From positions 1-64,000 of the forward strand of contig NZ_LDTF01000051.1 in assembly GCF_001477495.1 (NCBI RefSeq): DNA of 64,000 nucleotides. Reading direction: 5' to 3'. This document shows, in pieces, positions 1-64,000 of this stretch. The stretch's first letter is position 1. Every line of letters begins with the position of its first letter. The DNA comes from Sphingomonas yabuuchiae (GTDB lineage Bacteria > Pseudomonadota > Alphaproteobacteria > Sphingomonadales > Sphingomonadaceae). The notes below the pieces were generated by a model, which worked only from the letters and a program-made list of their open reading frames with translations, made no database searches and was not told the DNA's origin. Position numbers and translations under genes: made by a program.

Positions 1-19
1 GGATGTGTATAAGAGACGG
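1..19. other. Sequencing adapter remnant (Tn5/Nextera mosaic end)
   Basis: Positions 2-17 read GATGTGTATAAGAGAC, identical to 16 nt of the 19-nt Tn5 mosaic end used in Nextera libraries. It sits at the very first bases, so it is a library artefact at a contig end, not biological sequence. Confidence 0.93.
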
Positions 20-94
20 GCGTGTTCCACCAGAAGTTCGGCTATGGCGCGATCGCCGCGATCGCGCCATAGCCGAACTTCTGGTGGAACACGC
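20..94. repeat. Perfect 37-bp fold-back inverted repeat at contig end
   Basis: Bases 20-56 are the exact reverse complement of bases 58-94, with base 57 as the centre. The arms encode the C-terminal part of UvrD read in both directions. A perfect fold-back directly after an adapter is typical of a chimeric library molecule, so bases 1 to about 57 should be trimmed. Confidence 0.9.
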
Positions 95-2264
95 GCTCGC
101 CGACACGCAGATCCTCGCGCCCCTTCTGCCCCAGTCCCACGGAGGGCGACCGCGACTCGACGATCCGGGCGGGGCGGGGTGGGGTTGCGTTCTGCCCCGT
201 CGCGGCCCGCTGCCAGCCCGGCCCGCGCCCGGTGCCGCGCCCGACCTTGGCGAAGGGGTCTGCATGTTCGGACCAGTTGGCCCGCCACAGGCTTTCGCCG
301 CCGGTCATGCTCGTCTCGCTCTCGATATGCTCGGGCGGCAGCTCGCCGACGAAGCGGCTCGGCAGGCTCGATGTCCACTGCCCATAGATGCGGCGATTGG
401 CCGCGTGGAGGATCACCGCCTTGCGCCGGGCGCGGGTGATCGCGACATAGGCAAGCCGCCGCTCCTCCTCCAGGCTGCGCGTACCACCTTCGTCGATCGC
501 ACGCTGTGATGGAAACAGGCCTTCTTCCCAGCCCGCCAGAAACACCGTATCGAACTCCAGCCCCTTGGCGGCATGGATCGTCATGATCGTCACTTCGGGC
601 TCGCGCTGGTCGCCGTCGCGGTCCATGACCAGCGAGACATGCTCCAGGAACGCGCCGAGCGACTCGTAATCCTCCATCGCGCGGACGAGTTCGGAGAGGT
701 TCTCCAGTCGCCCGGCCGCTTCGGCCGACTTCTCGTTCTGATACATGGCGGTATAGCCGCTCTCATCGAGCAGCTGCCGCGCCAACTCCGGATGCGCGAG
801 GTCGCGGGCCATGTCGCGCCAGCGCGCGATGTCACCGATCAGATTACCCAGGCTCCGCCGCGCCTGCGGCGTCAACTCGTCGGTGTCGAGGATACGTGCC
901 GAGGCGATCGTCAGCGGTAGTCCTTCGGCCCGCGCCAATTGATGAATCTTGGCCAGCGCCTTGTCACCCAGCCCGCGCTTGGGCACATTGACGATCCGCT
1001 CGAATGCGAGATCGTCCGACGGCTGGTTGACGATGCGCAGATAAGCGAGCGCATCGCGGATTTCGGCCCGCTCGTAGAAACGGAACCCGCCGACGATCCG
1101 ATAGGGCAGGCCGATCGCGATGAAGCGATCCTCGAACTCGCGGGTCTGATGCGAGGCGCGAACCAGAATTGCGATATTGTCGTAAGACGTACCGGACCGT
1201 CGCGCCGACTCGATTTCTTCGCCGACGCGCCGTGCTTCCTCGGGGCCATCCCAGACCCCCAGCACCTGGACCTTCTCGCCGACGTCCAGCTCGGTCCAAA
1301 GCGTCTTGCCGAGCCGTCCGCCATTGTTCGCGATCACCCCCGACGCCGCGCCAAGGATGTGCGGCGTCGAACGGTAATTCTGTTCCAGCCGGATGACCTT
1401 GGCGCCCGGGAAGTCCCGCTCGAAGCGCAGGATATTCTCCACCTGTGCGCCACGCCACGAATAGATGGACTGGTCGTCATCGCCGACACAGGCGATGTTC
1501 TTGCGCGCCTGGGCGAGCAGGCGGAGCCAGAGATACTGGACGCTGTTGGTGTCCTGATACTCGTCCACCATGATATAGCGGAAACGCTGCTGATAGTGCT
1601 CCAGCACGTCGCGATGCGTCTTCAGGATGGTGAGCATGTGGAGCAGAAGGTCGCCGAAGTCGCAGGCGTTCACGCTGCGCAGCCTGTCCTGATACTGGCG
1701 ATATAGGTCGGCGCCCTGGCCGTTGGCGTAACGCTCGGCCTCGCCCGCATCGATATCGCCGGGGACCAGCCCCTTGTTCTTCCACTCGTCGATCAGGCCG
1801 CCCAGCGCGCGTGCCGGAAAGCGCTTTTCGTCAATGTCCGCCGCGACGATCAACTGCTTGAGCAAACGCAGCTGATCGTCGGTGTCGAGGATGGTGAAGT
1901 TGGACTGCAGCCCGACCAGTTCGGCATGGCGGCGCAGCATCTTGGCCCCGATTGCGTGGAAGGTGCCCAGCCATGGCATCCCCTCCACCGCATCGCCGAC
2001 CAGCCGTCCGACCCGCTCGCGCATCTCGCGGGCGGCCTTGTTGGTGAAGGTGACCGACAGGATCTCCGACGGCCAGGCTTTCCGCGTATAGAGAAGGTGC
2101 GCCAGCCGCGCGGTCAGCGCCGCCGTCTTGCCCGTGCCCGCGCCCGCCAGCACCAGCACCGGCCCGTCCGTGGTCAGCACCGCCTCGCGCTGAGCGGGGT
2201 TCAACGTCCGCAGATAGGGATAGTCGGCCAGCGAAGCGGCGGGATCGGTGGAAGGCACGGTCAT
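42..2264 (-). CDS. uvrD: ATP-dependent DNA helicase UvrD/PcrA (3' end lost at contig edge)
   Basis: Superfamily 1A 3'-5' DNA helicase acting in nucleotide excision and mismatch repair. Visible motifs are Walker A GAGTGKT (residues 41-47), the DEXX box VDEYQDT (about 230), QNYRST (about 295) and the late motifs around TIHAAKGLEFD and VAITRARR. The C-terminal Tudor-like segment starts normally (VFHQKFGYG) and then ends in IAAIAP. Those last residues come from the fold-back artefact, and UvrD proteins normally continue for a few dozen more residues. Start is the ATG at 2264. The protein is therefore 740 residues as assembled but incomplete at its C-terminus. Confidence 0.93.
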   Translation of the reverse strand: MTVPSTDPAASLADYPYLRTLNPAQREAVLTTDGPVLVLAGAGTGKTAALTARLAHLLYTRKAWPSEILSVTFTNKAAREMRERVGRLVGDAVEGMPWLGTFHAIGAKMLRRHAELVGLQSNFTILDTDDQLRLLKQLIVAADIDEKRFPARALGGLIDEWKNKGLVPGDIDAGEAERYANGQGADLYRQYQDRLRSVNACDFGDLLLHMLTILKTHRDVLEHYQQRFRYIMVDEYQDTNSVQYLWLRLLAQARKNIACVGDDDQSIYSWRGAQVENILRFERDFPGAKVIRLEQNYRSTPHILGAASGVIANNGGRLGKTLWTELDVGEKVQVLGVWDGPEEARRVGEEIESARRSGTSYDNIAILVRASHQTREFEDRFIAIGLPYRIVGGFRFYERAEIRDALAYLRIVNQPSDDLAFERIVNVPKRGLGDKALAKIHQLARAEGLPLTIASARILDTDELTPQARRSLGNLIGDIARWRDMARDLAHPELARQLLDESGYTAMYQNEKSAEAAGRLENLSELVRAMEDYESLGAFLEHVSLVMDRDGDQREPEVTIMTIHAAKGLEFDTVFLAGWEEGLFPSQRAIDEGGTRSLEEERRLAYVAITRARRKAVILHAANRRIYGQWTSSLPSRFVGELPPEHIESETSMTGGESLWRANWSEHADPFAKVGRGTGRGPGWQRAATGQNATPPRPARIVESRSPSVGLGQKGREDLRVGERVFHQKFGYGAIAAIAP

Positions 2265-2477
2265 CGCGAACAGTTAGGGAACGTTTGCGGCGGGGGCAAC
2301 CACCCGCATCCTCGGCACCACCTTGTTTCATCGCGGGATGCGTCATCGTGGCGTCTTTTGTGCGACGCGAAAGCGACATGTCCACCGCCTAAAGGCGCGG
2401 CGTGCCGACGAGCAGTGGGGTGTCCCGACCACTCACGCCGCCGTGACGGGCACGATCCGATGCAGGAGCACCCCAAG

Positions 2478-2786
2478 ATGAAGAAGTTTACGGCAGCCGC
2501 CATTGCGGCTTCTCTGTTTGCGTCCGCAACGGCTCAGGCCGAAATGCGCGAGCCCGTCACCGTCACCGTCCGTCACGCCGATCTCGACCTGTACCGTGCC
2601 GATGATCGCGCCCAGCTCGACGCGCGTATCCGCCGTGCTGCTACCATGGCGTGCGGTCATGTGACGGTCGACCTGCGCCGCAATGCCGATATCGCGCGCT
2701 GCCGCCGGGAGATGATGGCGGATGCGGCGATCAAGGTCGCGGCATTGTCGTCCGCTGCGCCGGTCGCGCTGGCCAGCAAGAACTGA
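2478..2786 (+). CDS. UrcA family protein
   Basis: A 102-residue exported protein with a signal peptide (residues 1-21, ending AQA) and the UrcA pattern: a YxDLDL-like VRHADLDL, then RIRRAA and two cysteines (59 and 75) that could form a disulfide. UrcA proteins are small periplasmic proteins of sphingomonads and caulobacters with no settled function. The ATG is preceded by AGGAG at a normal spacing. The longer frame that begins inside uvrD is not the gene. Confidence 0.8.
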   Translation: MKKFTAAAIAASLFASATAQAEMREPVTVTVRHADLDLYRADDRAQLDARIRRAATMACGHVTVDLRRNADIARCRREMMADAAIKVAALSSAAPVALASKN

Positions 2787-2911
2787 GATCATGCACGGCA
2801 CTCGGCCGGGCGGTTCGATGCACCGCCCGGTCGCGTTCCGATGCGAGACGGCCAGGACCGGCAGACACCGGGCAACCGTCATGAAAATGTCACCGGAAAG
2901 GGGCAACGCGA

Positions 2912-4558
2912 TTGGTCATGACATCCTATGCGCTCGCCGGTGGCCAATCCGAATCCCGCGTTCGCGGGCCACGTCTCGACGCCGGGCTCCATCCGATGGG
3001 CCGCTGGGTGTTCACCGCCCTGTTGATCGGCGGTCTCGCCTATGCGGGCTATAGCATTGCGGTCGACACGGCCCGCGTTGGCGAGCCGATGGCCATGGGC
3101 GTGTTCGCATTTCTGGGGCTCGCGCTGCTGATCGCGCTGGGCTTCGAGTTCGTGAACGGCTTTCACGATACCGCCAATGCGGTCGCGACCGTCATCTACA
3201 CCCATTCGATGCCCGCCCCGCTGGCCGTTATCTGGTCCGGTTTCTTCAATTTCCTGGGCGTCCTGACCTCGACCGGGGCCGTCGCCTATTCGATCATCAC
3301 GCTGCTGCCCATTGACCTGATGCTGCATGTCGGATCGGCTGGCGGGTTCGCGATGATCTTCGCGCTGCTGCTGGCGGCTGTCCTTTGGAACCTGGCGACT
3401 TGGGCAGTGGGGCTACCCAACTCGTCGAGCCACGCGCTGATCGGTTCGATCCTGGGCGTGGGGCTTGCCAATCAGTTGCTGTCCAGCATTCCCGGCACCT
3501 CCGGGGTAGACATGGCACAGGTGTGGAAGGTCCTCTCCGCGCTGCTGTTTAGCCCGCTGATCGGTTTTGCCGGTGCCCTGATGCTGCTGCTCGTCATGAA
3601 GCGCTTTCTGCGCGACAAGCGGCTCTATCGGGAGCCGGAGGGCGACACGCCGCCGCCACGTGGCATCCGCGCGCTCCTGATCTTCACCTGTACGGCAGTC
3701 AGCTTTGCGCATGGCGGCAATGACGGGCAGAAGGGCATGGGGTTGATCATGCTGATCCTGATCGGCTGCGCGCCGACCGCTTATGCGCTGAACCGCACGC
3801 TGCCGGAGAGCGCGATGCCCGCTTTCGTACGCAGCGCCCAGGTCGCGGCGACGTCCTATGCCGCACATGGTGCGCAGGCTACTCCGTCGGTCGACCAGGC
3901 GCGCGCAGACGTGGTCGACGGCGTCCGTAAGAAGGCGATCGATACCCCGAAGGTCTACGCGGGTCTGTCCGCGCTGTCGCGCGACATCGGCGAGCGGATC
4001 GGCAATTACGGTGCACTCAGCCGCGTCCCCGCCGCCGTCGTGCCCAATCTGCGCAACGACATGTATCTGGTTCTCGACACGACCCGCATGGTGACCAAGA
4101 GCGAGACGGCCAAGCAGCGCTTCACCGCTGCGGAGATCGAGGCGCTCAACAGCTATGCCGGATCGCTGGAGCGGGGCACCCGCTATATCCCGCTCTGGGT
4201 GAAGGTTACCGTCGCGCTGGCGCTTGGCCTGGGCACCATGGTCGGATGGCGGCGGATCGTCGTCACGGTCGGCGAGCGTATCGGCAAGACGCATCTGACC
4301 TATGGCATGGGCGCCGCGGCCGAGTTGATGACGGCGGCCACGATCTTCGGTGCGGAATATATCGGCCGTCCGGTGTCGACCACGCACATCCTGACCTCCG
4401 GTGTGGCAGGCGCTTCCGTCGCCAATGGCGCTGGTCTTCAGTTCCGGACGATCCGCAACATGCTGTTGGCCTGGGTCTTGACCCTGCCTGCGGCCATGCT
4501 GCTGTCGGGCACGCTCTACTGGCTGCTGTTGCAGTTGGCTGGCGTGCTGGCAGGGTAA
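2912..4558 (+). CDS. PiT-family inorganic phosphate transporter
   Basis: Inner-membrane phosphate permease of the PiT (PitA) family, about 548 residues. The two signature repeats are visible: GFEFVNGFHDTANAVAT near residue 70 with NSSSHALIGS after it, and AHGGNDGQKGMG plus GRPVSTTHILTSGV in the second half. Between them lies a long hydrophilic loop (about residues 290-420) as in other long PiT proteins. The likely start is TTG at 2912, with GGAAAGGGG 8 nt upstream; an ATG at 2918 is the alternative. No DUF47 partner gene lies next to it. Confidence 0.88.
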   Translation: MVMTSYALAGGQSESRVRGPRLDAGLHPMGRWVFTALLIGGLAYAGYSIAVDTARVGEPMAMGVFAFLGLALLIALGFEFVNGFHDTANAVATVIYTHSMPAPLAVIWSGFFNFLGVLTSTGAVAYSIITLLPIDLMLHVGSAGGFAMIFALLLAAVLWNLATWAVGLPNSSSHALIGSILGVGLANQLLSSIPGTSGVDMAQVWKVLSALLFSPLIGFAGALMLLLVMKRFLRDKRLYREPEGDTPPPRGIRALLIFTCTAVSFAHGGNDGQKGMGLIMLILIGCAPTAYALNRTLPESAMPAFVRSAQVAATSYAAHGAQATPSVDQARADVVDGVRKKAIDTPKVYAGLSALSRDIGERIGNYGALSRVPAAVVPNLRNDMYLVLDTTRMVTKSETAKQRFTAAEIEALNSYAGSLERGTRYIPLWVKVTVALALGLGTMVGWRRIVVTVGERIGKTHLTYGMGAAAELMTAATIFGAEYIGRPVSTTHILTSGVAGASVANGAGLQFRTIRNMLLAWVLTLPAAMLLSGTLYWLLLQLAGVLAG

Positions 4559-4604
4559 GCGGATAGGGCTTTACGCCGGGCGCTCGCTTCTTCACGAACG
4601 AGGC

Positions 4605-5879
4605 ATGACCCAAGCCTCGCCTCCGTCGCATCGCCATATCCTGCTGGCCAGCCTGACCGGCACGGCGGTCGAGTTCTACGATTTCTATATCTACGCGACA
4701 GCGGCGGCGCTGGTGTTCGGTCCGCTGTTCTTTCCGGCTTCGTCGGCGACGGCCCAGTTGCTCTTGTCCTACGCCAGCTTCGGTCTCGCCTTTGTGGCCC
4801 GGCCGGTGGGGGCCATTGCTTTCGGTCATTTCGGCGATCGGGTCGGCCGCAAATCGACGCTGGTGGTCAGCCTGATGCTGATGGGCGGATCGACCGTCGC
4901 CATCGCCTTCCTGCCGACCTATGCGCAGGCCGGATGGATCGCACCGCTACTGTTGTGCATCGCGCGGCTGGGGCAGGGCCTCGGACTGGGCGGCGAATGG
5001 GGCGGAGCTGCCTTGCTCGCGGTGGAGAATGCCCCGCCCGGCAAGCGCAACACCTGGGGCATGTTCCCGCCGCTGGGTGCGCCGGTCGGGTTCATTCTGG
5101 CCAACGGCTTTTTCCTGGTCTTGGGCCTGATCCTGACCGACGATCAGTTCCGCGCCTGGGGCTGGCGCCTGCCGTTCCTGGCGAGCGCGGTATTGGTGCT
5201 GCTGGGTCTGTGGGTTCGCCTGCGCCTGACCGAGACGCCCGATTTCGCCGAAGCCAAGAAGGCCGAGGCGCTGCCCCGCGTACCGATCGCTACCCTGCTT
5301 CAGGGGCATGGCCGCGCGCTACTGGCGGGGACGGGTGGGGTGGTTGCCTGCTTTGCGATCTTCTATCTCGCGACCGCCTTTGCGCTGGGGCATGGAACCA
5401 CCGTGCTCGGTTATCCGCGCGAGGCGTTCCTGGGCATTCAGCTCGTGGCCATCCTGTTCCTGGCGCTCGGCGTCGTCGTGTCCAGCGTGATGGCGGACCG
5501 ACATGGTGCGCCTTTCATGTTGCGGCTGGGCTTTGCGGGTTGCGTGCTGGTCGGGATCGCGATGGGACCGATGCTGGGATCGGGCTCGCTCGCGATCGTG
5601 TTTGTCTGGCTGGCGGCTGCGCTGTTCGTGATGGGCTTTGCCTATGGCCCGCTGGGCGGCTGGCTGCCTGCGCTGTTTCCGGCGGGCGTGCGCTATACCG
5701 GCGTGTCGATGACGTTCAATCTGGGCGGCATCATCGGCGGTGCCCTGGCCCCCATCGCGGCACAGGCGTTGACCGAGCGCGGCGGGCTGAACTTCGTCGG
5801 CGGCTATCTGGTCGCCGCCGGTCTGCTCAGCCTCGCCGGGCTCGCCCTGATGCGCGGGCGGAGCGGCGATCAGGCCTGA
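4605..5879 (+). CDS. MFS transporter, metabolite:H+ symporter (MHS) type
   Basis: A 424-residue, 12-segment major facilitator. The N-terminus GTAVEFYDFYIY (residues 19-30) and the loop GDRVGRK (77-83) are typical of the MHS subfamily (shikimate, proline/betaine, alpha-ketoglutarate carriers). The substrate cannot be read from sequence. It lies 46 nt after the phosphate transporter on the same strand and its stop overlaps the convergent rsmD by 10 nt. Confidence 0.85.
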   Translation: MTQASPPSHRHILLASLTGTAVEFYDFYIYATAAALVFGPLFFPASSATAQLLLSYASFGLAFVARPVGAIAFGHFGDRVGRKSTLVVSLMLMGGSTVAIAFLPTYAQAGWIAPLLLCIARLGQGLGLGGEWGGAALLAVENAPPGKRNTWGMFPPLGAPVGFILANGFFLVLGLILTDDQFRAWGWRLPFLASAVLVLLGLWVRLRLTETPDFAEAKKAEALPRVPIATLLQGHGRALLAGTGGVVACFAIFYLATAFALGHGTTVLGYPREAFLGIQLVAILFLALGVVVSSVMADRHGAPFMLRLGFAGCVLVGIAMGPMLGSGSLAIVFVWLAAALFVMGFAYGPLGGWLPALFPAGVRYTGVSMTFNLGGIIGGALAPIAAQALTERGGLNFVGGYLVAAGLLSLAGLALMRGRSGDQA

Positions 5880-6406
5880 CGAAGCAGGGTCAGTCGCGCC
5901 TTGCCGTGGACGCGAGTGGCGTCGACGGTGAAACCCGCAATCTCGACCTCTTCCTGCTTGGCGGTTTCGATGCTGACCCAGGTGCCTGCACCGACCCAGC
6001 CAAGTCGGGCCAGCTTGTCGAGCGCGACACTGCCCGCGCCCGTTGCATAGGGCGGATCCATCAGGATCAGATCGAGCGGCGCACGCGCAGGCCCCAGCGC
6101 CATTACCGACGAGGCCCGGACATCGCCCTTCGCCTCCAGCTTGGCGAGGTTGGCGCGCAGCGCGTCGAGCGCGGCGCGGTCCTGCTCAACAAACAGGCAA
6201 GACGCCGCCCCGCGCGATAGCGCCTCGATCCCGAGCGCGCCCGAACCGGCGAAGAAATCGCCGACCGCCAGCCCCTCGAAATCGCCCAGCCGCGCCGTTA
6301 GCATCGAGAACAAGGCCTCGCGCGTTCGGTCCGCGGTCGGACGCGTCACGTCACCCTTGGGCGCGACGAGCGGGCGTCCGCGCCATTGTCCGGCGATCAC
6401 ACGCAT
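5870..6406 (-). CDS. rsmD: 16S rRNA (guanine(966)-N(2))-methyltransferase RsmD
   Basis: SAM-dependent methyltransferase that modifies G966 of 16S rRNA. It has the family start MRVIAGQWRGR, the SAM-binding segment GDFFAGSGALGIEALSRGA (49-67) and the catalytic DPPY (117-120); 178 residues is normal for the family. Its ATG overlaps the stop of the upstream pseudouridine synthase gene by one base (TGATG), so the two are likely translationally coupled. Confidence 0.92.
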   Translation of the reverse strand: MRVIAGQWRGRPLVAPKGDVTRPTADRTREALFSMLTARLGDFEGLAVGDFFAGSGALGIEALSRGAASCLFVEQDRAALDALRANLAKLEAKGDVRASSVMALGPARAPLDLILMDPPYATGAGSVALDKLARLGWVGAGTWVSIETAKQEEVEIAGFTVDATRVHGKARLTLLRQA

Positions 6407-7971
6407 CAGCGTTGCCCTCCGGGCCGACCGGGACGCGAGCCGCCTCCGCCGGGTCGTCCTCCGCGATTGTGAGGGCGCGACGGGCCACCGGAACGACCGG
6501 ACGAACCCTGTGGGCCACGCGACGGACGGGCGGGGCGGTCACCGCGATCGTCGAAACGCGGCTGGCGTGGACCACTTGCGGGCTTGCCAAAGGGCTTGGC
6601 ATCGCCACGCGAACGGTCGGAGCGCGCGCCGTCCCGTGCCGGGCGTTCGCCCCGGTCGTCAAAACGCGACGCCCGCTGTCCACCGGAGCCGTAGCGCTCG
6701 CCGGTGGCAGCGCTGCCGAAAGGCTTGGCATCCCGACGCGACCGATCGGAACGACCACCCTCGCGAGCAGGGCGCTCGGCCCGGTCATCGTAACGCGATG
6801 GCCGCTGACCGCCGGAACCCGACCGTTCGCCCGTCGGGGATTTGGCAAAGGGCTTGGCCCCCGGCCGCGCCCGATCCGACCGGACACCGTCACGCGCCGG
6901 GCGTTCGGTACGGTCCTCGAAGCGTGATGGGCGTTGTCCGCCAAAGCCGGACCGCTCGTTGGTCGGTGACTTGCCATAGGGTTTCGCGCCCTCACGCGGT
7001 CGGTCGGACCGAACGCCTTCGCGGGCCGGGCGGTCGTTCCGGGCATAGGCCGACGACGGACGCGCGTCGTCACGGCGGCTCCGGTCGCCATACCCCATCC
7101 GCTCCTGCGACCGGGGGCGGTCACTTGCTCCACCGCGGGCCTCGCCTGCACCAGCGCGTGCCGGGCGCTCACCTGCTGCGGCGCGCGTCGGCGGCGTGCG
7201 GAAGCCGGGCTTGATCTTCGCGGGCTTGATCGCATCGGCGGGAATGCCGCCCTCCAGCGATCGCCGGAACTCGACGATATCGGCACCACGGACCTCGCCG
7301 ATGTCACCGACCGGCAGCTCGTCCAGCACGAACGGACCATAGCGCAGCCGGATCAACCGGCTGACCTGAAGTCCCAGATGTTCGAGCACGCGGCGCACTT
7401 CGCGGTTCTTGCCTTCGCGCAGCGTCATTTCGATCCAGACATTCGCGCCGGTCCGCCGCTCGAGATTGGCGTCGATCTGGCCATAGCGGATGCCGTCGAT
7501 CTCGATCCCGTGGATCAGCTCTTCCAGCTGCGCCTGGGTGATGTCGCCATAAGCGCGGGCGCGATAGGTGCGCTCGACGCCGGTGGCGGGCAATTCCAGC
7601 TGACGCTTGAACCCGCCGTCGGTGGTCAGCAGCAGCAGCCCCTCGGTGTTGAGGTCAAGCCGTCCGACCGGCACCAGACGCGGCAACCCCTCGGGCAGGC
7701 GGTCATAGATGGTCGGCCGCCCGGCGGGATCATGCTCGGTAACGAGCAGACCAGTGGGCTTGTGGTAGAGGAAGAGACGCGTCGGTTCGGGTGCCGCTAC
7801 GGGGTCGCCGTCCACGGTCACGCCGTCGAGCGTGGAGAGAAGCGTCGCCGGGGTATCGATGGTCACGCCGTTCAGGGCGATCCGTCCCTCGGCGATCATC
7901 CGCTCGACCTCGCGACGCGACGCGACTCCTGCCCGCGCGAGCAGCTTTGCTATACGTTGATCTGGTGTCAT
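6406..7971 (-). CDS. RsuA/RluB-type pseudouridine synthase with repetitive Arg/Gly-rich tail
   Basis: rRNA pseudouridine synthase of the RluB/RsuA/RluE/RluF group. Residues 1-48 form an S4 RNA-binding domain (start MTPDQRIAKLL) and residues about 65-240 the catalytic domain, with GRLDLNTEG (103-111, nucleophile Asp106). After about residue 245 the protein carries some 270 extra residues, strongly basic and rich in Arg, Gly, Ser and Pro. These include four 36-43-residue tandem repeats (about residues 310-480). A basic disordered tail is common in alphaproteobacterial RluB, but this one is long. Start is the ATG at 7971; the frame upstream of it antisense to the next gene is not used. It is coupled to rsmD. 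Confidence 0.9.
   Translation of the reverse strand: MTPDQRIAKLLARAGVASRREVERMIAEGRIALNGVTIDTPATLLSTLDGVTVDGDPVAAPEPTRLFLYHKPTGLLVTEHDPAGRPTIYDRLPEGLPRLVPVGRLDLNTEGLLLLTTDGGFKRQLELPATGVERTYRARAYGDITQAQLEELIHGIEIDGIRYGQIDANLERRTGANVWIEMTLREGKNREVRRVLEHLGLQVSRLIRLRYGPFVLDELPVGDIGEVRGADIVEFRRSLEGGIPADAIKPAKIKPGFRTPPTRAAAGERPARAGAGEARGGASDRPRSQERMGYGDRSRRDDARPSSAYARNDRPAREGVRSDRPREGAKPYGKSPTNERSGFGGQRPSRFEDRTERPARDGVRSDRARPGAKPFAKSPTGERSGSGGQRPSRYDDRAERPAREGGRSDRSRRDAKPFGSAATGERYGSGGQRASRFDDRGERPARDGARSDRSRGDAKPFGKPASGPRQPRFDDRGDRPARPSRGPQGSSGRSGGPSRPHNRGGRPGGGGSRPGRPGGQR
6530..7041 (-). repeat. Tandem coding repeat (about 129 bp unit) in pseudouridine synthase tail
   Basis: The encoded unit runs ERPARDGxRSDRxRxxAKPF, followed by xKSxTGERxGxGGQRxSRxDDR. 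It occurs as three 43-residue copies and a shortened fourth copy, with a partial fifth (GDRPARPS). At DNA level these are about 129-bp direct repeats, which could slip or recombine and be collapsed in assemblies. Confidence 0.85.
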
Positions 7972-8079
7972 GATCCACGCTGATACAGAGGGTGTCGACC
8001 AAAGGAAATTAATTGCGTCGTTTCTCGCAGACAAAGCGTTACGCGAGCGAGCGGGACAGCAGGACAGGCCGATAGAGGG

Positions 8080-8550
8080 ATGAGATTCTTCGGGCGAAAG
8101 AAACGACAGCTGGTCAAGCTGCTCGTCGTTGAGGACGAGCCGCTGGTCGCGTTCGACACCGAACACGTCCTGACCGATGCCGATTATGAGGTGGTCGCCA
8201 CCGTCGACCGGGTCAGCAAAGCCGTCACCCTGATCGATGGGGGGGCGGGGATCGATCTGGTTCTGGCCGATGTGCGGCTGGCGGATGGCAGCGGTGTCGA
8301 TGTCGCGCGGGCGGCCCATGCCCGCGACATCCCCGTTCTGTTCATCACCGGCACGCCGCCCGACGGCGTCGAGCAACTCGCCGACGGGCTGCTCATGAAG
8401 CCCTATGGCTCGCGCGAACTGCTGGGCGCGATCGATGCAATCGAGGAGCGTCGCGCGGGAAAGGCGCCCGGCCGCCTGCCGTCGGGCTTTCGGCTTTTCA
8501 CCCGGACCGGATCGTCCGGCCCCGTTGCCCCTGATGGCCAAGCCTTATAG
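8080..8550 (+). CDS. Single-domain response regulator
   Basis: A 156-residue CheY-like receiver. Acidic pocket VVEDE (16-20), phospho-acceptor Asp64 in LADVRL, switch Thr90 in FITG and Lys107 in LMKPYG are all present. The last 45 residues have no output domain and look disordered. It is divergent from the pseudouridine synthase gene. No kinase is adjacent, so its partner is unknown. The ATG at 8080 follows a GAGGG-type ribosome-binding site. Confidence 0.85.
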   Translation: MRFFGRKKRQLVKLLVVEDEPLVAFDTEHVLTDADYEVVATVDRVSKAVTLIDGGAGIDLVLADVRLADGSGVDVARAAHARDIPVLFITGTPPDGVEQLADGLLMKPYGSRELLGAIDAIEERRAGKAPGRLPSGFRLFTRTGSSGPVAPDGQAL

Positions 8551-8582
8551 GGTCTCCGCTTTCCGGTAAGGTGAGCGGTTCT

Positions 8583-9911
8583 ATGGCGAGTGCGCGTTGG
8601 TTGGATGGAGTGCGGCCTTATGTCGAGCCCGCACCGCTGGCCTCGCTTGCGCTCGGCATCTCGTCGGCCTTTCCGCTGACCATGATCAACGCGACGCTGG
8701 CCAGCCGGCTGGCAGAAGCGGGGATCGAGAAGAAGAGCGTCACGGCCTTTGCGCTGGTGATCCTGGCCTATAATCTGAAATGGCTCTGGGCCTGGATCGT
8801 CGAGGGGGTGAAGATTCCTGTCCTCCACCGGCTGGGCCAGCGTGTCTCGTGGTTGCTGGTCGTGGCGGCGCTGGTGTGTGCGGCGGCGATCAGCCTGGGC
8901 CTCGCCGATCCGCGCGTGTCATTGGCACAGACGGCGATGGCGGCCCTGGCGCTGGGAGTTGCGGGGGCGACGTTCGACATCGTGATCGACGCCTATCGCA
9001 TCGAGTTGCTCGAGCCGCGCCAGTTAGGCGTGGGGGCGGGCATGGGCCAATATGGCTGGCGGATCGGATCGGCCTTGATCGCCTCGCTCTCGCTGGTCAT
9101 CGCGACACGGGCGGGGTGGAGCGTGGCCTATATGGTAAGCTGTGCCTTCGCGCTGCCCGCAGTCCTGACCGCGCTGTTCATGGGCGAGCCGAAGCGGCAT
9201 AACGAAATCACCGCCAAGCGCCCTAGCGAGGGGATCGTCCGCGCGGTCGTCGGCCCCTTTGCCGAGTTTTTCCGCCGTCAGGGCGCGCTCGTCATCCTGG
9301 CCTTCATCCTGGTCCACAAGATCGGCGACACGCTGGCCAACCTGACCTTCCGCTTGTTGTTCAACGACCTGGGGTTCAGCAAGGACGAGATTGCGCTGTA
9401 CGATGTGGGCGTCGGCTTCTGGGCACTGCTGATCGGCGTGTTCGTCGGCGGCGTGCTCTATGCGCGGCTGGGGATGAAGCGCTCGGTGCTGATCAGTCTG
9501 GTGCTGATGGCGGTGTCGAACCTGTCCTTTGCGGGGCTTGCCGCGCTGGGTCATTCCAATTGGGGCATGGCGGGGGCGATCGGGTTCGAGAATTTTTCGA
9601 GCGGGATCGGCGGCGTCACCGTCGTCGCCTATTTCTCCGCGCTGACCGACCTGCGCTTCACCGCCGCGCAATATGCGCTCATCTCGGCGGCGGCGAGCGT
9701 GGTCGGGCGTATCCTGAGCGGTACGACGGCGGGCGCGCTGGTCGAGCAATTCGGTTATGTCGATTTCTATCTGCTGACCACGGTCGTCGCGGTGCCGGGC
9801 GTCCTGTTGTTCTGGTGGATGGCGAGGTCGGGCCTGGTCGACCGTTCGATCGGCAGCGCAGGCGTCGCCGGAGAAGGCGACGCCCGTCGCGAGGCGCCGG
9901 TCAGTAACTGA
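8583..9911 (+). CDS. AmpG-like MFS transporter
   Basis: A 442-residue, 12-segment major facilitator. The stretch GVGAGMGQYGWRIGS after TM4, with PFAEFFRR before TM7, resembles the AmpG/PAT branch (muropeptide or acetyl-CoA permeases). No beta-lactamase gene is nearby, so cell-wall recycling is inferred only from the family. I chose ATG 8583, 8 nt after AAGGTGAG, over the in-frame GTG at 8571. Its stop overlaps the convergent DUF6628-like gene. Confidence 0.75.
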   Translation: MASARWLDGVRPYVEPAPLASLALGISSAFPLTMINATLASRLAEAGIEKKSVTAFALVILAYNLKWLWAWIVEGVKIPVLHRLGQRVSWLLVVAALVCAAAISLGLADPRVSLAQTAMAALALGVAGATFDIVIDAYRIELLEPRQLGVGAGMGQYGWRIGSALIASLSLVIATRAGWSVAYMVSCAFALPAVLTALFMGEPKRHNEITAKRPSEGIVRAVVGPFAEFFRRQGALVILAFILVHKIGDTLANLTFRLLFNDLGFSKDEIALYDVGVGFWALLIGVFVGGVLYARLGMKRSVLISLVLMAVSNLSFAGLAALGHSNWGMAGAIGFENFSSGIGGVTVVAYFSALTDLRFTAAQYALISAAASVVGRILSGTTAGALVEQFGYVDFYLLTTVVAVPGVLLFWWMARSGLVDRSIGSAGVAGEGDARREAPVSN

Positions 9912-10329
9912 TCGGCCGTCCCTCGTCCGCAAAGGCCGCCGCGACGGCGGCGGCGCTTACCAGCACGCTGTCGACCCGCCGAACGCCGAGCAGATCGGTC
10001 ATGAGAAAATGCGCCTTTTGCGGTGCTGTTTCCATCTGGGCAAGGATGGTCATCAGCGCTGCCTCCGCCGCCGTCATCCGCGCACAGCAGCACGGCGCAA
10101 TCGCAATCTGCCCCGAGGCATGGGCGGCCAGATCGGCCATCAGCGTCCGCATCAGGATCAGCGGACGCCGGAAATCCTGCCCGAACATAGTGAACAGCGT
10201 GTGCGACGCGCGGGCATCCGCCAGCCCGTGCGCGCCCATCCGACGTATCGCGAACAGGGCAATCCGGGCATGGGGGCAGGCCGGCAGCATGTGGGGCAAC
10301 GCTGCGGCGAGGGTGGTGGTTTCGGCCAT
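9901..10329 (-). CDS. DUF6628-like protein with Cys-Cys-Cys motif, predicted Fur target
   Basis: A 142-residue protein with no signal peptide or membrane segment. It resembles, from memory, the DUF6628 family of sphingomonads: ARIALFAIRRMGAHGL near the N-terminus, FRRPLILMRTLMAD, then APCCCARMT with three consecutive cysteines (80-82), and a LLGVR segment. Function is unknown. The cysteine triplet could bind metal. A sequence closely matching the bfd Fur box lies about 42 nt upstream, which suggests iron control. ATG 10329 follows GGAG; the in-frame ATG 30 nt earlier lacks a ribosome-binding site. Confidence 0.6.
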   Translation of the reverse strand: MAETTTLAAALPHMLPACPHARIALFAIRRMGAHGLADARASHTLFTMFGQDFRRPLILMRTLMADLAAHASGQIAIAPCCCARMTAAEAALMTILAQMETAPQKAHFLMTDLLGVRRVDSVLVSAAAVAAAFADEGRPISY

Positions 10330-10339
10330 CGGCGGGGAC

Positions 10340-10353
10340 TCCGTAATTACGGA
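10340..10353. promoter_or_regulatory. 14-bp perfect palindrome over the ribosome-binding region of the DUF6628-like gene
   Basis: TCCGTAATTACGGA is its own reverse complement and sits 11-24 nt upstream of the start codon, touching the GGAG. It may be an operator or an RNA hairpin limiting translation. No matching regulator is recognised. Confidence 0.4.
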
Positions 10354-10370
10354 TCCCATGCTAAACGCTC

Positions 10371-10392
10371 GCTATTGATAGTCAATCGCAAA
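10371..10392. promoter_or_regulatory. Predicted Fur box
   Basis: GCTATTGATAGTCAATCGCAAA matches the sequence upstream of bfd (45507-45528, reverse complement) at 17 of 22 positions. It lies about 42 nt upstream of the DUF6628-like gene. Confidence 0.55.
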
Positions 10393-10422
10393 TAAAGGAG
10401 GCGACGTTGTCGGCTCGTCGCA

Positions 10423-11742
10423 TCAATGCGGCGCCTCGTCATTCTCCGAGAGAATTTGTCCGGCCAAGTAAAGCGATCCCGCGATCAGGACATGGGCCGG
10501 GTTCTCAAACCGATCGGCGATCAGAGCGAGCGCGTGCGAAGGGCCACGGGCAGAAACGGCCTTCAGGCCCAAGGCGTGGGCCTGTTCGACAAGACTTTCG
10601 GGCGAGTGGCAAGCGTGGTCGGGCACGGGCACGGTGACGATCAGGTCGACCATGCCGCCGAGCTTCTCCAGAACCGGCCCGGCCTCCTTGTTCGCCAGCA
10701 TGCCCAGAACGAGTGCAGTCGGCCCATTGGAACGCCATCCCGCCATGGCCCGCGCCACCGGCGTCGCAGCGGAGGGATTGTGTGCGCCGTCCAGCCAGCA
10801 TTGGGTCTCGGCGGGCAGCACCCGCGTCAACGGCCCGTGCCTTAAACGCTGCATCCGAGCCGGCCACCGGACGCTAGTCGCTGCCTGCATCAAAGCAGCA
10901 TTCGGCACGATCAAGGCCTTTTGATGCCGAAGCATCGCCACCGCCAGCGCCAGGTTGCGCGATTGATGCCCACCCGTCAGGCCCGGCCGGGGCAACGTGA
11001 TTTGTCCGTGCCTGTCTTCGTAGGACACGCCATGGCGCGTGGACGTGCTCGACCAAGCTTGTCCCCGCGCGAAGACAGGAGCCTCGGCGGTTGCGGCAAC
11101 GTCGGCGATCGCGTCTCGCAGGGGGCGGGCATAGTCCATGGTGACCAGCGGCGTGCCCCGCTTCGCGATCCCCGCCTTTTCGCGTGCGATGCCGGTCAGT
11201 TGGCGGCCCAGAAACGCCTCGTGATCGATACCCAGCGCAGCGATACCGCACACGGCAGGAGGGGGCAGGATATTGGTAGCGTCCAGACGACCGCCCAAGC
11301 CCACTTCAACGATCGTCGCGGCGGCCGGATTGCGCGCGAAGGACAGGAACGCAGCCGCCGTCGTCACTTCGAAGAAGCTGGCGCCGATCCCCTCGGCTCG
11401 ACCCAGCACCTCGTCGAGCACCGCCGCCAGCGCATCGTCCCCGATCAAGCGGCCATTCAGCCGGATACGTTCGTTGAAGCGGACGAGGTGCGGGCTGGAA
11501 TAGACATGTACGCTTTGCCCGGATGCCTCGATCGCGGCGCGCAGAAAGGCGCAGGTCGAGCCCTTGCCGTTGGTGCCCGCGACATGGAAGACCGGCGGCA
11601 GATGCCGTTGCGGATCCCCCAGTCGTCCGAGGAGGGTCGTGATCCGCTCCAGACCGAGAACATCCGCACCGGGCGACAGGCTCCATAGCCGGTCGAGCTG
11701 TGCCTGGACGGCCGGATGGTCGGAACGGGCGTGATCGGGCAT
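10423..11742 (-). CDS. folC: Bifunctional folylpolyglutamate synthase / dihydrofolate synthase
   Basis: Adds glutamate to dihydropteroate and to folates (Mur-ligase fold). ATP loop GTNGKGST (56-63), SSPHLVRFNERI, the conserved EVGLGGRLDATN, and the C-terminal LDGAHNP motif are all visible; 439 residues is normal. I chose ATG 11742 (MPDHARSDHP); a longer frame reaches 11808 but its extra N-terminus is not family-like. It is the last gene of the trp-accD-folC set, 86 nt after accD. Confidence 0.92.
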   Translation of the reverse strand: MPDHARSDHPAVQAQLDRLWSLSPGADVLGLERITTLLGRLGDPQRHLPPVFHVAGTNGKGSTCAFLRAAIEASGQSVHVYSSPHLVRFNERIRLNGRLIGDDALAAVLDEVLGRAEGIGASFFEVTTAAAFLSFARNPAAATIVEVGLGGRLDATNILPPPAVCGIAALGIDHEAFLGRQLTGIAREKAGIAKRGTPLVTMDYARPLRDAIADVAATAEAPVFARGQAWSSTSTRHGVSYEDRHGQITLPRPGLTGGHQSRNLALAVAMLRHQKALIVPNAALMQAATSVRWPARMQRLRHGPLTRVLPAETQCWLDGAHNPSAATPVARAMAGWRSNGPTALVLGMLANKEAGPVLEKLGGMVDLIVTVPVPDHACHSPESLVEQAHALGLKAVSARGPSHALALIADRFENPAHVLIAGSLYLAGQILSENDEAPH

Positions 11743-11828
11743 CGGCCGGACTCTTGGAAAGCGGATATGACAAGAGGCGGACCTCTCGGCCCGCCCCTCT
11801 AATGCCATCAGTTGAAAAAGGCGACGGC

Positions 11829-12683
11829 TCAGGCGGCCTGACGCGACCCGGTCAGATAGCCGATCACGGTCGCCAGACGTTCGCGCAGGTCGTGGCGATG
11901 GACCACCATGTCCAGCATCCCGTGATTCAGATAATATTCCGAGGTCTGGAAATCGTCAGGCAGCTTTTCGCGGATCGTGCTTTCGATCACGCGGCGGCCG
12001 GTAAAGGCGAGCATCGCCTTGGGCTCGGCGATCTGTACGTCGCCCAGCATCGCATAGGCCGCCATCACCCCGCCCGACGTCGGGTCGGTCAACACAACGA
12101 TATAGGGCAGGCCCGCATCGTGCAGCATCTGGATCGCCACGGTGGTGCGCGGCATCTGCATCAGGCTGAGAATGCCTTCCTGCATGCGCGCGCCGCCCGA
12201 GGCGGTGAAGATGACATAGGGGCAGTTGTCCGCGATCGCCGCCTCGACGCCGCGCACGAAAGCCTCGCCGACCGCCAAGCCCATCGACCCGCCCATGAAG
12301 GCGAAGTCCTGTACGCCGACCACGACCTTATGGCCCTGGATCGTGCCCCGCGCATTGACCAGTGCATCGTTCTCGGCCGCGCTGGTCCGCGCCGCCTTCA
12401 GGCGATCGGCATAGCGCTTGGAGTCGCGGAACTTGAGCGGATCCTCGGGCACCTTGGGCGCCGGAAGCTCGTTGCAGCTGCCTTCATCGAGCAGATGCCG
12501 GAAACGCGCCTTCGGCCCGATGCGATCATGATGATCGCATTTCGGGCAGACGTTCAGATTGTCTTCCAGCTCCTTGGTGAAGACCATCTGCCCGCAACCC
12601 TTGCACTTGTGCCAGAGATGATCGGGCGTCTCCTTCTTGACGACGAAGGGGATGACGTTGCGGACGCTGTTGAGCCAGCTCAT
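11829..12683 (-). CDS. accD: Acetyl-CoA carboxylase carboxyltransferase subunit beta
   Basis: Beta half of the carboxyltransferase that makes malonyl-CoA for fatty acid synthesis. The N-terminal zinc ribbon is intact (Cys27, Cys30, Cys46, Cys49) and is followed by the crotonase-fold region with SGGARMQEG and TDPTSGGV. The protein has 284 residues. The ATG at 12683 overlaps the trpA stop (ATGA), so translation is probably coupled. The longer open frame upstream is a shadow of trpA. Confidence 0.95.
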
Positions 12684-13488
12684 GCGAGTTCCTTGCGTGC
12701 ATCGGCCAGTGCCGACGACAGGGTTTGAATATAGGCGCGGACCGGGGCGGGGGCGTTCGCCCCATGCTCGCCCACCAGATCGACGATCGCCGAGCCGACG
12801 ACGACACCGTCGGCCACGCGACCGATCGCCGCCGCCTGTTCCGGGGTACGGACGCCGAAGCCAACCGCGACCGGCAAATGGGTCGCCGCCTTCAGCCGGG
12901 CGACCGCATCCTCGATCGAGGATTGCACCGCCTGCTGTTGCCCGGTGATACCTGCGACCGAGACATAATAGAGGAAACCATCCGCCCCCGTCAAAATCGT
13001 CGGCAGGCGCACCGCATCGCTGGTCGGGGTGGCGAGGCGGATCGAGGCAATGCCCTTCTCGCGCAGCGCAACGCCCAGCGCATCGTCTTCCTCGGCGGGC
13101 ACGTCGACGCAGATTACGCCATCGACCCCCGCCTGGGCCGCCGCCTCGGCGAACCATTTGGGGCCGCGCACCGTCATCGGGTTGGCATAGCCCATCAGGA
13201 CCAGCGGCACTTGGGGGTGACGGGCGCGAAAGGCGGTCGCGATCGCCAGCACGTCGGCGGTGCGGGTGCCCGCGCTTAGGCTGCGGATATTGGCCTTCTG
13301 GATCGCGGGGCCATCGGCCATCGGATCGGTGAAGGGCATTCCGAGCTCGACCACGTCCGCGCCCCCCTCGACAAGCGCGTCGAGGATGGCGGCGGTGTCG
13401 CCCGGCGTCGGATCGCCGGCGGTCACGAAACTGACGAGCGCGGCACGCCCCGCATCGGCACAGGCCGCAAAGGTATCGGCGATCCGGC

Positions 13489-13492
<4 letters not shown>
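12680..13492 (-). CDS. trpA: Tryptophan synthase alpha chain
   Basis: Cleaves indole-3-glycerol phosphate to indole, which passes to TrpB. Catalytic Glu49 ([11 protein letters not shown]) and Asp60 (MADGP) are present, and the phosphate-binding GFGVRTPEQ lies near residue 210. The protein has 270 residues. The start is GTG at 13492, overlapping the trpB stop by 4 nt (GTGA). Confidence 0.95.
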
Positions 13493-14721
<1,229 letters not shown>

Positions 14722-14768
14722 CTCGTTTCCCTTGGGCATTTGCGGGGCGACCCCTGCAAACGATCCTG

Positions 14769-15410
14769 TCACTGATTTGTCGCAACGGCTTTAAGGAACG
14801 TCGCGATCTTGTCCATATCCTTGACGCCCGGCGCACTCTCGACGCCAGAGGATACATCGACCAAGGGCGTCCCCGTCCGCCGGATCGCCTCGGCGACGTT
14901 CCCGGCATCCAGCCCGCCGGACAAGGCCCAGCGCAGCGGGTGGCGAACCCCGTCGAGCAGGCTCCAGTCGAAGCGGAGGCCCATGCCGCCGGGCAACGAT
15001 GCGTCGTCCGGCGTCTTGGCGTCGTACAGGATCAGGCTGGCCGCCCCCGCATAGTCGCGAGCCTTTTCGACATCGCCGCGCAGCTTGATCGCGACCGCCG
15101 CCCAGACTTCCCGGTCGAACTTCGATCGGATCGCGGCCACGCGCGCCGGTGCCGTGCGATGAAGCTGGATGGCGTCGAGCATTCCGGCACGGACCGCCGC
15201 CTCGAGCAACTGGTCATCGGGATCGACGAAGACACCGACACGCTGGACATGGTCGGGCACCCGTCCCGCCAGTCCCGCCGCGACGTCGAACGTCAGGTGC
15301 CGGGGAGAGGCAGGGAAGAAGACGAAGCCAACATGGCTCGCCCCGCCGCCCAGTGCGGCGTCGAGCGTGGCGGGCGACGTCAATCCGCAGATCTTGGCAG
15401 TGGTCGGCAT
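14769..15410 (-). CDS. trpF: Phosphoribosylanthranilate isomerase
   Basis: TIM-barrel isomerase of tryptophan synthesis. It starts with KICGLTSP (catalytic Cys8) and contains the late signature [10 protein letters not shown] followed by VDVSSGVES. The protein has 213 residues. It lies 47 nt before trpB in the order trpF-trpB-trpA; trpC, trpD and trpE are not in this window. Confidence 0.94.
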
Positions 15411-15446
15411 GGTCGTTTCCCGAATGGGAGGGTCCGAAAAACGGGA

Positions 15447-16121
15447 TTAGAGCGTGGCCGCGATCGCGCGTGCGGCGGCATCGGAGTCCTCGGCCTGGGT
15501 GATCGGACGGCCGATCACCAGGATCGAAGCGCCAGCATCGACCGCCGCACGCGGAGTGACGACGCGCTTCTGGTCACCGATCATACCGTCGACCGGACGC
15601 ACGCCGGGGACGACGAAAAAGCCCTTGGGCCACGCCTTCTTGACGGCGGCGACCTCTTCGCCGGAGCACACGATACCGTCCACGCCTGCCTCGGCGGCCA
15701 GATCGGCCAGGCGGCGGACATGATCCGCAGGAGAGCCGATGACGCCGGTGTCGCTCAGGTCGCTGGCGTCCAGGCTGGTCAGCATGGTGACGGCGACCAC
15801 CTTGGTGCCGGTCGGCGCTGCAGCCTTGGCATCCTCCAGCATCGCGCGGCCGCCGCTGGCATGGACGGTCAGGATGGCGGGGGCGAGCGGGCCGAGCGAC
15901 TGGACGGCCTTGGCCACGGTGTTCGGGATGTCGTGCAGTTTCAGGTCGAGGAAGATGGGCAGGCCGATATGCGCCATCTCGCGCACGCCGGTCGCGCCGT
16001 GCGCGCAGAAGAATTCGAGTCCCAGCTTCAGCCCGCCGACATGGTGGCGGACCTTCTGCGCCAGCGCCTGGGCGCGAGCGAGATCGGGGGTATCGATGGC
16101 GACGTAGATGCGATTGCTCAT
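15447..16121 (-). CDS. pyrF: Orotidine 5'-phosphate decarboxylase
   Basis: Last step of UMP synthesis. The catalytic DLKLHDIPNT (Asp59, Lys61, Asp64) and the C-terminal VVTPRAAVDAGASILVIGRPIT phosphate-binding region are present. It has 224 residues from the ATG at 16121. It sits 36 nt upstream of trpF, sharing the strand with lapA. Confidence 0.94.
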   Translation of the reverse strand: MSNRIYVAIDTPDLARAQALAQKVRHHVGGLKLGLEFFCAHGATGVREMAHIGLPIFLDLKLHDIPNTVAKAVQSLGPLAPAILTVHASGGRAMLEDAKAAAPTGTKVVAVTMLTSLDASDLSDTGVIGSPADHVRRLADLAAEAGVDGIVCSGEEVAAVKKAWPKGFFVVPGVRPVDGMIGDQKRVVTPRAAVDAGASILVIGRPITQAEDSDAAARAIAATL

Positions 16122-16128
16122 GAAGGGA

Positions 16129-16446
16129 TCAGACCATCGGCTGGGTGTTGGAGGTGGCAGGGTTGGACGCCGCGGGGGCGACATAGGCGCTGGTCTCGGC
16201 CGATACCGCGGCCAGCGAACGCTCGGCGGCGCTCAACCGCTGACGCAGCCTCCAGCGCGCGGCATGCTGCCAGATCAGCGTCGGCACCAGCCCGAGCAGG
16301 AAGGTCAGGAACAGCAGCAGCGGCAGGTTCACATCTGCCACCAATCCGCCAACCAGCCGGATCGGCACGGTCGTCCAGTTCCCCAGCGTGAAAGCCGCGG
16401 CCAGAAAGGCCAGCAGGCACCAGAAGAGCATTTTCAGGAACTGCAT
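16129..16446 (-). CDS. LapA-domain (DUF1049) small membrane protein
   Basis: A 105-residue protein with two membrane segments (about 5-24 and 40-61) separated by the LGNWTTVPIRLVGG loop typical of the LapA/YciS family, then a basic, probably coiled, cytoplasmic tail. In E. coli LapA helps control LpxC and LPS assembly; in alphaproteobacteria the role is inferred. It lies 7 nt before pyrF. Confidence 0.82.
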   Translation of the reverse strand: MQFLKMLFWCLLAFLAAAFTLGNWTTVPIRLVGGLVADVNLPLLLFLTFLLGLVPTLIWQHAARWRLRQRLSAAERSLAAVSAETSAYVAPAASNPATSNTQPMV

Positions 16447-16511
16447 GGGTTTCTCCGCATCACCGGGTTCGGCGATGCGGTCTAGCGGCGTTGGTCCTGC
16501 ATGACCAGCCT

Positions 16512-18794
16512 TCAGCCGATCTCCTGGCGAAGCGAGGCGATCAGGGGCGCGATGGCGGTCAATCGCGCCTCTTCCTCGTCGAGTATGGCCAGGAAAGCGC
16601 GCCGTTTGAACGCGGCCACCGCACCGGGTTTCAGCCGTATGGTCGGGGGTAGGGTGGAGACGGCGATGTCGATCATCCGCTCTGCCCCATGCAGCCGACC
16701 CCAGAGATAATCATTCTCGCGGTAGCTGCGGCTGAAAAACGCGCCGAAGGTCAGGAACTGGATGCCCTTCAACGTCGCTTCGGCGCCGCCTGCTCGAATG
16801 GCGGTGGCATCGTCGGGGGATATGCGGTCGACCTTGATCGGGTCGAACTCGTCTAGCCCTTCGCCCTGCAGCAATGGCAGCGTCGCGACGTCGAAATAGG
16901 GAAAGCCCAGATAGGTCAGCAATAGGGTCCGCCGGGCGGCACGGGGCAACCCTGCGAAGGCGGCGGCCAGCCGGGCATCGGTCTCACCGTCCAGCCGGAT
17001 CAGGTCGAGCCTGGCTTCCAGTCGATCGAGCAAGGGACCGCCATCATCGCGAACGGCACGGATATCCTCCGCCCATTCCTCCAGACCGACACCGCTCTGG
17101 CGCTCCAGAAATTCGGCCAGCGATTCGTAGATGGCATCACGAACGGGTGCCAGTTCCGCCTCGCTGTGATCCGCCTCCAATTCAGTCAGCCGCCGGGCGA
17201 GCAACCGAAGGCGACGGATGCGATAGCCGAGGTCGAAGGCGCGCAGGAACGTCCGCGCGCCACCGCTCGATCCGCCGGTGAAGCTGATCGCCTCGCCACC
17301 GACATGGCGGGTCGCGACCGTCCGCTCGATCATCGCGCGAAGGCGATGGCGGCTCGGTTGACCATCGTCGCCCATGGCCTCGGTCAGGATCGTCGTCATG
17401 CCGTCGATGACATTGGCAAGCTTCAGATGACCATAAGCGGCATAGCTGTACCCCGCCTTCGCGGCGGCAGCAGCCTGCGCGCGAACCCGCCACGAAGCCA
17501 GTCGCGCAGCGGTCGGGCGGTCGAGGAAGAGGGTGCCGCCGAACAGTTGTTCGATCTCCTGCTCCACTTCCTCGCGAATGGCCGCGAGGATGGCCTGCAT
17601 GCGATCGATCCGGCCGGACCGGGCGGCGATCGCTTCCAGATTGTCGCGTATCGGTTGCTGGCGGGGCAGTTCGCTGATCGCGCCGATGATGGTCTGGAAA
17701 AAGCCCGGATGGCCGCCACCGCCGGGCAGACGGAAATGCATGCCCGGAAACGGGTCGATATAGACGAAGCGACGGTCGACCTGACGCCGCGCCGGGCGGC
17801 GTCCGAGCGCGTCGATGGCAGGGCGGAAGGGCGCGTTGACCAGCACCGATCCGTCAATCAAGACCGCCTTGTCCGCCGCGCCCGCCGCATGATGGCGGGG
17901 AAGCACGCGGCGCAGAAAGTCATCACGCTCGGGCCAGTCCTGTTCGCGCACTGCCAGCACCCGGTCCAATTCGGCGACGGTGAAGGGTGGGAAGGCACCG
18001 GGGAAGCTCGACGTCGCCCTGGCGGCAAAGACCAGTTCCGGGATCGCCGCCAGCTTGCCGCCGCCGCTATCGGTGAAGTCGACGACCATGCGATGCTCGG
18101 TCTCGACCACCTCGCCGGGCGAATGGAGCCGCAACCGCTGCGGCTGGCCGGTAAAGTCGGTTACGGTCACGAACAGATCGAGCGGCTGGCCCGGCGGGAT
18201 CAGTCGCTTGCCGACCGGACCGTTCGCCATACGATCGAACGCTTCGAGCAATCGTCCGGTAAGTGCGTCGGCGGCGAAAGGCGGCTCGAACCAGCGCGAA
18301 CGGATCAGGTGACCGAGCTTGGAGCGCACCTCCTCACGGGTCTCCTCATCCAGCGCCGCGACCTTCTCGCCACTGCGCCCCGCCGCCATCCAGGCAATGG
18401 GCAGCGCCCACATCTTGGAGAAGCGCGAGGTCGGCGCGGCTTCGGGCGCGATCAGCGATTCGATATCGGCCGCTTCCAGCCAAAGGTCGGTCAGCGGATC
18501 GAGGGACTGGCCGGTCGACATCGCATGGCCCAGGAATATGCCGTTGATGCCGCCGGCGCTCGCGCCTGCGATGATGTCGGCCAGGATGCGGACACGAACC
18601 CCGCCGCGCTCGGCCATTTCGTCCAGCAGATCATGATAGACCGCATCGACCGCCGACGCCGGGGGATCGCCCTCATGCGAAGCCCGGCTCGCCCGCACGA
18701 CCCTCCAAATTTCCTTGGTGATGCCGTGCATGTAGACGGCCAGGCTGATCCCGCCATAGCAGACCAGCGCCAGCCGCAGCTCCTTTTCGCGCAT
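16512..18794 (-). CDS. Patatin-like phospholipase domain protein (760 aa)
   Basis: Predicted lipid acyl hydrolase. The N-terminus has the oxyanion segment CYGGISLAVYMHG (12-24), the nucleophile elbow GASAGG (Ser79) and the dyad aspartate in IDGSV (Asp314). About 440 further residues of unrecognised, mostly helical sequence follow, as in long patatin-like proteins of actinobacteria and alphaproteobacteria. No signal peptide is seen. The ATG at 18794 overlaps the stop of the upstream EEP gene by one base, so the two form an operon; the longer frame above is a shadow. Confidence 0.82.
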   Translation of the reverse strand: MREKELRLALVCYGGISLAVYMHGITKEIWRVVRASRASHEGDPPASAVDAVYHDLLDEMAERGGVRVRILADIIAGASAGGINGIFLGHAMSTGQSLDPLTDLWLEAADIESLIAPEAAPTSRFSKMWALPIAWMAAGRSGEKVAALDEETREEVRSKLGHLIRSRWFEPPFAADALTGRLLEAFDRMANGPVGKRLIPPGQPLDLFVTVTDFTGQPQRLRLHSPGEVVETEHRMVVDFTDSGGGKLAAIPELVFAARATSSFPGAFPPFTVAELDRVLAVREQDWPERDDFLRRVLPRHHAAGAADKAVLIDGSVLVNAPFRPAIDALGRRPARRQVDRRFVYIDPFPGMHFRLPGGGGHPGFFQTIIGAISELPRQQPIRDNLEAIAARSGRIDRMQAILAAIREEVEQEIEQLFGGTLFLDRPTAARLASWRVRAQAAAAAKAGYSYAAYGHLKLANVIDGMTTILTEAMGDDGQPSRHRLRAMIERTVATRHVGGEAISFTGGSSGGARTFLRAFDLGYRIRRLRLLARRLTELEADHSEAELAPVRDAIYESLAEFLERQSGVGLEEWAEDIRAVRDDGGPLLDRLEARLDLIRLDGETDARLAAAFAGLPRAARRTLLLTYLGFPYFDVATLPLLQGEGLDEFDPIKVDRISPDDATAIRAGGAEATLKGIQFLTFGAFFSRSYRENDYLWGRLHGAERMIDIAVSTLPPTIRLKPGAVAAFKRRAFLAILDEEEARLTAIAPLIASLRQEIG

Positions 18795-19489
18795 CAGCGA
18801 GGCCCGATCGTGGCCCAGATGGGCAAATGGTCGGAGGCGCGCCGCGACATCGGGGTCGCATGGACACCGCATGTGCCGATCGTCAGCTCTGAGGACACCA
18901 TGATGCGGTCGAGCCGTCCGATCGGCCGCATCGCGTGGAAGCTCGGCCCCGTTTCCGCCACGGCGAAGTCGCGGGTAAAGTCCTTCAGGCACCCGGCGGC
19001 TCGGGTCCATTCGTTCAGATCGCCCATCATGACGGTCGGTTGCCGGTGCGCACAGCTCGTCAGATGCGCGAGGATCGCCGCCGCCTGCCGCCGCCGCCAC
19101 AGCCCCGACAGGTCGAGGTGCATGCCCACCACCCGAATCACTCCGGCCCTGGTCCGCAGATCGGCCATCACCGCACCGCGCGGTTCCAGCGAGGGCAGGT
19201 GGATCGCCTCGAAATCCAGGACCTGCATGCTCTTGCGCACCAGGATCGTGTTCCCGTGCCACCCCATGGAGCGGGCCTTCATGCCATAGACGATGGGCTT
19301 CCAGTCGCTATGGTCATCGAGCAAATGGAGAGGGATCACGCCTTCACGTTCGCCGAAGCGACGATCCGCCTCTTGAAGGGCGATGACATCGGCATCGACC
19401 TCACGCAGGACATCCAGGATGCGATCGGGATTGCGCCGCCGGTCGGCGCCGATCCCTTTCCGGATATTGTAGCTGGCGACCTTGATCAT
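18794..19489 (-). CDS. Endonuclease/exonuclease/phosphatase family protein
   Basis: A 231-residue metal-dependent hydrolase of the EEP (DNase I-like) superfamily. Catalytic residues are visible: Asn8 (SYNIRKG), Glu40 (ALQEAD), His124 (GMHLDLSG), Asp157/Asn159 (MGDLNEW) and the C-terminal SDHLP. Without a signal peptide it is probably cytosolic. Members act on DNA, phosphoinositides or sphingomyelin, so the substrate is not clear. It is coupled to the patatin-like gene. Confidence 0.82.
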   Translation of the reverse strand: MIKVASYNIRKGIGADRRRNPDRILDVLREVDADVIALQEADRRFGEREGVIPLHLLDDHSDWKPIVYGMKARSMGWHGNTILVRKSMQVLDFEAIHLPSLEPRGAVMADLRTRAGVIRVVGMHLDLSGLWRRRQAAAILAHLTSCAHRQPTVMMGDLNEWTRAAGCLKDFTRDFAVAETGPSFHAMRPIGRLDRIMVSSELTIGTCGVHATPMSRRASDHLPIWATIGPR

Positions 19490-19546
19490 TCCGCCACTGT
19501 AACGCAGCGACAGGCTTTTGGTGCCAATTCCATAATAGGTTGGAAA

Positions 19547-19621
<75 letters not shown>

Positions 19622-20050
19622 AAAAGACCCAGAGCCCGCACAAATCCGTGGGTTTCGCTGCATTGAATCATCGCGTGGAGCGGGTCAATCCAAAATCGGC
19701 AGCCTTTCCGAACCTTTTTCATACCTGAGCAGTGTGAGAGGCGGCGCTGATTGTCATGCTCTACCGGCTCGAAAGAGAAGGCGGGTTTAAGCCTTCAAAA
19801 TTAGCCAAGACCCGTAGATCGCCCTTGTAGAAGGGGTTTCCATAAAAGCGAGGCTTTGACCTTTTCTAGGGTTCTACGACCCGACACCCGAAGGGCTCAT
19901 AAACCCTCGCTCCGATCGCTATCGTCTAAGCGCTGTAACTCAAACCGCGGCTGTAACGGATTTTGATTTTCGCCGCAGAAAGGTCGATCGGTGAACATCC
20001 ACGGTGCTTATAATTCTCGAAGTTGATAATATATATTATGTAAAATTTAC
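19622..20050. other. Gene-free, lower-GC interval upstream of tRNA-Thr
   Basis: About 430 nt with no convincing open frame and clearly more A+T than its surroundings, especially near 20010-20050 (TTGATAATATATATTATG). It must hold the tRNA-Thr promoter. Nothing else is recognised. Confidence 0.6.
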
Positions 20051-20608
20051 TTAGGGCACGGCATTCAGGACGAGTGTGCCTCGCTCCACCCTCCATGAAC
20101 GCAGGCGCCGAAGCACGTTCATGCCGATGATATCCTGATTGCCAAAGTTTGACGATACGTCGGCGCCGACTTCCTTGAGCTGGATCGGGCCGATGCCGAG
20201 CTCGGCGATGGTGACATGCGATGCCGTAACGCGGCCGTTGGCGGTTTCGATCAGGCTGCCGAACGGACTTTCGTCGAGGTCGAGCCCTGCGGCCTGTGCG
20301 GTTGCTTCGGACAAGGCCGTGGTCGTTGCGCCACTGTCGATGAGCATCCGGCGCTCAACCCCATAGATGCGAACGACGGTGTAGAAATGCCCATCCTGCG
20401 CCACCGGAATGTGGACCACGCCTTCGGGCATAGCCTCACGGGACCACAGACCTGTCAGCCGGTCTCGTTGTGCAACGATCAGGAAAGCGGCGCCGAATAT
20501 CGCGATCCAGACCAGTGCCATTCGCAACGTCTGACCGATCGGAATACGCCGGGCTGCGAGCGCGCTGAGCGGTAGAAGAAAGATCAGACCATAATAGACG
20601 ATGTCCAT
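20051..20608 (-). CDS. Membrane-anchored retropepsin-like aspartic protease
   Basis: A 185-residue protein with two membrane segments (1-18 and about 28-46), then a single-lobe clan AA domain. The active-site motif is DSGAT (91-95), and IIGMNVLRRL matches the second family motif near the C-terminus. It resembles the TIGR02281 group, whose single lobe must dimerise to work. Role and substrate are unknown. I chose ATG 20608; a TTG at 20626 overlapping the upstream stop (TTGA) with a GGAG behind it is a real alternative. Confidence 0.72.
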   Translation of the reverse strand: MDIVYYGLIFLLPLSALAARRIPIGQTLRMALVWIAIFGAAFLIVAQRDRLTGLWSREAMPEGVVHIPVAQDGHFYTVVRIYGVERRMLIDSGATTTALSEATAQAAGLDLDESPFGSLIETANGRVTASHVTIAELGIGPIQLKEVGADVSSNFGNQDIIGMNVLRRLRSWRVERGTLVLNAVP

Positions 20609-20622
20609 GGCCCGATCGCCAC

Positions 20623-21387
20623 TCAAGGGATCAACTCCATGCCGTCATAGGCAGGCTCGACGCCTATGGGCAGTTCGCGACACAGGGTCGCATAGTCCAT
20701 CGACTGATCCATATGGATCAACGCGCTGCGGCGTGGCTTCAGAATATCGATCCAATGCAGAACCGATGGCAGGTCGGCATGCGCGGGATGCGGGTGGCGG
20801 CGGAGTGCATCGACCACCCAAAGGTCGACGTCACGGTAGAGCTCAGACATCTTAGGCGTTAAGTCATGGAAATCAGTGGCATAGCCGATGCTCTTCCCGT
20901 CGCATTCGAAGCGCAGGCCTGCCGACAGTATGCGGCCATGCGGCTGGTCCACCGTCCGTATGCGGATCGGGCCGATCGTCAATTCGCCGTCGATCTGGGT
21001 CATGGTTGCGGTCGGTGGGTAACCCGTCTTTCCCCGGAACACATAACCGAAACGCCCTTCCAGCGACGCGGCAGTGGTCGGCCTCGCATAGCCCGCCACC
21101 GGCTCGCCCAATGCGTGGAATATCTGACGGAGGTCATCGATACCATGGCAGTGATCGGCATGATCATGGGTCCAGATGACCGCATCGACCGTCCCGATAT
21201 CGGCCGCCAGCAACTGCTCGCGCATGTCGGGTCCGGTGTCGATCAGGATGCGGGTGCCGTCATGCTCGATCAAGGCCGAACAGCGCATTCGCCGGTTTCG
21301 AGGCTCGGTCGGATCGCATGCCCCCCAGTCGTTGCCGATCCGTGGGACACCCGACGAGGTGCCGCAACCGAGGATGCGGATTTTCAC
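20623..21387 (-). CDS. MBL-fold metallohydrolase (PhnP-like)
   Basis: A 254-residue metallo-beta-lactamase-fold hydrolase with the metal motif THDHADHCHG (His74, His76, Asp78, His79) and further ligands at TDFHD and the C-terminal IHMDQS. The start MKIRILGCGTSSGVPR is typical of the PhnP/phosphodiesterase branch found next to tatD in proteobacteria. Here it overlaps tatD by 4 nt (ATGA). No phn genes are nearby, so a phosphonate role is unlikely. Confidence 0.83.
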   Translation of the reverse strand: MKIRILGCGTSSGVPRIGNDWGACDPTEPRNRRMRCSALIEHDGTRILIDTGPDMREQLLAADIGTVDAVIWTHDHADHCHGIDDLRQIFHALGEPVAGYARPTTAASLEGRFGYVFRGKTGYPPTATMTQIDGELTIGPIRIRTVDQPHGRILSAGLRFECDGKSIGYATDFHDLTPKMSELYRDVDLWVVDALRRHPHPAHADLPSVLHWIDILKPRRSALIHMDQSMDYATLCRELPIGVEPAYDGMELIP

Positions 21388-22160
21388 GCGCGGGTCTTTG
21401 CAAACAGCCGATGGAAGTTTTCGGCAGTCGCCTGGGTCAATTGTTCAACCGTCTCGCCACGCAGATCGGCGAGGAACTTTGCGGTGTCGGCGACGAAGGA
21501 CGGCTCCCCCGTCTTGCCCCGATGGGGTACCGGGGCTAGGAACGGCGCGTCGGTCTCGACCAGCAATCGCTCCAACGGCAGGCGTGCAGCCGTTTCCTGC
21601 AGATCCTTCGCGCTCTTGAACGTCACGATACCCGATATGGATATATAAAAGCCTAATGCCAGGGCCTTATCGGCGAAGTCTCCGCTGGCCGTGAAGCAGT
21701 GGATGACGCCGGGATAGGCCCCCTTCCCCATCTCTTCACTCAGTATAGCGGCGGTATCCTCCTCGGCGTCGCGGGTGTGGACGACGAGCGGCAGGCCGGT
21801 TTCACGGCAGGCAGCGATATGTGAACGGAAGCTCGCCTGCTGACGCGCACGGTCGCTGTGATCGTAATAATAGTCGAGGCCGCTTTCACCGATGCCGACG
21901 ACACGCGGATGCCGTGCCCGCTCGATCAGCTTGGCGGTGTCGATATGCGGGTGTGCATCGGCCTCATGCGGATGGATGCCGACCGTCGCCCAGACATCGG
22001 GCTCGCGCTCGGCGGTGGCGATCACCGCATCCCATTCACTTTCCCGCGTCGAGATGTTGAGCATCGCGGTGACGCCCCGATCCCGTGCGCGGGTCAGGAT
22101 CGCCGACTGCTCCTCGACCAGCCCCTTATAATTGAGGTGGCAATGGCTGTCGGCCAGCAT
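21384..22160 (-). CDS. TatD family metal-dependent hydrolase
   Basis: A 258-residue TIM-barrel hydrolase (3'-5' DNA exonuclease activity in E. coli TatD/YcfH). Metal-site residues lie in DSHCHLN (4-10), GESGLDYYYD, VVHTRDA and HCFTASG, with the final catalytic aspartate in VETDAP. It overlaps the metG stop by one base (TGATG) and the next gene by 4 nt, so the cluster is translated as a unit. Confidence 0.9.
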   Translation of the reverse strand: MLADSHCHLNYKGLVEEQSAILTRARDRGVTAMLNISTRESEWDAVIATAEREPDVWATVGIHPHEADAHPHIDTAKLIERARHPRVVGIGESGLDYYYDHSDRARQQASFRSHIAACRETGLPLVVHTRDAEEDTAAILSEEMGKGAYPGVIHCFTASGDFADKALALGFYISISGIVTFKSAKDLQETAARLPLERLLVETDAPFLAPVPHRGKTGEPSFVADTAKFLADLRGETVEQLTQATAENFHRLFAKTRA

Positions 22161-23716
22161 CAGGCGTCGGCCTCTGCCGGGATTTCGAGACGCGGGAATG
22201 CCGGGGTCGGGGCGGCCAGCGGTACGCCGTTGCCAGCGCGACGGGCATACCAGCCGTCATCGTCGATCGCGGCATGATCGCGTTCCTCGGCCCCGAGCGT
22301 GTCGAGCACCAGTCCAGCGCCACGCGGCGTCACCGGCAGGATGGCGATGGCCAGCATACGGATCGCGCGGACCAGTGTGCCGAGCACGGCGTGCATGCGC
22401 TCCGGATCGGTCTTGCGCAAGGACCAGGGGGCCTGCACGTCGATATATTGGTTGCAGGTATAGACGCCGCGCATCCATGCCTCGATCCCGTGGCTGAGCG
22501 CCAGATCGTCGAAGGCGGTCTTCAGCGCGGCGCACGCGACGACCACCTCTTCCAGAAGCATGGCGTCGGACGGATCGCTGCGGCCGACCCGGGGCAGTTC
22601 GCCGCCCAGGTTCTTGGCGATGAACGACAGAGTGCGCTGGGCCAGATTGCCGAAGCTGTTGGCCAGTTCCGCGTTGACGCGGGTGACGATGGCTTCCGCC
22701 GAATAGGAACCGTCCTGTCCGAAGCTGACCTCGCGCAGGAAGAAGTAGCGCAGTGCATCGACGCCGAAGGCATCGGTCAGTCCCATCGGGTCGACGACAT
22801 TGCCGACCGATTTGGACATTTTCTCGCCCCGGTGGAGCAGAAAGCCGTGGCCGAACACCGATTGCGGCAGAGGAAGGTCGGCCGACATCAGGAAGGCAGG
22901 CCAATAGACGGTGTGGAACCGCACAATGTCCTTGCCGATCAGATGCAGATTGGCGGGCCAGAAGCGCGCCAGATCGCTGTCCTTGTTCGGATAACCGGTG
23001 CCCGTCAGATAATTGGTCAGCGCATCGACCCAGACATACATGACATGGCCCGGACTGTCGGGCACGGGCACCCCCCAGTCGAAGCTGGTCCGCGACACGG
23101 ACAGGTCGGACAGGCCGCCTTCGACAAAGCGCATCACCTCGTTGCGGCGGCTCTCTGGTCGGATGAAATCGGGGTTGTCCCGGTATAGATCGAGCAAGGG
23201 CTGCTGATACTTCGACAGGCGGAAGAACCAGGTCTCCTCTGCAGTCCATTCGACCGGCGTGCCCTGCGGCGACAGCTTGGTGCCGCCCTCGCCTAGGGTC
23301 AGTTCGCTTTCGTCATAGAACGCCTCGTCGCGGACCGAGTACCAGCCCTCATACCGGTCGAGATACAGGTCGCCCTCGTCCTGCATGGCCTTCCAGATCG
23401 CCTGGCTGGCGGCATAGTGATCGGTATCGACGGTGCGGATGAAACGGTCGTAGGAGATATCAAGACGGTCGGCCATCACATGGAAATGGCTCGACATTTC
23501 GTCCGCGAACTCGCGCGTAGAGATGCCGCGCGCCCGCGCCGCCTGGGCCATCTTCAGCCCGTGCTCGTCGGTGCCGGTCTGGAACAGGACATCGCGGCCC
23601 GCCTGACGCTGGAACCGGGCGATGACGTCGGCCGCCACCATCTCATAGGCATGGCCGATATGCGGGCGGCCATTGGGATAGTGGATGGCGGTGGTGATGT
23701 AGAATGGATCGGCCAT
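22160..23716 (-). CDS. metG: Methionyl-tRNA synthetase
   Basis: Class I synthetase charging tRNA-Met. The HIGH motif is residues 19-22 (GRPHIGHAYE) and KMSKS lies near residue 298. At 518 residues it is the short form without the C-terminal dimerisation domain, and no zinc-knuckle cysteines are evident. It is first in the metG-tatD-MBL-protease run. Confidence 0.95.
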   Translation of the reverse strand: MADPFYITTAIHYPNGRPHIGHAYEMVAADVIARFQRQAGRDVLFQTGTDEHGLKMAQAARARGISTREFADEMSSHFHVMADRLDISYDRFIRTVDTDHYAASQAIWKAMQDEGDLYLDRYEGWYSVRDEAFYDESELTLGEGGTKLSPQGTPVEWTAEETWFFRLSKYQQPLLDLYRDNPDFIRPESRRNEVMRFVEGGLSDLSVSRTSFDWGVPVPDSPGHVMYVWVDALTNYLTGTGYPNKDSDLARFWPANLHLIGKDIVRFHTVYWPAFLMSADLPLPQSVFGHGFLLHRGEKMSKSVGNVVDPMGLTDAFGVDALRYFFLREVSFGQDGSYSAEAIVTRVNAELANSFGNLAQRTLSFIAKNLGGELPRVGRSDPSDAMLLEEVVVACAALKTAFDDLALSHGIEAWMRGVYTCNQYIDVQAPWSLRKTDPERMHAVLGTLVRAIRMLAIAILPVTPRGAGLVLDTLGAEERDHAAIDDDGWYARRAGNGVPLAAPTPAFPRLEIPAEADA

Positions 23717-23766
23717 GGCCGGTCCCTAGAACATCCCCAGGCGCAGGTGAAGCCCGCCGTGAAGCG

Positions 23767-24093
23767 TCAGCGCAGCGACCATGCGAGCCACAGCCATCCG
23801 CCGATCAGGAACGTGCCGCCGATCGGGGTGATCGCGCCGAACCAACGCGGGGCGCCGAAGGCCATGGCGTAGAGGGTGCCCGCAAAGAGCGCCGCACCGA
23901 TGACGAAGGTCCAAGCGACCCCCCTCGCCTCCATCCGCAACGCAACGAGCGCCGCGACGGCATGGATCAACTGATATTGTCCACCGGTGCGCAGCCATTC
24001 GACGGCCACGCCTTCGGCCCGGTGTGCGCCGAAGGCTCCGGCTGCGATCGCGATCGCTCCCGAGAGCGCCGCCAGGATTGCCACCAGTCCCAT
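23767..24093 (-). CDS. DUF423 membrane protein
   Basis: A 108-residue protein with four predicted membrane segments and the DUF423 pattern: GAFGAHRAEG near residue 20, Gln-Tyr-Gln-Leu-Ile-His-Ala in the second helix, and ITPIGGTFLIGGWLWL in the last. Function is unknown. It starts 3 nt after the stop of the Kef-type antiporter gene. Confidence 0.8.
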   Translation of the reverse strand: MGLVAILAALSGAIAIAAGAFGAHRAEGVAVEWLRTGGQYQLIHAVAALVALRMEARGVAWTFVIGAALFAGTLYAMAFGAPRWFGAITPIGGTFLIGGWLWLAWSLR

Positions 24094-24096
24094 AGG

Positions 24097-25845
24097 TCAG
24101 CCGTTCCTTTCGTCCTGGGTGATGATCCGGTCGCTGGCCGCCCGCAGGTCACCTGCGGCCGCCTGCGCCGCCAGCCGTTCCTTGTCGCGGGCCCGGTACA
24201 TGATTTCCACCCGGTCGATCTCGGCATGGTCGATCTTCAGGCTGCCCAGCGCCAGGCGAGCCATCTTGACCGCGGATTCCAGCACCTCCCGAACGACATA
24301 GGAGGCCGGACCGCCCTTGAGCCGAAGGACCGCGCGGCGATCATAGGCGCGGACGAAGATTGAGGCGTCGGGAAAAGCGGCATGGACGCTTTCCAGCAAT
24401 TCCAACGTGATCTGATCGTCATCCAGGCAGAACAGGATGAGTTCCGCTTCCGCCGCGCCCGCCTGACGCAGCAGGTCCAGCCGGGTGCCGTCGCCATAAT
24501 AGACCTTGGCACCGAAGGACGCGGCGATGTCGATCATCTCGATATCGCGGTCGATCAGGGTCACGGGAACGTCGCTGGCGATCAGCATCTGCGCGACGGT
24601 CTGGCCGAAGCGACCATAGCCGACGATCAAGGCATTGGCCCCGTCCGTCACCGGCCCCTCGCGCTGGCTGCCACGGGTGATGACCGGTTCTTCGCGGATA
24701 CGGCGGGTAGCGCCCATCAGGAATGGAGTCGTTGCCATCGACAGGGTGATGATCGCCCCGAACAGGGTCGCCGCCTCCGGCGCGATCAGATAGCCTTGCT
24801 GGGCCTGGGCGAACAGCACGAAACCAAACTCGCCGCCCTGGCTCATGAGCAGGCCGAGCGCGAGGGCAGAGCGCCACTTCATCTTGAACGCCAGCCCGAT
24901 CAGCGTGATGACCAGCGTCTTGGTGGCGATCAGCGCCATCGCCATGATCGCGACGAAGACCGGCCGCTCGGCGATGGCGGGCAGGTCGAGCATCATGCCG
25001 ACCGCCAGGAAGAACAGCCCGAGCAGGATCGAGCGGAACGGCTCGACATCCGCTTCCAGTTCGTGCCGATACGGACTGTCGGCCAGCATGACGCCCGCGA
25101 TGAACGCGCCCAGCGCCGTCGACAGGCCGAGCAACTCCATTACCGCCGCGCTGGCGACCACGGTGAACAGCCCGGCGAAGACGAACATCTCCCGCTCGCC
25201 CATATTGCCGATCAGGCGGAACAGGGGCCGCAGCAGGAAGCGCCCCGCCAGGATCAGGCCGATGATCGCGCCGATCGTCTCCAGCGCCAGGATCCATCCC
25301 GGCGGCCCGGTATGATCGGCCGGGTTGCGCGACATGGCCGCGACGATGGTGATGAGCGGGACGATCGACAGGTCCTGGAACAGCAGGATCGAAAAGGCCC
25401 GCTCGCCGAAGGGCGTGCGCATCCGCCCCGATGACTGCAGCATCGGCAGCACCTGCGCGGTCGAGGACAGTGCGAGCGGCAGGCCGAGCGCCAGAGCCGC
25501 TTCCGGCGAGAAATGCGCGAGGATGACGATGCCGGTGATCGCCAGACCGCAAATCGCGACCTGAAGCAGGCCGAGGCCGAAAATCTCATGCTTCATTCGC
25601 CACAGCCGGGCGGGGTTCAGTTCCAGCCCGACGATGAACAGGAGGAGTGTGATGCCGATCTCGGCGATGCCCAGCTTGGACTCGGCGTCGCCGACGAGCC
25701 CCAGAACGTGCGGGCCGACGACCGCGCCCGCGACGAGATATCCCAGCGTCGCGCCAAGCCCCAGCCGCCGGAAGATCAGGACGAAGGCCAGCCCGAACCC
25801 GAACAGGATGGCGCCGTCGCGCAACAGCGACACCTCGCCGTGCAT
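24097..25845 (-). CDS. KefB/KefC-type cation:proton antiporter with RCK domain
   Basis: A 582-residue CPA2 antiporter. About 12 membrane segments cover residues 10-380 and include the family QDLSIVP motif. A cytoplasmic RCK/Trk-N domain starts with LIVGYGRFGQ (about 404-413). In E. coli such proteins are glutathione-gated K+ efflux systems. No KefF/G ancillary gene is next to it. The ATG at 25845 overlaps the upstream stop by one base; the open frame above it is a shadow. Confidence 0.88.
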   Translation of the reverse strand: MHGEVSLLRDGAILFGFGLAFVLIFRRLGLGATLGYLVAGAVVGPHVLGLVGDAESKLGIAEIGITLLLFIVGLELNPARLWRMKHEIFGLGLLQVAICGLAITGIVILAHFSPEAALALGLPLALSSTAQVLPMLQSSGRMRTPFGERAFSILLFQDLSIVPLITIVAAMSRNPADHTGPPGWILALETIGAIIGLILAGRFLLRPLFRLIGNMGEREMFVFAGLFTVVASAAVMELLGLSTALGAFIAGVMLADSPYRHELEADVEPFRSILLGLFFLAVGMMLDLPAIAERPVFVAIMAMALIATKTLVITLIGLAFKMKWRSALALGLLMSQGGEFGFVLFAQAQQGYLIAPEAATLFGAIITLSMATTPFLMGATRRIREEPVITRGSQREGPVTDGANALIVGYGRFGQTVAQMLIASDVPVTLIDRDIEMIDIAASFGAKVYYGDGTRLDLLRQAGAAEAELILFCLDDDQITLELLESVHAAFPDASIFVRAYDRRAVLRLKGGPASYVVREVLESAVKMARLALGSLKIDHAEIDRVEIMYRARDKERLAAQAAAGDLRAASDRIITQDERNG

Positions 25846-26282
25846 CAGCTCTTGGCTCCGGCCGCTGCATCCTCGGCGGCCTGTGCCGCCGCCTCGAACG
25901 CCAGCCGGATCGAGGGGTGGCGGGCGGTGTAGGACAGCGCCGGGGTGAAGATGTCGAGGCCGGGCCAGGCGGGGGCATCCCCCTGCCCCGACGCCAGCCA
26001 GGCTGTCAGTTCGTCTCGCGCGGCGACCAGTTCGGTTACGCTTCGCCCGACGACATGCGCCGAGAGCAGGGCCGCCGACGCCTGCCCGAGCGCACAGGCG
26101 CGGACCAGCATTCCGACCTCGGCCACGTGGCCCGCTTCGTCGAGGTTGACGTCCACCGTCACCCGGCTGCCGCAAATGGGCGAGCGGCGCTCGACGCTGG
26201 CCATGGGGTCGGTCAGGCGCTTGTCATGCGGGATCGCCGTGGTCAGGCGCAAAATCTCCGCGTTGTAGAGGGGCGCGTTCAT
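25845..26282 (-). CDS. NifU/IscU-like iron-sulfur scaffold domain protein, ligands incomplete
   Basis: A 145-residue NifU N-terminal-type fold. The first two ligand cysteines are present (Cys37 in SPICGSR, Cys63 in VRACALGQAS), but the usual CGD aspartate is Ser. The third-cysteine segment reads YTARHPSIRLAF, without a cysteine. Such variants are common in alphaproteobacteria and are annotated as scaffolds, but classical cluster assembly is doubtful. I use ATG 26282; GTG 26285 overlapping the cvpA stop is the alternative. Confidence 0.75.
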   Translation of the reverse strand: MNAPLYNAEILRLTTAIPHDKRLTDPMASVERRSPICGSRVTVDVNLDEAGHVAEVGMLVRACALGQASAALLSAHVVGRSVTELVAARDELTAWLASGQGDAPAWPGLDIFTPALSYTARHPSIRLAFEAAAQAAEDAAAGAKS

Positions 26283-26845
26283 CACGGGGTCTCGCTGCTA
26301 TTGGACAGGCCAGAGGCGCTGGTGGGTGTTGGGGTGCCGAAGACCGGCAGGCCCCGGCGACGGCGATCGACAAAATCGGCGATCCCGGCGCTGGTTGCAT
26401 TCAACAGCTTGTAGGTGCGGCTCTTGACCATCCATTCGGGCCGCCGCGCCGGTCCGCCGCTGACCGTATCGACCATGAGGGCGACGACCAGAAAGACGAG
26501 GCTGGCGAGGATCAGGCCCTTGAGCGCGCCGAAGCCGAAGCCCAGGGCGCGATCGACAGGCCCCAGGATCGAGGTACGCGTGCGCGAACCGATGGCCCGC
26601 GCGATCATGCGGCCGCCCAGATAGGTCACGCCGACGATCAGTGCGAAGGCCAGCACGGCCGCGCCGGACACCGTGCCGACCACGCCGGTCAGCGCCTGCG
26701 CCAATGCGATATGGAACATCTTCAGCGCGGCGACGATCGCGACCCAGGCGAACAGTGCCAGAACCTCGGTGACGAAGCCCCGCATGAACCCCTGTATCGC
26801 CGCGCCGAACACTGCGATCAGGACAAGAATATCTAGGGCCGTCAA
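26282..26845 (-). CDS. CvpA family membrane protein
   Basis: A 187-residue protein with four membrane segments in the first 130 residues and the CvpA start TALDILVLIAVFGAAIQGFMRGF. It resembles the colicin V production protein family, linked in other bacteria to envelope stress tolerance. It follows radA by 72 nt and overlaps the NifU-like gene. Confidence 0.85.
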   Translation of the reverse strand: MTALDILVLIAVFGAAIQGFMRGFVTEVLALFAWVAIVAALKMFHIALAQALTGVVGTVSGAAVLAFALIVGVTYLGGRMIARAIGSRTRTSILGPVDRALGFGFGALKGLILASLVFLVVALMVDTVSGGPARRPEWMVKSRTYKLLNATSAGIADFVDRRRRGLPVFGTPTPTSASGLSNSSETP

Positions 26846-26917
26846 CGCCTGTTATCCCATATCTCAAACAGCCCATGAGCCACGATCATCGGGGCATGGC
26901 GCCTTCAGGCCCCTTCG

Positions 26918-28291
26918 CTACCCCCGCCCCAGCATATGGTCAACGAACTCGGCCAGGGTGCGAAAGCCGGTCATGCGCAGGCCGCCCTCGTCATTGGCCA
27001 TGGCGCGCGGCACGATCGCCTTTTCAAAACCGAGCTTGCCGGCCTCCTTCAATCGCAACGGGCCATGCGCGACGGAGCGGATTTCGCCCGACAGCGCGAT
27101 TTCGCCGAAGACGATGGCGTCGGTCGGCACCGGCCGTTCGGACAGCGCCGAGATCAGCGCCGCCGCCACCGCCAGATCGGCGGCCGGGTCCTGTACCCGG
27201 TAGCCGCCCGCGATATTCAGATAGACTTCGGCCGATGAGAAACTCAGCCCGCACCTAGCCTCCAGCACCGCCAGGATCATCGCCAGACGTCCGGTATCCC
27301 AGCCGACGACCGCACGGCGTGGCGTCGCGCCCGAGGCGAGGCGGACCGTCAGCGCCTGGATTTCGACCAGCACCGGCCGCGTACCCTCCAGCGCGGGGAA
27401 AACGGTTGCGCCGGTAATCCCTTCCTCGCGATTGGTCAGGAAGAGCGACGACGGGTTGCCGACCTCTGTCAGCCCCTCGGTCTGCATGGCGAAGACGCCG
27501 ATCTCATCGGTGCCGCCGAAGCGGTTCTTGATTGCGCGCAGGATGCGATACTGGTGGCTGCGCTCGCCTTCGAAGGCGAGGACGGTGTCGACCATGTGTT
27601 CCAGCACGCGCGGCCCCGCGATCGAACCGTCCTTGGTGACATGACCGACCAACACGACGGCGGTACCGCGCTCCTTGGCGAAGCGGATCAGTTCCTGTCC
27701 CGAGGCACGCACCTGGCTGACGGTGCCCGGCGCACCCTCGATCAGGTCGGAGTGCATGGTCTGGATCGAGTCGATGATCAGCAGCGCGGGCGGCGTCCCG
27801 ATCGACAGGGTGGTCAGGATGTCGCGAACCGAGGTCGCCGCCGCCAGCCGCACGGGCGCCTGCCCCAGCCCCAGTCGCCGTGCGCGCAGCCGGACCTGAT
27901 CGGCGGCTTCCTCGCCCGAGACATAGGCGACCGGCTTGCCCGCCATCGCCAGCTTCGCCGCTGCCTGGAGCAGCAGGGTCGACTTACCGATCCCCGGATC
28001 GCCGCCGATCAGCGTGGCCGAGCCCTCGACGAAGCCGCCGCCCAGCGCGCGGTCGAGTTCGGCGATGCCGGTCGCCATCCGGTCGGGCAGCGGAATATCG
28101 GCGTCCAGTCCGACCAATTGAATCGCCCTACCGCCGCCTTGCAGGTTATGCTTCGCAGCAAAGGGCGTCAGCTGGACCGGCGCTTCCTCCAGCATCGTGT
28201 TCCATTCGGAGCAATCGGGGCATTGCCCCTGCCAACGGGAGGACACCGAACCGCAGGATTGGCAGACATAGCGCTTCTGGATCTTGGCCAT
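26918..28291 (-). CDS. radA: DNA repair protein RadA
   Basis: RecA-like branch-migration ATPase of 457 residues. The N-terminal zinc finger is intact (Cys10, Cys13, Cys24, Cys27). Walker A is GGDPGIGKST (96-105) and the RadA signature KNRFG is near residue 254. The C-terminal Lon-type domain follows. It is divergent from the glycosyltransferase gene. Confidence 0.95.
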   Translation of the reverse strand: MAKIQKRYVCQSCGSVSSRWQGQCPDCSEWNTMLEEAPVQLTPFAAKHNLQGGGRAIQLVGLDADIPLPDRMATGIAELDRALGGGFVEGSATLIGGDPGIGKSTLLLQAAAKLAMAGKPVAYVSGEEAADQVRLRARRLGLGQAPVRLAAATSVRDILTTLSIGTPPALLIIDSIQTMHSDLIEGAPGTVSQVRASGQELIRFAKERGTAVVLVGHVTKDGSIAGPRVLEHMVDTVLAFEGERSHQYRILRAIKNRFGGTDEIGVFAMQTEGLTEVGNPSSLFLTNREEGITGATVFPALEGTRPVLVEIQALTVRLASGATPRRAVVGWDTGRLAMILAVLEARCGLSFSSAEVYLNIAGGYRVQDPAADLAVAAALISALSERPVPTDAIVFGEIALSGEIRSVAHGPLRLKEAGKLGFEKAIVPRAMANDEGGLRMTGFRTLAEFVDHMLGRG

Positions 28292-28387
28292 GCCGATGCT
28301 CTAGCCGGAGCGGAACGAAAATGGAACGGATTTGATCGGGCGGCGGGAGTGGTCTTTGGAGGCCCACACGGCTATGGGGCGAACTCC

Positions 28388-29524
28388 ATGATCCCAGAAC
28401 AATTTCGTGTCGCGCTGTTCAGCGGCAACTATAATTATACGCGCGACGGCGCGAACCAGAGCCTGAACCTGCTTGTCGGCCATCTGCTGGCGCGGGGCGT
28501 CGCTGTGCGGGTCTATTCGCCAACCTCGTCCACGCCCGCCTTTCCGCCGGTCGGCGATCTGGTCGATGTGCCCGCCATCCCGCTGCCGTTCCGGGCCGAT
28601 TACAAGCTGGCGCGCGGGCTTCCGGCCAAGGTGCGGGCCGATCTGGAGGCATTTGCGCCCAACATCGTCCACGTCTCGGCGCCCGAATTCCTCGGTCACG
28701 CTGCCGTGCGTTGGGCACAGGAGAACGGCGTGGCGTCGATCGCCTCGGTCCATACCCGCTTCGAGACCTATCCGGCCTATTACCATCTGGGTTTCCTGGA
28801 ACCGGCGATTATCAAGCTGCTGACCCGCTTCTACAACAAGTTCGACCGGATCGTGGCGCCCAGCCCCAGCATGATCGCACTGCTGCGTGGCTGGGGCGTA
28901 ACACCGCCGATGGGCATCTGGTCGCGCGGGATCGATCACGACCGTTTCCGGCCGTCGCGCCGCAGCCTGGAATGGCGGCGCTCGCTGGGCATCGCCGATC
29001 ACGAGGTGGCGATCGGGTTCCTGGGGCGACTGGTCAAGGAAAAGGGCCTCGACGTCTTTGCCGAGGCGCTGGCGGAGCTTCGGCGGCGCAGCGTGGCGCA
29101 CAAGGTGCTGGTCGTCGGCAAGGGGCCCGCGCAGGACTGGTTCGCCAAGGCGACACCCGATGCCATCTTCGCGGGCTATCAGACCGGCGACGACCTGGGT
29201 CGGGCGGTCGCATCGATGGATATCTTCTTCAATCCCAGCGTGACCGAAACCTTCGGCAACGTCACGACCGAGGCGATGGCGGCGGGCGTCCCCGTGGTGG
29301 CGGCCAACGCGACGGGCGCGATGGACCTCGTGGCGGATGGTGAGACCGGCTATCTGGTCGGCGCGCGCGACATCACCGGCTATGCCGACGCGTTGGAGCG
29401 GATCGCCACCGACCAGGCCCTGCGCCACCGGTTCAGCGAAGCGGGACAGGCCCGCGTCGCCGATTACCGGTGGGACAGGGTCAATGACGCGGTGCTCGAC
29501 GCCTATCGCGCCCTGTTCGTTTAA
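28388..29524 (+). CDS. Glycosyltransferase family 4 protein
   Basis: A 378-residue GT-B retaining glycosyltransferase. The N-terminal acceptor domain begins RVALFSGNYNYTRDGAN, and the donor domain shows GFLGRLVKEKGLDV and the EX7E motif within TETFGNVTTEAMAAG. It resembles mannosyl/glucosyl transferases such as MgtA/SqdX that work on glycolipids, so a glycolipid role is plausible but not proven. The start is ATG 28388; the much longer open frame upstream is antisense to radA. It is convergent with, and overlaps by 4 nt, the DUF2218 gene. Confidence 0.85.
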   Translation: MIPEQFRVALFSGNYNYTRDGANQSLNLLVGHLLARGVAVRVYSPTSSTPAFPPVGDLVDVPAIPLPFRADYKLARGLPAKVRADLEAFAPNIVHVSAPEFLGHAAVRWAQENGVASIASVHTRFETYPAYYHLGFLEPAIIKLLTRFYNKFDRIVAPSPSMIALLRGWGVTPPMGIWSRGIDHDRFRPSRRSLEWRRSLGIADHEVAIGFLGRLVKEKGLDVFAEALAELRRRSVAHKVLVVGKGPAQDWFAKATPDAIFAGYQTGDDLGRAVASMDIFFNPSVTETFGNVTTEAMAAGVPVVAANATGAMDLVADGETGYLVGARDITGYADALERIATDQALRHRFSEAGQARVADYRWDRVNDAVLDAYRALFV

Positions 29525-29811
29525 CCTTCGCGCCAGTCGAAGGTCAGCGGCGCTTCGCGAAAGGCGAAGCGGTCGAGATGGCTGGCGACCACCTGTCGCA
29601 TTTGGGCGACATCGCCGTCCACGGGCACCGTTAACACGATATCCAGCGTTTCGCTGGCTGCGCGCATGTCCAGTTTGGACCCGTTGGGGAACAGGATCAT
29701 GCCCTCTTCGGCGGTGAACGACACCTCCATCTTGTGGCTCCAGTGCTTGGCGAGTTGCTGGAGGTAGCGGCTGGCCGACTGGGTCGGCACGCGGGCGACG
29801 GACAGGCTCAT
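29521..29811 (-). CDS. DUF2218 protein
   Basis: A 96-residue protein of the DUF2218 family (SRYLQQLAKHW followed by the core SKLDMRA and the DHLDRFAFRE end). DUF2218 is often fused or adjacent to PadR-like regulators and siderophore-interacting proteins, hinting at metal-linked physiology. Here it overlaps the PadR gene stop by 4 nt (ATGA). Confidence 0.8.
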   Translation of the reverse strand: MSLSVARVPTQSASRYLQQLAKHWSHKMEVSFTAEEGMILFPNGSKLDMRAASETLDIVLTVPVDGDVAQMRQVVASHLDRFAFREAPLTFDWREG

Positions 29812-30407
29812 TTCAGGCGTTCCACTTTCTGCGCGAGTTCGTCGATCATTGCGGCGACTTCATGCACCATCTCCTGAGGCGCATCGCCGCTGCCAAAGCG
29901 GTCCATTACGGCCATTTTCAGCCCGCCCATGGCACGCCGGATCGGCGCCGCATCGACCCGCTGGCGATGTTCGCCAAGGGCCCGCAGCCGTGCGAGCAAA
30001 GCCTCGACCTGTTCGGCATTCTCGGTCAGGTGCGTGCGGCCGGTATCCGTCGCGGCGAAACGCTTTTTCACCCCCTCGGAACGTTGTTCCTCGATAAAGC
30101 CCATTTCGTCGAGTAGGGTAATCGTCGGATAGATGACACCCGGGCTGGGCGCATAAGCGCCTCCGGTCATCGCCTCGACCTCGCGGATCAGGTCATAGCC
30201 GTGGCGCGGTTCGTCGGCGATCAGCTTCAGCAGCACAAGCCGCAGCTCGCTGCCATCGAACATCCGACCCCGGCGACCACCGCCCGGCCCTCGCAGTCCG
30301 CCCCGTGGGTCTTCGAAATTCCATTGCACTTCCTGCGGCCCGAAACTCCACCGGCCGCGCCGTTGGTGATGTTCTTGACCATGTCCGTGCTCATGAAAAT
30401 GTCGCAT
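29808..30407 (-). CDS. PadR family transcriptional regulator
   Basis: A 199-residue regulator. Residues 1-48 are rich in His, Gly and Arg (HEHGHGQEHHQRRG), a possible metal-sensing stretch. A PadR winged helix follows (LVLLKLIADEPRHGYDLI, PSPGVIYPTITLLDEMG), then a helical C-terminal dimerisation part. Two operator-like palindromes lie 35-80 nt upstream, which fits autoregulation. It is cotranscribed with the DUF2218 gene. Confidence 0.86.
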   Translation of the reverse strand: MRHFHEHGHGQEHHQRRGRWSFGPQEVQWNFEDPRGGLRGPGGGRRGRMFDGSELRLVLLKLIADEPRHGYDLIREVEAMTGGAYAPSPGVIYPTITLLDEMGFIEEQRSEGVKKRFAATDTGRTHLTENAEQVEALLARLRALGEHRQRVDAAPIRRAMGGLKMAVMDRFGSGDAPQEMVHEVAAMIDELAQKVERLK

Positions 30408-30440
30408 TCTGATACTCCGAATTGGGTTTTGATACGCTCA

Positions 30441-30486
30441 AGATATATCGCACGGAAAGTTCGTCAAGATGACTCACGATATATCT
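30441..30486. promoter_or_regulatory. Paired palindromic operator for the PadR-type regulator
   Basis: AGATATATCG at 30441-30450 and its exact reverse complement CGATATATCT at 30477-30486. Each contains the self-complementary GATATATC, and the two cores are 36 bp apart. The placement just upstream of the PadR gene fits an autoregulatory operator; the nearby rarA promoter could also be affected. Confidence 0.6.
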
Positions 30487-30533
30487 TTGATAGTAATGGT
30501 GACGGGGGACTTCGGCGCCCCTACATGACCGCT

Positions 30534-31874
30534 ATGGCCGATCTCTTCGCGGGTATGGACCCCGCCCCCGTCCAGCCCTCTTCCTCGGTCGATGCGCCGC
30601 TTGCGGATCGCTTGCGCCCGCTAAAGCTGGCCGAGGTCGTCGGGCAGGATCACCTGACCGGGCCGGAGGGCGCCATCGGGCGGATGGTCGCGGCCGGGCG
30701 CTTGTCATCCATGATCCTTTGGGGACCGCCGGGCACGGGCAAGACGACCATCGCCCGGCTGCTCGCCGCCGAAGTGGGGCTGCGCTATGCCGCGATTTCG
30801 GCCGTGTTTTCCGGCGTCGCGGACCTTAAAAAGGTCTTCGCCGAGGCGCGCGATCATGCCCGGCTCGGCCAGCGAACGCTGCTGTTCGTGGACGAGATCC
30901 ACCGCTTCAACCGCGCGCAGCAGGACGGTTTTTTGCCCTTCGTCGAGGATGGCACGGTCACGCTGGTCGGCGCGACGACGGAAAATCCTTCCTTTGAACT
31001 CAACGCCGCACTTCTGAGCCGCGCGCAGGTGCTGATCCTCCACCGGCTTGGCCAACCTGCGCTGGAACAGTTGCTGGAGCGGGCCGAGACGTTGATGGAG
31101 CGCCCCCTGCCCCTGCAACCGCCCGCCCGCGATGCGCTGCTTGCCAGCGCGGATGGCGATGGCCGTTTCCTGCTCAACCAGGCCGAGACCTTGTTTGCGG
31201 TCGACCTTCCCGAACCGCTCGAAGCGGCTGGGTTGTCGGCGTTCCTGCAACGCCGGGTCGCGGTCTATGACAAGGACCGCGAGGGACATTATAATCTGAT
31301 CTCGGCGCTGCACAAATCGATCCGGGGATCGGACCCGCAGGCGGCCCTCTACTATCTCGCGCGGATGCTGACGGCGGGCGAAGAGCCGCTATACGTCCTG
31401 CGTCGCCTGACCCGCACGGCGATCGAGGATATCGGGCTGGCCGATCCGCAAGCGTTGACCCAGTGCCTCGCGGCCAAGGATGCCTATGAGTTCCTGGGCT
31501 CTCCGGAGGGAGAACTGGCGATCGTGCAGGCGTGCCTGTACCTCGCCACCGCGCCCAAATCGAACGCGGCCTATAAGGCGCAGAAGCAGGCATGGCGGAC
31601 CGCGAAGGACACCGGATCGCTGATGCCGCCCGCCAATATCCTGAACGCGCCGACCAAGCTGATGAAGCAGATCGGCTATGGCGCAGGCTATCAGTACGAC
31701 CACGACGCGGATGGCGGTTTTTCGGGTGCGAATTACTGGCCCGACGAACTGCCACCACAAAGCTTCTACGAACCGTCTGGGCGCGGCCTGGAGAAGCGCA
31801 TCGCCGAGCGCATGGCCTGGTGGGACGAGCGCCGTCGGGCCTTGCAGGATGGCGGCGATGACCGTCACGGCTGA
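30534..31874 (+). CDS. rarA: Replication-associated recombination protein A
   Basis: AAA+ ATPase (RarA/MgsA, related to clamp loaders) that acts at stalled replication forks. Walker A is GPPGTGKTT (64-72), Walker B is LFVDEIHRFN, and sensor 1 is GATTENPSFELN; the tetramerisation domain fills the C-terminal half. It has 446 residues from ATG 30534, with an in-frame ATG 9 nt earlier. The last 17 nt overlap the next gene. Confidence 0.93.
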   Translation: MADLFAGMDPAPVQPSSSVDAPLADRLRPLKLAEVVGQDHLTGPEGAIGRMVAAGRLSSMILWGPPGTGKTTIARLLAAEVGLRYAAISAVFSGVADLKKVFAEARDHARLGQRTLLFVDEIHRFNRAQQDGFLPFVEDGTVTLVGATTENPSFELNAALLSRAQVLILHRLGQPALEQLLERAETLMERPLPLQPPARDALLASADGDGRFLLNQAETLFAVDLPEPLEAAGLSAFLQRRVAVYDKDREGHYNLISALHKSIRGSDPQAALYYLARMLTAGEEPLYVLRRLTRTAIEDIGLADPQALTQCLAAKDAYEFLGSPEGELAIVQACLYLATAPKSNAAYKAQKQAWRTAKDTGSLMPPANILNAPTKLMKQIGYGAGYQYDHDADGGFSGANYWPDELPPQSFYEPSGRGLEKRIAERMAWWDERRRALQDGGDDRHG

Positions 31875-32718
31875 CCGTTTCAGCGGCTTCGTCGCGATCG
31901 ACTGGTCGGGTGCGCACGGTGTTGCGCATCCGGGTATCCAGGTCGCCCTGTGCCATTCGGGAAACGCCGCGCCCGTCATCGTTGCGCCGCCGGGTCGGGC
32001 CTGGTCGCGCGAAGGCGTAGCCGATTGGCTGCTCACGCGGGCGGACGAGCCGCTGCTGATCGGCTTCGACTTCAGCTTTTCGGCCCCGTTCGTCATGCGC
32101 GGGGCGCATTTGCCGGGGGACAGGCCGACCGCGGATGCGCGGGCGCTCTGGGCCTATGTCGACGATAGTTGCGACGATCCCGATCTGGGCGCACGCAGTT
32201 TCCTTGAGGCGCGTCGCGGGCGGCATTTCTATTTCGGGGCCGCAGACGGGCGAAAGGCGGACTTTCTCCATTGGCGAACCTGCGAGATCGCGATCGGCGG
32301 CGCGCGCAAGCCTTCGACCGTCTATGACGCGATCGGCGCGTCGCAGGTAGCGAAGGCGAGCTTTGCCGGAATGCGGATGTTGCGGCGTCTGGATGGACAT
32401 GTCGCGATCTGGCCGTTCGATCCAGTTCCGCCATCGGGCGCGCTGGTCGTCGAAATCTATACCTCGATCGCCGCCCGTGATGCTGGCCGCCCGCGTGGGC
32501 GGAGCAAGATACGAAGTGCCGAAGCGCTGAACAATGCGCTGATCGCCTTGGGCAGCGAACTGCACGATCCGCTCGATCGCTACGACGATCACAGTACTGA
32601 TGCGATCCTGACCGCCGCATGGCTCCGCGCCATGGCGACGCGCGACGATCTCTGGCGTCCAGCGGGCCTCACCCGTCAAGTTGCGCAAACGGAGGGCTGG
32701 ACCTTCGGCGTGTCATGA
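31858..32718 (+). CDS. Hypothetical protein with RNase H-like (DUF429-type) features
   Basis: A 286-residue protein I do not recognise with certainty. FVAIDWSGA (11-19) and, later, LIGFDFSFSAP look like the paired acidic strands of an RNase H-like fold as in DUF429, and DRYDDHSTDAILTAAWLRA near the C-terminus could supply further acidic residues. It overlaps the end of rarA by 17 nt, so it is probably cotranscribed. Start is ATG 31858, with an in-frame ATG at 31849 as the alternative. Confidence 0.55.
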   Translation: MTVTADRFSGFVAIDWSGAHGVAHPGIQVALCHSGNAAPVIVAPPGRAWSREGVADWLLTRADEPLLIGFDFSFSAPFVMRGAHLPGDRPTADARALWAYVDDSCDDPDLGARSFLEARRGRHFYFGAADGRKADFLHWRTCEIAIGGARKPSTVYDAIGASQVAKASFAGMRMLRRLDGHVAIWPFDPVPPSGALVVEIYTSIAARDAGRPRGRSKIRSAEALNNALIALGSELHDPLDRYDDHSTDAILTAAWLRAMATRDDLWRPAGLTRQVAQTEGWTFGVS

Positions 32719-32723
32719 TGCCA

Positions 32724-32763
32724 GGGGGATTGGCACGGCGGTTGTGCAGGGGTTTTGTAACCG
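32724..32763 (+). other. Degenerate 5' part of a tRNA-Thr(UGU)-like sequence
   Basis: Compared with the intact tRNA-Thr at 19547-19621, this 40-nt stretch keeps GGATT, GCAC, GCGGT, GTGCAG and the anticodon run GGTTTTGTAA. About 34 of 41 aligned positions match, with one base missing. It stops after the anticodon arm; no T arm or acceptor 3' half follows. It looks like the remnant of a tRNA split by an integration or deletion. Confidence 0.55.
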
Positions 32764-32849
32764 CACTAAGCTCGACGCTCTGTCGGTCCAGGCGGCAGCG
32801 ATAGTGATAGCGCGCACCACGCTGGCACAGATAGGTGATCGAGGCCATG
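32760..32849 (-). pseudogene. Possible N-terminal fragment of a tyrosine integrase
   Basis: The frame starting at ATG 32849 reads MASITYLCQRGARYHYRCRL, which resembles the arm-binding N-terminus (DUF6538-like, YLxxRGxxYxxRxRL) of alphaproteobacterial site-specific integrases. Similarity ends after about 20 residues and the frame then runs into the tRNA-Thr-like fragment. There is no catalytic domain. Support is short, so this is tentative. Confidence 0.35.
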
Positions 32850-32990
32850 TCCCCGTCTCGTCCGGTCGCTGGCACAGGCTTCGATTGCGGGCGGACGACG
32901 GCAGCGTGTGCACAGCTTGGTGCTACAGCCACGTATCCCGCGAAGCCTGGCCGGACGCCGGAAATCCATGGGTTCAGTGTAGTGCGGAGA

Positions 32991-33064
32991 TGGAGCGGGT
33001 GAAGGGAATCGAACCCTCGTATTCAGCTTGGGAAGCTGCTGCTCTACCATTGAGCTACACCCGC
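32991..33064 (-). tRNA. tRNA-Gly (anticodon CCC), CCA encoded
   Basis: Reverse-strand cloverleaf: acceptor GCGGGTG/CACCCGC, D arm GCTC-AATGGTA-GAGC, anticodon loop TTCCCAA, T arm GGGTTCGATTCCC, discriminator T and encoded CCA at 32991-32993. The outermost anticodon-stem pair is a G-A mismatch. Otherwise it is very close to E. coli tRNA-Gly(CCC). Confidence 0.93.
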
Positions 33065-33697
33065 AAATCAACGGAAATCCGTTGCCACGGCTCTCTAAGT
33101 GGGGGGCACGGCAACTGTCAAGACGGTCACGGTTACGAGGCGGGACGCGGCAGGATAACGGCGCTGTTCGCGACGCGTCAAACGCGGCGCGGATCGATCG
33201 CACCAACAGAATATGGATGAAGGTGCGAAGCATTACCGCGCCGATCGAGAAGTGGGCCGCAACCGGGCCGAATGCGCGACAGTCTGGCGGACATATGCGC
33301 GCGTATTATTGGACGGACAGGCGGATCGGATCGCGGCGAACAAAGGTCTGTTTTCCACGCGTGAACGCCAAAATGCATTTGTGAGGTGGCGGGCAAGCAA
33401 CGATAGACACCGGCGCTGCCGCGACGGCGGTCAGCCATTGCACCAACGATGCGCTACACGACGGCAAGCAGTGTTCCGATCGCGTTACACCGCTGGGCGC
33501 TGAAGGGCGCTGATAGGGTATGATAACGGGCCGAACTGACCATCGTCTGTGGTTGTGCATTGGCGCGTCTCGCCGCCAACTCGACGGTAGTAGCATGAAG
33601 AAATTCTGCCCCTAGCAGAATCTGGCTTGGGTAGGAGTGGATAGGCCGACGCTATCCATCACGATGACAATAGCAACAAATCCGCTATGCTGGATAT
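33065..33697. other. Gene-free stretch between tRNA-Gly and arsR
   Basis: About 630 nt without a recognisable gene; open frames here have no family-like content. Two short hairpins are visible: ATTCTGC/GCAGAAT (33603-33621) and TGGATAG/CTATCCA (33638-33658). The second lies 40-60 nt before arsR and might be its operator. The stretch looks like decayed sequence. Confidence 0.5.
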
Positions 33698-34030
33698 ATG
33701 GAAACCGATTCGGCAATCATTGCGCTCGGCGCTCTCGCGCAGGAAACGCGCCTAGATGTGTTCCGCTTGCTGGTGCTCCACGAACCCGTCGGGATGGCGG
33801 CTGGCGAGATTGCCCGCCAACTCAATGTCCCGCAGAACACCATGTCCGCGAACCTTGGTATTCTCGCCCGCGCGGGACTGGCCCGCTCCGAACGGCATAG
33901 CCGGTCGATCATCTACCGTGCCGACCTTGACGGCCTGCGGGCGCTGACGCTGTTCCTCGTCAAGGATTGCTGCGCGGGCAACGCGGAACTGTGCGCGCCG
34001 CTCATCGCCGAACTCGCCCCCTGCTGCTGA
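33698..34030 (+). CDS. arsR: ArsR family arsenic-responsive repressor
   Basis: A 110-residue winged-helix metalloregulator. The DNA-recognition helix region is [19 protein letters not shown] (43-61). Cysteines cluster at the C-terminus (91, 92, 99, 109, 110), so the As(III) site differs from the ELCVCDL site of the E. coli plasmid ArsR. It is first gene of the ars operon and presumably represses it. Confidence 0.88.
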
Positions 34031-34041
34031 AAGAACGCCCC

Positions 34042-34470
34042 GTGGCTGTCGATATCGTCATCTATCACAATCCGGAATGCGGCACGTCGCGCAACGCCCT
34101 TGGGCTGATCCGCAATGCCGGCATCGAGCCGCATGTGGTCGAGTATCTAAAGACCCCACCCGCGCGTGCGCTGCTGGTCGAGCTGATCGACCGCGCCGGC
34201 ATGACGCCCCGCGGTCTGCTGCGCGAGAAGGGGACGCCCTATGCGGAGTTGGGCCTGGGCGACACGTCGCTGTCCGACGATGTGCTGGTCGATGCGATGA
34301 TGGCACACCCGATCCTCATCAACCGGCCGCTAATCGCCTCGCCGCTCGGCGTGAAGTTGTGCCGCCCGTCCGAAACCGTCCTCGATCTGCTGCCGAGCGA
34401 ACAGCTTGCCGCGTTCGCGAAGGAGGACGGCGAACAGGTGGTAGATGCTTTGGGTCAGCGCGTCGCCTGA
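34042..34470 (+). CDS. arsC: Arsenate reductase (glutaredoxin-coupled type)
   Basis: Reduces arsenate to arsenite for export, using glutathione/glutaredoxin. The active-site cysteine is Cys13 in [12 protein letters not shown], and the later arginine segments ([14 protein letters not shown]) match the anion-binding residues of the ArsC family. It has 142 residues from a GTG at 34042, 11 nt after arsR. Its stop overlaps arsB by one base (TGATG). Confidence 0.92.
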
Positions 34471-35756
34471 TGCTTCTTGCCATCCTGATCTTCGTCGCGA
34501 CGATCACGCTCGTCATCTGGCAACCCAAAGGCCTCGGAATCGGGTGGAGCGCGATAGGCGGGGCCGTCGTGGCGCTGCTCGCGGGCGTCGTCACGTTGTC
34601 CGACGTGCCGGTGGTATGGGGCATCGTATGGAACGCGACCGCTGCGTTCGTCGCGATCATCCTCATCAGCCTGTTGCTCGATGAAGCCGGGCTCTTCGAG
34701 TGGGCGGCGCTGCACGTCGCCCGCTGGGGCGGGGGGCAAGGTTGTCGGTTGTTCGTCCTGATCGTGCTGCTCGGCGCAGGCGTGTCCGCGCTGTTCGCCA
34801 ATGACGGTGCTGCGCTGATCCTGACGCCGATCGTCATCTCCATGCTGCGGGCGCTGGGGTTCAAGGATAAGGCGACGCTGGCGTTCGTCATGGCGGCCGG
34901 GTTCATCGCCGACACCGCCAGTCTGCCGCTGGTCGTGTCGAACCTCGTCAACATCGTGTCGGCCGACTTCTTCCAAGTCGGGTTCGGTGACTATGCGTCC
35001 GTGATGGTACCGGTCGACCTCGTGTCGATCGCCGCGACGTTGGCGGCGCTGCTGCTGTTCTTCCGACGCGACATACCCACAGACCACGACGTGCGGGCGC
35101 TGCGCGCGCCGCGCGAGGCGATCCGCGATGCTGCAACGTTCCGCGCTGGATGGATCGTGCTCGCTTTGCTGCTCGCCGGCTTCTTCCTGCTCGAACCACT
35201 CGGCGTGCCGGTCAGCGCCGTGGCCGCTGCCGGCGCGATCCTGCTGCTGGTGATCGCAGGGAGGGGCCACGTTATCCCAACGGCCAAGGTGCTGAGCGGC
35301 GCCCCGTGGCAGGTCGTGATCTTCTCGCTCGGCATGTACCTGGTCGTCTATGGCCTACGGAACGCAGGGTTGACCAATCATTTGGCGGCGCTGCTCGATA
35401 GCAGCGCGCAAGGCGGCGTATGGGGCGCTGCGCTGGGCACGGGCATCATCGCAGCGGTCCTGTCGTCGGTGATGAACAACATGCCGACCGTGCTGGTGGG
35501 CGCGCTGTCGATCGACGCAACGCACGCGACCGGGGCCGTCAGGGAAGCGATGATCTACGCCAACGTGATCGGCTGCGACCTCGGCCCCAAGCTGACGCCG
35601 ATCGGCTCGCTCGCGACGCTGCTGTGGCTGCACGTTCTGGGGCAGAAGGGCGTGCGCATCGGATGGGGCTATTATTTCCGGGTCGGGGTCACGCTGACCG
35701 TGCCTGTCCTGCTCATAACGCTGGCGGCGCTCGCGCTGCGAATTGGAATTACCTGA
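34470..35756 (+). CDS. arsB: Arsenite efflux pump ArsB
   Basis: A 428-residue integral membrane arsenite/antimonite exporter of the ArsB (not Acr3) family, nearly the length of E. coli ArsB (429). Visible family segments are [34 protein letters not shown] and [16 protein letters not shown]. It overlaps arsC and the arsH remnant by one base at each end (TGATG), so the operon arsR-arsC-arsB-arsH was once intact. Confidence 0.93.
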
Positions 35757-35988
35757 TGCCTCTCCGTGACCTTGCCGACCCCGACCATCTGGCCGCGCTC
35801 AACCAGCGCTATGCGCGCGACCGGCCCGCTCTTGGGCTGGGCGCTGGAGATCCGCCGCCCCACATCCTGCGGCTCTACGGGCCACTGCATGAGCGGTCTT
35901 ATTCGCGCGTGTGCATCTAAGAGGCGGCGCGACTACTCCGTTTCTTCGGCTGCAAAACGCGCATCTTCGATCCATCGAGGCTATTGAA
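35756..35988 (+). pseudogene. arsH: arsH remnant: in-frame stop and missing 3' part
   Basis: The frame starts at the ATG overlapping the arsB stop and shows the ArsH N-terminus: HILRLYGPLHERSYSR, like the LLYGSLRERSYSR of ArsH flavoproteins. A TAA at 35918-35920 ends it after 54 residues. The same frame continues directly with EAARLLRFFGCKTRIFDPSRL, clearly ArsH, and then similarity stops. About 170 residues with the NADPH:FMN oxidoreductase core are missing. It is therefore broken twice, by a nonsense change and a truncation. Confidence 0.8.
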
Positions 35989-36104
35989 TCTGTTGCAGGG
36001 AAGGCGCATTGATCTGGGCACCAAACTGTAGCACATAGCCTTTCGGACGATCTAGAAACCGCAGTTTTCTGCGGGTTTCAGTGTGGCCAAATCATGGAAC
36101 GGAA

Positions 36105-36123
36105 TCCCTTCACCCGCTCCATC
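36105..36123 (+). repeat. 19-bp inverted copy of the tRNA-Gly 3' end
   Basis: TCCCTTCACCCGCTCCATC is identical to the 3' end of the tRNA-Gly at 32989-33007 read on its own strand, including the CCA and two flanking bases. It is in the opposite orientation to that gene. It lies about 115 nt after the arsH remnant and marks the probable right edge of the island. Confidence 0.75.
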
Positions 36124-36146
36124 ACCTCAATGGTCACCGCATATTT

Positions 36147-37124
36147 TTACATGCGGTAATAATCCCGATACCAGGCGACAAAGCGCTCCAGTCCTTCGGC
36201 CAGAGCGACCTTGGGTGCATAGCCGGTCAGTGCGTTGAGTTTCGACACATCGGCGTAAGTGGCGGTCACGTCCCCTGGCTGCATCGGCTTCATAATCTTG
36301 ATCACATCGCGACCCAGCGCCCGCTCCAGCGTGGAGATCATGTCCATCAAACCGACCGGCTGGCTATCGCCGATGTTGAGAATACGGTGGCTGCCGCGCT
36401 CGGGCGAATGGTCCAGTGCACCGACGATGCCGTCGACGATATCCGCGATATAGGTGAAGTCCCGAGCCATCCGGCCCTCGCCGAAAATCTCGATCGGCTC
36501 GCCGTTCAGGATTTTGCGGGTGAACGAGAAATAGGCCATGTCCGGCCGTCCCCATGGGCCATAGACCGTGAAGAAGCGCAGCCCCGTCTGCGGAAAGCCA
36601 TAAAGCGTCGCATAGGACTGGCTCATCAACTCGCAGGCGCGCTTGGTCGCGGCATAGAGCGACACGGGGGAGACCGCGGGCTCATCCTCGCTGAACCCCT
36701 GCCCGCCCATCGGTTTGTCGCCATAGACCGAGCTGGACGAGGCATAGACGAGGTGGACGAAGCCCGGCTGGTGGCGACATGCCTCCAGTATCGCAAGATG
36801 GCCGCCAATATTGGAGCGTTCATAGGCAAAGGGGTTGTCGATACTATAGCGCACGCCCGCCTGTGCCGCGAGATGGACGACGCGGTCCGCGCCATGCTCC
36901 CTCAATAGCTCGGCGACGGCTCCGGCATCCGCCACGTCCATCATATGGAAGGAAAATCCGGGAACGCTCTGCAAACTGGCGAGCCGCGCCCGTTTCAGCG
37001 CCGGTTCGTAATAGTCATTGAGATTATCGATCCCGATCACCGTCTCACCACGCGAAAGCAGGCAATGGGCGGTGGCGTGACCGATAAAGCCCGCCGCGCC
37101 GGTGACGAGGATGGGTGCGGCCAT
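36147..37124 (-). CDS. NAD-dependent epimerase, UDP-glucuronate 4-epimerase type
   Basis: Extended short-chain dehydrogenase of 325 residues. The NAD motif is GAAGFIG (9-15) and the catalytic Tyr-x-x-x-Lys is YAATK (about 156-160). IDNLNDYYEPALKRARL and FFTVYGPWGRPDMA are typical of UDP-glucuronate 4-epimerases, which make UDP-galacturonate for surface polysaccharide. No polysaccharide cluster is adjacent. Its 3' end is 24 nt from the island edge. Confidence 0.87.
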   Translation of the reverse strand: MAAPILVTGAAGFIGHATAHCLLSRGETVIGIDNLNDYYEPALKRARLASLQSVPGFSFHMMDVADAGAVAELLREHGADRVVHLAAQAGVRYSIDNPFAYERSNIGGHLAILEACRHQPGFVHLVYASSSSVYGDKPMGGQGFSEDEPAVSPVSLYAATKRACELMSQSYATLYGFPQTGLRFFTVYGPWGRPDMAYFSFTRKILNGEPIEIFGEGRMARDFTYIADIVDGIVGALDHSPERGSHRILNIGDSQPVGLMDMISTLERALGRDVIKIMKPMQPGDVTATYADVSKLNALTGYAPKVALAEGLERFVAWYRDYYRM

Positions 37125-37299
37125 CGGCTTAACTACCCAGAACCGCGCCGGGGCGGGCGTTCCGCCCCGTTCCAGTCACCGTAATCCGCATCCAAGCACT
37201 CCATCTCTTCGGTCATTCAGGACGGGCACAATCGTCCCTATGACCCGCCTCTAGGGCGTCAGTCTTGAAAAAGTACAAAAATGCAAATGGATCGGCGGT

Positions 37300-38070
37300 T
37301 CAGATACCGCCTGCGATGACGTCGCGACCATCGGCTTCCAGCGCGAGGGTCAAGTCCCGCAGACAGGCGTCGACCTGCGCCGCATCGGGGCTTCGCACGA
37401 CGAAATTCGCCCCCGTCCGACCCTCGCGGAAAAAGGGATAGCTTCCGATCGCCACACCCTCATGCGCCTTTTCGGCCTGACGGAGCAGTTCGGCGACCTC
37501 GCTCTCGCCGACCCAGCAACCGATCGTGCCCGACACGACCGGTCGGCCGCCTTCCAGCGTTCCGGTCAACGCGTCGAGCATACCCGCGGTGATGTGCGGC
37601 ACTCCGGCCATGATGAAGATGTTGCCGATGCGGATGCCCGGCGCGCCGGAGACGCGGTTGGGGATCAGCGAAGCACCTTCCGGCGTGCGTGCCATCCGCG
37701 CGCGGGCGGCAGTCACCCCGCCGCGCGTCGTATAATAATCCTCCAGGATCGCGCGAGCTTCGGGATGCTCGATCACCGGCACGCCCAGCGCTGCGGCGAT
37801 CGCGTCGACCGTGATGTCGTCATGCGTCGGCCCAATGCCGCCGGTCGTGAATAGATAGTCGTTGCGTACGCGCAGCGTGTTCACCGCTTCGCCGATCGCA
37901 TCCGGCCGGTCAGCGACGACCCGAACTTCGGCAAGCCTGATTCCCTGTACGTTTAACCAGGTGGCCAGTTGCGCGATGTTGCGATCCTGTGTCCGACCCG
38001 AGAGGATTTCGTCACCGATGACGATCAGTGCTGCGGTCCAGATACGCTCAGGTGAGGTCGCGGTTTCCAT
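37300..38070 (-). CDS. CinA N-terminal (molybdopterin-binding) domain protein
   Basis: A 256-residue protein with the MoaB/MogA-like fold of the CinA N-terminus: ALIVIGDEILSGRTQDRN, then the TTGGIGPTHDDIT motif near residue 90. The C-terminal nicotinamide-amidase half of full CinA is absent. Single-domain versions are common in alphaproteobacteria and their role is unclear. I chose ATG 38070 (METATSPERI) over a longer frame. It is divergent from map. Confidence 0.83.
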   Translation of the reverse strand: METATSPERIWTAALIVIGDEILSGRTQDRNIAQLATWLNVQGIRLAEVRVVADRPDAIGEAVNTLRVRNDYLFTTGGIGPTHDDITVDAIAAALGVPVIEHPEARAILEDYYTTRGGVTAARARMARTPEGASLIPNRVSGAPGIRIGNIFIMAGVPHITAGMLDALTGTLEGGRPVVSGTIGCWVGESEVAELLRQAEKAHEGVAIGSYPFFREGRTGANFVVRSPDAAQVDACLRDLTLALEADGRDVIAGGI

Positions 38071-38120
38071 GCGCCCGACATAGCCTCGCAAAAACGGTCG
38101 CGCCACGCTATATCGCGGCC

Positions 38121-38948
38121 ATGACCGATTATGTGACCGTTTCCGCCGACGCGCCTCAGGGGCGGACCGGCGCGATCAAGCTCTGGGGCCGCGAGGCGTT
38201 TGACGGGATGCACAAGGCGGGCCGCCTGGCCGCCGAGACGCTGGACATGCTCGTCCCGCATATGGTGCCGGGCGTCACCACGGCCGAGATCGACCGGCTG
38301 ATCCACCAGTTCATCCTGGAACGTGGCGGCGTACCCGCGACGCTGGGTTATCGTGGCTATACGCATTCGACCTGCATTTCGATCAACCATGTCGTCTGCC
38401 ACGGCATTCCGTCCGAAAAGACGTTGAAGTCCGGGGATATCGTCAATGTCGACGTGACCCCGATCGTCGACGGCTGGCATGGCGATACAAGCCGCATGTA
38501 CCTGATCGGCGACGTGCCGCTGAAGGCCCGCAAGCTGGTCGAGGTGACCTATGAGTGCCTGATGCTGGGCATCGAACAGGCCAAGCCCGGCAACCACATG
38601 GGCGATGTCGCCCATGCCATCCAGCAGCATGCCGAGAAGCATCGTTACGGCGTGGTCCGCGATTTTTGCGGCCATGGCCTGGGCCTGTTGTTCCACGATG
38701 CGCCAGAGGTCGTCCATGTCGGTCGCCCCGGCACCGGCCCCGAACTGAAGCCCGGTATGATCTTCACCATCGAGCCAATGATCAATACCGGTCGCCCGGA
38801 CGTGAAGCTGCTCGACGATGGCTGGACGGCGGTGACGCGAGACCGTTCGCTGTCGGCGCAGTTCGAGCATTCGATCGGCATCACCGAAGAGGGCTGCGAA
38901 ATCTTTACGCTCAGCCCGGCGGGCTATACCCAACCGCCCTATATCTGA
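38121..38948 (+). CDS. map: Type I methionine aminopeptidase
   Basis: Removes the N-terminal methionine from new proteins. All metal and active-site segments are visible in order: NHVVCHGIP, VNVDVTPIVDGWHGDTS (two aspartates), CGHGLG, TIEPM and FEHSIGIT. The length of 275 residues is normal. It starts 50 nt from the divergent CinA-domain gene and 4 nt before the ubiB start. Confidence 0.94.
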   Translation: MTDYVTVSADAPQGRTGAIKLWGREAFDGMHKAGRLAAETLDMLVPHMVPGVTTAEIDRLIHQFILERGGVPATLGYRGYTHSTCISINHVVCHGIPSEKTLKSGDIVNVDVTPIVDGWHGDTSRMYLIGDVPLKARKLVEVTYECLMLGIEQAKPGNHMGDVAHAIQQHAEKHRYGVVRDFCGHGLGLLFHDAPEVVHVGRPGTGPELKPGMIFTIEPMINTGRPDVKLLDDGWTAVTRDRSLSAQFEHSIGITEEGCEIFTLSPAGYTQPPYI

Positions 38949-38952
38949 CGCC

Positions 38953-40467
38953 ATGATGCTGGGTGCGATCCGGGTTGCGGCACGCGACCGCGCCCGATTG
39001 GCCGAGGTGATCGCCACCACCTCGCGCTTCGGGTTGGACGTGCTGTTGGCGCGGCTCGGGCTCGACCCGGCGCGGCGGGATCCGGATGCCCTGCCCTTCG
39101 ACCTGCCCGCGCGCACCCGGCAGGCGATGGAGGCCCTTGGTCCAGTGTGGGTCAAGCTCGGCCAGATCCTGGCCACCCGCGCCGACCTGCTGCCGCCGGA
39201 ATGGATCGCCGAGTTCGAACGGCTGCATAGTGCCGCTCCCCGCCTGCCCTTCGCCGATCTGCGCGAACAGGTCGAAGCCGCGCTGGGCGAGCCGCCCGAA
39301 AGCGCCTTTGCCCGGTTCGATCCCGAGCCGTTGGCCGCGGCTTCGATGGCGCAGGTCCATCGCGCCGCGCTGGCGGATGGCACGGAGGTCGTCCTCAAGA
39401 TTCGCCGCCCCGGCATCCGGCCGGTGATGGAAGCCGACCTCCGCCTCCTGACCCAGCTGGCGGTGCTGGTCGAGGCCGCCAACGCCGAAGCCCGGCGTTA
39501 CGGCGCGGTACGGATGGTACGCGAACTCGGCCGCGACATCCTCGAAGAACTCGACTTCACCAATGAAGGTCATAACGCCGACCGACTTCGCGAGGATTTT
39601 GCTGGCGATGCCCGCGTGATCGTCCCGGCGATCCACTGGGCACAGACCTCCGAAACGCTGCTGGTGATGGACTTCATCGATGGCGTGCCGCCGCGCAATG
39701 CCGAGATCCTTCGACAGGCCGGGATCGATCCCTCCGCCATCGCCTCGACCGGGGCGGACATCGTGCTCGACATGACGCTGATCAACGGGCGTTTCCATGG
39801 CGACCCGCATCCGGGCAACCTGCTCTGCCTGCCCGGCAATCGGATCGCCATGCTCGACCTGGGTCTGATCGGCCATGTGTCCCCGCGTCGACGCGAAGAG
39901 GTGATCGCCTTTACCCAGTCGATCGCGAACAGCGACCCCGCCTTGCTCACGGAAACGTTGAAGAACTGGTCGCAAACCGACGATATTGCGCCCGAACGTT
40001 TTCAGGCGGTCGCCGACCGGCTCGTGGCCCGGCATGGCGGCGGCGCGTTGCGCTTGGCGGCGATCCTCGGCGACATATTCCCGGTGCTTCGCGAAGAGCG
40101 CATCGTCCTGCAGCCCGACATGCTGCTGCTGTTCAAGGCGCTCATCACCATCGACGGCGTGTTGAGCGGTATCGAGCCCGACTTCGACTTGTCGGCCGCG
40201 CTTCGTCGGGCCAGCGCGCGAATCGTCGAGGCGCGTCTTGCCCCCGAACGCTGGACCAGACGCGCGGCTTCACTGGCGCTGGAGCTGGACCGCCTGGGCG
40301 ACGACCTCCCCCGCCTGATCCGCGCGACCACGCGCAAGATGGAGAGCGAACCGGCGGCCCCTTCCACCGGCGGCATCGAAGCGGCGATCCGCACCGGCAC
40401 AGGCTGGATCGCGGCCGCATTGGCCTTTTCCGGCGTCGCCATCGCGATCGCGCTGCACTTCGGATAA
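38953..40467 (+). CDS. ubiB: UbiB/ABC1-family protein kinase-like protein (ubiquinone biosynthesis)
   Basis: A 504-residue atypical kinase-like protein needed for ubiquinone synthesis. The ABC1 signature KxGQ appears in VKLGQILATRADLLP (near residue 72). The Ala-rich nucleotide loop AAASMAQVHRA, catalytic FHGDPHPGN and metal-binding AMLDLGLIG follow. A C-terminal membrane segment (about 482-502) anchors it to the inner membrane. Confidence 0.91.
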   Translation: MMLGAIRVAARDRARLAEVIATTSRFGLDVLLARLGLDPARRDPDALPFDLPARTRQAMEALGPVWVKLGQILATRADLLPPEWIAEFERLHSAAPRLPFADLREQVEAALGEPPESAFARFDPEPLAAASMAQVHRAALADGTEVVLKIRRPGIRPVMEADLRLLTQLAVLVEAANAEARRYGAVRMVRELGRDILEELDFTNEGHNADRLREDFAGDARVIVPAIHWAQTSETLLVMDFIDGVPPRNAEILRQAGIDPSAIASTGADIVLDMTLINGRFHGDPHPGNLLCLPGNRIAMLDLGLIGHVSPRRREEVIAFTQSIANSDPALLTETLKNWSQTDDIAPERFQAVADRLVARHGGGALRLAAILGDIFPVLREERIVLQPDMLLLFKALITIDGVLSGIEPDFDLSAALRRASARIVEARLAPERWTRRAASLALELDRLGDDLPRLIRATTRKMESEPAAPSTGGIEAAIRTGTGWIAAALAFSGVAIAIALHFG

Positions 40468-40522
40468 CATCTTCGCATCCCGATAGTGACGAACCCGCGA
40501 CACCGCGTTAAAGGCGCGGGCC

Positions 40523-42748
40523 ATGACCGAGATCACGCCCCAGATCGTCGCCGACCACGGCCTGTCCGAAGAAGAATATCAGCGCGTCCTGACCGCGCTG
40601 GGCCGCGAGCCGAACCTCGTGGAGCTTGGCATCTTCTCGGTCATGTGGTCCGAGCATTGCAGCTACAAGTCGAGCCGCATCCACCTGAAGAAGCTGCCGA
40701 CCGAAGGGCCTCAGGTGATTTGCGGTCCCGGTGAGAATGCGGGCGTCATCGACATCGGCGACGGCCAGGCCGCCATCTTCAAGATGGAGAGCCATAACCA
40801 TCCTTCCTATATCGAGCCCTATCAGGGTGCGGCGACCGGCGTCGGCGGCATCCTGCGCGACGTGTTCACCATGGGTGCGCGGCCGGTCGCCAACCTGAAC
40901 GCGCTGCGCTTCGGGCGTCCCGATCACCCCAAGATGCGCCATCTGATCTCGGGCGTGGTGCATGGCATCGGCGGTTACGGCAACTGCGTCGGCGTGCCGA
41001 CCGTGGGCGGCGAGGTGAACTTCCACCCTGCCTATGACGGCAACATCCTCGTCAACGCGATGACCGTCGGCGTCGCGGATCAGGACAAGATCTTCTACTC
41101 GGCCGCCAGCGGCGTCGGCAATCCGATCGTCTATGTCGGCTCCAAGACCGGCCGCGACGGCATCCACGGCGCGACCATGGCGTCGGCCGATTTCGGCGAA
41201 GATGCGGAAGCGAAGCGCCCGACCGTGCAGGTCGGCGACCCCTTTACCGAAAAGCTGCTGATCGAGGCGTGCCTGGAGCTCATGGCGTCGGACGCGATCG
41301 TCGCGATCCAGGACATGGGCGCGGCGGGCCTGACTTCCTCGTCGGTCGAGATGGCGTCCAAGGGCGGCGTCGGAATCGAACTGATCATGGACGATGTGCC
41401 CCAACGCGAAGAGGGCATGACGGCTTATGAGATGATGCTGTCGGAAAGCCAGGAGCGGATGCTCATGGTGCTGAAGCCCGGCCGCGAGGATTTCGCCGAA
41501 GCGATCTTCCGCAAGTGGGAGCTGGACTTCGCGGTCATCGGCCATGTCACCGAGACCGGCCGCATGGTCCTTCGCCACAAGGGCGAAGTGGTGTGCGACA
41601 TCCCGCTCGCGCCGCTGGCCGACGACGCACCGCTTTACGACCGGCCGCATGTGCCGACCGAGGTTCCGGCTGCGATCACGTCGCCGGGTTGTCAGGACCC
41701 GGCGGCGGACCTGCTCAAGCTGATGGGTTCGCCCGACATCGCTTCGCGTCGGTGGATCTGGGAGCAGTATGACCATATGGTCGGCGGTGACACGGTGCAG
41801 CGCCCCGGTGGCGACGCCGCCGTGGTTCGCGTCCATGGCACGCAAAAGGGGCTCGCGATGAGCACCGATTGCACGCCCCGCTACTGCTATGCCGATCCGG
41901 TTACCGGCGGCATGCAGGCGGTGGTCGAGACGTGGCGCAACATCACGGCGGTCGGCGCCAAGCCGCTCGCCATCACCAACTGCCTCAACTTCGCGAATCC
42001 GCAGCGCCCAGAGATCATGGGCCAGATCGTCGGTTGCCTGGAAGGCATGAGCCAGGCGTGCCGCGCGCTCGACTATCCGATCGTGTCGGGCAACGTCTCG
42101 CTCTACAATGAGTCGAAGGCGACCGGCGGCGGCTCGGCGATCCTGCCGACCCCGGCGATCGGCGGCGTCGGCCTGATGGCCGATTGGTCCAAGTCGGCGA
42201 CGATCGCCTTCAAGGGCGCCGGCGACGTCATCGTCCTCATCGGAACCCCCAAGGGTGAAATCGGCCAGTCGCTGTGGCTGCGCGAAGTGCACGGGATCGA
42301 GGGCCGCGAGGCGGGGCCGCCCCCCTCGATCGACCTGGACGCGGAACGTCGTACCGGTGACTTGGTGCGCGAAGCGATCACCGCCGGTCACCTGACCGCC
42401 GTGCACGACGTCTCGGACGGCGGCATCGCGGTGACGGTCGCCGAGATGGCGCTGGCTGGCAATATCGGCGCGCTGATCCAGTTCCCCGAGCAAGGCGAGG
42501 CCTGCCGCCAGCTCTTCGCCGAGGACCAGGGACTTTACATCGCCACGGTCGAGGACACCGCCTTGATGGACTTCCTGGCGAACGCACATCAGGCGGGCGT
42601 CGAGGTCGAGCGGATCGGTCGCACGGCGGGCACGCGCCTGATCTTCGAGCGCGAGGACGGCGATTTCGTCGTGGCGCTCGACGACCTGCGGGGCGCGCAT
42701 GAGGGCTTCTTCCCCGCGCTGATGGGCGCGGACGCCGCCCTCGCCTAA
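40523..42748 (+). CDS. purL: Phosphoribosylformylglycinamidine synthase subunit PurL
   Basis: Large subunit of the three-part FGAM synthase in purine synthesis (works with PurQ and PurS, not in this window). At 741 residues it is the small PurL type. [12 protein letters not shown] (about 36-47), KMESHNHPS, the [10 protein letters not shown] motif and the second-half [10 protein letters not shown] repeat identify it. It is convergent with nhaA, overlapping by 4 nt. Confidence 0.95.
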
Positions 42749-44151
42749 CCTTCTGGCGGAGCCTCGGCGGCGTGCCGGGGCTCCGCACAGTGGCGAAGGA
42801 TCGCATAGCCGATCGCCGCCGCCAGTACCGAGGCCAACAGCACGCCCAGCGACGCCGCCTCGCGCATTTCGCCATCGCCGAATGCCAGCCCCGCGATGAA
42901 CAGCGAGATTGTGAAGCCGATCCCGGCCAAGGCGCCGACGCCCGCCACCATCGGCCATGTCACCTCATCGGGCCGCCGCGCCAGCCCCAGCGCGCTTGCC
43001 GCCCAGGTGAAGGTCAGGAAGCCCAGCGGCTTGCCGATCACGAGGCCCAGCACCACGCCCATCACCAGCGGCCCGCCGATCATCGATAGCAAATCCCCCG
43101 AAATGTGGATGCGCACGTTCGACAGTGCGAACAGCGGCAGCACGATATAATTGACCCAGGGGGTCAGCACCTCGATCAACCGGCTGCTCGCTTCACGCGT
43201 GGCCGACGCCATTTCGTGCAGATAGCCCAGCCGTTCCTCGGCCCGCTCGCGGTGCCGATGCTCCTCCTCGTCATCATCAGCCCCTTCGGCCGCATCATGC
43301 GCGTCGCGAAACTCGTCGACCCGCCGCTGGACCCGCTGCGCAAAGGCATGTTGTTGCAGCCGGGGCTGGACGGGAACGGTCAGGCCGATCAGAACCCCGG
43401 CGATCGTCGCATGGATGCCGGACTCCAGCACGCCGCCCCATACGAGCAACGCGAGCAGCACATAGGGCACCGACGACACCCAGCCTATCCGGCGTAACCC
43501 CATGATGCCCGCCAGCCCAGCCGCCGCGACAACGAGCCCCCATGGATCGATCGCACCGCTATAGGCGAAGGCGATGACCAGCAGCCCGCCGACATCGTCG
43601 ACCGCGGCAAAGGCCAGCATTGTCGCGCGCAAACCCGCTGGCAGCCGGTTCGCAAAGACGGCGATCAGCGCGAGACCGAAAGCCGTGTCGGTGGTGATGA
43701 CCGCGCCCCAGCCGGGTTGCGCGGGCGTGCCTCCGGCGACCGCCAGATAGAGCCCCACCGGCACCAGCATCCCGCCCAAGGCCCCCGACAGGGGAAACGC
43801 TGCGCTGCGCCAGTGCGCCAACGGCCCTATCGCCATTTCCCGCTTCACGTCCGCCCCCACGATCACGAAGAATAGCGGGAGGAGGGCATGGTCGATCCAC
43901 TCGGCCAGCCGGTGCGACACCTCGCCCGTTCCGAACCCGATGGTGACGGGCGTGTCCCAGAAACGCTCGAAACCGCCCGCCCAGGGACTGTTGGTCATCG
44001 CCAGCGCCAGGATCGTCGCGAGCAGCAACGGGCCGCCCGTGACCTCCCGTCCTGCGAACAGCGGCTCGATCTTGCGCAGGAACGCCGACGCGGCGGGCGA
44101 ATGATGCGCACGCGCGATGGTGCGGCCGGTCAGACGAGGCGATAATCCCAT
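42745..44151 (-). CDS. nhaA: Na+/H+ antiporter NhaA
   Basis: Inner-membrane sodium/proton antiporter of 468 residues. The ion-binding aspartates lie in [11 protein letters not shown], with the unwound-helix motif in [12 protein letters not shown] before it. A charged loop in the middle (about residues 275-320, [16 protein letters not shown]) is longer than in E. coli NhaA and may act in pH sensing. I chose ATG 44151; an in-frame start 24 nt earlier is possible. Confidence 0.92.
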
Positions 44152-44233
44152 GGGATTCCAATGCCTCGCCAGCACGGTGGTTGCATCCCCACCAACGCGG
44201 GCTAAGCCCCGGCAAGTTAGACGGAGCTATTCC

Positions 44234-45481
44234 TTGGCCGACGGTCCTGCCCCTGCCCCTCCCCTGTGTTCGGCCGCCCCCGGTGAGCGGCTGTTGTCGC
44301 TGGACGTGTTGCGCGGCGTAGCGGTGATGGCGATCCTGCTCGCCAACCTGCCCGGCTTTGCCTTGCCCGACTCCGCTTATTCCAACCCGATGGGGTGGGG
44401 CGGGCGACGACCGATCGACATCGTCATGTGGTTCCTGACCGAAAGCTTCGTCAACGGGCGGATGCGCGGGCTATTCTCGTTGCTGTTCGGCGCATCGACC
44501 CTGTTGGTCATCCAGCGGGCGGATGCGGCGGGGTGGAACGGAGCGTCCTTCCACCTGCGGCGGATGGCGGTGCTGTTCGTTCTGGGAATGGTCCACCTGA
44601 CCTTCATCTGGACCGGGGATATCCTGGCCCATTATGCGCTCGTCGGCGTCGTCGCGCTCGCCTTTGTCGGCCTGACGCCACGGGCCCTGTGCTGGACCGC
44701 CTTGGGCTGCGCCGGACTATCCATGGCATTCGGTGCGCTGGACTGTCTGGGGCTGTTCGTCGCCGCCGCGCGAAACACGCCGCAAATGGCGAGCCTATGG
44801 GACAGCTATCAACTGGCGTTCGGCACGCCTCCCACCGCCAGCCTCGCCCCGGAAATCACCGCGATGCGCGGGTCCTGGGTTATGGCGACGGCCTTTCGGC
44901 TGGAGAATAACGGTAATCCGTTGATCGATCTCATCCAGATCGGCCCGGACACACTCAGCGCGATGCTGCTGGGCATGGCTACATTCAAGTCGGGCTACCT
45001 GACGGGCGGCTGGCCGCGCGCCGCCTATCGCCGCTGGGCGGTATGGGGCCTTGGACTGACCATTCCCGCCTATGCCGCGATGGCGTCGGGTATCATGGCC
45101 AGTGGATACGACGTTCGCGCGGTGACCCTGGTCGAACTGCTCCTGAACGTGCCCTTTCGACTGATCGGGACGATCGGTTATGCCGCGCTGATACTGCTGC
45201 TGATGCGGCCCGGCGGCTGGTGGACGGTGCGGATCGCCGCGGCGGGGCGCATGGCCTTCACCAATTATATCGCGACGAGCCTCCTCATGACGGCCGTTTT
45301 TTACGGTCATGGTCTGGGGCAGTTCGCCCGCTGGAGCCGGGCAGAACTCTATATTCTGGCGCCCATGATGTGGGGGTTGATGATATTCTGGTCGAAGCCC
45401 TGGCTGGCCCGTTTCGGGCAAGGTCCACTCGAGCGCCTATGGCGATTGGCAAGTCGAGGCGTAGTCGGCCGGGCGGGATAA
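44234..45481 (+). CDS. DUF418 membrane protein
   Basis: A 415-residue polytopic membrane protein of the DUF418/YeiB group: RLLSLDVLRGVAVMAILLAN near residue 20, ESFVNGRMRGLFSLLFG, and the C-terminal FTNYIATSLLMTAVFYG plus WLARFGQGPLERLWR, which matches the DUF418 end motif. Function is unknown. The start is TTG 44234 with GGAG 8 nt before it; the open frame further upstream is antisense to nhaA. Confidence 0.82.
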   Translation: MADGPAPAPPLCSAAPGERLLSLDVLRGVAVMAILLANLPGFALPDSAYSNPMGWGGRRPIDIVMWFLTESFVNGRMRGLFSLLFGASTLLVIQRADAAGWNGASFHLRRMAVLFVLGMVHLTFIWTGDILAHYALVGVVALAFVGLTPRALCWTALGCAGLSMAFGALDCLGLFVAAARNTPQMASLWDSYQLAFGTPPTASLAPEITAMRGSWVMATAFRLENNGNPLIDLIQIGPDTLSAMLLGMATFKSGYLTGGWPRAAYRRWAVWGLGLTIPAYAAMASGIMASGYDVRAVTLVELLLNVPFRLIGTIGYAALILLLMRPGGWWTVRIAAAGRMAFTNYIATSLLMTAVFYGHGLGQFARWSRAELYILAPMMWGLMIFWSKPWLARFGQGPLERLWRLASRGVVGRAG

Positions 45482-45506
45482 TTTTCTGCAAACGGCTCGC
45501 AATATG

Positions 45507-45528
45507 CTTGCGATCCACTCTCATTAGC
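45507..45528. promoter_or_regulatory. Predicted Fur box upstream of bfd
   Basis: CTTGCGATCCACTCTCATTAGC, ending 22 nt before the bfd start, has the alphaproteobacterial Fur-box shape (TGCGA...TCTCATTA). Related copies lie upstream of the DUF6628-like gene and of the TonB receptor at 47134-49290. Confidence 0.65.
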
Positions 45529-45549
45529 GCTAGACAGAGGACGTAATCG

Positions 45550-45732
45550 ATGGAGAGCGCCTTGGTCGTCTGCGTCTGCAATGCCATTCGGGAATCCCAG
45601 GTCCGCGATGCGGCGCGCGCCGGTTCCATGACCCCGTGTCAAATGTATCAGGCGCTCGGTCGCCAGCCCAAATGCGGCCAGTGCGCGGTCCTGGCACGCG
45701 CCATCATCGACGAAGAACGCGCCGCCGCCTGA
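45550..45732 (+). CDS. bfd: Bacterioferritin-associated ferredoxin-like (2Fe-2S) protein
   Basis: A 60-residue protein with the Bfd cysteine pattern CxC (8, 10) and CxxC (42, 45) around KCGQC, binding a [2Fe-2S] cluster. In E. coli and Pseudomonas Bfd reduces and releases iron stored in bacterioferritin. No bfr gene is next to it. A Fur-box-like sequence just upstream predicts induction in low iron. Confidence 0.88.
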   Translation: MESALVVCVCNAIRESQVRDAARAGSMTPCQMYQALGRQPKCGQCAVLARAIIDEERAAA

Positions 45733-45803
45733 GTTTCTCTACAGGCCTGCCGCCATGCGACCATAGCCCCGCTTTCGCGTTGGGGAGTTTTGGGAGAGCG
45801 GCG

Positions 45804-46052
45804 ATGAGCGACCGGACCAACCTTCAGATCGGCCTGCGCCGCAGCGGCGAAATGGCCGCCGTCTTCATGATCGGCGATGGCCTGCTCGGCCTGTTGCAAC
45901 CGAAACGGCATGTCGAACTCTGGCGATCGGATGTTCCGGCAGTCGATCTGCTCGTCCGTCCCTTTGCCGACCATCCGCTACGCCGCCGGGCTTATGGCTT
46001 GTTGCAACTGGCGGCCGGTATCGCCCTCGCCTCTGCCCTGCGCAAGCCTTAG
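45804..46052 (+). CDS. Hypothetical small protein (82 aa)
   Basis: Not recognised. The ATG at 45804 follows GGGAGAG at good spacing. MAAVFMIGDGLLGLLQPKRHVELWRS and the C-terminal LLQLAAGIALASAL form two short hydrophobic stretches, so it may be membrane-associated. It lies 71 nt after bfd on the same strand and could share its iron control. Confidence 0.55.
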   Translation: MSDRTNLQIGLRRSGEMAAVFMIGDGLLGLLQPKRHVELWRSDVPAVDLLVRPFADHPLRRRAYGLLQLAAGIALASALRKP

Positions 46053-46060
46053 GCGGCGGG

Positions 46061-47131
46061 CTAAGGCCGGGACGCGCGGACCGGACGGCGCGGTCGCCGG
46101 AACCAGAAGGTCCAGACCGCCAACGATCCCAACAAGCTCAGCGCCAGACCGCTGACGGTCATCAGCAGTTTCCACGCCAGCCCACCCACACGCCCGGCAT
46201 GAAGCGGATAGAACATGGTATAGACGCGGGCGGCTCGCGGCATCGCCATCGCGTCGGTGTTGGACAGCAGGCGGCCGGTGGCGGCATCGAAGACCAGGGT
46301 AGTTCGCCCATTGGGCAACCACTCGTCTGCCCGTCGCATTCGCAGTGTTATCGGGTCTCCCCGCTTGCGCGGCATGGACAGGATACGAGGAACGGCATCG
46401 GGAAAACGCTGGCTCGCCGTCGTCAGCATCGCGCGCCAGGGCGGATTGGCCGACAGCGACCCGCCATGCACCTTGCCCGGCCGCAACGCCGCCAGCGCCT
46501 TGGCGGGGGAGCCGAACGGCGCCACGACGATCATCGCCACCGGGCGAAACACCATCGCCGCGCCGGTAATGCTCGACAGCAAGAGCAGCGGTGCGACGAT
46601 GATACCCAGATCGCGGTGATGCATGACGATCGCCGGACGGCTCATGCGTTTCGGCAGCAGCCGCCATTTGAACGTTCGCCGGGTCCGCCACCACAGGATC
46701 GTGCCCGACACCACGAAGAACAGCCCGCACAGCCCCGCAATCCCGATCACCGTCTCGCCGATATCGCTGGCGAACAGATGATGGTGGAAGTCGAACAGCC
46801 ACAGCTCCGGTCGCTCCCACTGGCTGCTCCAGCGTTCGACGATCCGCCCGCCCTGATCGGCATAGGCACCCGCCCCATGGGCAAGCCGAAGCTGGTGCAG
46901 GGCAAAGCCGTTATCGGCGAACACCACGCTCTCGCCGCCCTCAGGCTGAGGGAGCAGACGCTGGACCGCCGTCGCGACGGAGGCCGGATCGCGGATCAGC
47001 GGCATCGTCTTGCCCGGCACCGTGATCCACGCGGTCTTCCAGACCAGTAGGCACCCGGTCAGCCCCAGCAGACCCAGGACCAGACCGATGATGCCGCCCG
47101 TCCAGCGGTGGAGCAGATCGAGCCACTTCAT
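46061..47131 (-). CDS. PepSY-associated membrane protein
   Basis: A 356-residue inner-membrane protein with four membrane segments (near 10-35, 140-165, 190-215 and 320-345) and the family start WLDLLHRWTGGIIGLVLGLLGLTG. Such PepSY proteins accompany siderophore receptors and are thought to reduce or help release iron in the periplasm. It starts 2 nt after the stop of the receptor gene, a clear operon. Confidence 0.85.
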   Translation of the reverse strand: MKWLDLLHRWTGGIIGLVLGLLGLTGCLLVWKTAWITVPGKTMPLIRDPASVATAVQRLLPQPEGGESVVFADNGFALHQLRLAHGAGAYADQGGRIVERWSSQWERPELWLFDFHHHLFASDIGETVIGIAGLCGLFFVVSGTILWWRTRRTFKWRLLPKRMSRPAIVMHHRDLGIIVAPLLLLSSITGAAMVFRPVAMIVVAPFGSPAKALAALRPGKVHGGSLSANPPWRAMLTTASQRFPDAVPRILSMPRKRGDPITLRMRRADEWLPNGRTTLVFDAATGRLLSNTDAMAMPRAARVYTMFYPLHAGRVGGLAWKLLMTVSGLALSLLGSLAVWTFWFRRPRRPVRASRP

Positions 47132-47133
47132 CG

Positions 47134-49290
47134 TCAGAACCTTACGTCCCAGCCCAGCGTAACGGTGCGCCCGCGCCCGGCGAAATAGCTGAAATTGTCG
47201 GTCGGCAGCCGGGTGTCGCTGGAATAGTCGATGTAGAAGCGGTCGAGCAGGTTCTGCGCCGCGATATAGATCGTACCCTTGCCGGTATCATAGGCGATGG
47301 TGCCGTCGACGACCGTATAGCCGCCAAAATCGTTGCGCGGGTCGCGCAGCCGCCCCTTGAATGTCCGCGACAGGAAGAATTGGCTCTGCAACCGCGCCGA
47401 CCACGGCCCGCGATCATAGCTGGCCGCCAGGTTGAGCCGGTCTGGCGAGATGTTGGTGCCGTCCAGATCGGTGTCGACGATCCCGTCGGGCGGCGTATTG
47501 CTGTCATAGCGGCCCGACAGATGCGCATAGCCGATCGACAGGCGCGTGCCCGGCAGCGGCAGGCGCATGCCCAGGTTGATCTCCAGCCCCTGGATTTCGG
47601 TTCGCAGACGCTGGACGTCGAAGATGCCGCCCGGATTGGCGATCAACAATTGCCCCTTGTCGCTGGACGACCAGAAATAGGCGGTGCTGGCATCGAACGG
47701 CCCGCGCTTCACCTCGATACCGATCTCGCGATTGTTCGATACGATGGGCGCGATGTCGAGGAAGGTGTCGATCGAAACACCCGGCTGGTTCACCGCGCGG
47801 GTGATGCGGCCGATATCGGGGACGGTGAAACCTTCGGCATAGCTGGCATAGGCACGGATGCCCCGGATGGGCTCGACGATGACGCCGCCGTTGAACAGGG
47901 CGTCCTGGAAGGTCGGCGTACCGCCCTTTACCGAAACACGGTTCGACGTCGCCAGCGTGGTATAGTCGGCAATACCGATGCGGACATTCTCCCATCGCAC
48001 CCCGCCCGCCAGTCGCACCGCCTTGTCGAACAGCGCTAGGTTCAGCTGGCCGAACGGCGCTAGGCTCCGGAAGTCGCTGGGCGGCACCCAGACGCGGTTC
48101 GTCAGGATCAGCCGCTGCTCGGTCTTGTCCCACAAGGCATCGAAACCGATGATCGCGGTCAGTGCCTCGAAACCGGGGATCGCGCGCTCATAGCTGATCT
48201 TGCCGCCAATCTTGCGACTGCGGTTTTGCGATTGGTCGATCAGAGTCCCCACCGGCGCGATCAGTGAGTCCTGGAAGGTTGCGATCGGGTTGATCTCCGC
48301 CCCGAAGGTGTCACGGGTGCGGTTCCAGAATATCTGGGTGACGAGGTTGCCCCGGGCCAGGTCCGGATCGGTGAGCGACAGCGCCACGCTCTCCGTTCGG
48401 CTCGCAGCACTGCGACCCGGCGGATCGCCGCGCTGGGCGCTGGTCGGTAGGCCGGTGACGCGGTTACCCGCCACCGCGACATAATCGCCGTCACCCTTCA
48501 GTTCGAACCGGCTGGCTATCAGGTTGAGCCTCATCGTATCGGTCACCGCATAGCCCGCGCGCGCGAACAGCGAGGTGGTTCGCGAATCTTGGGTCTCGCC
48601 CTGAGTCAGGTTCAGGCCGACCCGGCGCCCCTCCCCATCATAGAAAACGCCGCGCTTTTCATAGACCGCGCCTGCGCTGATATCGAAGCGGCCCGACTTG
48701 TACTGCAGCAGCCCGCCAACCTTGCCGCCCAGCCCGTCGCCGTGAAAATCGGCGTCGGCCGTGCCCTGCACCAGTGCGCGGCCGCTCAGTCCTTCACGAC
48801 GGGGCGCGCCGACTGTCACCTGGTTGACGATGCCACCCGTCCCGCCGACACCTTGCAGCGCATTCGAGCCATAGATCAGTTCGACCCGGTCGATGAAGAA
48901 GCCGTCGATCGTATAGCCGTCCCGGCTGCCGTCGCGCAGCGGCGTGGTCTGCGGAATACCGTTGATCGCATAAAGCGGCGAGCGCCCCCGCAGCGTCTCG
49001 CCTGCACCGGACAATTTCTGGCGGGTCGGCGAGAAAGATGGAGTCAGGGTCGCGACGGCATCGACCACCGAGCCGGAGATGGCGATCTGCTGATCCAGCG
49101 CCTGCTTGTCGATGATGTCGATGGTCAGCGGCAAGGCGTTGGGCGGCAGGACGGAGCGCGCCGCGCTCACGACGATGTCCTGCGCGGGCATATCGCCCGC
49201 TTCTGGTGCCTCCGCCTTATCCTGCGCCTGAGCTATCGCCGGATAGAGCGCGACCGAGGTCATCGCCAGAAGCCGCCAACCGATATTCAT
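47134..49290 (-). CDS. TonB-dependent outer-membrane receptor, probable siderophore type
   Basis: A 718-residue receptor with signal peptide (1-22, ending AQA), TonB box QDIVVSAAR, plug domain (about 45-165) and a 22-strand-type barrel ending in aromatic VRF. The gene pair with a PepSY protein and a Fur-box-like sequence 49 nt upstream points to ferric-siderophore uptake. The exact ligand is unknown. Start is ATG 49290; a GTG 9 nt earlier is possible. Confidence 0.87.
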   Translation of the reverse strand: MNIGWRLLAMTSVALYPAIAQAQDKAEAPEAGDMPAQDIVVSAARSVLPPNALPLTIDIIDKQALDQQIAISGSVVDAVATLTPSFSPTRQKLSGAGETLRGRSPLYAINGIPQTTPLRDGSRDGYTIDGFFIDRVELIYGSNALQGVGGTGGIVNQVTVGAPRREGLSGRALVQGTADADFHGDGLGGKVGGLLQYKSGRFDISAGAVYEKRGVFYDGEGRRVGLNLTQGETQDSRTTSLFARAGYAVTDTMRLNLIASRFELKGDGDYVAVAGNRVTGLPTSAQRGDPPGRSAASRTESVALSLTDPDLARGNLVTQIFWNRTRDTFGAEINPIATFQDSLIAPVGTLIDQSQNRSRKIGGKISYERAIPGFEALTAIIGFDALWDKTEQRLILTNRVWVPPSDFRSLAPFGQLNLALFDKAVRLAGGVRWENVRIGIADYTTLATSNRVSVKGGTPTFQDALFNGGVIVEPIRGIRAYASYAEGFTVPDIGRITRAVNQPGVSIDTFLDIAPIVSNNREIGIEVKRGPFDASTAYFWSSSDKGQLLIANPGGIFDVQRLRTEIQGLEINLGMRLPLPGTRLSIGYAHLSGRYDSNTPPDGIVDTDLDGTNISPDRLNLAASYDRGPWSARLQSQFFLSRTFKGRLRDPRNDFGGYTVVDGTIAYDTGKGTIYIAAQNLLDRFYIDYSSDTRLPTDNFSYFAGRGRTVTLGWDVRF

Positions 49291-49338
49291 ATCCGCCACC
49301 CCCTTTGTGGTGGCGGCTCTTAGGCAAAAGAATTCAAA

Positions 49339-49360
49339 ATTGCAAATCGGTCGCATTAGC
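49339..49360. promoter_or_regulatory. Predicted Fur box upstream of the TonB receptor
   Basis: ATTGCAAATCGGTCGCATTAGC. Its reverse complement matches that of the bfd site at 15 of 22 positions, sharing GCTAATG and GCAA ends. It lies about 49 nt upstream of the receptor start. Confidence 0.6.
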
Positions 49361-49506
49361 TGGATGGCACCAATCCTGTTCTTCATCGGACACCAGCCCC
49401 TTATTTGCGTACCAGCCGCAGGCATTTTCGGCGAAATACTCGAAGCTTAGAGATGGACCGTCCGGTTCAGGGACGCGTTGGTGGGGTTCATCATCGAAAG
49501 CATCCT

Positions 49507-50349
49507 GTGCCGCATTATCTGATCGCGCAAAGCGAGTTGCCCGAAGAACGCGAAGCCCGTCGCCGCCGTGCCGGCAAAAGTTCCGGTGAGACCTATGCGG
49601 CGACGCTGGAACAAATGCAGCCGGGCGTTGCCACGACGATCGTCTCCCCGGCCGACGATGCAGCCCCCGTTTTTTCAACCGACAGCTTGGCGGCGTTTGA
49701 TGCGGTCTTCCTCACCGGCTCGCCGATGCACGTCTATGACGACAGTCCCGAGGTCCGGCGTCAACTCGACTTCATGCGCCGGGTATTCGCGGCAGGCGTG
49801 CCATCCTTCGGCTCCTGCGCCGGATTGCAGATCGCCGTAGCGGCCGCAGGCGGACGGGTGCGCAAGATGCCGCAACGGATGGAGGCCGGTATCGCCCGCC
49901 GCATCGCCCCGACCGAGGCGGGGCGCGGCCATCCGCTGCTCGCGGGTCGGCCGCCCTGTTGGGATGCGCCCGCTATTCATGGTGACGAAGTGGAGGAACT
50001 ACCGCCCGGCGCTACGCTGCTTGCGAGCAACGCCGTGACCCGTGTGCAGGCGGCGGAAATCCGCTTTGAATCTGGGGTTTTCTGGGGCGTGCAATATCAT
50101 CCCGAACTGGCGCTGCGCGAGATCGCGTTGGCCATCACCGCACAGGCCGGTGACCTTGTCGAGGCGGGGCTGGCAAATGCCGAAAACGATGTCGAAGCAT
50201 GGTGCGGCGATCTCGATGCACTTTACGAAACGCCCGACAACCGGGCGCTTCGCTGGCGGCTGGGGGTGGATGGCGAATTCGCAGATGAACAGTTGCGCCG
50301 CCGCGAAATCGCCAATTTCCTGTCGCATGTCACCATGCTGAGAGGTTAA
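49507..50349 (+). CDS. Class I glutamine amidotransferase domain protein
   Basis: A 280-residue stand-alone glutaminase domain. The triad is visible: Cys104 in SFGSCAGLQ, His198 and Glu200 in VQYHPE. It resembles GuaA-like amidotransferases of unknown acceptor, with a helical C-terminal extension of about 70 residues. I chose GTG 49507 (MPHYLIAQSE); an ATG at 49453 is in frame but would add sequence unlike the family. Confidence 0.82.
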   Translation: MPHYLIAQSELPEEREARRRRAGKSSGETYAATLEQMQPGVATTIVSPADDAAPVFSTDSLAAFDAVFLTGSPMHVYDDSPEVRRQLDFMRRVFAAGVPSFGSCAGLQIAVAAAGGRVRKMPQRMEAGIARRIAPTEAGRGHPLLAGRPPCWDAPAIHGDEVEELPPGATLLASNAVTRVQAAEIRFESGVFWGVQYHPELALREIALAITAQAGDLVEAGLANAENDVEAWCGDLDALYETPDNRALRWRLGVDGEFADEQLRRREIANFLSHVTMLRG

Positions 50350-50361
50350 GCCGCCCGGCGA

Positions 50362-51786
50362 TTACGGCCCGACATCCGCCGCGCCGGTCACGACGCGGAG
50401 CGCCTTGCCCGCCTTGAAGCCCAATGCCGCGCCCACCCGGTCGTCCCAGCCATAAGGATCGTTGCGCACGATCGGCTCGCCACCATCGTCGAACAGCACT
50501 GTCTGGTAGAGAAGCCGGACGGGGATCTGTCGCGGCAGCTTGACGAAGCTCTCCTTGCCGGTCTCGCGGGCCTTGTGCCATTCGTCCAGCACACCCTCGT
50601 CCTTGGCCAGCATCTCGGCAAAGCCCAGCGCGTCGTCGACACGGACGCAGCCATGGCTCCGCTGGCGCTGGACCATGCCGAACAACGCCTTGGCAGGCGT
50701 ATCGTGCAGATAGATGGCATGGTCGTTCAGCATGTCGAACTTGACCAGCCCCAATGAATTCTTCGGCCCCGGCTGCTGCACGATCCAGCCATCCTTCCAA
50801 ACCATGTTGTTGGCCTTGAGATACCCAGCGCCCTTCTTGGCCAAGTCCTTCTGCTGGATCGAGCGCGGCACGGTCCAGGTCGGGTTCGCGACGAGACGAT
50901 AGATGGGCGACCCGAGCTGCGGCGTCTCGGTGTCCGGCTCGCCGACGACGACCTTGCGGCTATCGACGATCTTGCCGTCCCGCCAATAGGTCAGGCGGGC
51001 GGCGGCAATGTTGACGTCGATCCGCGTGGCGGGCGGCGTCCGCTCCAGCCAGCGCAGCCGTTCCATCGCAACCGCGATGGCGCGCGCCCGGTCGGCGTTT
51101 GACATGTTGAGAATCGCCAGCGCCTCGCTGCCGATGATACCATCGGGCTTCATCCCGTAATCGGCCTGCATCCGACGCACCGCATCGACGACGGTCGGAC
51201 CATAGCTGGTTCCCTGCGCCGCCTTGGGCGCCAGATAGTCGAGGATGACCAGCTCGCGCATGATGACCGGCAGGCGCGGGTCAGTCGCGCCCGGCTTGAT
51301 CGGCTCGCCGGTTCCCGCGATCTTCACCTCGGCATCCTGGGGCTGCTGACGCAGCTTCAGATAGGCGTCGGAGAGCCGCTTGTAATTGCCGTCCTGCGGC
51401 GCGAGGCTGTTCAGCCATTTGGTCAGGTCGCCGCTGCGCAACGCCGCCGCCAGTCCGGCCTTCAGGTCGGGCGACGGGCGCGGCACAGTATAGACGTCGT
51501 AAAGCTTGGTGGGATCGGTCGCACCCCGCGCCAGGGCCGTGGCGAAGCGGAGCGCCTGTTCGCTGGTCTTGGCCTCGTCGCTGCCCGACATGTCGAATGT
51601 CATATGGTCCAGGCCATGCGCAGCCCGCCCATCGATCGCCTCACGTAACTGGCCGCGCGTGCGATCACTCCACTGGGCGGGACCGGCCTGCTCCTTCGTC
51701 GAAGACGTGGCATTCTGATCCGTCGCGACCTGACCACCACATGCCGACAGCAGCAGCCCCAGCGCCAATACCGATCCCGTCCGCAT
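50362..51786 (-). CDS. YcbB-type L,D-transpeptidase lipoprotein
   Basis: A 474-residue peptidoglycan cross-linking enzyme making 3-3 links. A lipoprotein signal ends in LLSAC (Cys16). A YcbB scaffold region follows, then a peptidoglycan-binding domain (AVRRMQADYGMKPDGIIGSEAL) and the YkuD catalytic domain with SHGCVRVDD (about 375-383). It should sit in the periplasm. Start is ATG 51786 behind GGGAG; an ATG 21 nt earlier is in frame. Confidence 0.9.
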   Translation of the reverse strand: MRTGSVLALGLLLSACGGQVATDQNATSSTKEQAGPAQWSDRTRGQLREAIDGRAAHGLDHMTFDMSGSDEAKTSEQALRFATALARGATDPTKLYDVYTVPRPSPDLKAGLAAALRSGDLTKWLNSLAPQDGNYKRLSDAYLKLRQQPQDAEVKIAGTGEPIKPGATDPRLPVIMRELVILDYLAPKAAQGTSYGPTVVDAVRRMQADYGMKPDGIIGSEALAILNMSNADRARAIAVAMERLRWLERTPPATRIDVNIAAARLTYWRDGKIVDSRKVVVGEPDTETPQLGSPIYRLVANPTWTVPRSIQQKDLAKKGAGYLKANNMVWKDGWIVQQPGPKNSLGLVKFDMLNDHAIYLHDTPAKALFGMVQRQRSHGCVRVDDALGFAEMLAKDEGVLDEWHKARETGKESFVKLPRQIPVRLLYQTVLFDDGGEPIVRNDPYGWDDRVGAALGFKAGKALRVVTGAADVGP

Positions 51787-51861
51787 ATCCGTTCGTCGCT
51801 CCCTCATTTCAGATCGTAAACGCACCGAAATGAAGTCGGCTCCCGCTTCGTCTGGATTGGC

Positions 51862-52752
51862 CTACCACGCCAGCATCAGCGCGATGGTGGCATGCGGGAC
51901 CACCGTCGCCGTCGTCCCACTTGGCGCGTCCAGTCGGCGCAGTCGGTCGTCCCTGACCAGCGCGAGGATATCGGCTTGCAAGGTCGCGGCGCTGCCGCCG
52001 AGCTTGACGGGATAGGCGATGGAGAGCCCTCCGCTGCCATAAACCCGCGTGCCGCTTTGCTCGGCGTAAAAGCCGTGCCAGCCGATACCGACCAATAGCG
52101 GCACGCTGAGCGACGGTCCGTCCTCGCGCCGCGAAAGTGCGAAGGACGGACTGATCCCGGCAATGGTGTAAAGACCACCCTGCCCCTGCGTCCGGCGGGT
52201 GATCGCCGCGCGGGGCTTCAATCGACCAAGACCACGATCCGCCGCATAGAGGATGCTCAGGCTCGCTTCATGCGTGGTCGATGCCACCCCATTAGGGCTG
52301 GTCTTGATCGTATAGGTCGCGGCGGTGGTCAGTCCTTCCGCAGGACGCCAGGCAAGCCCAAGCAGATTGTTGCTTTCATACCAAGCACGCGGCGCGACGC
52401 GCTCATCCGCTTGCGGCGCATGAAAGCCGTTGGAGCTTTGCCCGATGAGGAACAGGTCGCCGCTGCCATCCCGTCCGCGCCGAAGCACCAACGCACCGCC
52501 AAAGGCGACATGCACCGGCACCCGGTCGAGCGCGGCATCATCGTCATCCAGCGCACCGCGAGCATAATCACCGTTGCGGATGTCGAGCGTTACGACCGGA
52601 TGCCAATTCCTGCCCCGGTCCTCTACGTCGATCTCGGAAAGCGTGGCATCCTCGGTATCGGCAAACGGAATGGACTGACCCCTGGCAGGGCCAGCGACCG
52701 CGACGATGGCTAACAAGATAGCCGCCATCGCCGCACCATGTCCGCGTCTCAC
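51862..52752 (-). CDS. Exported protein of unknown function
   Basis: A 296-residue protein with a signal peptide (about 1-26, AxGQS) and alternating hydrophobic/polar stretches that suggest beta strands, possibly a small outer-membrane barrel. No family recognised. The GTG start at 52752 overlaps the stop of the sugar dehydrogenase gene (GTGA); an ATG at 52728 is possible. Cotranscription with the dehydrogenase is likely. Confidence 0.6.
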   Translation of the reverse strand: MRRGHGAAMAAILLAIVAVAGPARGQSIPFADTEDATLSEIDVEDRGRNWHPVVTLDIRNGDYARGALDDDDAALDRVPVHVAFGGALVLRRGRDGSGDLFLIGQSSNGFHAPQADERVAPRAWYESNNLLGLAWRPAEGLTTAATYTIKTSPNGVASTTHEASLSILYAADRGLGRLKPRAAITRRTQGQGGLYTIAGISPSFALSRREDGPSLSVPLLVGIGWHGFYAEQSGTRVYGSGGLSIAYPVKLGGSAATLQADILALVRDDRLRRLDAPSGTTATVVPHATIALMLAW

Positions 52753-54020
52753 GAAGCCCGGCGGACCAGCCAGACTGTATCACCCGCATCATCCAGCACG
52801 AAAATTGCGCCGTCCTCGCGCGTCTGGATGCTGACCGGGCGACCATAGACCTCGCCCTTCCTGGCATCGGCGACGAAGCCGGTCAGGAAGGGCTGCAGCG
52901 CGGCGGTCGGGCGGCCACCCGAAAACGGCACGGCGAGCACATCATAGCCGCTGAAGCTGGACCGGTTCCACGAACCATGTCGTGCGACATAGGCGGTTTG
53001 CCCGTTATTCCCCTTGTCGAACGCCATACCCAGCGCGGCGGCATGGGCGCCGACCGCAACGTCGGGCATCAGCGTGGTCGCGAGCAGATCGCGACGCTCA
53101 TTGGCGTGGCGGGGATCCTGCTTTCCGTAATAGCTGTACGGCCAGCCATAGAAGCCGCCTTCCTTCACGCCGACCAAATAGTCGGGCGAGATATCGTCGC
53201 CGATTTCGTCCCGCTCGTTGACCGCCGTCCACAACACCCCGCCGGGTGCCCAGGCCATGCCGACCGGATTGCGCAGCCCCGAGGCGTAAAGCCGCTCGCG
53301 TCCGCTCGCCAGATCAACCGCCAGGATCGCGGCGCGCCGCTTTTCCTCGTCCATGCCGAACTCGCCGACATTCGAGGCCGAGCCGACCGAGACGTAGAGC
53401 GTGCGTCCATCCGGGCTGAGCAGCAGATTGCGGGTCCAGTGATTGTTATAACCCCCGGCGGGCAACGCGATCAGCGGCTTGGGTGCGGCAGTGATGGTCG
53501 TTTGGCCGGGCTGGAAGGGAAAGCTCACCACGCCGTCGGTGTTCGCGACATACAGCCGCCCGTCGACATATTGCATGCCGAATGGCTGGTTCAGTCCCTC
53601 GCGCAGCACGAAGCGCTGTTCCGCCACCCCGTCCCGGTCCGCATCGCGCAAGAGCGTCAGACGATTGGCGCTGAAGCCGGTGGTCTTCGATAAAGCCTGC
53701 CCACGTTGCACCTCGGGATCGGCGTCGAGCTTGGGCTTGGTCCGCGCCTCCGCGACGATCACATCGCCATTGGGCAGCAGCAGCGCCTGGCGTGGATAAT
53801 CGAGCCCGCCAGCGAACTTCACCACCTCATAGCCGCGCGGGGCGACGGGCTTGCGTCCTTCCGGCCAGCCGATGGTCTTGGGATGGTTGACCACCGACTC
53901 CGTCGCATAGGGCTCGGGCTGGGGCGGCAGTCCGACGACCTTTGACGCCGATTGGGCAGAGGCCCCGCCTGCGACCATGGTCGAGGCGAGAAGAAGATGG
54001 GCGAAGGCGATCCTGTTCAT
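52749..54020 (-). CDS. PQQ-dependent sugar dehydrogenase-like (sorbosone dehydrogenase family) protein
   Basis: A 423-residue periplasmic protein with signal peptide (1-23, ASAQS) and a six-blade propeller of the soluble glucose/sorbosone dehydrogenase family. GLDYPRQALLLPNGDVIVAEA opens the propeller, and RHGSWNRSSFSGYDV matches the late signature. PQQ use is known for the family but not visible in sequence. ATG 54020 follows GGGAG; the open frame further up is not used. Confidence 0.82.
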   Translation of the reverse strand: MNRIAFAHLLLASTMVAGGASAQSASKVVGLPPQPEPYATESVVNHPKTIGWPEGRKPVAPRGYEVVKFAGGLDYPRQALLLPNGDVIVAEARTKPKLDADPEVQRGQALSKTTGFSANRLTLLRDADRDGVAEQRFVLREGLNQPFGMQYVDGRLYVANTDGVVSFPFQPGQTTITAAPKPLIALPAGGYNNHWTRNLLLSPDGRTLYVSVGSASNVGEFGMDEEKRRAAILAVDLASGRERLYASGLRNPVGMAWAPGGVLWTAVNERDEIGDDISPDYLVGVKEGGFYGWPYSYYGKQDPRHANERRDLLATTLMPDVAVGAHAAALGMAFDKGNNGQTAYVARHGSWNRSSFSGYDVLAVPFSGGRPTAALQPFLTGFVADARKGEVYGRPVSIQTREDGAIFVLDDAGDTVWLVRRAS

Positions 54021-54097
54021 ATTGGCTCCCGGCTGCTTGCAGCGAGGAACCACCCGATCCGGCCATATGTCCGCCGCCGCGATCGGGACATGAAATG

Positions 54098-55417
54098 TTA
54101 CATGGGGTGGATGCGCACGTCGCGGTAGCGCGGATTGAGGATATGGAAGATCAACAGCGCGACGAGATAGGCGACGCCGCATGCAATGAAGAAGGGCTGA
54201 TAGCTCCCCACCCGGTCGAGCAACGCACCCAACGCCTTGGACGCGATGAACCCGCCGGTCGCCCCGGCAAAACCGCCCAGCCCGATCAAGGTCCCCTGCG
54301 CATAACGCGGAAACTGGTCGCCGGGCAGCGCGAAGAGATTGGTCGAAAAGCCCTGATGCGCGGCGCAGGCCAGGCCGATCATCGCCACCGCGACCCAGAT
54401 GCTGCTCGCCTGGGCGGCGAACATCACCGGCAATGCGAACAGCGCGCAGGCGAACATCGCCTGCTTGCGCGCCCGGCCCGTTTCGACGCCGCGCTTCAAG
54501 AGCCGTGAAGAATACCAGCCGCCGACGATCGCCCCGACATCGGCCATGATATAGATGGCGACCAGCGGCGGACCGAAATTCTTCAGGTCATAGCCGTAGC
54601 GGCTGTGGAAGAAGTCCGGCAGCCAGAACAGGAAGGTCCACCAGACCGGATCGATCAGGAAGCGTCCGGTCATATAGGACCAGGACTCGCGGTGCCGCAG
54701 CACGGTCAGGAAGCCTGCGCGGCCTACCGTTTCGACCGGCTCGGCTTCGATCCACGCTCGCTCCTCGGAACTGATGCGCGGATGGCTGTGGGGCGGGTGG
54801 TACAGCCGCCACCACGCCGTCAGCCAGACGAGGTTGAACAGCCCGGTGATGATGAAGGCCCAGCGCCAGTCGAGCACCAGATCGGCGATCAGGAAGCCGA
54901 CGAGAAGCGGCGTCACCACCGCGCCGACATTGGCCCCGGCGTTGAAGATGCCGATGGCCATGGCGCGTTCCTTCTTCGGGAACCATTGCGAGGCGGCCGC
55001 CAGTGCCGAGGGGAAAGTCCCCGCCTCCCCCAGCGCCAGCGGAATGCGGGCGAGCGCGAAGCCGGTGGTCGAGGTGACGAGCGTCTGCGCGAAATGGCCG
55101 ACCGTCCACGCCCCCATCGCCAGCAGATAGCCCGCCCGCGGCCCGATCCGGTCGATCAGCCAACCGAACAGCAGGAAACCCAGGCCATAGGCGACCTGGA
55201 AATAGCCGGTGATGTCGCCGTAACCGCTATTGGTCCACCCATAGAGCGCCGTCAGCTGCGGCTTGAGCACACCGAGAACCAACCGGTCGATGTAGCTCAG
55301 TACGACAGCGGCGAAGAGCAATCCGCAGATGACCCAGCGCACTCGCCCGCGCGGCGGCGGCACGGCTTGGGCGACGGTGTCGGGCGCTGCGGCGGCGGCC
55401 TGGGTCAGGTCGCTCAC
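54098..55417 (-). CDS. MFS transporter, anion:cation symporter (hexuronate) type
   Basis: A 439-residue 12-segment transporter. LSYIDRLVLGVLKPQL at the first helix and AREALGEAGTFPS-like ALGEAGTFPSALAAASQWFPKKERA are typical of the ACS family that includes ExuT and glucarate carriers. It lies 1 nt after the manD stop region on the same strand, so glucuronate/galacturonate or aldonate uptake is the likely job. Confidence 0.85.
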   Translation of the reverse strand: MSDLTQAAAAAPDTVAQAVPPPRGRVRWVICGLLFAAVVLSYIDRLVLGVLKPQLTALYGWTNSGYGDITGYFQVAYGLGFLLFGWLIDRIGPRAGYLLAMGAWTVGHFAQTLVTSTTGFALARIPLALGEAGTFPSALAAASQWFPKKERAMAIGIFNAGANVGAVVTPLLVGFLIADLVLDWRWAFIITGLFNLVWLTAWWRLYHPPHSHPRISSEERAWIEAEPVETVGRAGFLTVLRHRESWSYMTGRFLIDPVWWTFLFWLPDFFHSRYGYDLKNFGPPLVAIYIMADVGAIVGGWYSSRLLKRGVETGRARKQAMFACALFALPVMFAAQASSIWVAVAMIGLACAAHQGFSTNLFALPGDQFPRYAQGTLIGLGGFAGATGGFIASKALGALLDRVGSYQPFFIACGVAYLVALLIFHILNPRYRDVRIHPM

Positions 55418-55418
55418 C

Positions 55419-56630
55419 TTACCAACTCCACAAGGTCCCGTCCTCCAGACGGTTCACCGGCAGATAGGCCCGCTTGTAAGGATAGGTTTCCGCCAACGCC
55501 TCGTCGATCTCGACGCCCAGGCCGGGGGCATCACCGGGATGCATCATGCCGTCTTCGAACCGGTAATGATGCGGGAAGACCGCATCCGTCTCATCGGTGT
55601 GCGGCATATGTTCCTGGATGCCGAAATTGGGGATCGACAGCCCGAAATGCAGCGCCGCCGCCATGGTGACGGGCGACAGATCGGTCGCGCCGTGACAGCC
55701 GGTTCGCACCTGGTAAAGGTCCGCCAGCGAGGCGATCTGCCGCAAATGGGTCAGGCCACCCGCATGGACGACGGTGGCGCGGATATAGTCGATCAGCCTG
55801 TTCTCGATCAAATGCTTGGCATCCCAGACCGAGTTGAAAATCTCGCCCACCGCCAGCGGCGTCGTCGTATGCTGGCGGATCAGGCGGAATGCGTCCTGAT
55901 CCTCGGCCGGGGTCGCGTCCTCGATCCAGAAGGGGCGATAGGGTTCCAAATCCTTGCCCAGCCGCGCCGCCTCGATCGGGGTCAGCCGATGGTGGACGTC
56001 GTGGAGCAGATGCACGTCCCAACCCAGCGCCTCGCGCGCCGCCGCGAAAAGTTCGGGCACGACCCGTAAGTACTTCTCGGTCGACCAGACGCTTTCGCTG
56101 GGCAGGTCGGCATCGGCGGGCTCGTAACGCTGTCCCGCCTTGGCGACGCCATAGGTGGAGGCGAGGCCCGGCACGCCGCATTGCAGGCGGATCGCGCGAT
56201 ACCCCTCGTCGCGGTGGCGGATCGCGGTGGCGATCGTATCCTCGATCGACGTGCCATTGGCGTGGCAATAGACCATGCAGCCTTCCCGCGCCGCCCCGCC
56301 CAGCAACTGATAGACGGGCAGTCCGGCGATCTTGCCCTTGATATCCCACAGCGCCATGTCGACGGCCGCGATCGCGGTCATGGTCACCGGCCCGCGCCGC
56401 CAGTACGCTCCCTTGTAGAGATACTGCCAGATATCCTCGATCCGGTGCGCCTCGCGCCCGATCAGGCAGGGGATGACGTGATCCTGCAGATAGCTGGCGA
56501 CTGCCATCTCGCGCCCGTTGAGCGTGGCATCACCCAGGCCGGTGGTACCGTCGTCGCATTCGATCTTCAGCGTGACGAAATTGCGTCCTGGCGACGTGAC
56601 GATCAGGCGGGCGGAAACGATCTTGGGCAT
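55419..56630 (-). CDS. manD: D-mannonate dehydratase (enolase superfamily)
   Basis: Converts D-mannonate to 2-keto-3-deoxygluconate in glucuronate catabolism. It is an enolase-superfamily member of the ManD type, 403 residues, almost the length of the characterised Novosphingobium ManD (402). Metal ligands and base lie in [21 protein letters not shown] and AVGEIFNS, and the C-terminus ends in the ManD-like LEDGTLWSW. Other members are poor catalysts, but the adjoining GH67 gene supports the assignment. Confidence 0.88.
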
Positions 56631-56779
56631 GGGAACGTCCTTCAGGCGAATGGGGGCGCGACGAAGGGACGGCCGCACGAAGCGGCATGGCCGGTCATGG
56701 GGCGGGTCATAGGTTGCCACCTGGTCATTCAGGCCCCTCCTGTCAGGCAGCCGGTCCGACCCGACTTGCCAATTGGTCT

Positions 56780-56791
56780 GATAGCGGTAAC
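56780..56791. promoter_or_regulatory. LacI-type operator-like site upstream of the alpha-glucuronidase
   Basis: GATAGCGGTAAC differs at 2 of 12 positions from the perfect palindrome GATAGCGCTATC upstream of the TonB receptor at 59429. It lies 52 nt before the GH67 start. An adjacent ATTGGTC (56773-56779) also recurs inverted near the other site. Confidence 0.45.
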
Positions 56792-56842
56792 GTGCGGGCC
56801 AAGCGTCGGCTTGTCAATCGCCGACACATCGGGAGAGTATGG

Positions 56843-58936
56843 ATGAAACGGATTCGCGCATGGACCACCGCGCTGTCCCTGTCATTGGTCGCACTGCCAT
56901 TTCCGGCAGCGGCGGAAGATGGTTATGCGCTATGGCTGCGCAACGTCGCACCATCGGTCGGACAGGTGAATGTCAGAGTGTCAGGGGTGTCGCCGACGCT
57001 GGATCTGGCGGGCGCCGAACTGCGCCGCGCGCTGCGCGCCGGTACGCCGCCCGTGCTGGTGGCGACCGCATCGGACCTCGCCCTTCGCCCATTGCGCCTG
57101 CCGTTCGAGGGACTGGGTGAGGAAGGGTATCTGGTCCGCGCGGTCATGCTGGGTGACCAGAGGGTCATTCTGGTCGCGGGAAACAGCGATCTCGGTGCGC
57201 TCTATGGTGCCTTCGCGCTGATCCGCCATCTCGCCACCGGCGGTACGGCGGATGGCGTTGCGCTCCGCTCGGCGCCCAAGGTCAAGCTGCGCGTGCTCAA
57301 CCATTGGGACAATCTCGATGAGACGGTTGAGCGCGGCTATGCGGGCCAGTCACTATGGGACTGGTGGACGCTGCCAGACTTCCGCAATCCCCGCTACACC
57401 GACTATGCCCGCGCCAATGCCTCGATCGGCATCAACGGCAGCGTCCTGAACAACGTCAACGCCAAGGCCGACAGCCTGACCGCGCCCTATATCGCCAAGG
57501 CCGCGGCGCTGGCGGACGTGTTCCGGCCCTGGGGCATCAAGGTCTATCTGTCGGTCCGCTTCTCCGCACCGATCGAGTTGGGCGGATTGAAGACCGCCGA
57601 TCCGCGTGATCCGGCGGTGGCGGCATGGTGGAAGGCGAAGGCCGACGAAATCTATCGCACCATCCCAGATTTCGGCGGCTTCTTAGTCAAGGCCAATAGC
57701 GAGGACCAGCCCGGCCCGCGTGACTATGGCGCATCCCATGCCGATGGCGCGAACATGCTCGCCGCTGCGGTGAAACCCCATGGCGGCATCGTGATGTGGC
57801 GAGCCTTTGTCTACGCCGAAACCGATCCCGAGGATCGCGCGAAACAGGCCTACACCGAATTCAAGCCGCTCGACGGCAAGTTCGCCGACAATGTGCTGGT
57901 ACAAGTGAAAAACGGCGCGATCGACTTCCAGCCGCGCGAACCCTTTCACCCGCTGTTCGGCGCGATGCCGCGCACACCGCTGATGATCGAATTCCAGATC
58001 ACCAAGGAATATCTGGGGTTTGCGACTCACCTCGCCTATCTCGGCCCGCTCTTCACCGAGGTGCTGGACGCAAAGACCGGGCAGAAGCCGGGCGAGACGG
58101 TGGCCGATGTCGTCGACGGCCAGGCCGAGCATCACAAACTCTCCGGCATGGCGGGCGTCGCCAATATCGGGCGCGACCGCGACTGGAGCGGATCGACCTT
58201 CAACCAGGCGAACTGGTACGCCTTTGGCCGTCTGGCCTGGGACCCCGATCTGTCCGCAGAGGATATCGCACGCGCCTGGGCCGCCCAGACGTTTGGCACC
58301 GACCGCCAGGTCATCGATACCGTCACCGCGATGATGATGGGAAGCCGGGAGGCGGTGGTCGACTATACCGGTGCACTGGGCCTCGCGCATCTGATGGCGA
58401 CGGGTCATCATTATGGACCGGGGCCATGGGTGTCCGAACTGGCACGGCCGGAATGGAACCCGACCTATTATCACCGCGCCGACGCGAACGGGATCGGCTT
58501 CGATCGCACCGCCACGGGCAGCAATGCGGTCAGCCAATATGCGGGGCCGGTCGCCAAGGCCTTTGCCAAGCCGGAGACGACACCGGAGGCCCTGCTGCTC
58601 TGGTTTCACCATGTGCCCTGGGACAGGCGGATGGCGAGCGGTCGCACCCTTTGGGAGGATCTGGTGGCCCATTACGACCGTGGCGTCGCCTATGTCGCAC
58701 AGATGCAAAAACAGTGGGACGGCCTGCGCCCGAAGATCGATGCCGAACGGTGGCAGAAGACCGCGACCTATCTTGCCGTCCAGGAGCGGGAAGCCCGCTG
58801 GTGGCGCGATGCAAGCCTGGCCTACTGGATGTCGGTCAACCACCGCCCCCTGCCCGCCGGGGTACGCGCGCCGGACCATGATCTGGCCTGGTACAAGGCA
58901 CAGCGCTCCCCCTACGCGCCCGGCCATACCTCGTAG
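56843..58936 (+). CDS. Secreted GH67 alpha-glucuronidase
   Basis: A 697-residue exported enzyme (signal peptide 1-24, PAAAED) that removes 4-O-methylglucuronic acid from xylo-oligosaccharides. GH67 features: catalytic acid in VKANSEDQPGP (about Glu286), and the two bases in GAIDFQPREPF (about Asp361) and LMIEFQITKEY (about Glu382). ATG 56843 follows GGGAGAG. It is divergent from manD, and its product feeds that enzyme after isomerisation and reduction. Confidence 0.9.
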   Translation: MKRIRAWTTALSLSLVALPFPAAAEDGYALWLRNVAPSVGQVNVRVSGVSPTLDLAGAELRRALRAGTPPVLVATASDLALRPLRLPFEGLGEEGYLVRAVMLGDQRVILVAGNSDLGALYGAFALIRHLATGGTADGVALRSAPKVKLRVLNHWDNLDETVERGYAGQSLWDWWTLPDFRNPRYTDYARANASIGINGSVLNNVNAKADSLTAPYIAKAAALADVFRPWGIKVYLSVRFSAPIELGGLKTADPRDPAVAAWWKAKADEIYRTIPDFGGFLVKANSEDQPGPRDYGASHADGANMLAAAVKPHGGIVMWRAFVYAETDPEDRAKQAYTEFKPLDGKFADNVLVQVKNGAIDFQPREPFHPLFGAMPRTPLMIEFQITKEYLGFATHLAYLGPLFTEVLDAKTGQKPGETVADVVDGQAEHHKLSGMAGVANIGRDRDWSGSTFNQANWYAFGRLAWDPDLSAEDIARAWAAQTFGTDRQVIDTVTAMMMGSREAVVDYTGALGLAHLMATGHHYGPGPWVSELARPEWNPTYYHRADANGIGFDRTATGSNAVSQYAGPVAKAFAKPETTPEALLLWFHHVPWDRRMASGRTLWEDLVAHYDRGVAYVAQMQKQWDGLRPKIDAERWQKTATYLAVQEREARWWRDASLAYWMSVNHRPLPAGVRAPDHDLAWYKAQRSPYAPGHTS

Positions 58937-58945
58937 GACAATCGT

Positions 58946-58973
58946 TGGTCGCAGCCCGCCCTGGCTGCGACCA
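58946..58973 (+). terminator. Strong hairpin after the alpha-glucuronidase gene
   Basis: An 11-bp perfect stem TGGTCGCAGCC/GGCTGCGACCA with a 6-nt loop, starting 10 nt after the stop. There is no T tract, so it may be a partial terminator or an mRNA-stabilising structure. Confidence 0.5.
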
Positions 58974-59209
58974 TCCGCTCCACCGCATCGGCAAAACCAG
59001 CGAGTCCCGATTTGGTCGGGCCGATGCGGCCTATACTTGCCAGATTATAAATCGATTGCAGTTTAACTTGCCTGCTATCGAACTTGGCAAGTTGAAATGC
59101 AGATGTCTCAACACGAGACGGCAAAGCTGTGGCAGAACAGCCATAGTTCGACATGATCCCACTGCGGCCTAACCAATTTGCATTGACTTGTGGACCAATA
59201 GCGCAGAAC

Positions 59210-59221
59210 GATAGCGCTATC
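59210..59221. promoter_or_regulatory. LacI-type operator palindrome upstream of the TonB receptor
   Basis: GATAGCGCTATC is a perfect 12-bp palindrome with the TAGCGCTA core seen in LacI/GalR operators, including the xylose operator of Caulobacter. No LacI gene lies in this window. Confidence 0.5.
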
Positions 59222-59428
59222 AGCATACGCCGCATCAGACGGTCGGAGGGGATAGCATGGTTGACGGCATCATCACGGGCGACTCAGTGGCAGACCGCGT
59301 GGCGCAGCGCCCCGGCCACTGTCGCGCCCCGTCGGCCGGCTGATCCGCCGCCGCCACCTACACCGATACATCCCAAATTATTCCGCATGTCGCGACGAAC
59401 GACAGCGGACCGCAAGAGAGGACCTGAC

Positions 59429-62400
59429 ATGAAATCCGTGCCCACCATCCGCCTCAGCCGCATCGCCCTGCTATGCGCCACGGCCGTCGGCGCGATGAGC
59501 GCATCGACCGCCTGGGCGCAGGCGGTTCCGGCCCCGCAAGGGCAGATACTCAATGACGGCCAGGATAACGGCCCCTCCGTGCCGCCCGCGCCGCAGACCG
59601 ACCAGACCCAGGGGACCCCGTCCGAGGACATCGTCGTTACCGGTTATCGCTCGAGCCTAGCCAAGTCGACCAACGCCAAGCGCGCGTCGACCGGCTTCAC
59701 CGACTCGATCTTCGCCGAGGATATCGGCAAGTTCCCGGACACCAACATCGCGGAGTCCTTCAACCGCATTCCAGGCGTCACCATCACCCGCGACGTGACC
59801 GGCGAGGGCACCAACGTCGCCATTCGCGGCTTGGGGTCGAACTTCACCAACGTGACCTTGAACGGCGCGCCGATCGCGGTCGCCTCGTCGGGTTCGACCG
59901 ACGCGCAGGGCACCGATCGCTCGGTCGACCTCAGCTTCTTCCCGACCGACCTGTTCACCAAGCTGACCGTGAACAAGAGCTACACCGCCGACCTGCTGGA
60001 AGGTGGCGCGGCGGGCAATATCGACCTGCGTTCGGCCCGTCCGTTCGACCGCAGCGGCCCCTTCCTCGCCTATAATATCCAGGGATCGAAGCAGACGCCG
60101 GAAGACCGTATCGGTGCACGCGGCTCGCTGATCGGCAGCTGGCGCAACGAAACGTTCGGCGTGCTGGCGGGCGTGTCGGCGCAGCGGCTGTTCACCGATA
60201 CGCGCGGTTTCGAGACGATCGGCTATACCAACCCGGCGCTGACGGCGGCGCAGTGCGGCGCGACCAGCGGCTGCAACAGCACCGGCGGCGGCAACTGGAC
60301 GATCCCGGCGACGGTGCCGGTCGGCGCCGGTGCGGGCCTCGTTCCCGGCACGGTGATCGATCGCAACTTCCTGCTCGCCAACAATCCGGGCGCGACCATC
60401 CAGCAGATCGACAACGGCCTGCTGCCGCGCCTGGGCCGCGTCACCAGCATTCGTGGCCCGCGCGACCGCATCAACGCGATCCTGAGCGCCGAATATCGCC
60501 CGACCGACGAGCTGCATTTCTATGTCGACGGTCTGTACGGCTTCAAGAAGAACGAGCTGATCCGTGAGAACATGGCCTGGATCGTCCGCAACGGCGCGAT
60601 CATCCCGACCAACCTGACCTTCGACAAGTCCGATTGCAGCGCGGGCTGCACCGTCACCGGCGGCACCTTCGCCAACGCCCAGTTCTTCAACGAATTCCGC
60701 CCCTATACTGAGACGACGCGCCTCTGGAGCGTCAATCCCGGTGCCGAGTGGCAGATCAACGACAAGTTGAAGCTGAACTTCCAAGGCAATTATGCCCGCT
60801 CGACCTTCCACCGCGAAAGCCCGACCGTCGGCATGACGACGCCGCTGGGCGTCGGCAACACCGTCACCTTCTCGAACACCGGCGGCATTCCGACGATCAC
60901 CAGCGCGCTGGACCTGAACGATCCGAAGAATTTTGGCTGGTATGCGGGCAGCCGCGTCAACCTGCAGGACGAGCGTCGCCTGAACATCAACAAGGGGCTT
61001 CGCGGCGACCTGACCTGGGGCGATACCGCGCTAAACCTGAAGGTCGGTGGCGCCTATGACGATACGTCGCGCCGCATCCGGGGCTTCGACAACAGCCAAT
61101 ATTGGCAGAATGCGGTCTGCGGCAACAATCCGAACGTCGCCGTCCCCTCGCCCAACTCGCAGCCGCCCTGCGAAGGCCTGAACGCGCCGGGTGCGGCCCC
61201 TGCCGGCTATCCGACCTATCCGGGCTATGGCACCGGCTTCAGCTCGGGCATGAGCGGCCCCGTCAGCTATGGCGGTTCGCTGATCCCCAACAGCGCGGCG
61301 TCCAGCTATCTGTCGCCCGGACCGGCGGGTTTCGTGACGGTCAACTGGCCCGCCTTCGCCAAGGCCAGCAATTACCAGTTCTTCCACGACAATGCGCCCG
61401 AGAATGGCGGCGCGAACACCGGCGCCAGCGCAGGCTTCATCCGCGAGGTCGTGAAGTCGGCTTTCGCGACCGTCAACGGCGCGCAGGAACTGGGGGGCAA
61501 CACGCTGCGCTTCAACGTCGGCCTGCGCTACGTCAACACGATCCAGACCATCTCGGGCCGCGTCTCGCTTCCCGATCCCCGCAACACGACCGCCAGCGGC
61601 GCGACGCTGCCCGATGGCAGCCGCTACCCGAGCATCATCAACATCGCCGAAACGCGGAACGTCTATTCGGAATGGCTGCCCGCCGCGACCTTCGCCTATG
61701 ACATCGGCGACCATGCGGTGGTCCGCGTCGCGGGTTCGCGCACCATGACCCGTCCGGACCCGTCGGCGCAGCTGCCGGGCATCAACTTCGGCGCGCCGTC
61801 AGCCGACCAGGCCTCGATCGGCAATCCGGCGCTGGCGCCCTATCTGTCGACCAATCTCGACCTGGGCTTCGAATATTATACCGGCCGTGAGGGCGTGATC
61901 AGCTTCAACGCATTCCGCAAGTCGCTGGAAGGTTTCACGACGACCGCGATCAGCACGGTGCCCTTCTCCAACCTGGCGCAGTACGGCATCACCTATGACA
62001 CGCTGAACCCGACGCAGCAGATCGCGATCAACTCGCGTGGTGGCCCGAGCCAGGCGCAGGTGCAGGTTACCTCGCAGGTCAACGTACCCAACAAGCTGAC
62101 CATCAATGGCCTGGAATTCCAGTGGGTTCAGCCGCTAGACTTCCTGACCCGGTCGCTTGGCATCACGGGCTTCGGGTTCAACGCCAACGCTACGATCGTC
62201 GACCAGCGCAGCGACGGCCCGGCCATCGCCTTCGGCGTCGCGCCCTTCACCTACAACATCACCGGCTATTACGAAAAGAACGGCGTGATGCTGCGGGTCG
62301 CCACGACCTCGCGTCAGGGCGCGCAGAACAGCGGCGCGGCGCAGAACGGCATCCCGGCCGCCGCGCTGTTCGGTACCGACTATACCACCTATGACTTCTC

Positions 62401-62575
62401 GTCGGCGTTCGACCTCGACAAAATCTTCGGTATTCCGGGGGCGCCGCAGCTGACCGTCAACGTCGCCAACTTCACCAACGCGACGCTGCGCTCCTACTTC
62501 CAGTTCGAGAACGCGACGTTCACCCAGTACAAGCCGGGTCGCCAGTTCCTGATCGGTCTGCGCGGCACCTTCTAA
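59429..62575 (+). CDS. TonB-dependent receptor, carbohydrate type
   Basis: A 1048-residue outer-membrane receptor. The signal peptide ends at about residue 30 (STAWA), the TonB box is EDIVVTG (66-72), and the plug shows FNRIPGVTITRD and AIRGLGSNFTNVTLNG. The size and the C-terminal aromatic LRGTF fit the Xanthomonas/Caulobacter-type receptors that import oligosaccharides. Its place beside GH67, manD and an MFS carrier suggests glucuronoxylan fragments as ligand. ATG 59429 follows AGAGAGGA; earlier in-frame codons give no signal peptide. Confidence 0.88.
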   Translation: MKSVPTIRLSRIALLCATAVGAMSASTAWAQAVPAPQGQILNDGQDNGPSVPPAPQTDQTQGTPSEDIVVTGYRSSLAKSTNAKRASTGFTDSIFAEDIGKFPDTNIAESFNRIPGVTITRDVTGEGTNVAIRGLGSNFTNVTLNGAPIAVASSGSTDAQGTDRSVDLSFFPTDLFTKLTVNKSYTADLLEGGAAGNIDLRSARPFDRSGPFLAYNIQGSKQTPEDRIGARGSLIGSWRNETFGVLAGVSAQRLFTDTRGFETIGYTNPALTAAQCGATSGCNSTGGGNWTIPATVPVGAGAGLVPGTVIDRNFLLANNPGATIQQIDNGLLPRLGRVTSIRGPRDRINAILSAEYRPTDELHFYVDGLYGFKKNELIRENMAWIVRNGAIIPTNLTFDKSDCSAGCTVTGGTFANAQFFNEFRPYTETTRLWSVNPGAEWQINDKLKLNFQGNYARSTFHRESPTVGMTTPLGVGNTVTFSNTGGIPTITSALDLNDPKNFGWYAGSRVNLQDERRLNINKGLRGDLTWGDTALNLKVGGAYDDTSRRIRGFDNSQYWQNAVCGNNPNVAVPSPNSQPPCEGLNAPGAAPAGYPTYPGYGTGFSSGMSGPVSYGGSLIPNSAASSYLSPGPAGFVTVNWPAFAKASNYQFFHDNAPENGGANTGASAGFIREVVKSAFATVNGAQELGGNTLRFNVGLRYVNTIQTISGRVSLPDPRNTTASGATLPDGSRYPSIINIAETRNVYSEWLPAATFAYDIGDHAVVRVAGSRTMTRPDPSAQLPGINFGAPSADQASIGNPALAPYLSTNLDLGFEYYTGREGVISFNAFRKSLEGFTTTAISTVPFSNLAQYGITYDTLNPTQQIAINSRGGPSQAQVQVTSQVNVPNKLTINGLEFQWVQPLDFLTRSLGITGFGFNANATIVDQRSDGPAIAFGVAPFTYNITGYYEKNGVMLRVATTSRQGAQNSGAAQNGIPAAALFGTDYTTYDFSSAFDLDKIFGIPGAPQLTVNVANFTNATLRSYFQFENATFTQYKPGRQFLIGLRGTF

Positions 62576-62609
62576 GCTTTCGATCGTTCATCCCTCGCGA
62601 TCGGACAGA

Positions 62610-62639
62610 GGCCCCGGTGAAAACCGGGGCCTTTTTTTT
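62610..62639 (+). terminator. Intrinsic terminator after the TonB receptor
   Basis: A 9-bp GC-rich stem GGCCCCGGT/ACCGGGGCC with GAAA loop, followed by eight T residues, 35 nt after the stop. This is the clearest rho-independent terminator in the window. Confidence 0.93.
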
Positions 62640-62735
62640 GCGGGCGGTGCTGTTGTCATCAGCGGAGCACCGTCTGACTCTAGCGTCGATCAATGATTGT
62701 TTCGCGCTTTCGGCTTTATCGAGTATCGTGCACCG

Positions 62736-64000
62736 GTGACCGCCCCCTCCCCTTCCTCCAGCGTGCCGCATGGCGAGGGCGTCGCTGCCATCAGTAGCGG
62801 CGTGGAAATGCCCCCCTCTCTCATCGGCAGTGGCGATTGTGCCGATCGGATCGCGCGACTGGACTGGTCCGCCACGGCGCTCGGCCCGGTCGAAAGCTGG
62901 CCGATCTCGTTGACGATGACGCTCGCCTTGGTGCTGCGCTCGGCCGTGCCGTACCTGCTGTTCTGGGGCGAGGACGGGGTGATGCTGTACAACGACGCCT
63001 ATGCCCGCTTTGTCGGGGACGGCCATCCGGGATTACTGGGCAAAACGGTCCATGACGGCTGGCCTCAATTTGCCGCCTTTAACGACGTCATCATGACCGC
63101 CGGTCTCGGCGGCAAAACGCTGCACTTCCCGGACCTGCCCGCGACCCTCTACCGGAATGGGCAGGAAACGCAGGCCTGGGCCAATTTCGATACGTCGCCC
63201 ATCGTCGATGCGCAGGGCAAGCCGGTCGGCGTCCTGTGCCTGCTGGCCGATACGACGCAGCGGGTTCTGGCGGAGCGGCGCGCGGCGTTCCTGCTGACCC
63301 TGGCCGATCATATGCGGGCGCTGGAGACGCCCACCGCAATCATGGCGCTGGCGGCGGAACGGTTGGGCGAGGAACTGTCGGCCAGCCGCGTCTTCTATGC
63401 CGAGATCACGAGCAAGGGTTGGATGACCGTCGAGCGCGATTATGCGCGCGGCGTATCCTCGATCGTCGGCCGCCATTCGCTGGTCAGTTTCGGGCCGGAC
63501 CTGCTGGCCGCTTATCGTGGCGGCGCGCCGGTGGTGGTCACCAATGTCGGCGCCGACGACCGCCTGAGCGACGGCGCGCGTTCGGGGCTTCAGGCGCGCG
63601 AGGTCGGCGCATTCGTCGATGTCGTGCTGTTCGAGGAAACCGAATGGGTCGGCCTGCTCGCGGTCCAGAGCGCCACGCCGCGCACCTGGAGCCCCGAGGA
63701 AGAAGCGCTGATCCAGAATGTCGGCGAACGGGTCAAGGTCGCGATCGAGCGAGCCCGCGCCGAGATGGCCCTGCGCGAGTTGAAGGACACGTTGGAGCAG
63801 CAGGTCGTCGAGCGCACCGTCGAAATCCGCCGCTATCATGAGATCGTCGAGGCGATCGCTTCGCCCATCTGCGCCTTCGACACCGACTATCGGCTGATCG
63901 CCTTCAACAAGGCGCATAATCAGGAATTCCGCCGGGTCTTCGGTTTCGACACCAAGATCGGCGACGTGTTTCCCGATCAGTTCGTGCCGGACCAGCGGGA
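62736..64000 (+). CDS. Sensor histidine kinase, N-terminal part (runs off window)
   Basis: An open frame of more than 420 codons with no stop before the window ends. Residues about 40-160 form a PAS domain (LLFWGEDGVMLYNDAYARFVG), about 190-330 a GAF-like domain (RLGEELSASRVFYAEI to WVGLLAVQS), then a short coiled coil (LKDTLEQQVVERTVEI) and the start of a second PAS. The kinase core must lie beyond the window. The start is uncertain: GTG 62736, GTG 62802 or ATG 62808. No membrane segment is seen, so it is probably a cytosolic sensor. Confidence 0.8.
   Translation, partial: MTAPSPSSSVPHGEGVAAISSGVEMPPSLIGSGDCADRIARLDWSATALGPVESWPISLTMTLALVLRSAVPYLLFWGEDGVMLYNDAYARFVGDGHPGLLGKTVHDGWPQFAAFNDVIMTAGLGGKTLHFPDLPATLYRNGQETQAWANFDTSPIVDAQGKPVGVLCLLADTTQRVLAERRAAFLLTLADHMRALETPTAIMALAAERLGEELSASRVFYAEITSKGWMTVERDYARGVSSIVGRHSLVSFGPDLLAAYRGGAPVVVTNVGADDRLSDGARSGLQAREVGAFVDVVLFEETEWVGLLAVQSATPRTWSPEEEALIQNVGERVKVAIERARAEMALRELKDTLEQQVVERTVEIRRYHEIVEAIASPICAFDTDYRLIAFNKAHNQEFRRVFGFDTKIGDVFPDQFVPDQR

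Follow-up and report, generated by a model that had tools for sequence, protein, structure and literature searches.

A DUF6628 gene of Sphingomonas with a conserved predicted Fur box and its relatives in the Alphaproteobacteria

Introduction

The closest described systems are the Fur regulons of Sphingobium and Caulobacter. As the available part of the Sphingobium SYK-6 study describes, purified Fur1 bound boxes of the type considered here before tonB2, fiuA, and feoA, the promoters of these three genes rose under iron limitation, and deletion of fur2 had no effect (PMC7376174). For Caulobacter, the accessible text reports that bfd rose 57-fold when iron was short and 40-fold when fur was mutated, and it lists several unnamed hypothetical genes beside bfd in the Fur regulon (PMC3751524).

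The gene examined here encodes a member of PF20333 (DUF6628), a Pfam family of unknown function. Its box is of the same type as the SYK-6 boxes, which lie before feoA and receptor genes; the available part of that study treats uptake genes (PMC7376174). Caulobacter vibrioides, in contrast to the source genome, has no PF20333 match. DUF6628 also resembles Bfd (Fer2_BFD, PF04324), being a small protein with cysteines that is encoded behind a Fur box and adjoins bfr in several genomes. It differs from Bfd in that 50 DUF6628 proteins gave no PF04324 match, the structural model is all-helical, and those clusters hold bfd in addition. What is known of how bacterioferritin iron is released concerns mainly Bfd. 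A gene that recurs at bfd-bfr loci beside these two, and that overlaps hemP in a family lacking the Fur box, is a candidate for a further step. Neither DUF6628 nor PF20333 was named in any paper of the literature searched; Rodionov and others 2006, reportedly a comparative study of alphaproteobacterial iron regulons, lay outside that search. As far as our searches reach, the place of DUF6628 in the Fur regulon, the class-wide family, and the links to bfd-bfr and hemP are new. The analysis gives a nameless family a concrete, predicted place among Fur targets and shows it to extend well past Pfam's DUF6628.

The DUF6628 gene and its predicted promoter

The window, i.e., the whole analyzed stretch of 64,000 nucleotides of Sphingomonas yabuuchiae DNA, carries the DUF6628 coding sequence on the minus strand at 9901-10329 (142 amino acids, stop codon included in the coordinates). 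The initial annotation had assigned the protein to DUF6628, and it is indeed a member of PF20333, with a whole-protein score of 46.3 bits where Pfam requires 27; NCBIfam gave no match to the window protein. We set the start codon by comparison with orthologues. The start at 10359 in the list of open reading frames was rejected as very probably wrong: the ATG there runs into the predicted -10 hexamer, and the orthologues use the ATG at 10329. Read directly from the sequence, a GGAG at 10339-10342 (minus strand) is the probable ribosome-binding site, and GGAGTC is frequent at this place in orthologues. Directly upstream, on the same strand, the list places an open reading frame at 10423-11808, which we take to be folC-like. 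The best named relative was S. parapaucimobilis, with 99% identity. Among plasmid records, the window protein gave one match, from Sphingomonas parapaucimobilis and annotated as "DUF6628 family protein," and two distant homologues searched against the same records gave none.

A predicted Fur box lies before the gene at 10371-10393 on the minus strand, with the palindromic core GCGATTGACTATCAATAGC at 10371-10389, and scored 24.2 bits with a matrix derived from feoA and bfd promoters. Earlier, the site had been given as 42 nt upstream of the gene; the site itself was found there, but its distance from the true start codon at 10329 is 41 nt. The promoter scan returned one candidate, TTGACT-16 nt-TAGCAT (10385-10358, minus strand), which matched at 9 of 12 positions, compared with 0.1 expected in shuffled sequences. 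Its predicted -35 hexamer, TTGACT, occupies 10380-10385 within the Fur box, and its predicted -10 hexamer, TAGCAT, occupies 10358-10363, is present in all 12 close relatives compared, and overlaps the ATG of the longer open reading frame. The palindrome thus covers the -35 hexamer, the position expected of a repressor.

The site in the form TTTGCGATTGACTATCAATAGC (10371-10392, minus strand) had been said to share 17 of 22 positions with the bfd site. This was borne out in the same register (45507-45528), and one base on the agreement is 18 of 22. Elsewhere in the window, counting both strands, one 22-mer matched at 17 positions (the bfd site), none at 16, and three at 15. The TonB-receptor site, which had been said to share the same ends, is real, at 25.6 bits, but only 13 to 14 of its 22 letters are shared with the DUF6628 site, and it is the family matrix that unites the two. 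The pattern GCNATTGANNNTCAATNGC had one exact match in the window and 5 matches at up to 3 mismatches. Since these were no more frequent than in shuffled sequences, the loose pattern alone proves nothing.

Fur-type sites in the window and in the source genome

Expectation maximization on the 200-nt upstream regions of 27 feoA matches and 12 bfd matches, with DUF6628 excluded, yielded a palindromic 21-bp matrix. The resulting motif, TATTGCGAATCATTCGCAATA, is a Fur-type inverted repeat. Training sites scored from 14.4 to 30.3 bits, and the matrix maximum is 32.9, compared with 24.2 for the DUF6628 box; the threshold of 14 bits was picked after the training scores, the lowest being 14.4, had been seen. 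Only four places in the 64-kb window reached 10 bits or more: the DUF6628 site (24.2), two sites before bfd (20.6 and 13.6), and one before a putative TonB-dependent receptor gene (25.6). The bfd gene, for the 60-amino-acid bacterioferritin-associated ferredoxin, lies on the plus strand at 45550-45732 (PF04324 above its cut-off at 45565-45714), and its two Fur-like sites together span 45484-45526 on the same strand, the stronger at 45484-45504 and the weaker at 45506-45526. It was the weaker one that had been reported before; the stronger one lies 22 nt further upstream. The receptor, assigned by eye, has its predicted Fur box on the minus strand at 49338-49358. Its open reading frame was listed from 49425, and because the box falls inside this longer frame, the start is probably at 49290, where the protein would begin MNIGWRLL..., a signal-peptide-like sequence as judged by eye.

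When at most 3 mismatches were allowed, TTGCNATTGANTNNCAATNGC had 19 matches in the source genome as a whole (two sites being counted on both strands), compared with 2 for the backwards control. Six of the 19 were inspected: five precede feoA, three TonB-dependent receptor genes, and bfd, and the sixth (locus L040) has no recognizable gene downstream. Among these targets, the receptors were named by eye, feoA was confirmed by PF04023, and bfd was confirmed by PF04324. The genome encodes a Fur protein (C155:5040-5396; 135.5 bits with PF01475).

Conservation of the box across DUF6628 loci

Of 61 related genomes, 34 had a PF20333 match; these all belong to the 37 of the same genus, and the 24 genomes from other families of the order had none. 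No match was obtained in 14 control genomes, Caulobacter vibrioides included. Within the Sphingomonadaceae, it was present in 75 of the 298 genomes, which represent 31 of the 96 genera. The initial annotation had made its prediction depend on a conserved site upstream of orthologues. A scan with the matrix, which never saw DUF6628, found the box at 139 of 139 loci, each with at least 15.5 bits, while none of 1,390 control segments from the same loci reached 10 bits (maximum, 6.7). A 140th locus (L034), missed at first by the open reading frame filter and scored separately, had 28.3 bits. The 139 loci comprise 29 of the 30 taken from the same genus (out of 34 matches), 30 of 30 from the family (out of 77 places; 16 genera outside the genus), and 80 of 80 named loci (out of 262). 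They yielded 129 distinct box-centered segments and 52 distinct 21-mers, and they are not independent, because there are only these 129 distinct segments and the 80 named records are nearly all titled Sphingomonas. In the 80 named orthologues, box columns were 88% identical on average, compared with 50 to 54% in the flanks. Across genera, the letters of the box vary (GCGATTGACTTGCAATAGC, GCGAATGATTATCATTAGC, and GCGAACGATTCTCATTAGC) with the palindrome constant, and the upstream neighborhood, by eye, differs as well. Thus, the earlier proposal that ties DUF6628 to iron is supported by a Fur-type box that is kept at every one of these loci and recognized by a matrix from feoA and bfd promoters. 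We consider it very probable, on the strength of these promoter comparisons, that the DUF6628 gene is under direct Fur control.

One of the named records, titled Arthrobacter sp. TPD3018 (L100), has a Sphingomonas-type DUF6628 locus, so this genome is probably mislabeled.

Distant homologues across the class

Two matches to PF20333 that fell below its threshold came from other alphaproteobacterial families, and their genes carry boxes of 24.8 and 26.6 bits. Profile A4 consisted of the DUF6628 alignment plus both of these homologues; searched against the class, it matched 66 of 385 genomes at an E value of at most 0.1, the source genome and one congener included. From this search, 58 of 75 rows, representing 55 loci, formed the first set; we omitted 2 own-genus rows and 15 others (E of at least 0.003; partial-looking, with stops, or in long unrelated open reading frames). 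A box of at least 14 bits was present within 420 nt upstream in 47 of the 58 rows; among 940 control segments taken from ten of these genomes, 2 had one. Three of the 11 rows lacking it are second copies that immediately follow a first one, and the only row of family f178 in this set (L291) lacks it too.

Neighboring copies of the DUF6628-like gene, in tandem or divergent, occur at L263, L277, L278, and L268, and the second copies at L263, L277, and L278 have no box of their own.

Searched against 398 genomes of the phylum, a broader profile, A6, matched 47, of which one lies outside the class. The second set comprised 40 of its 56 rows: omitted were four genomes already in the first set (G713, G397, G462, and G383), 7 own-genus DUF6628 copies, one already read (G205), second rows of G872, G1029, and G1051, and a weak second row of G683. 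Here, only 14 of 40 rows reached 14 bits and 17 of 40 reached 10 bits, a rate that counts against a universal Fur box. No box of at least 14 bits was found in the 12 rows of family f29, in 3 rows of f178, or in the single genome outside the class, and outside f29 and f178 it was present in 14 of 25 rows. Also lacking it were the Sphingomonadaceae loci L352 (both copies), L365, and L378, which hold more distant copies of the gene, as well as L360, L364, and L370. The boxless homologues of f29 and f178 suggest that control differs between lineages.

Twelve distant homologues were compared with PF20333 directly: two were just below the cut-off, one gave a weak match at chance level, and nine gave no match. 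Of 47 A6 members, 6 matched PF20333 at an E value of at most 0.01, and five of these were added DUF6628 proteins; hence, 1 of 42 distant members was recognized. The alignment shows DUF6628 to be the Sphingomonadaceae branch of a wider alphaproteobacterial family.

Neighboring genes and the proposed role

In the first set, bfr was located within 1.5 kb of the DUF6628-like gene in 7 of 50 genomes (G557, G687, G647, G357, G415, G462, and G522). These belong to seven different families, compared with 0.05 cases expected from genome sizes and copy numbers. Two further genomes of the set had bfr within 8 kb, and 43 of the 50 had bfr somewhere in the genome. Five of the seven bfr clusters also contain bfd, and at L255 the order on one strand is DUF6628-like gene, bfd, bfr. 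The second set added three loci (L358, L368, and L371) where both bfr and bfd lie no more than about 1.7 kb away. A plain count is weaker than the distance test: 7 of the 55 distant loci (up to 15 kb) contained bfr, and so did 1 of 20 control stretches, each 20 kb long. At the 80 named DUF6628 loci, neither bfr nor bfd was found nearby. In the Sphingomonadaceae, bfr was present in 27 of 30 genomes with DUF6628 (the exceptions being G013, G022, and G028) and in 13 of 17 genomes without a PF20333 match (P = 0.24), two of which (G061 and G074) carry a distant copy.

A second association was with hemP. In 9 of the 10 loci with a hemP motif, the ATG of the DUF6628-like gene overlaps the hemP stop codon (ATGA, in frame with the match); all nine belong to family f29 (L349, L351, L353, L354, L355, L357, L363, L369, and L371). 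Four of the overlapping HemP sequences were checked with Pfam, and all four matched PF10636. The tenth locus (L375), outside these overlaps, has hemP about 1 kb away on the opposite strand. Thus, in f29, where the box is absent, the overlap ties the gene to another iron gene.

At most of the distant loci, the neighbors are not iron genes, as judged by eye and by a Pfam tally. In this tally, 79 of 109 nearest-neighbor open reading frames were scanned, which gave LysR regulators (5), alpha/beta hydrolases (4), MFS transporters (3), ferritin (2), and sulfatases (2). Most bfr cases are missing from it because the scan took only the nearest genes from a simple open reading frame caller. Apart from ferritin, the tally suggests no single pathway.

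Single cases were a divergent SufE gene at L272 and, at L304, a divergent gene for a flavin reductase with NAD- and FAD-binding domains. Sulfatase-like genes stand beside or near the DUF6628-like gene at L255, L282, and L268.

The whole explanation that we favor, and regard as probable, is that DUF6628 is a Fur-controlled iron-starvation gene whose product handles intracellular iron. When iron is sufficient, iron-loaded Fur would bind the palindrome over the -35 hexamer and block RNA polymerase. When iron falls, Fur would leave the box, and a small, all-helical, probably cytosolic protein would be made. This protein would act on iron already inside the cell, in bacterioferritin or in heme, alongside Bfd and Bfr. 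That the protein helps to free or handle such iron together with Bfd/Bfr, rather than serving uptake itself, is a tentative reading to which we give somewhat less than an even chance; among possible roles, one with intracellular iron is the most likely because distant members repeatedly adjoin bfd-bfr or overlap hemP. With still more reserve, DUF6628 and its mostly unannotated relatives might form one core iron-starvation family throughout the Alphaproteobacteria, a third factor beside Bfd and bacterioferritin that is tied to hemP in another lineage and recovers iron from stores or heme.

The main rival keeps the regulation and changes the function. Small Fur-controlled iron-sparing proteins occur in other bacteria, such as FbpA and FbpB of Bacillus, and DUF6628 could likewise be an effector that binds iron-using proteins and switches them off or remodels them, in which case the bfd-bfr and hemP neighbors would reflect shared control only. 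This would fit a small, helical protein that matches no enzyme or metal-site profile and that has a Fur box before all DUF6628 loci scored, and it would fit the genomes that have the gene and no bfr match and the lack of a bfr link in the Sphingomonadaceae. However, the closeness to bfr recurs in families that are far apart, beyond what shared control alone needs, and no partner of such an effector is known. We judge this explanation unlikely, at about one chance in a few.

Conserved residues, the cysteine loop, and the predicted structure

An alignment of 50 DUF6628 sequences with the window protein first (A2) has ten invariant residues: P16, L25, R29, G35, D38, L57, R61, C81, T86, and E89. 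In the wider set, only R29 (in all 107 rows where that position is occupied) and E89 (108 of 108) remained constant, and the same two were constant in A6. R29 lies in helix 1, and E89 lies at the start of helix 4, beside a loop that usually contains cysteines. The initial annotation had treated three consecutive cysteines as a trait of the family; this did not hold. Of the three, the middle one (C81) is constant throughout the 50 DUF6628 proteins, whereas its neighbors C80 and C82 already differ among DUF6628 members. The loop is devoid of cysteine in 8 of the 58 distant rows. On the alignments, the Cys-Cys-Cys form is a local form of a variable loop.

If the loop bound iron, an Fe-S cluster, or heme, the protein would be an iron or heme carrier or sensor. 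The invariance of C81 speaks for such a function, as does at least one loop cysteine in 50 of 58 distant rows, some with CPxC. Moreover, hemP and bfr, the recurrent neighbors, both concern heme-linked proteins. Against it, the eight cysteine-less distant rows all have a Fur box of at least 18.5 bits, so metal binding by the loop cannot be what all members of the family have in common, and the flanking cysteines are variable as described. We therefore hold this function to be improbable, roughly one chance in five.

From the window protein together with 63 of its 67 nonredundant close relatives, AlphaFold2 confidently predicted a small helical protein with a mean pLDDT of 89.8, an N-terminal helix, and six helices from residue 19 on. 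Sequence searches against solved structures found only unrelated proteins (best E values, 0.055 with A2 and 0.82 with A6), and Foldseek against the PDB returned nothing at an E value of at most 0.001. The best VIA-align row was an unrelated allergen (Z, 4.3); the comparison with an AhpD-like protein (1knc) gave a Z of 3.7 over 88 residues at 4.3 Å, which is below the meaningful level for helical proteins. In the absence of a convincing match, we assign the protein to no described fold. When the A2 proteins were searched against Pfam at E values up to 1, all 50 matched PF20333, and PF04324 was not among the 10 families matched by any of them. NCBIfam gave six families for A2, each matched by a single member (best E, 0.0091), and one single-member match among the 47 members of A6.

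Many of the distant homologues in the range L255 to L309 end in -LH, -VH, or -IH, a possible conserved C-terminal tag that was not observed in the DUF6628 branch.

Other readings of the box

A different Fur-family or iron regulator, such as Mur, Irr, or Zur, might use the box, and the gene would then answer to manganese, heme, or zinc. The source genome does encode a second, weaker Fur-family protein (36 bits), and the f29 and f178 homologues lack the box. Scans of 17 homologues whose upstream regions stay below 14 bits gave Irr consensus scores near those of the control and no clear RirA-like signal. Against another regulator, the matrix was learned from the iron genes feoA and bfd, and, in the part of the Sphingobium study available, it is Fur1 that binds the boxes of feoA and receptor genes, the loss of fur2 being without effect (PMC7376174). 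This makes another regulator very unlikely. Because TTGACT is part of it, the palindrome could also have been kept as a -35 promoter region instead of an operator. We give this idea almost no credence, as both arms of the palindrome are conserved and other genera keep it with an altered center that lacks TTGAC, e.g., GCGAATGATTATCATTAGC.

Five Sphingomonadaceae loci (L377, L367, L368, L372, and L373) carry a more distant copy of the gene with a strong box of its own (20.5 to 27.6 bits), and the copy at L368 adjoins bfd and bfr.
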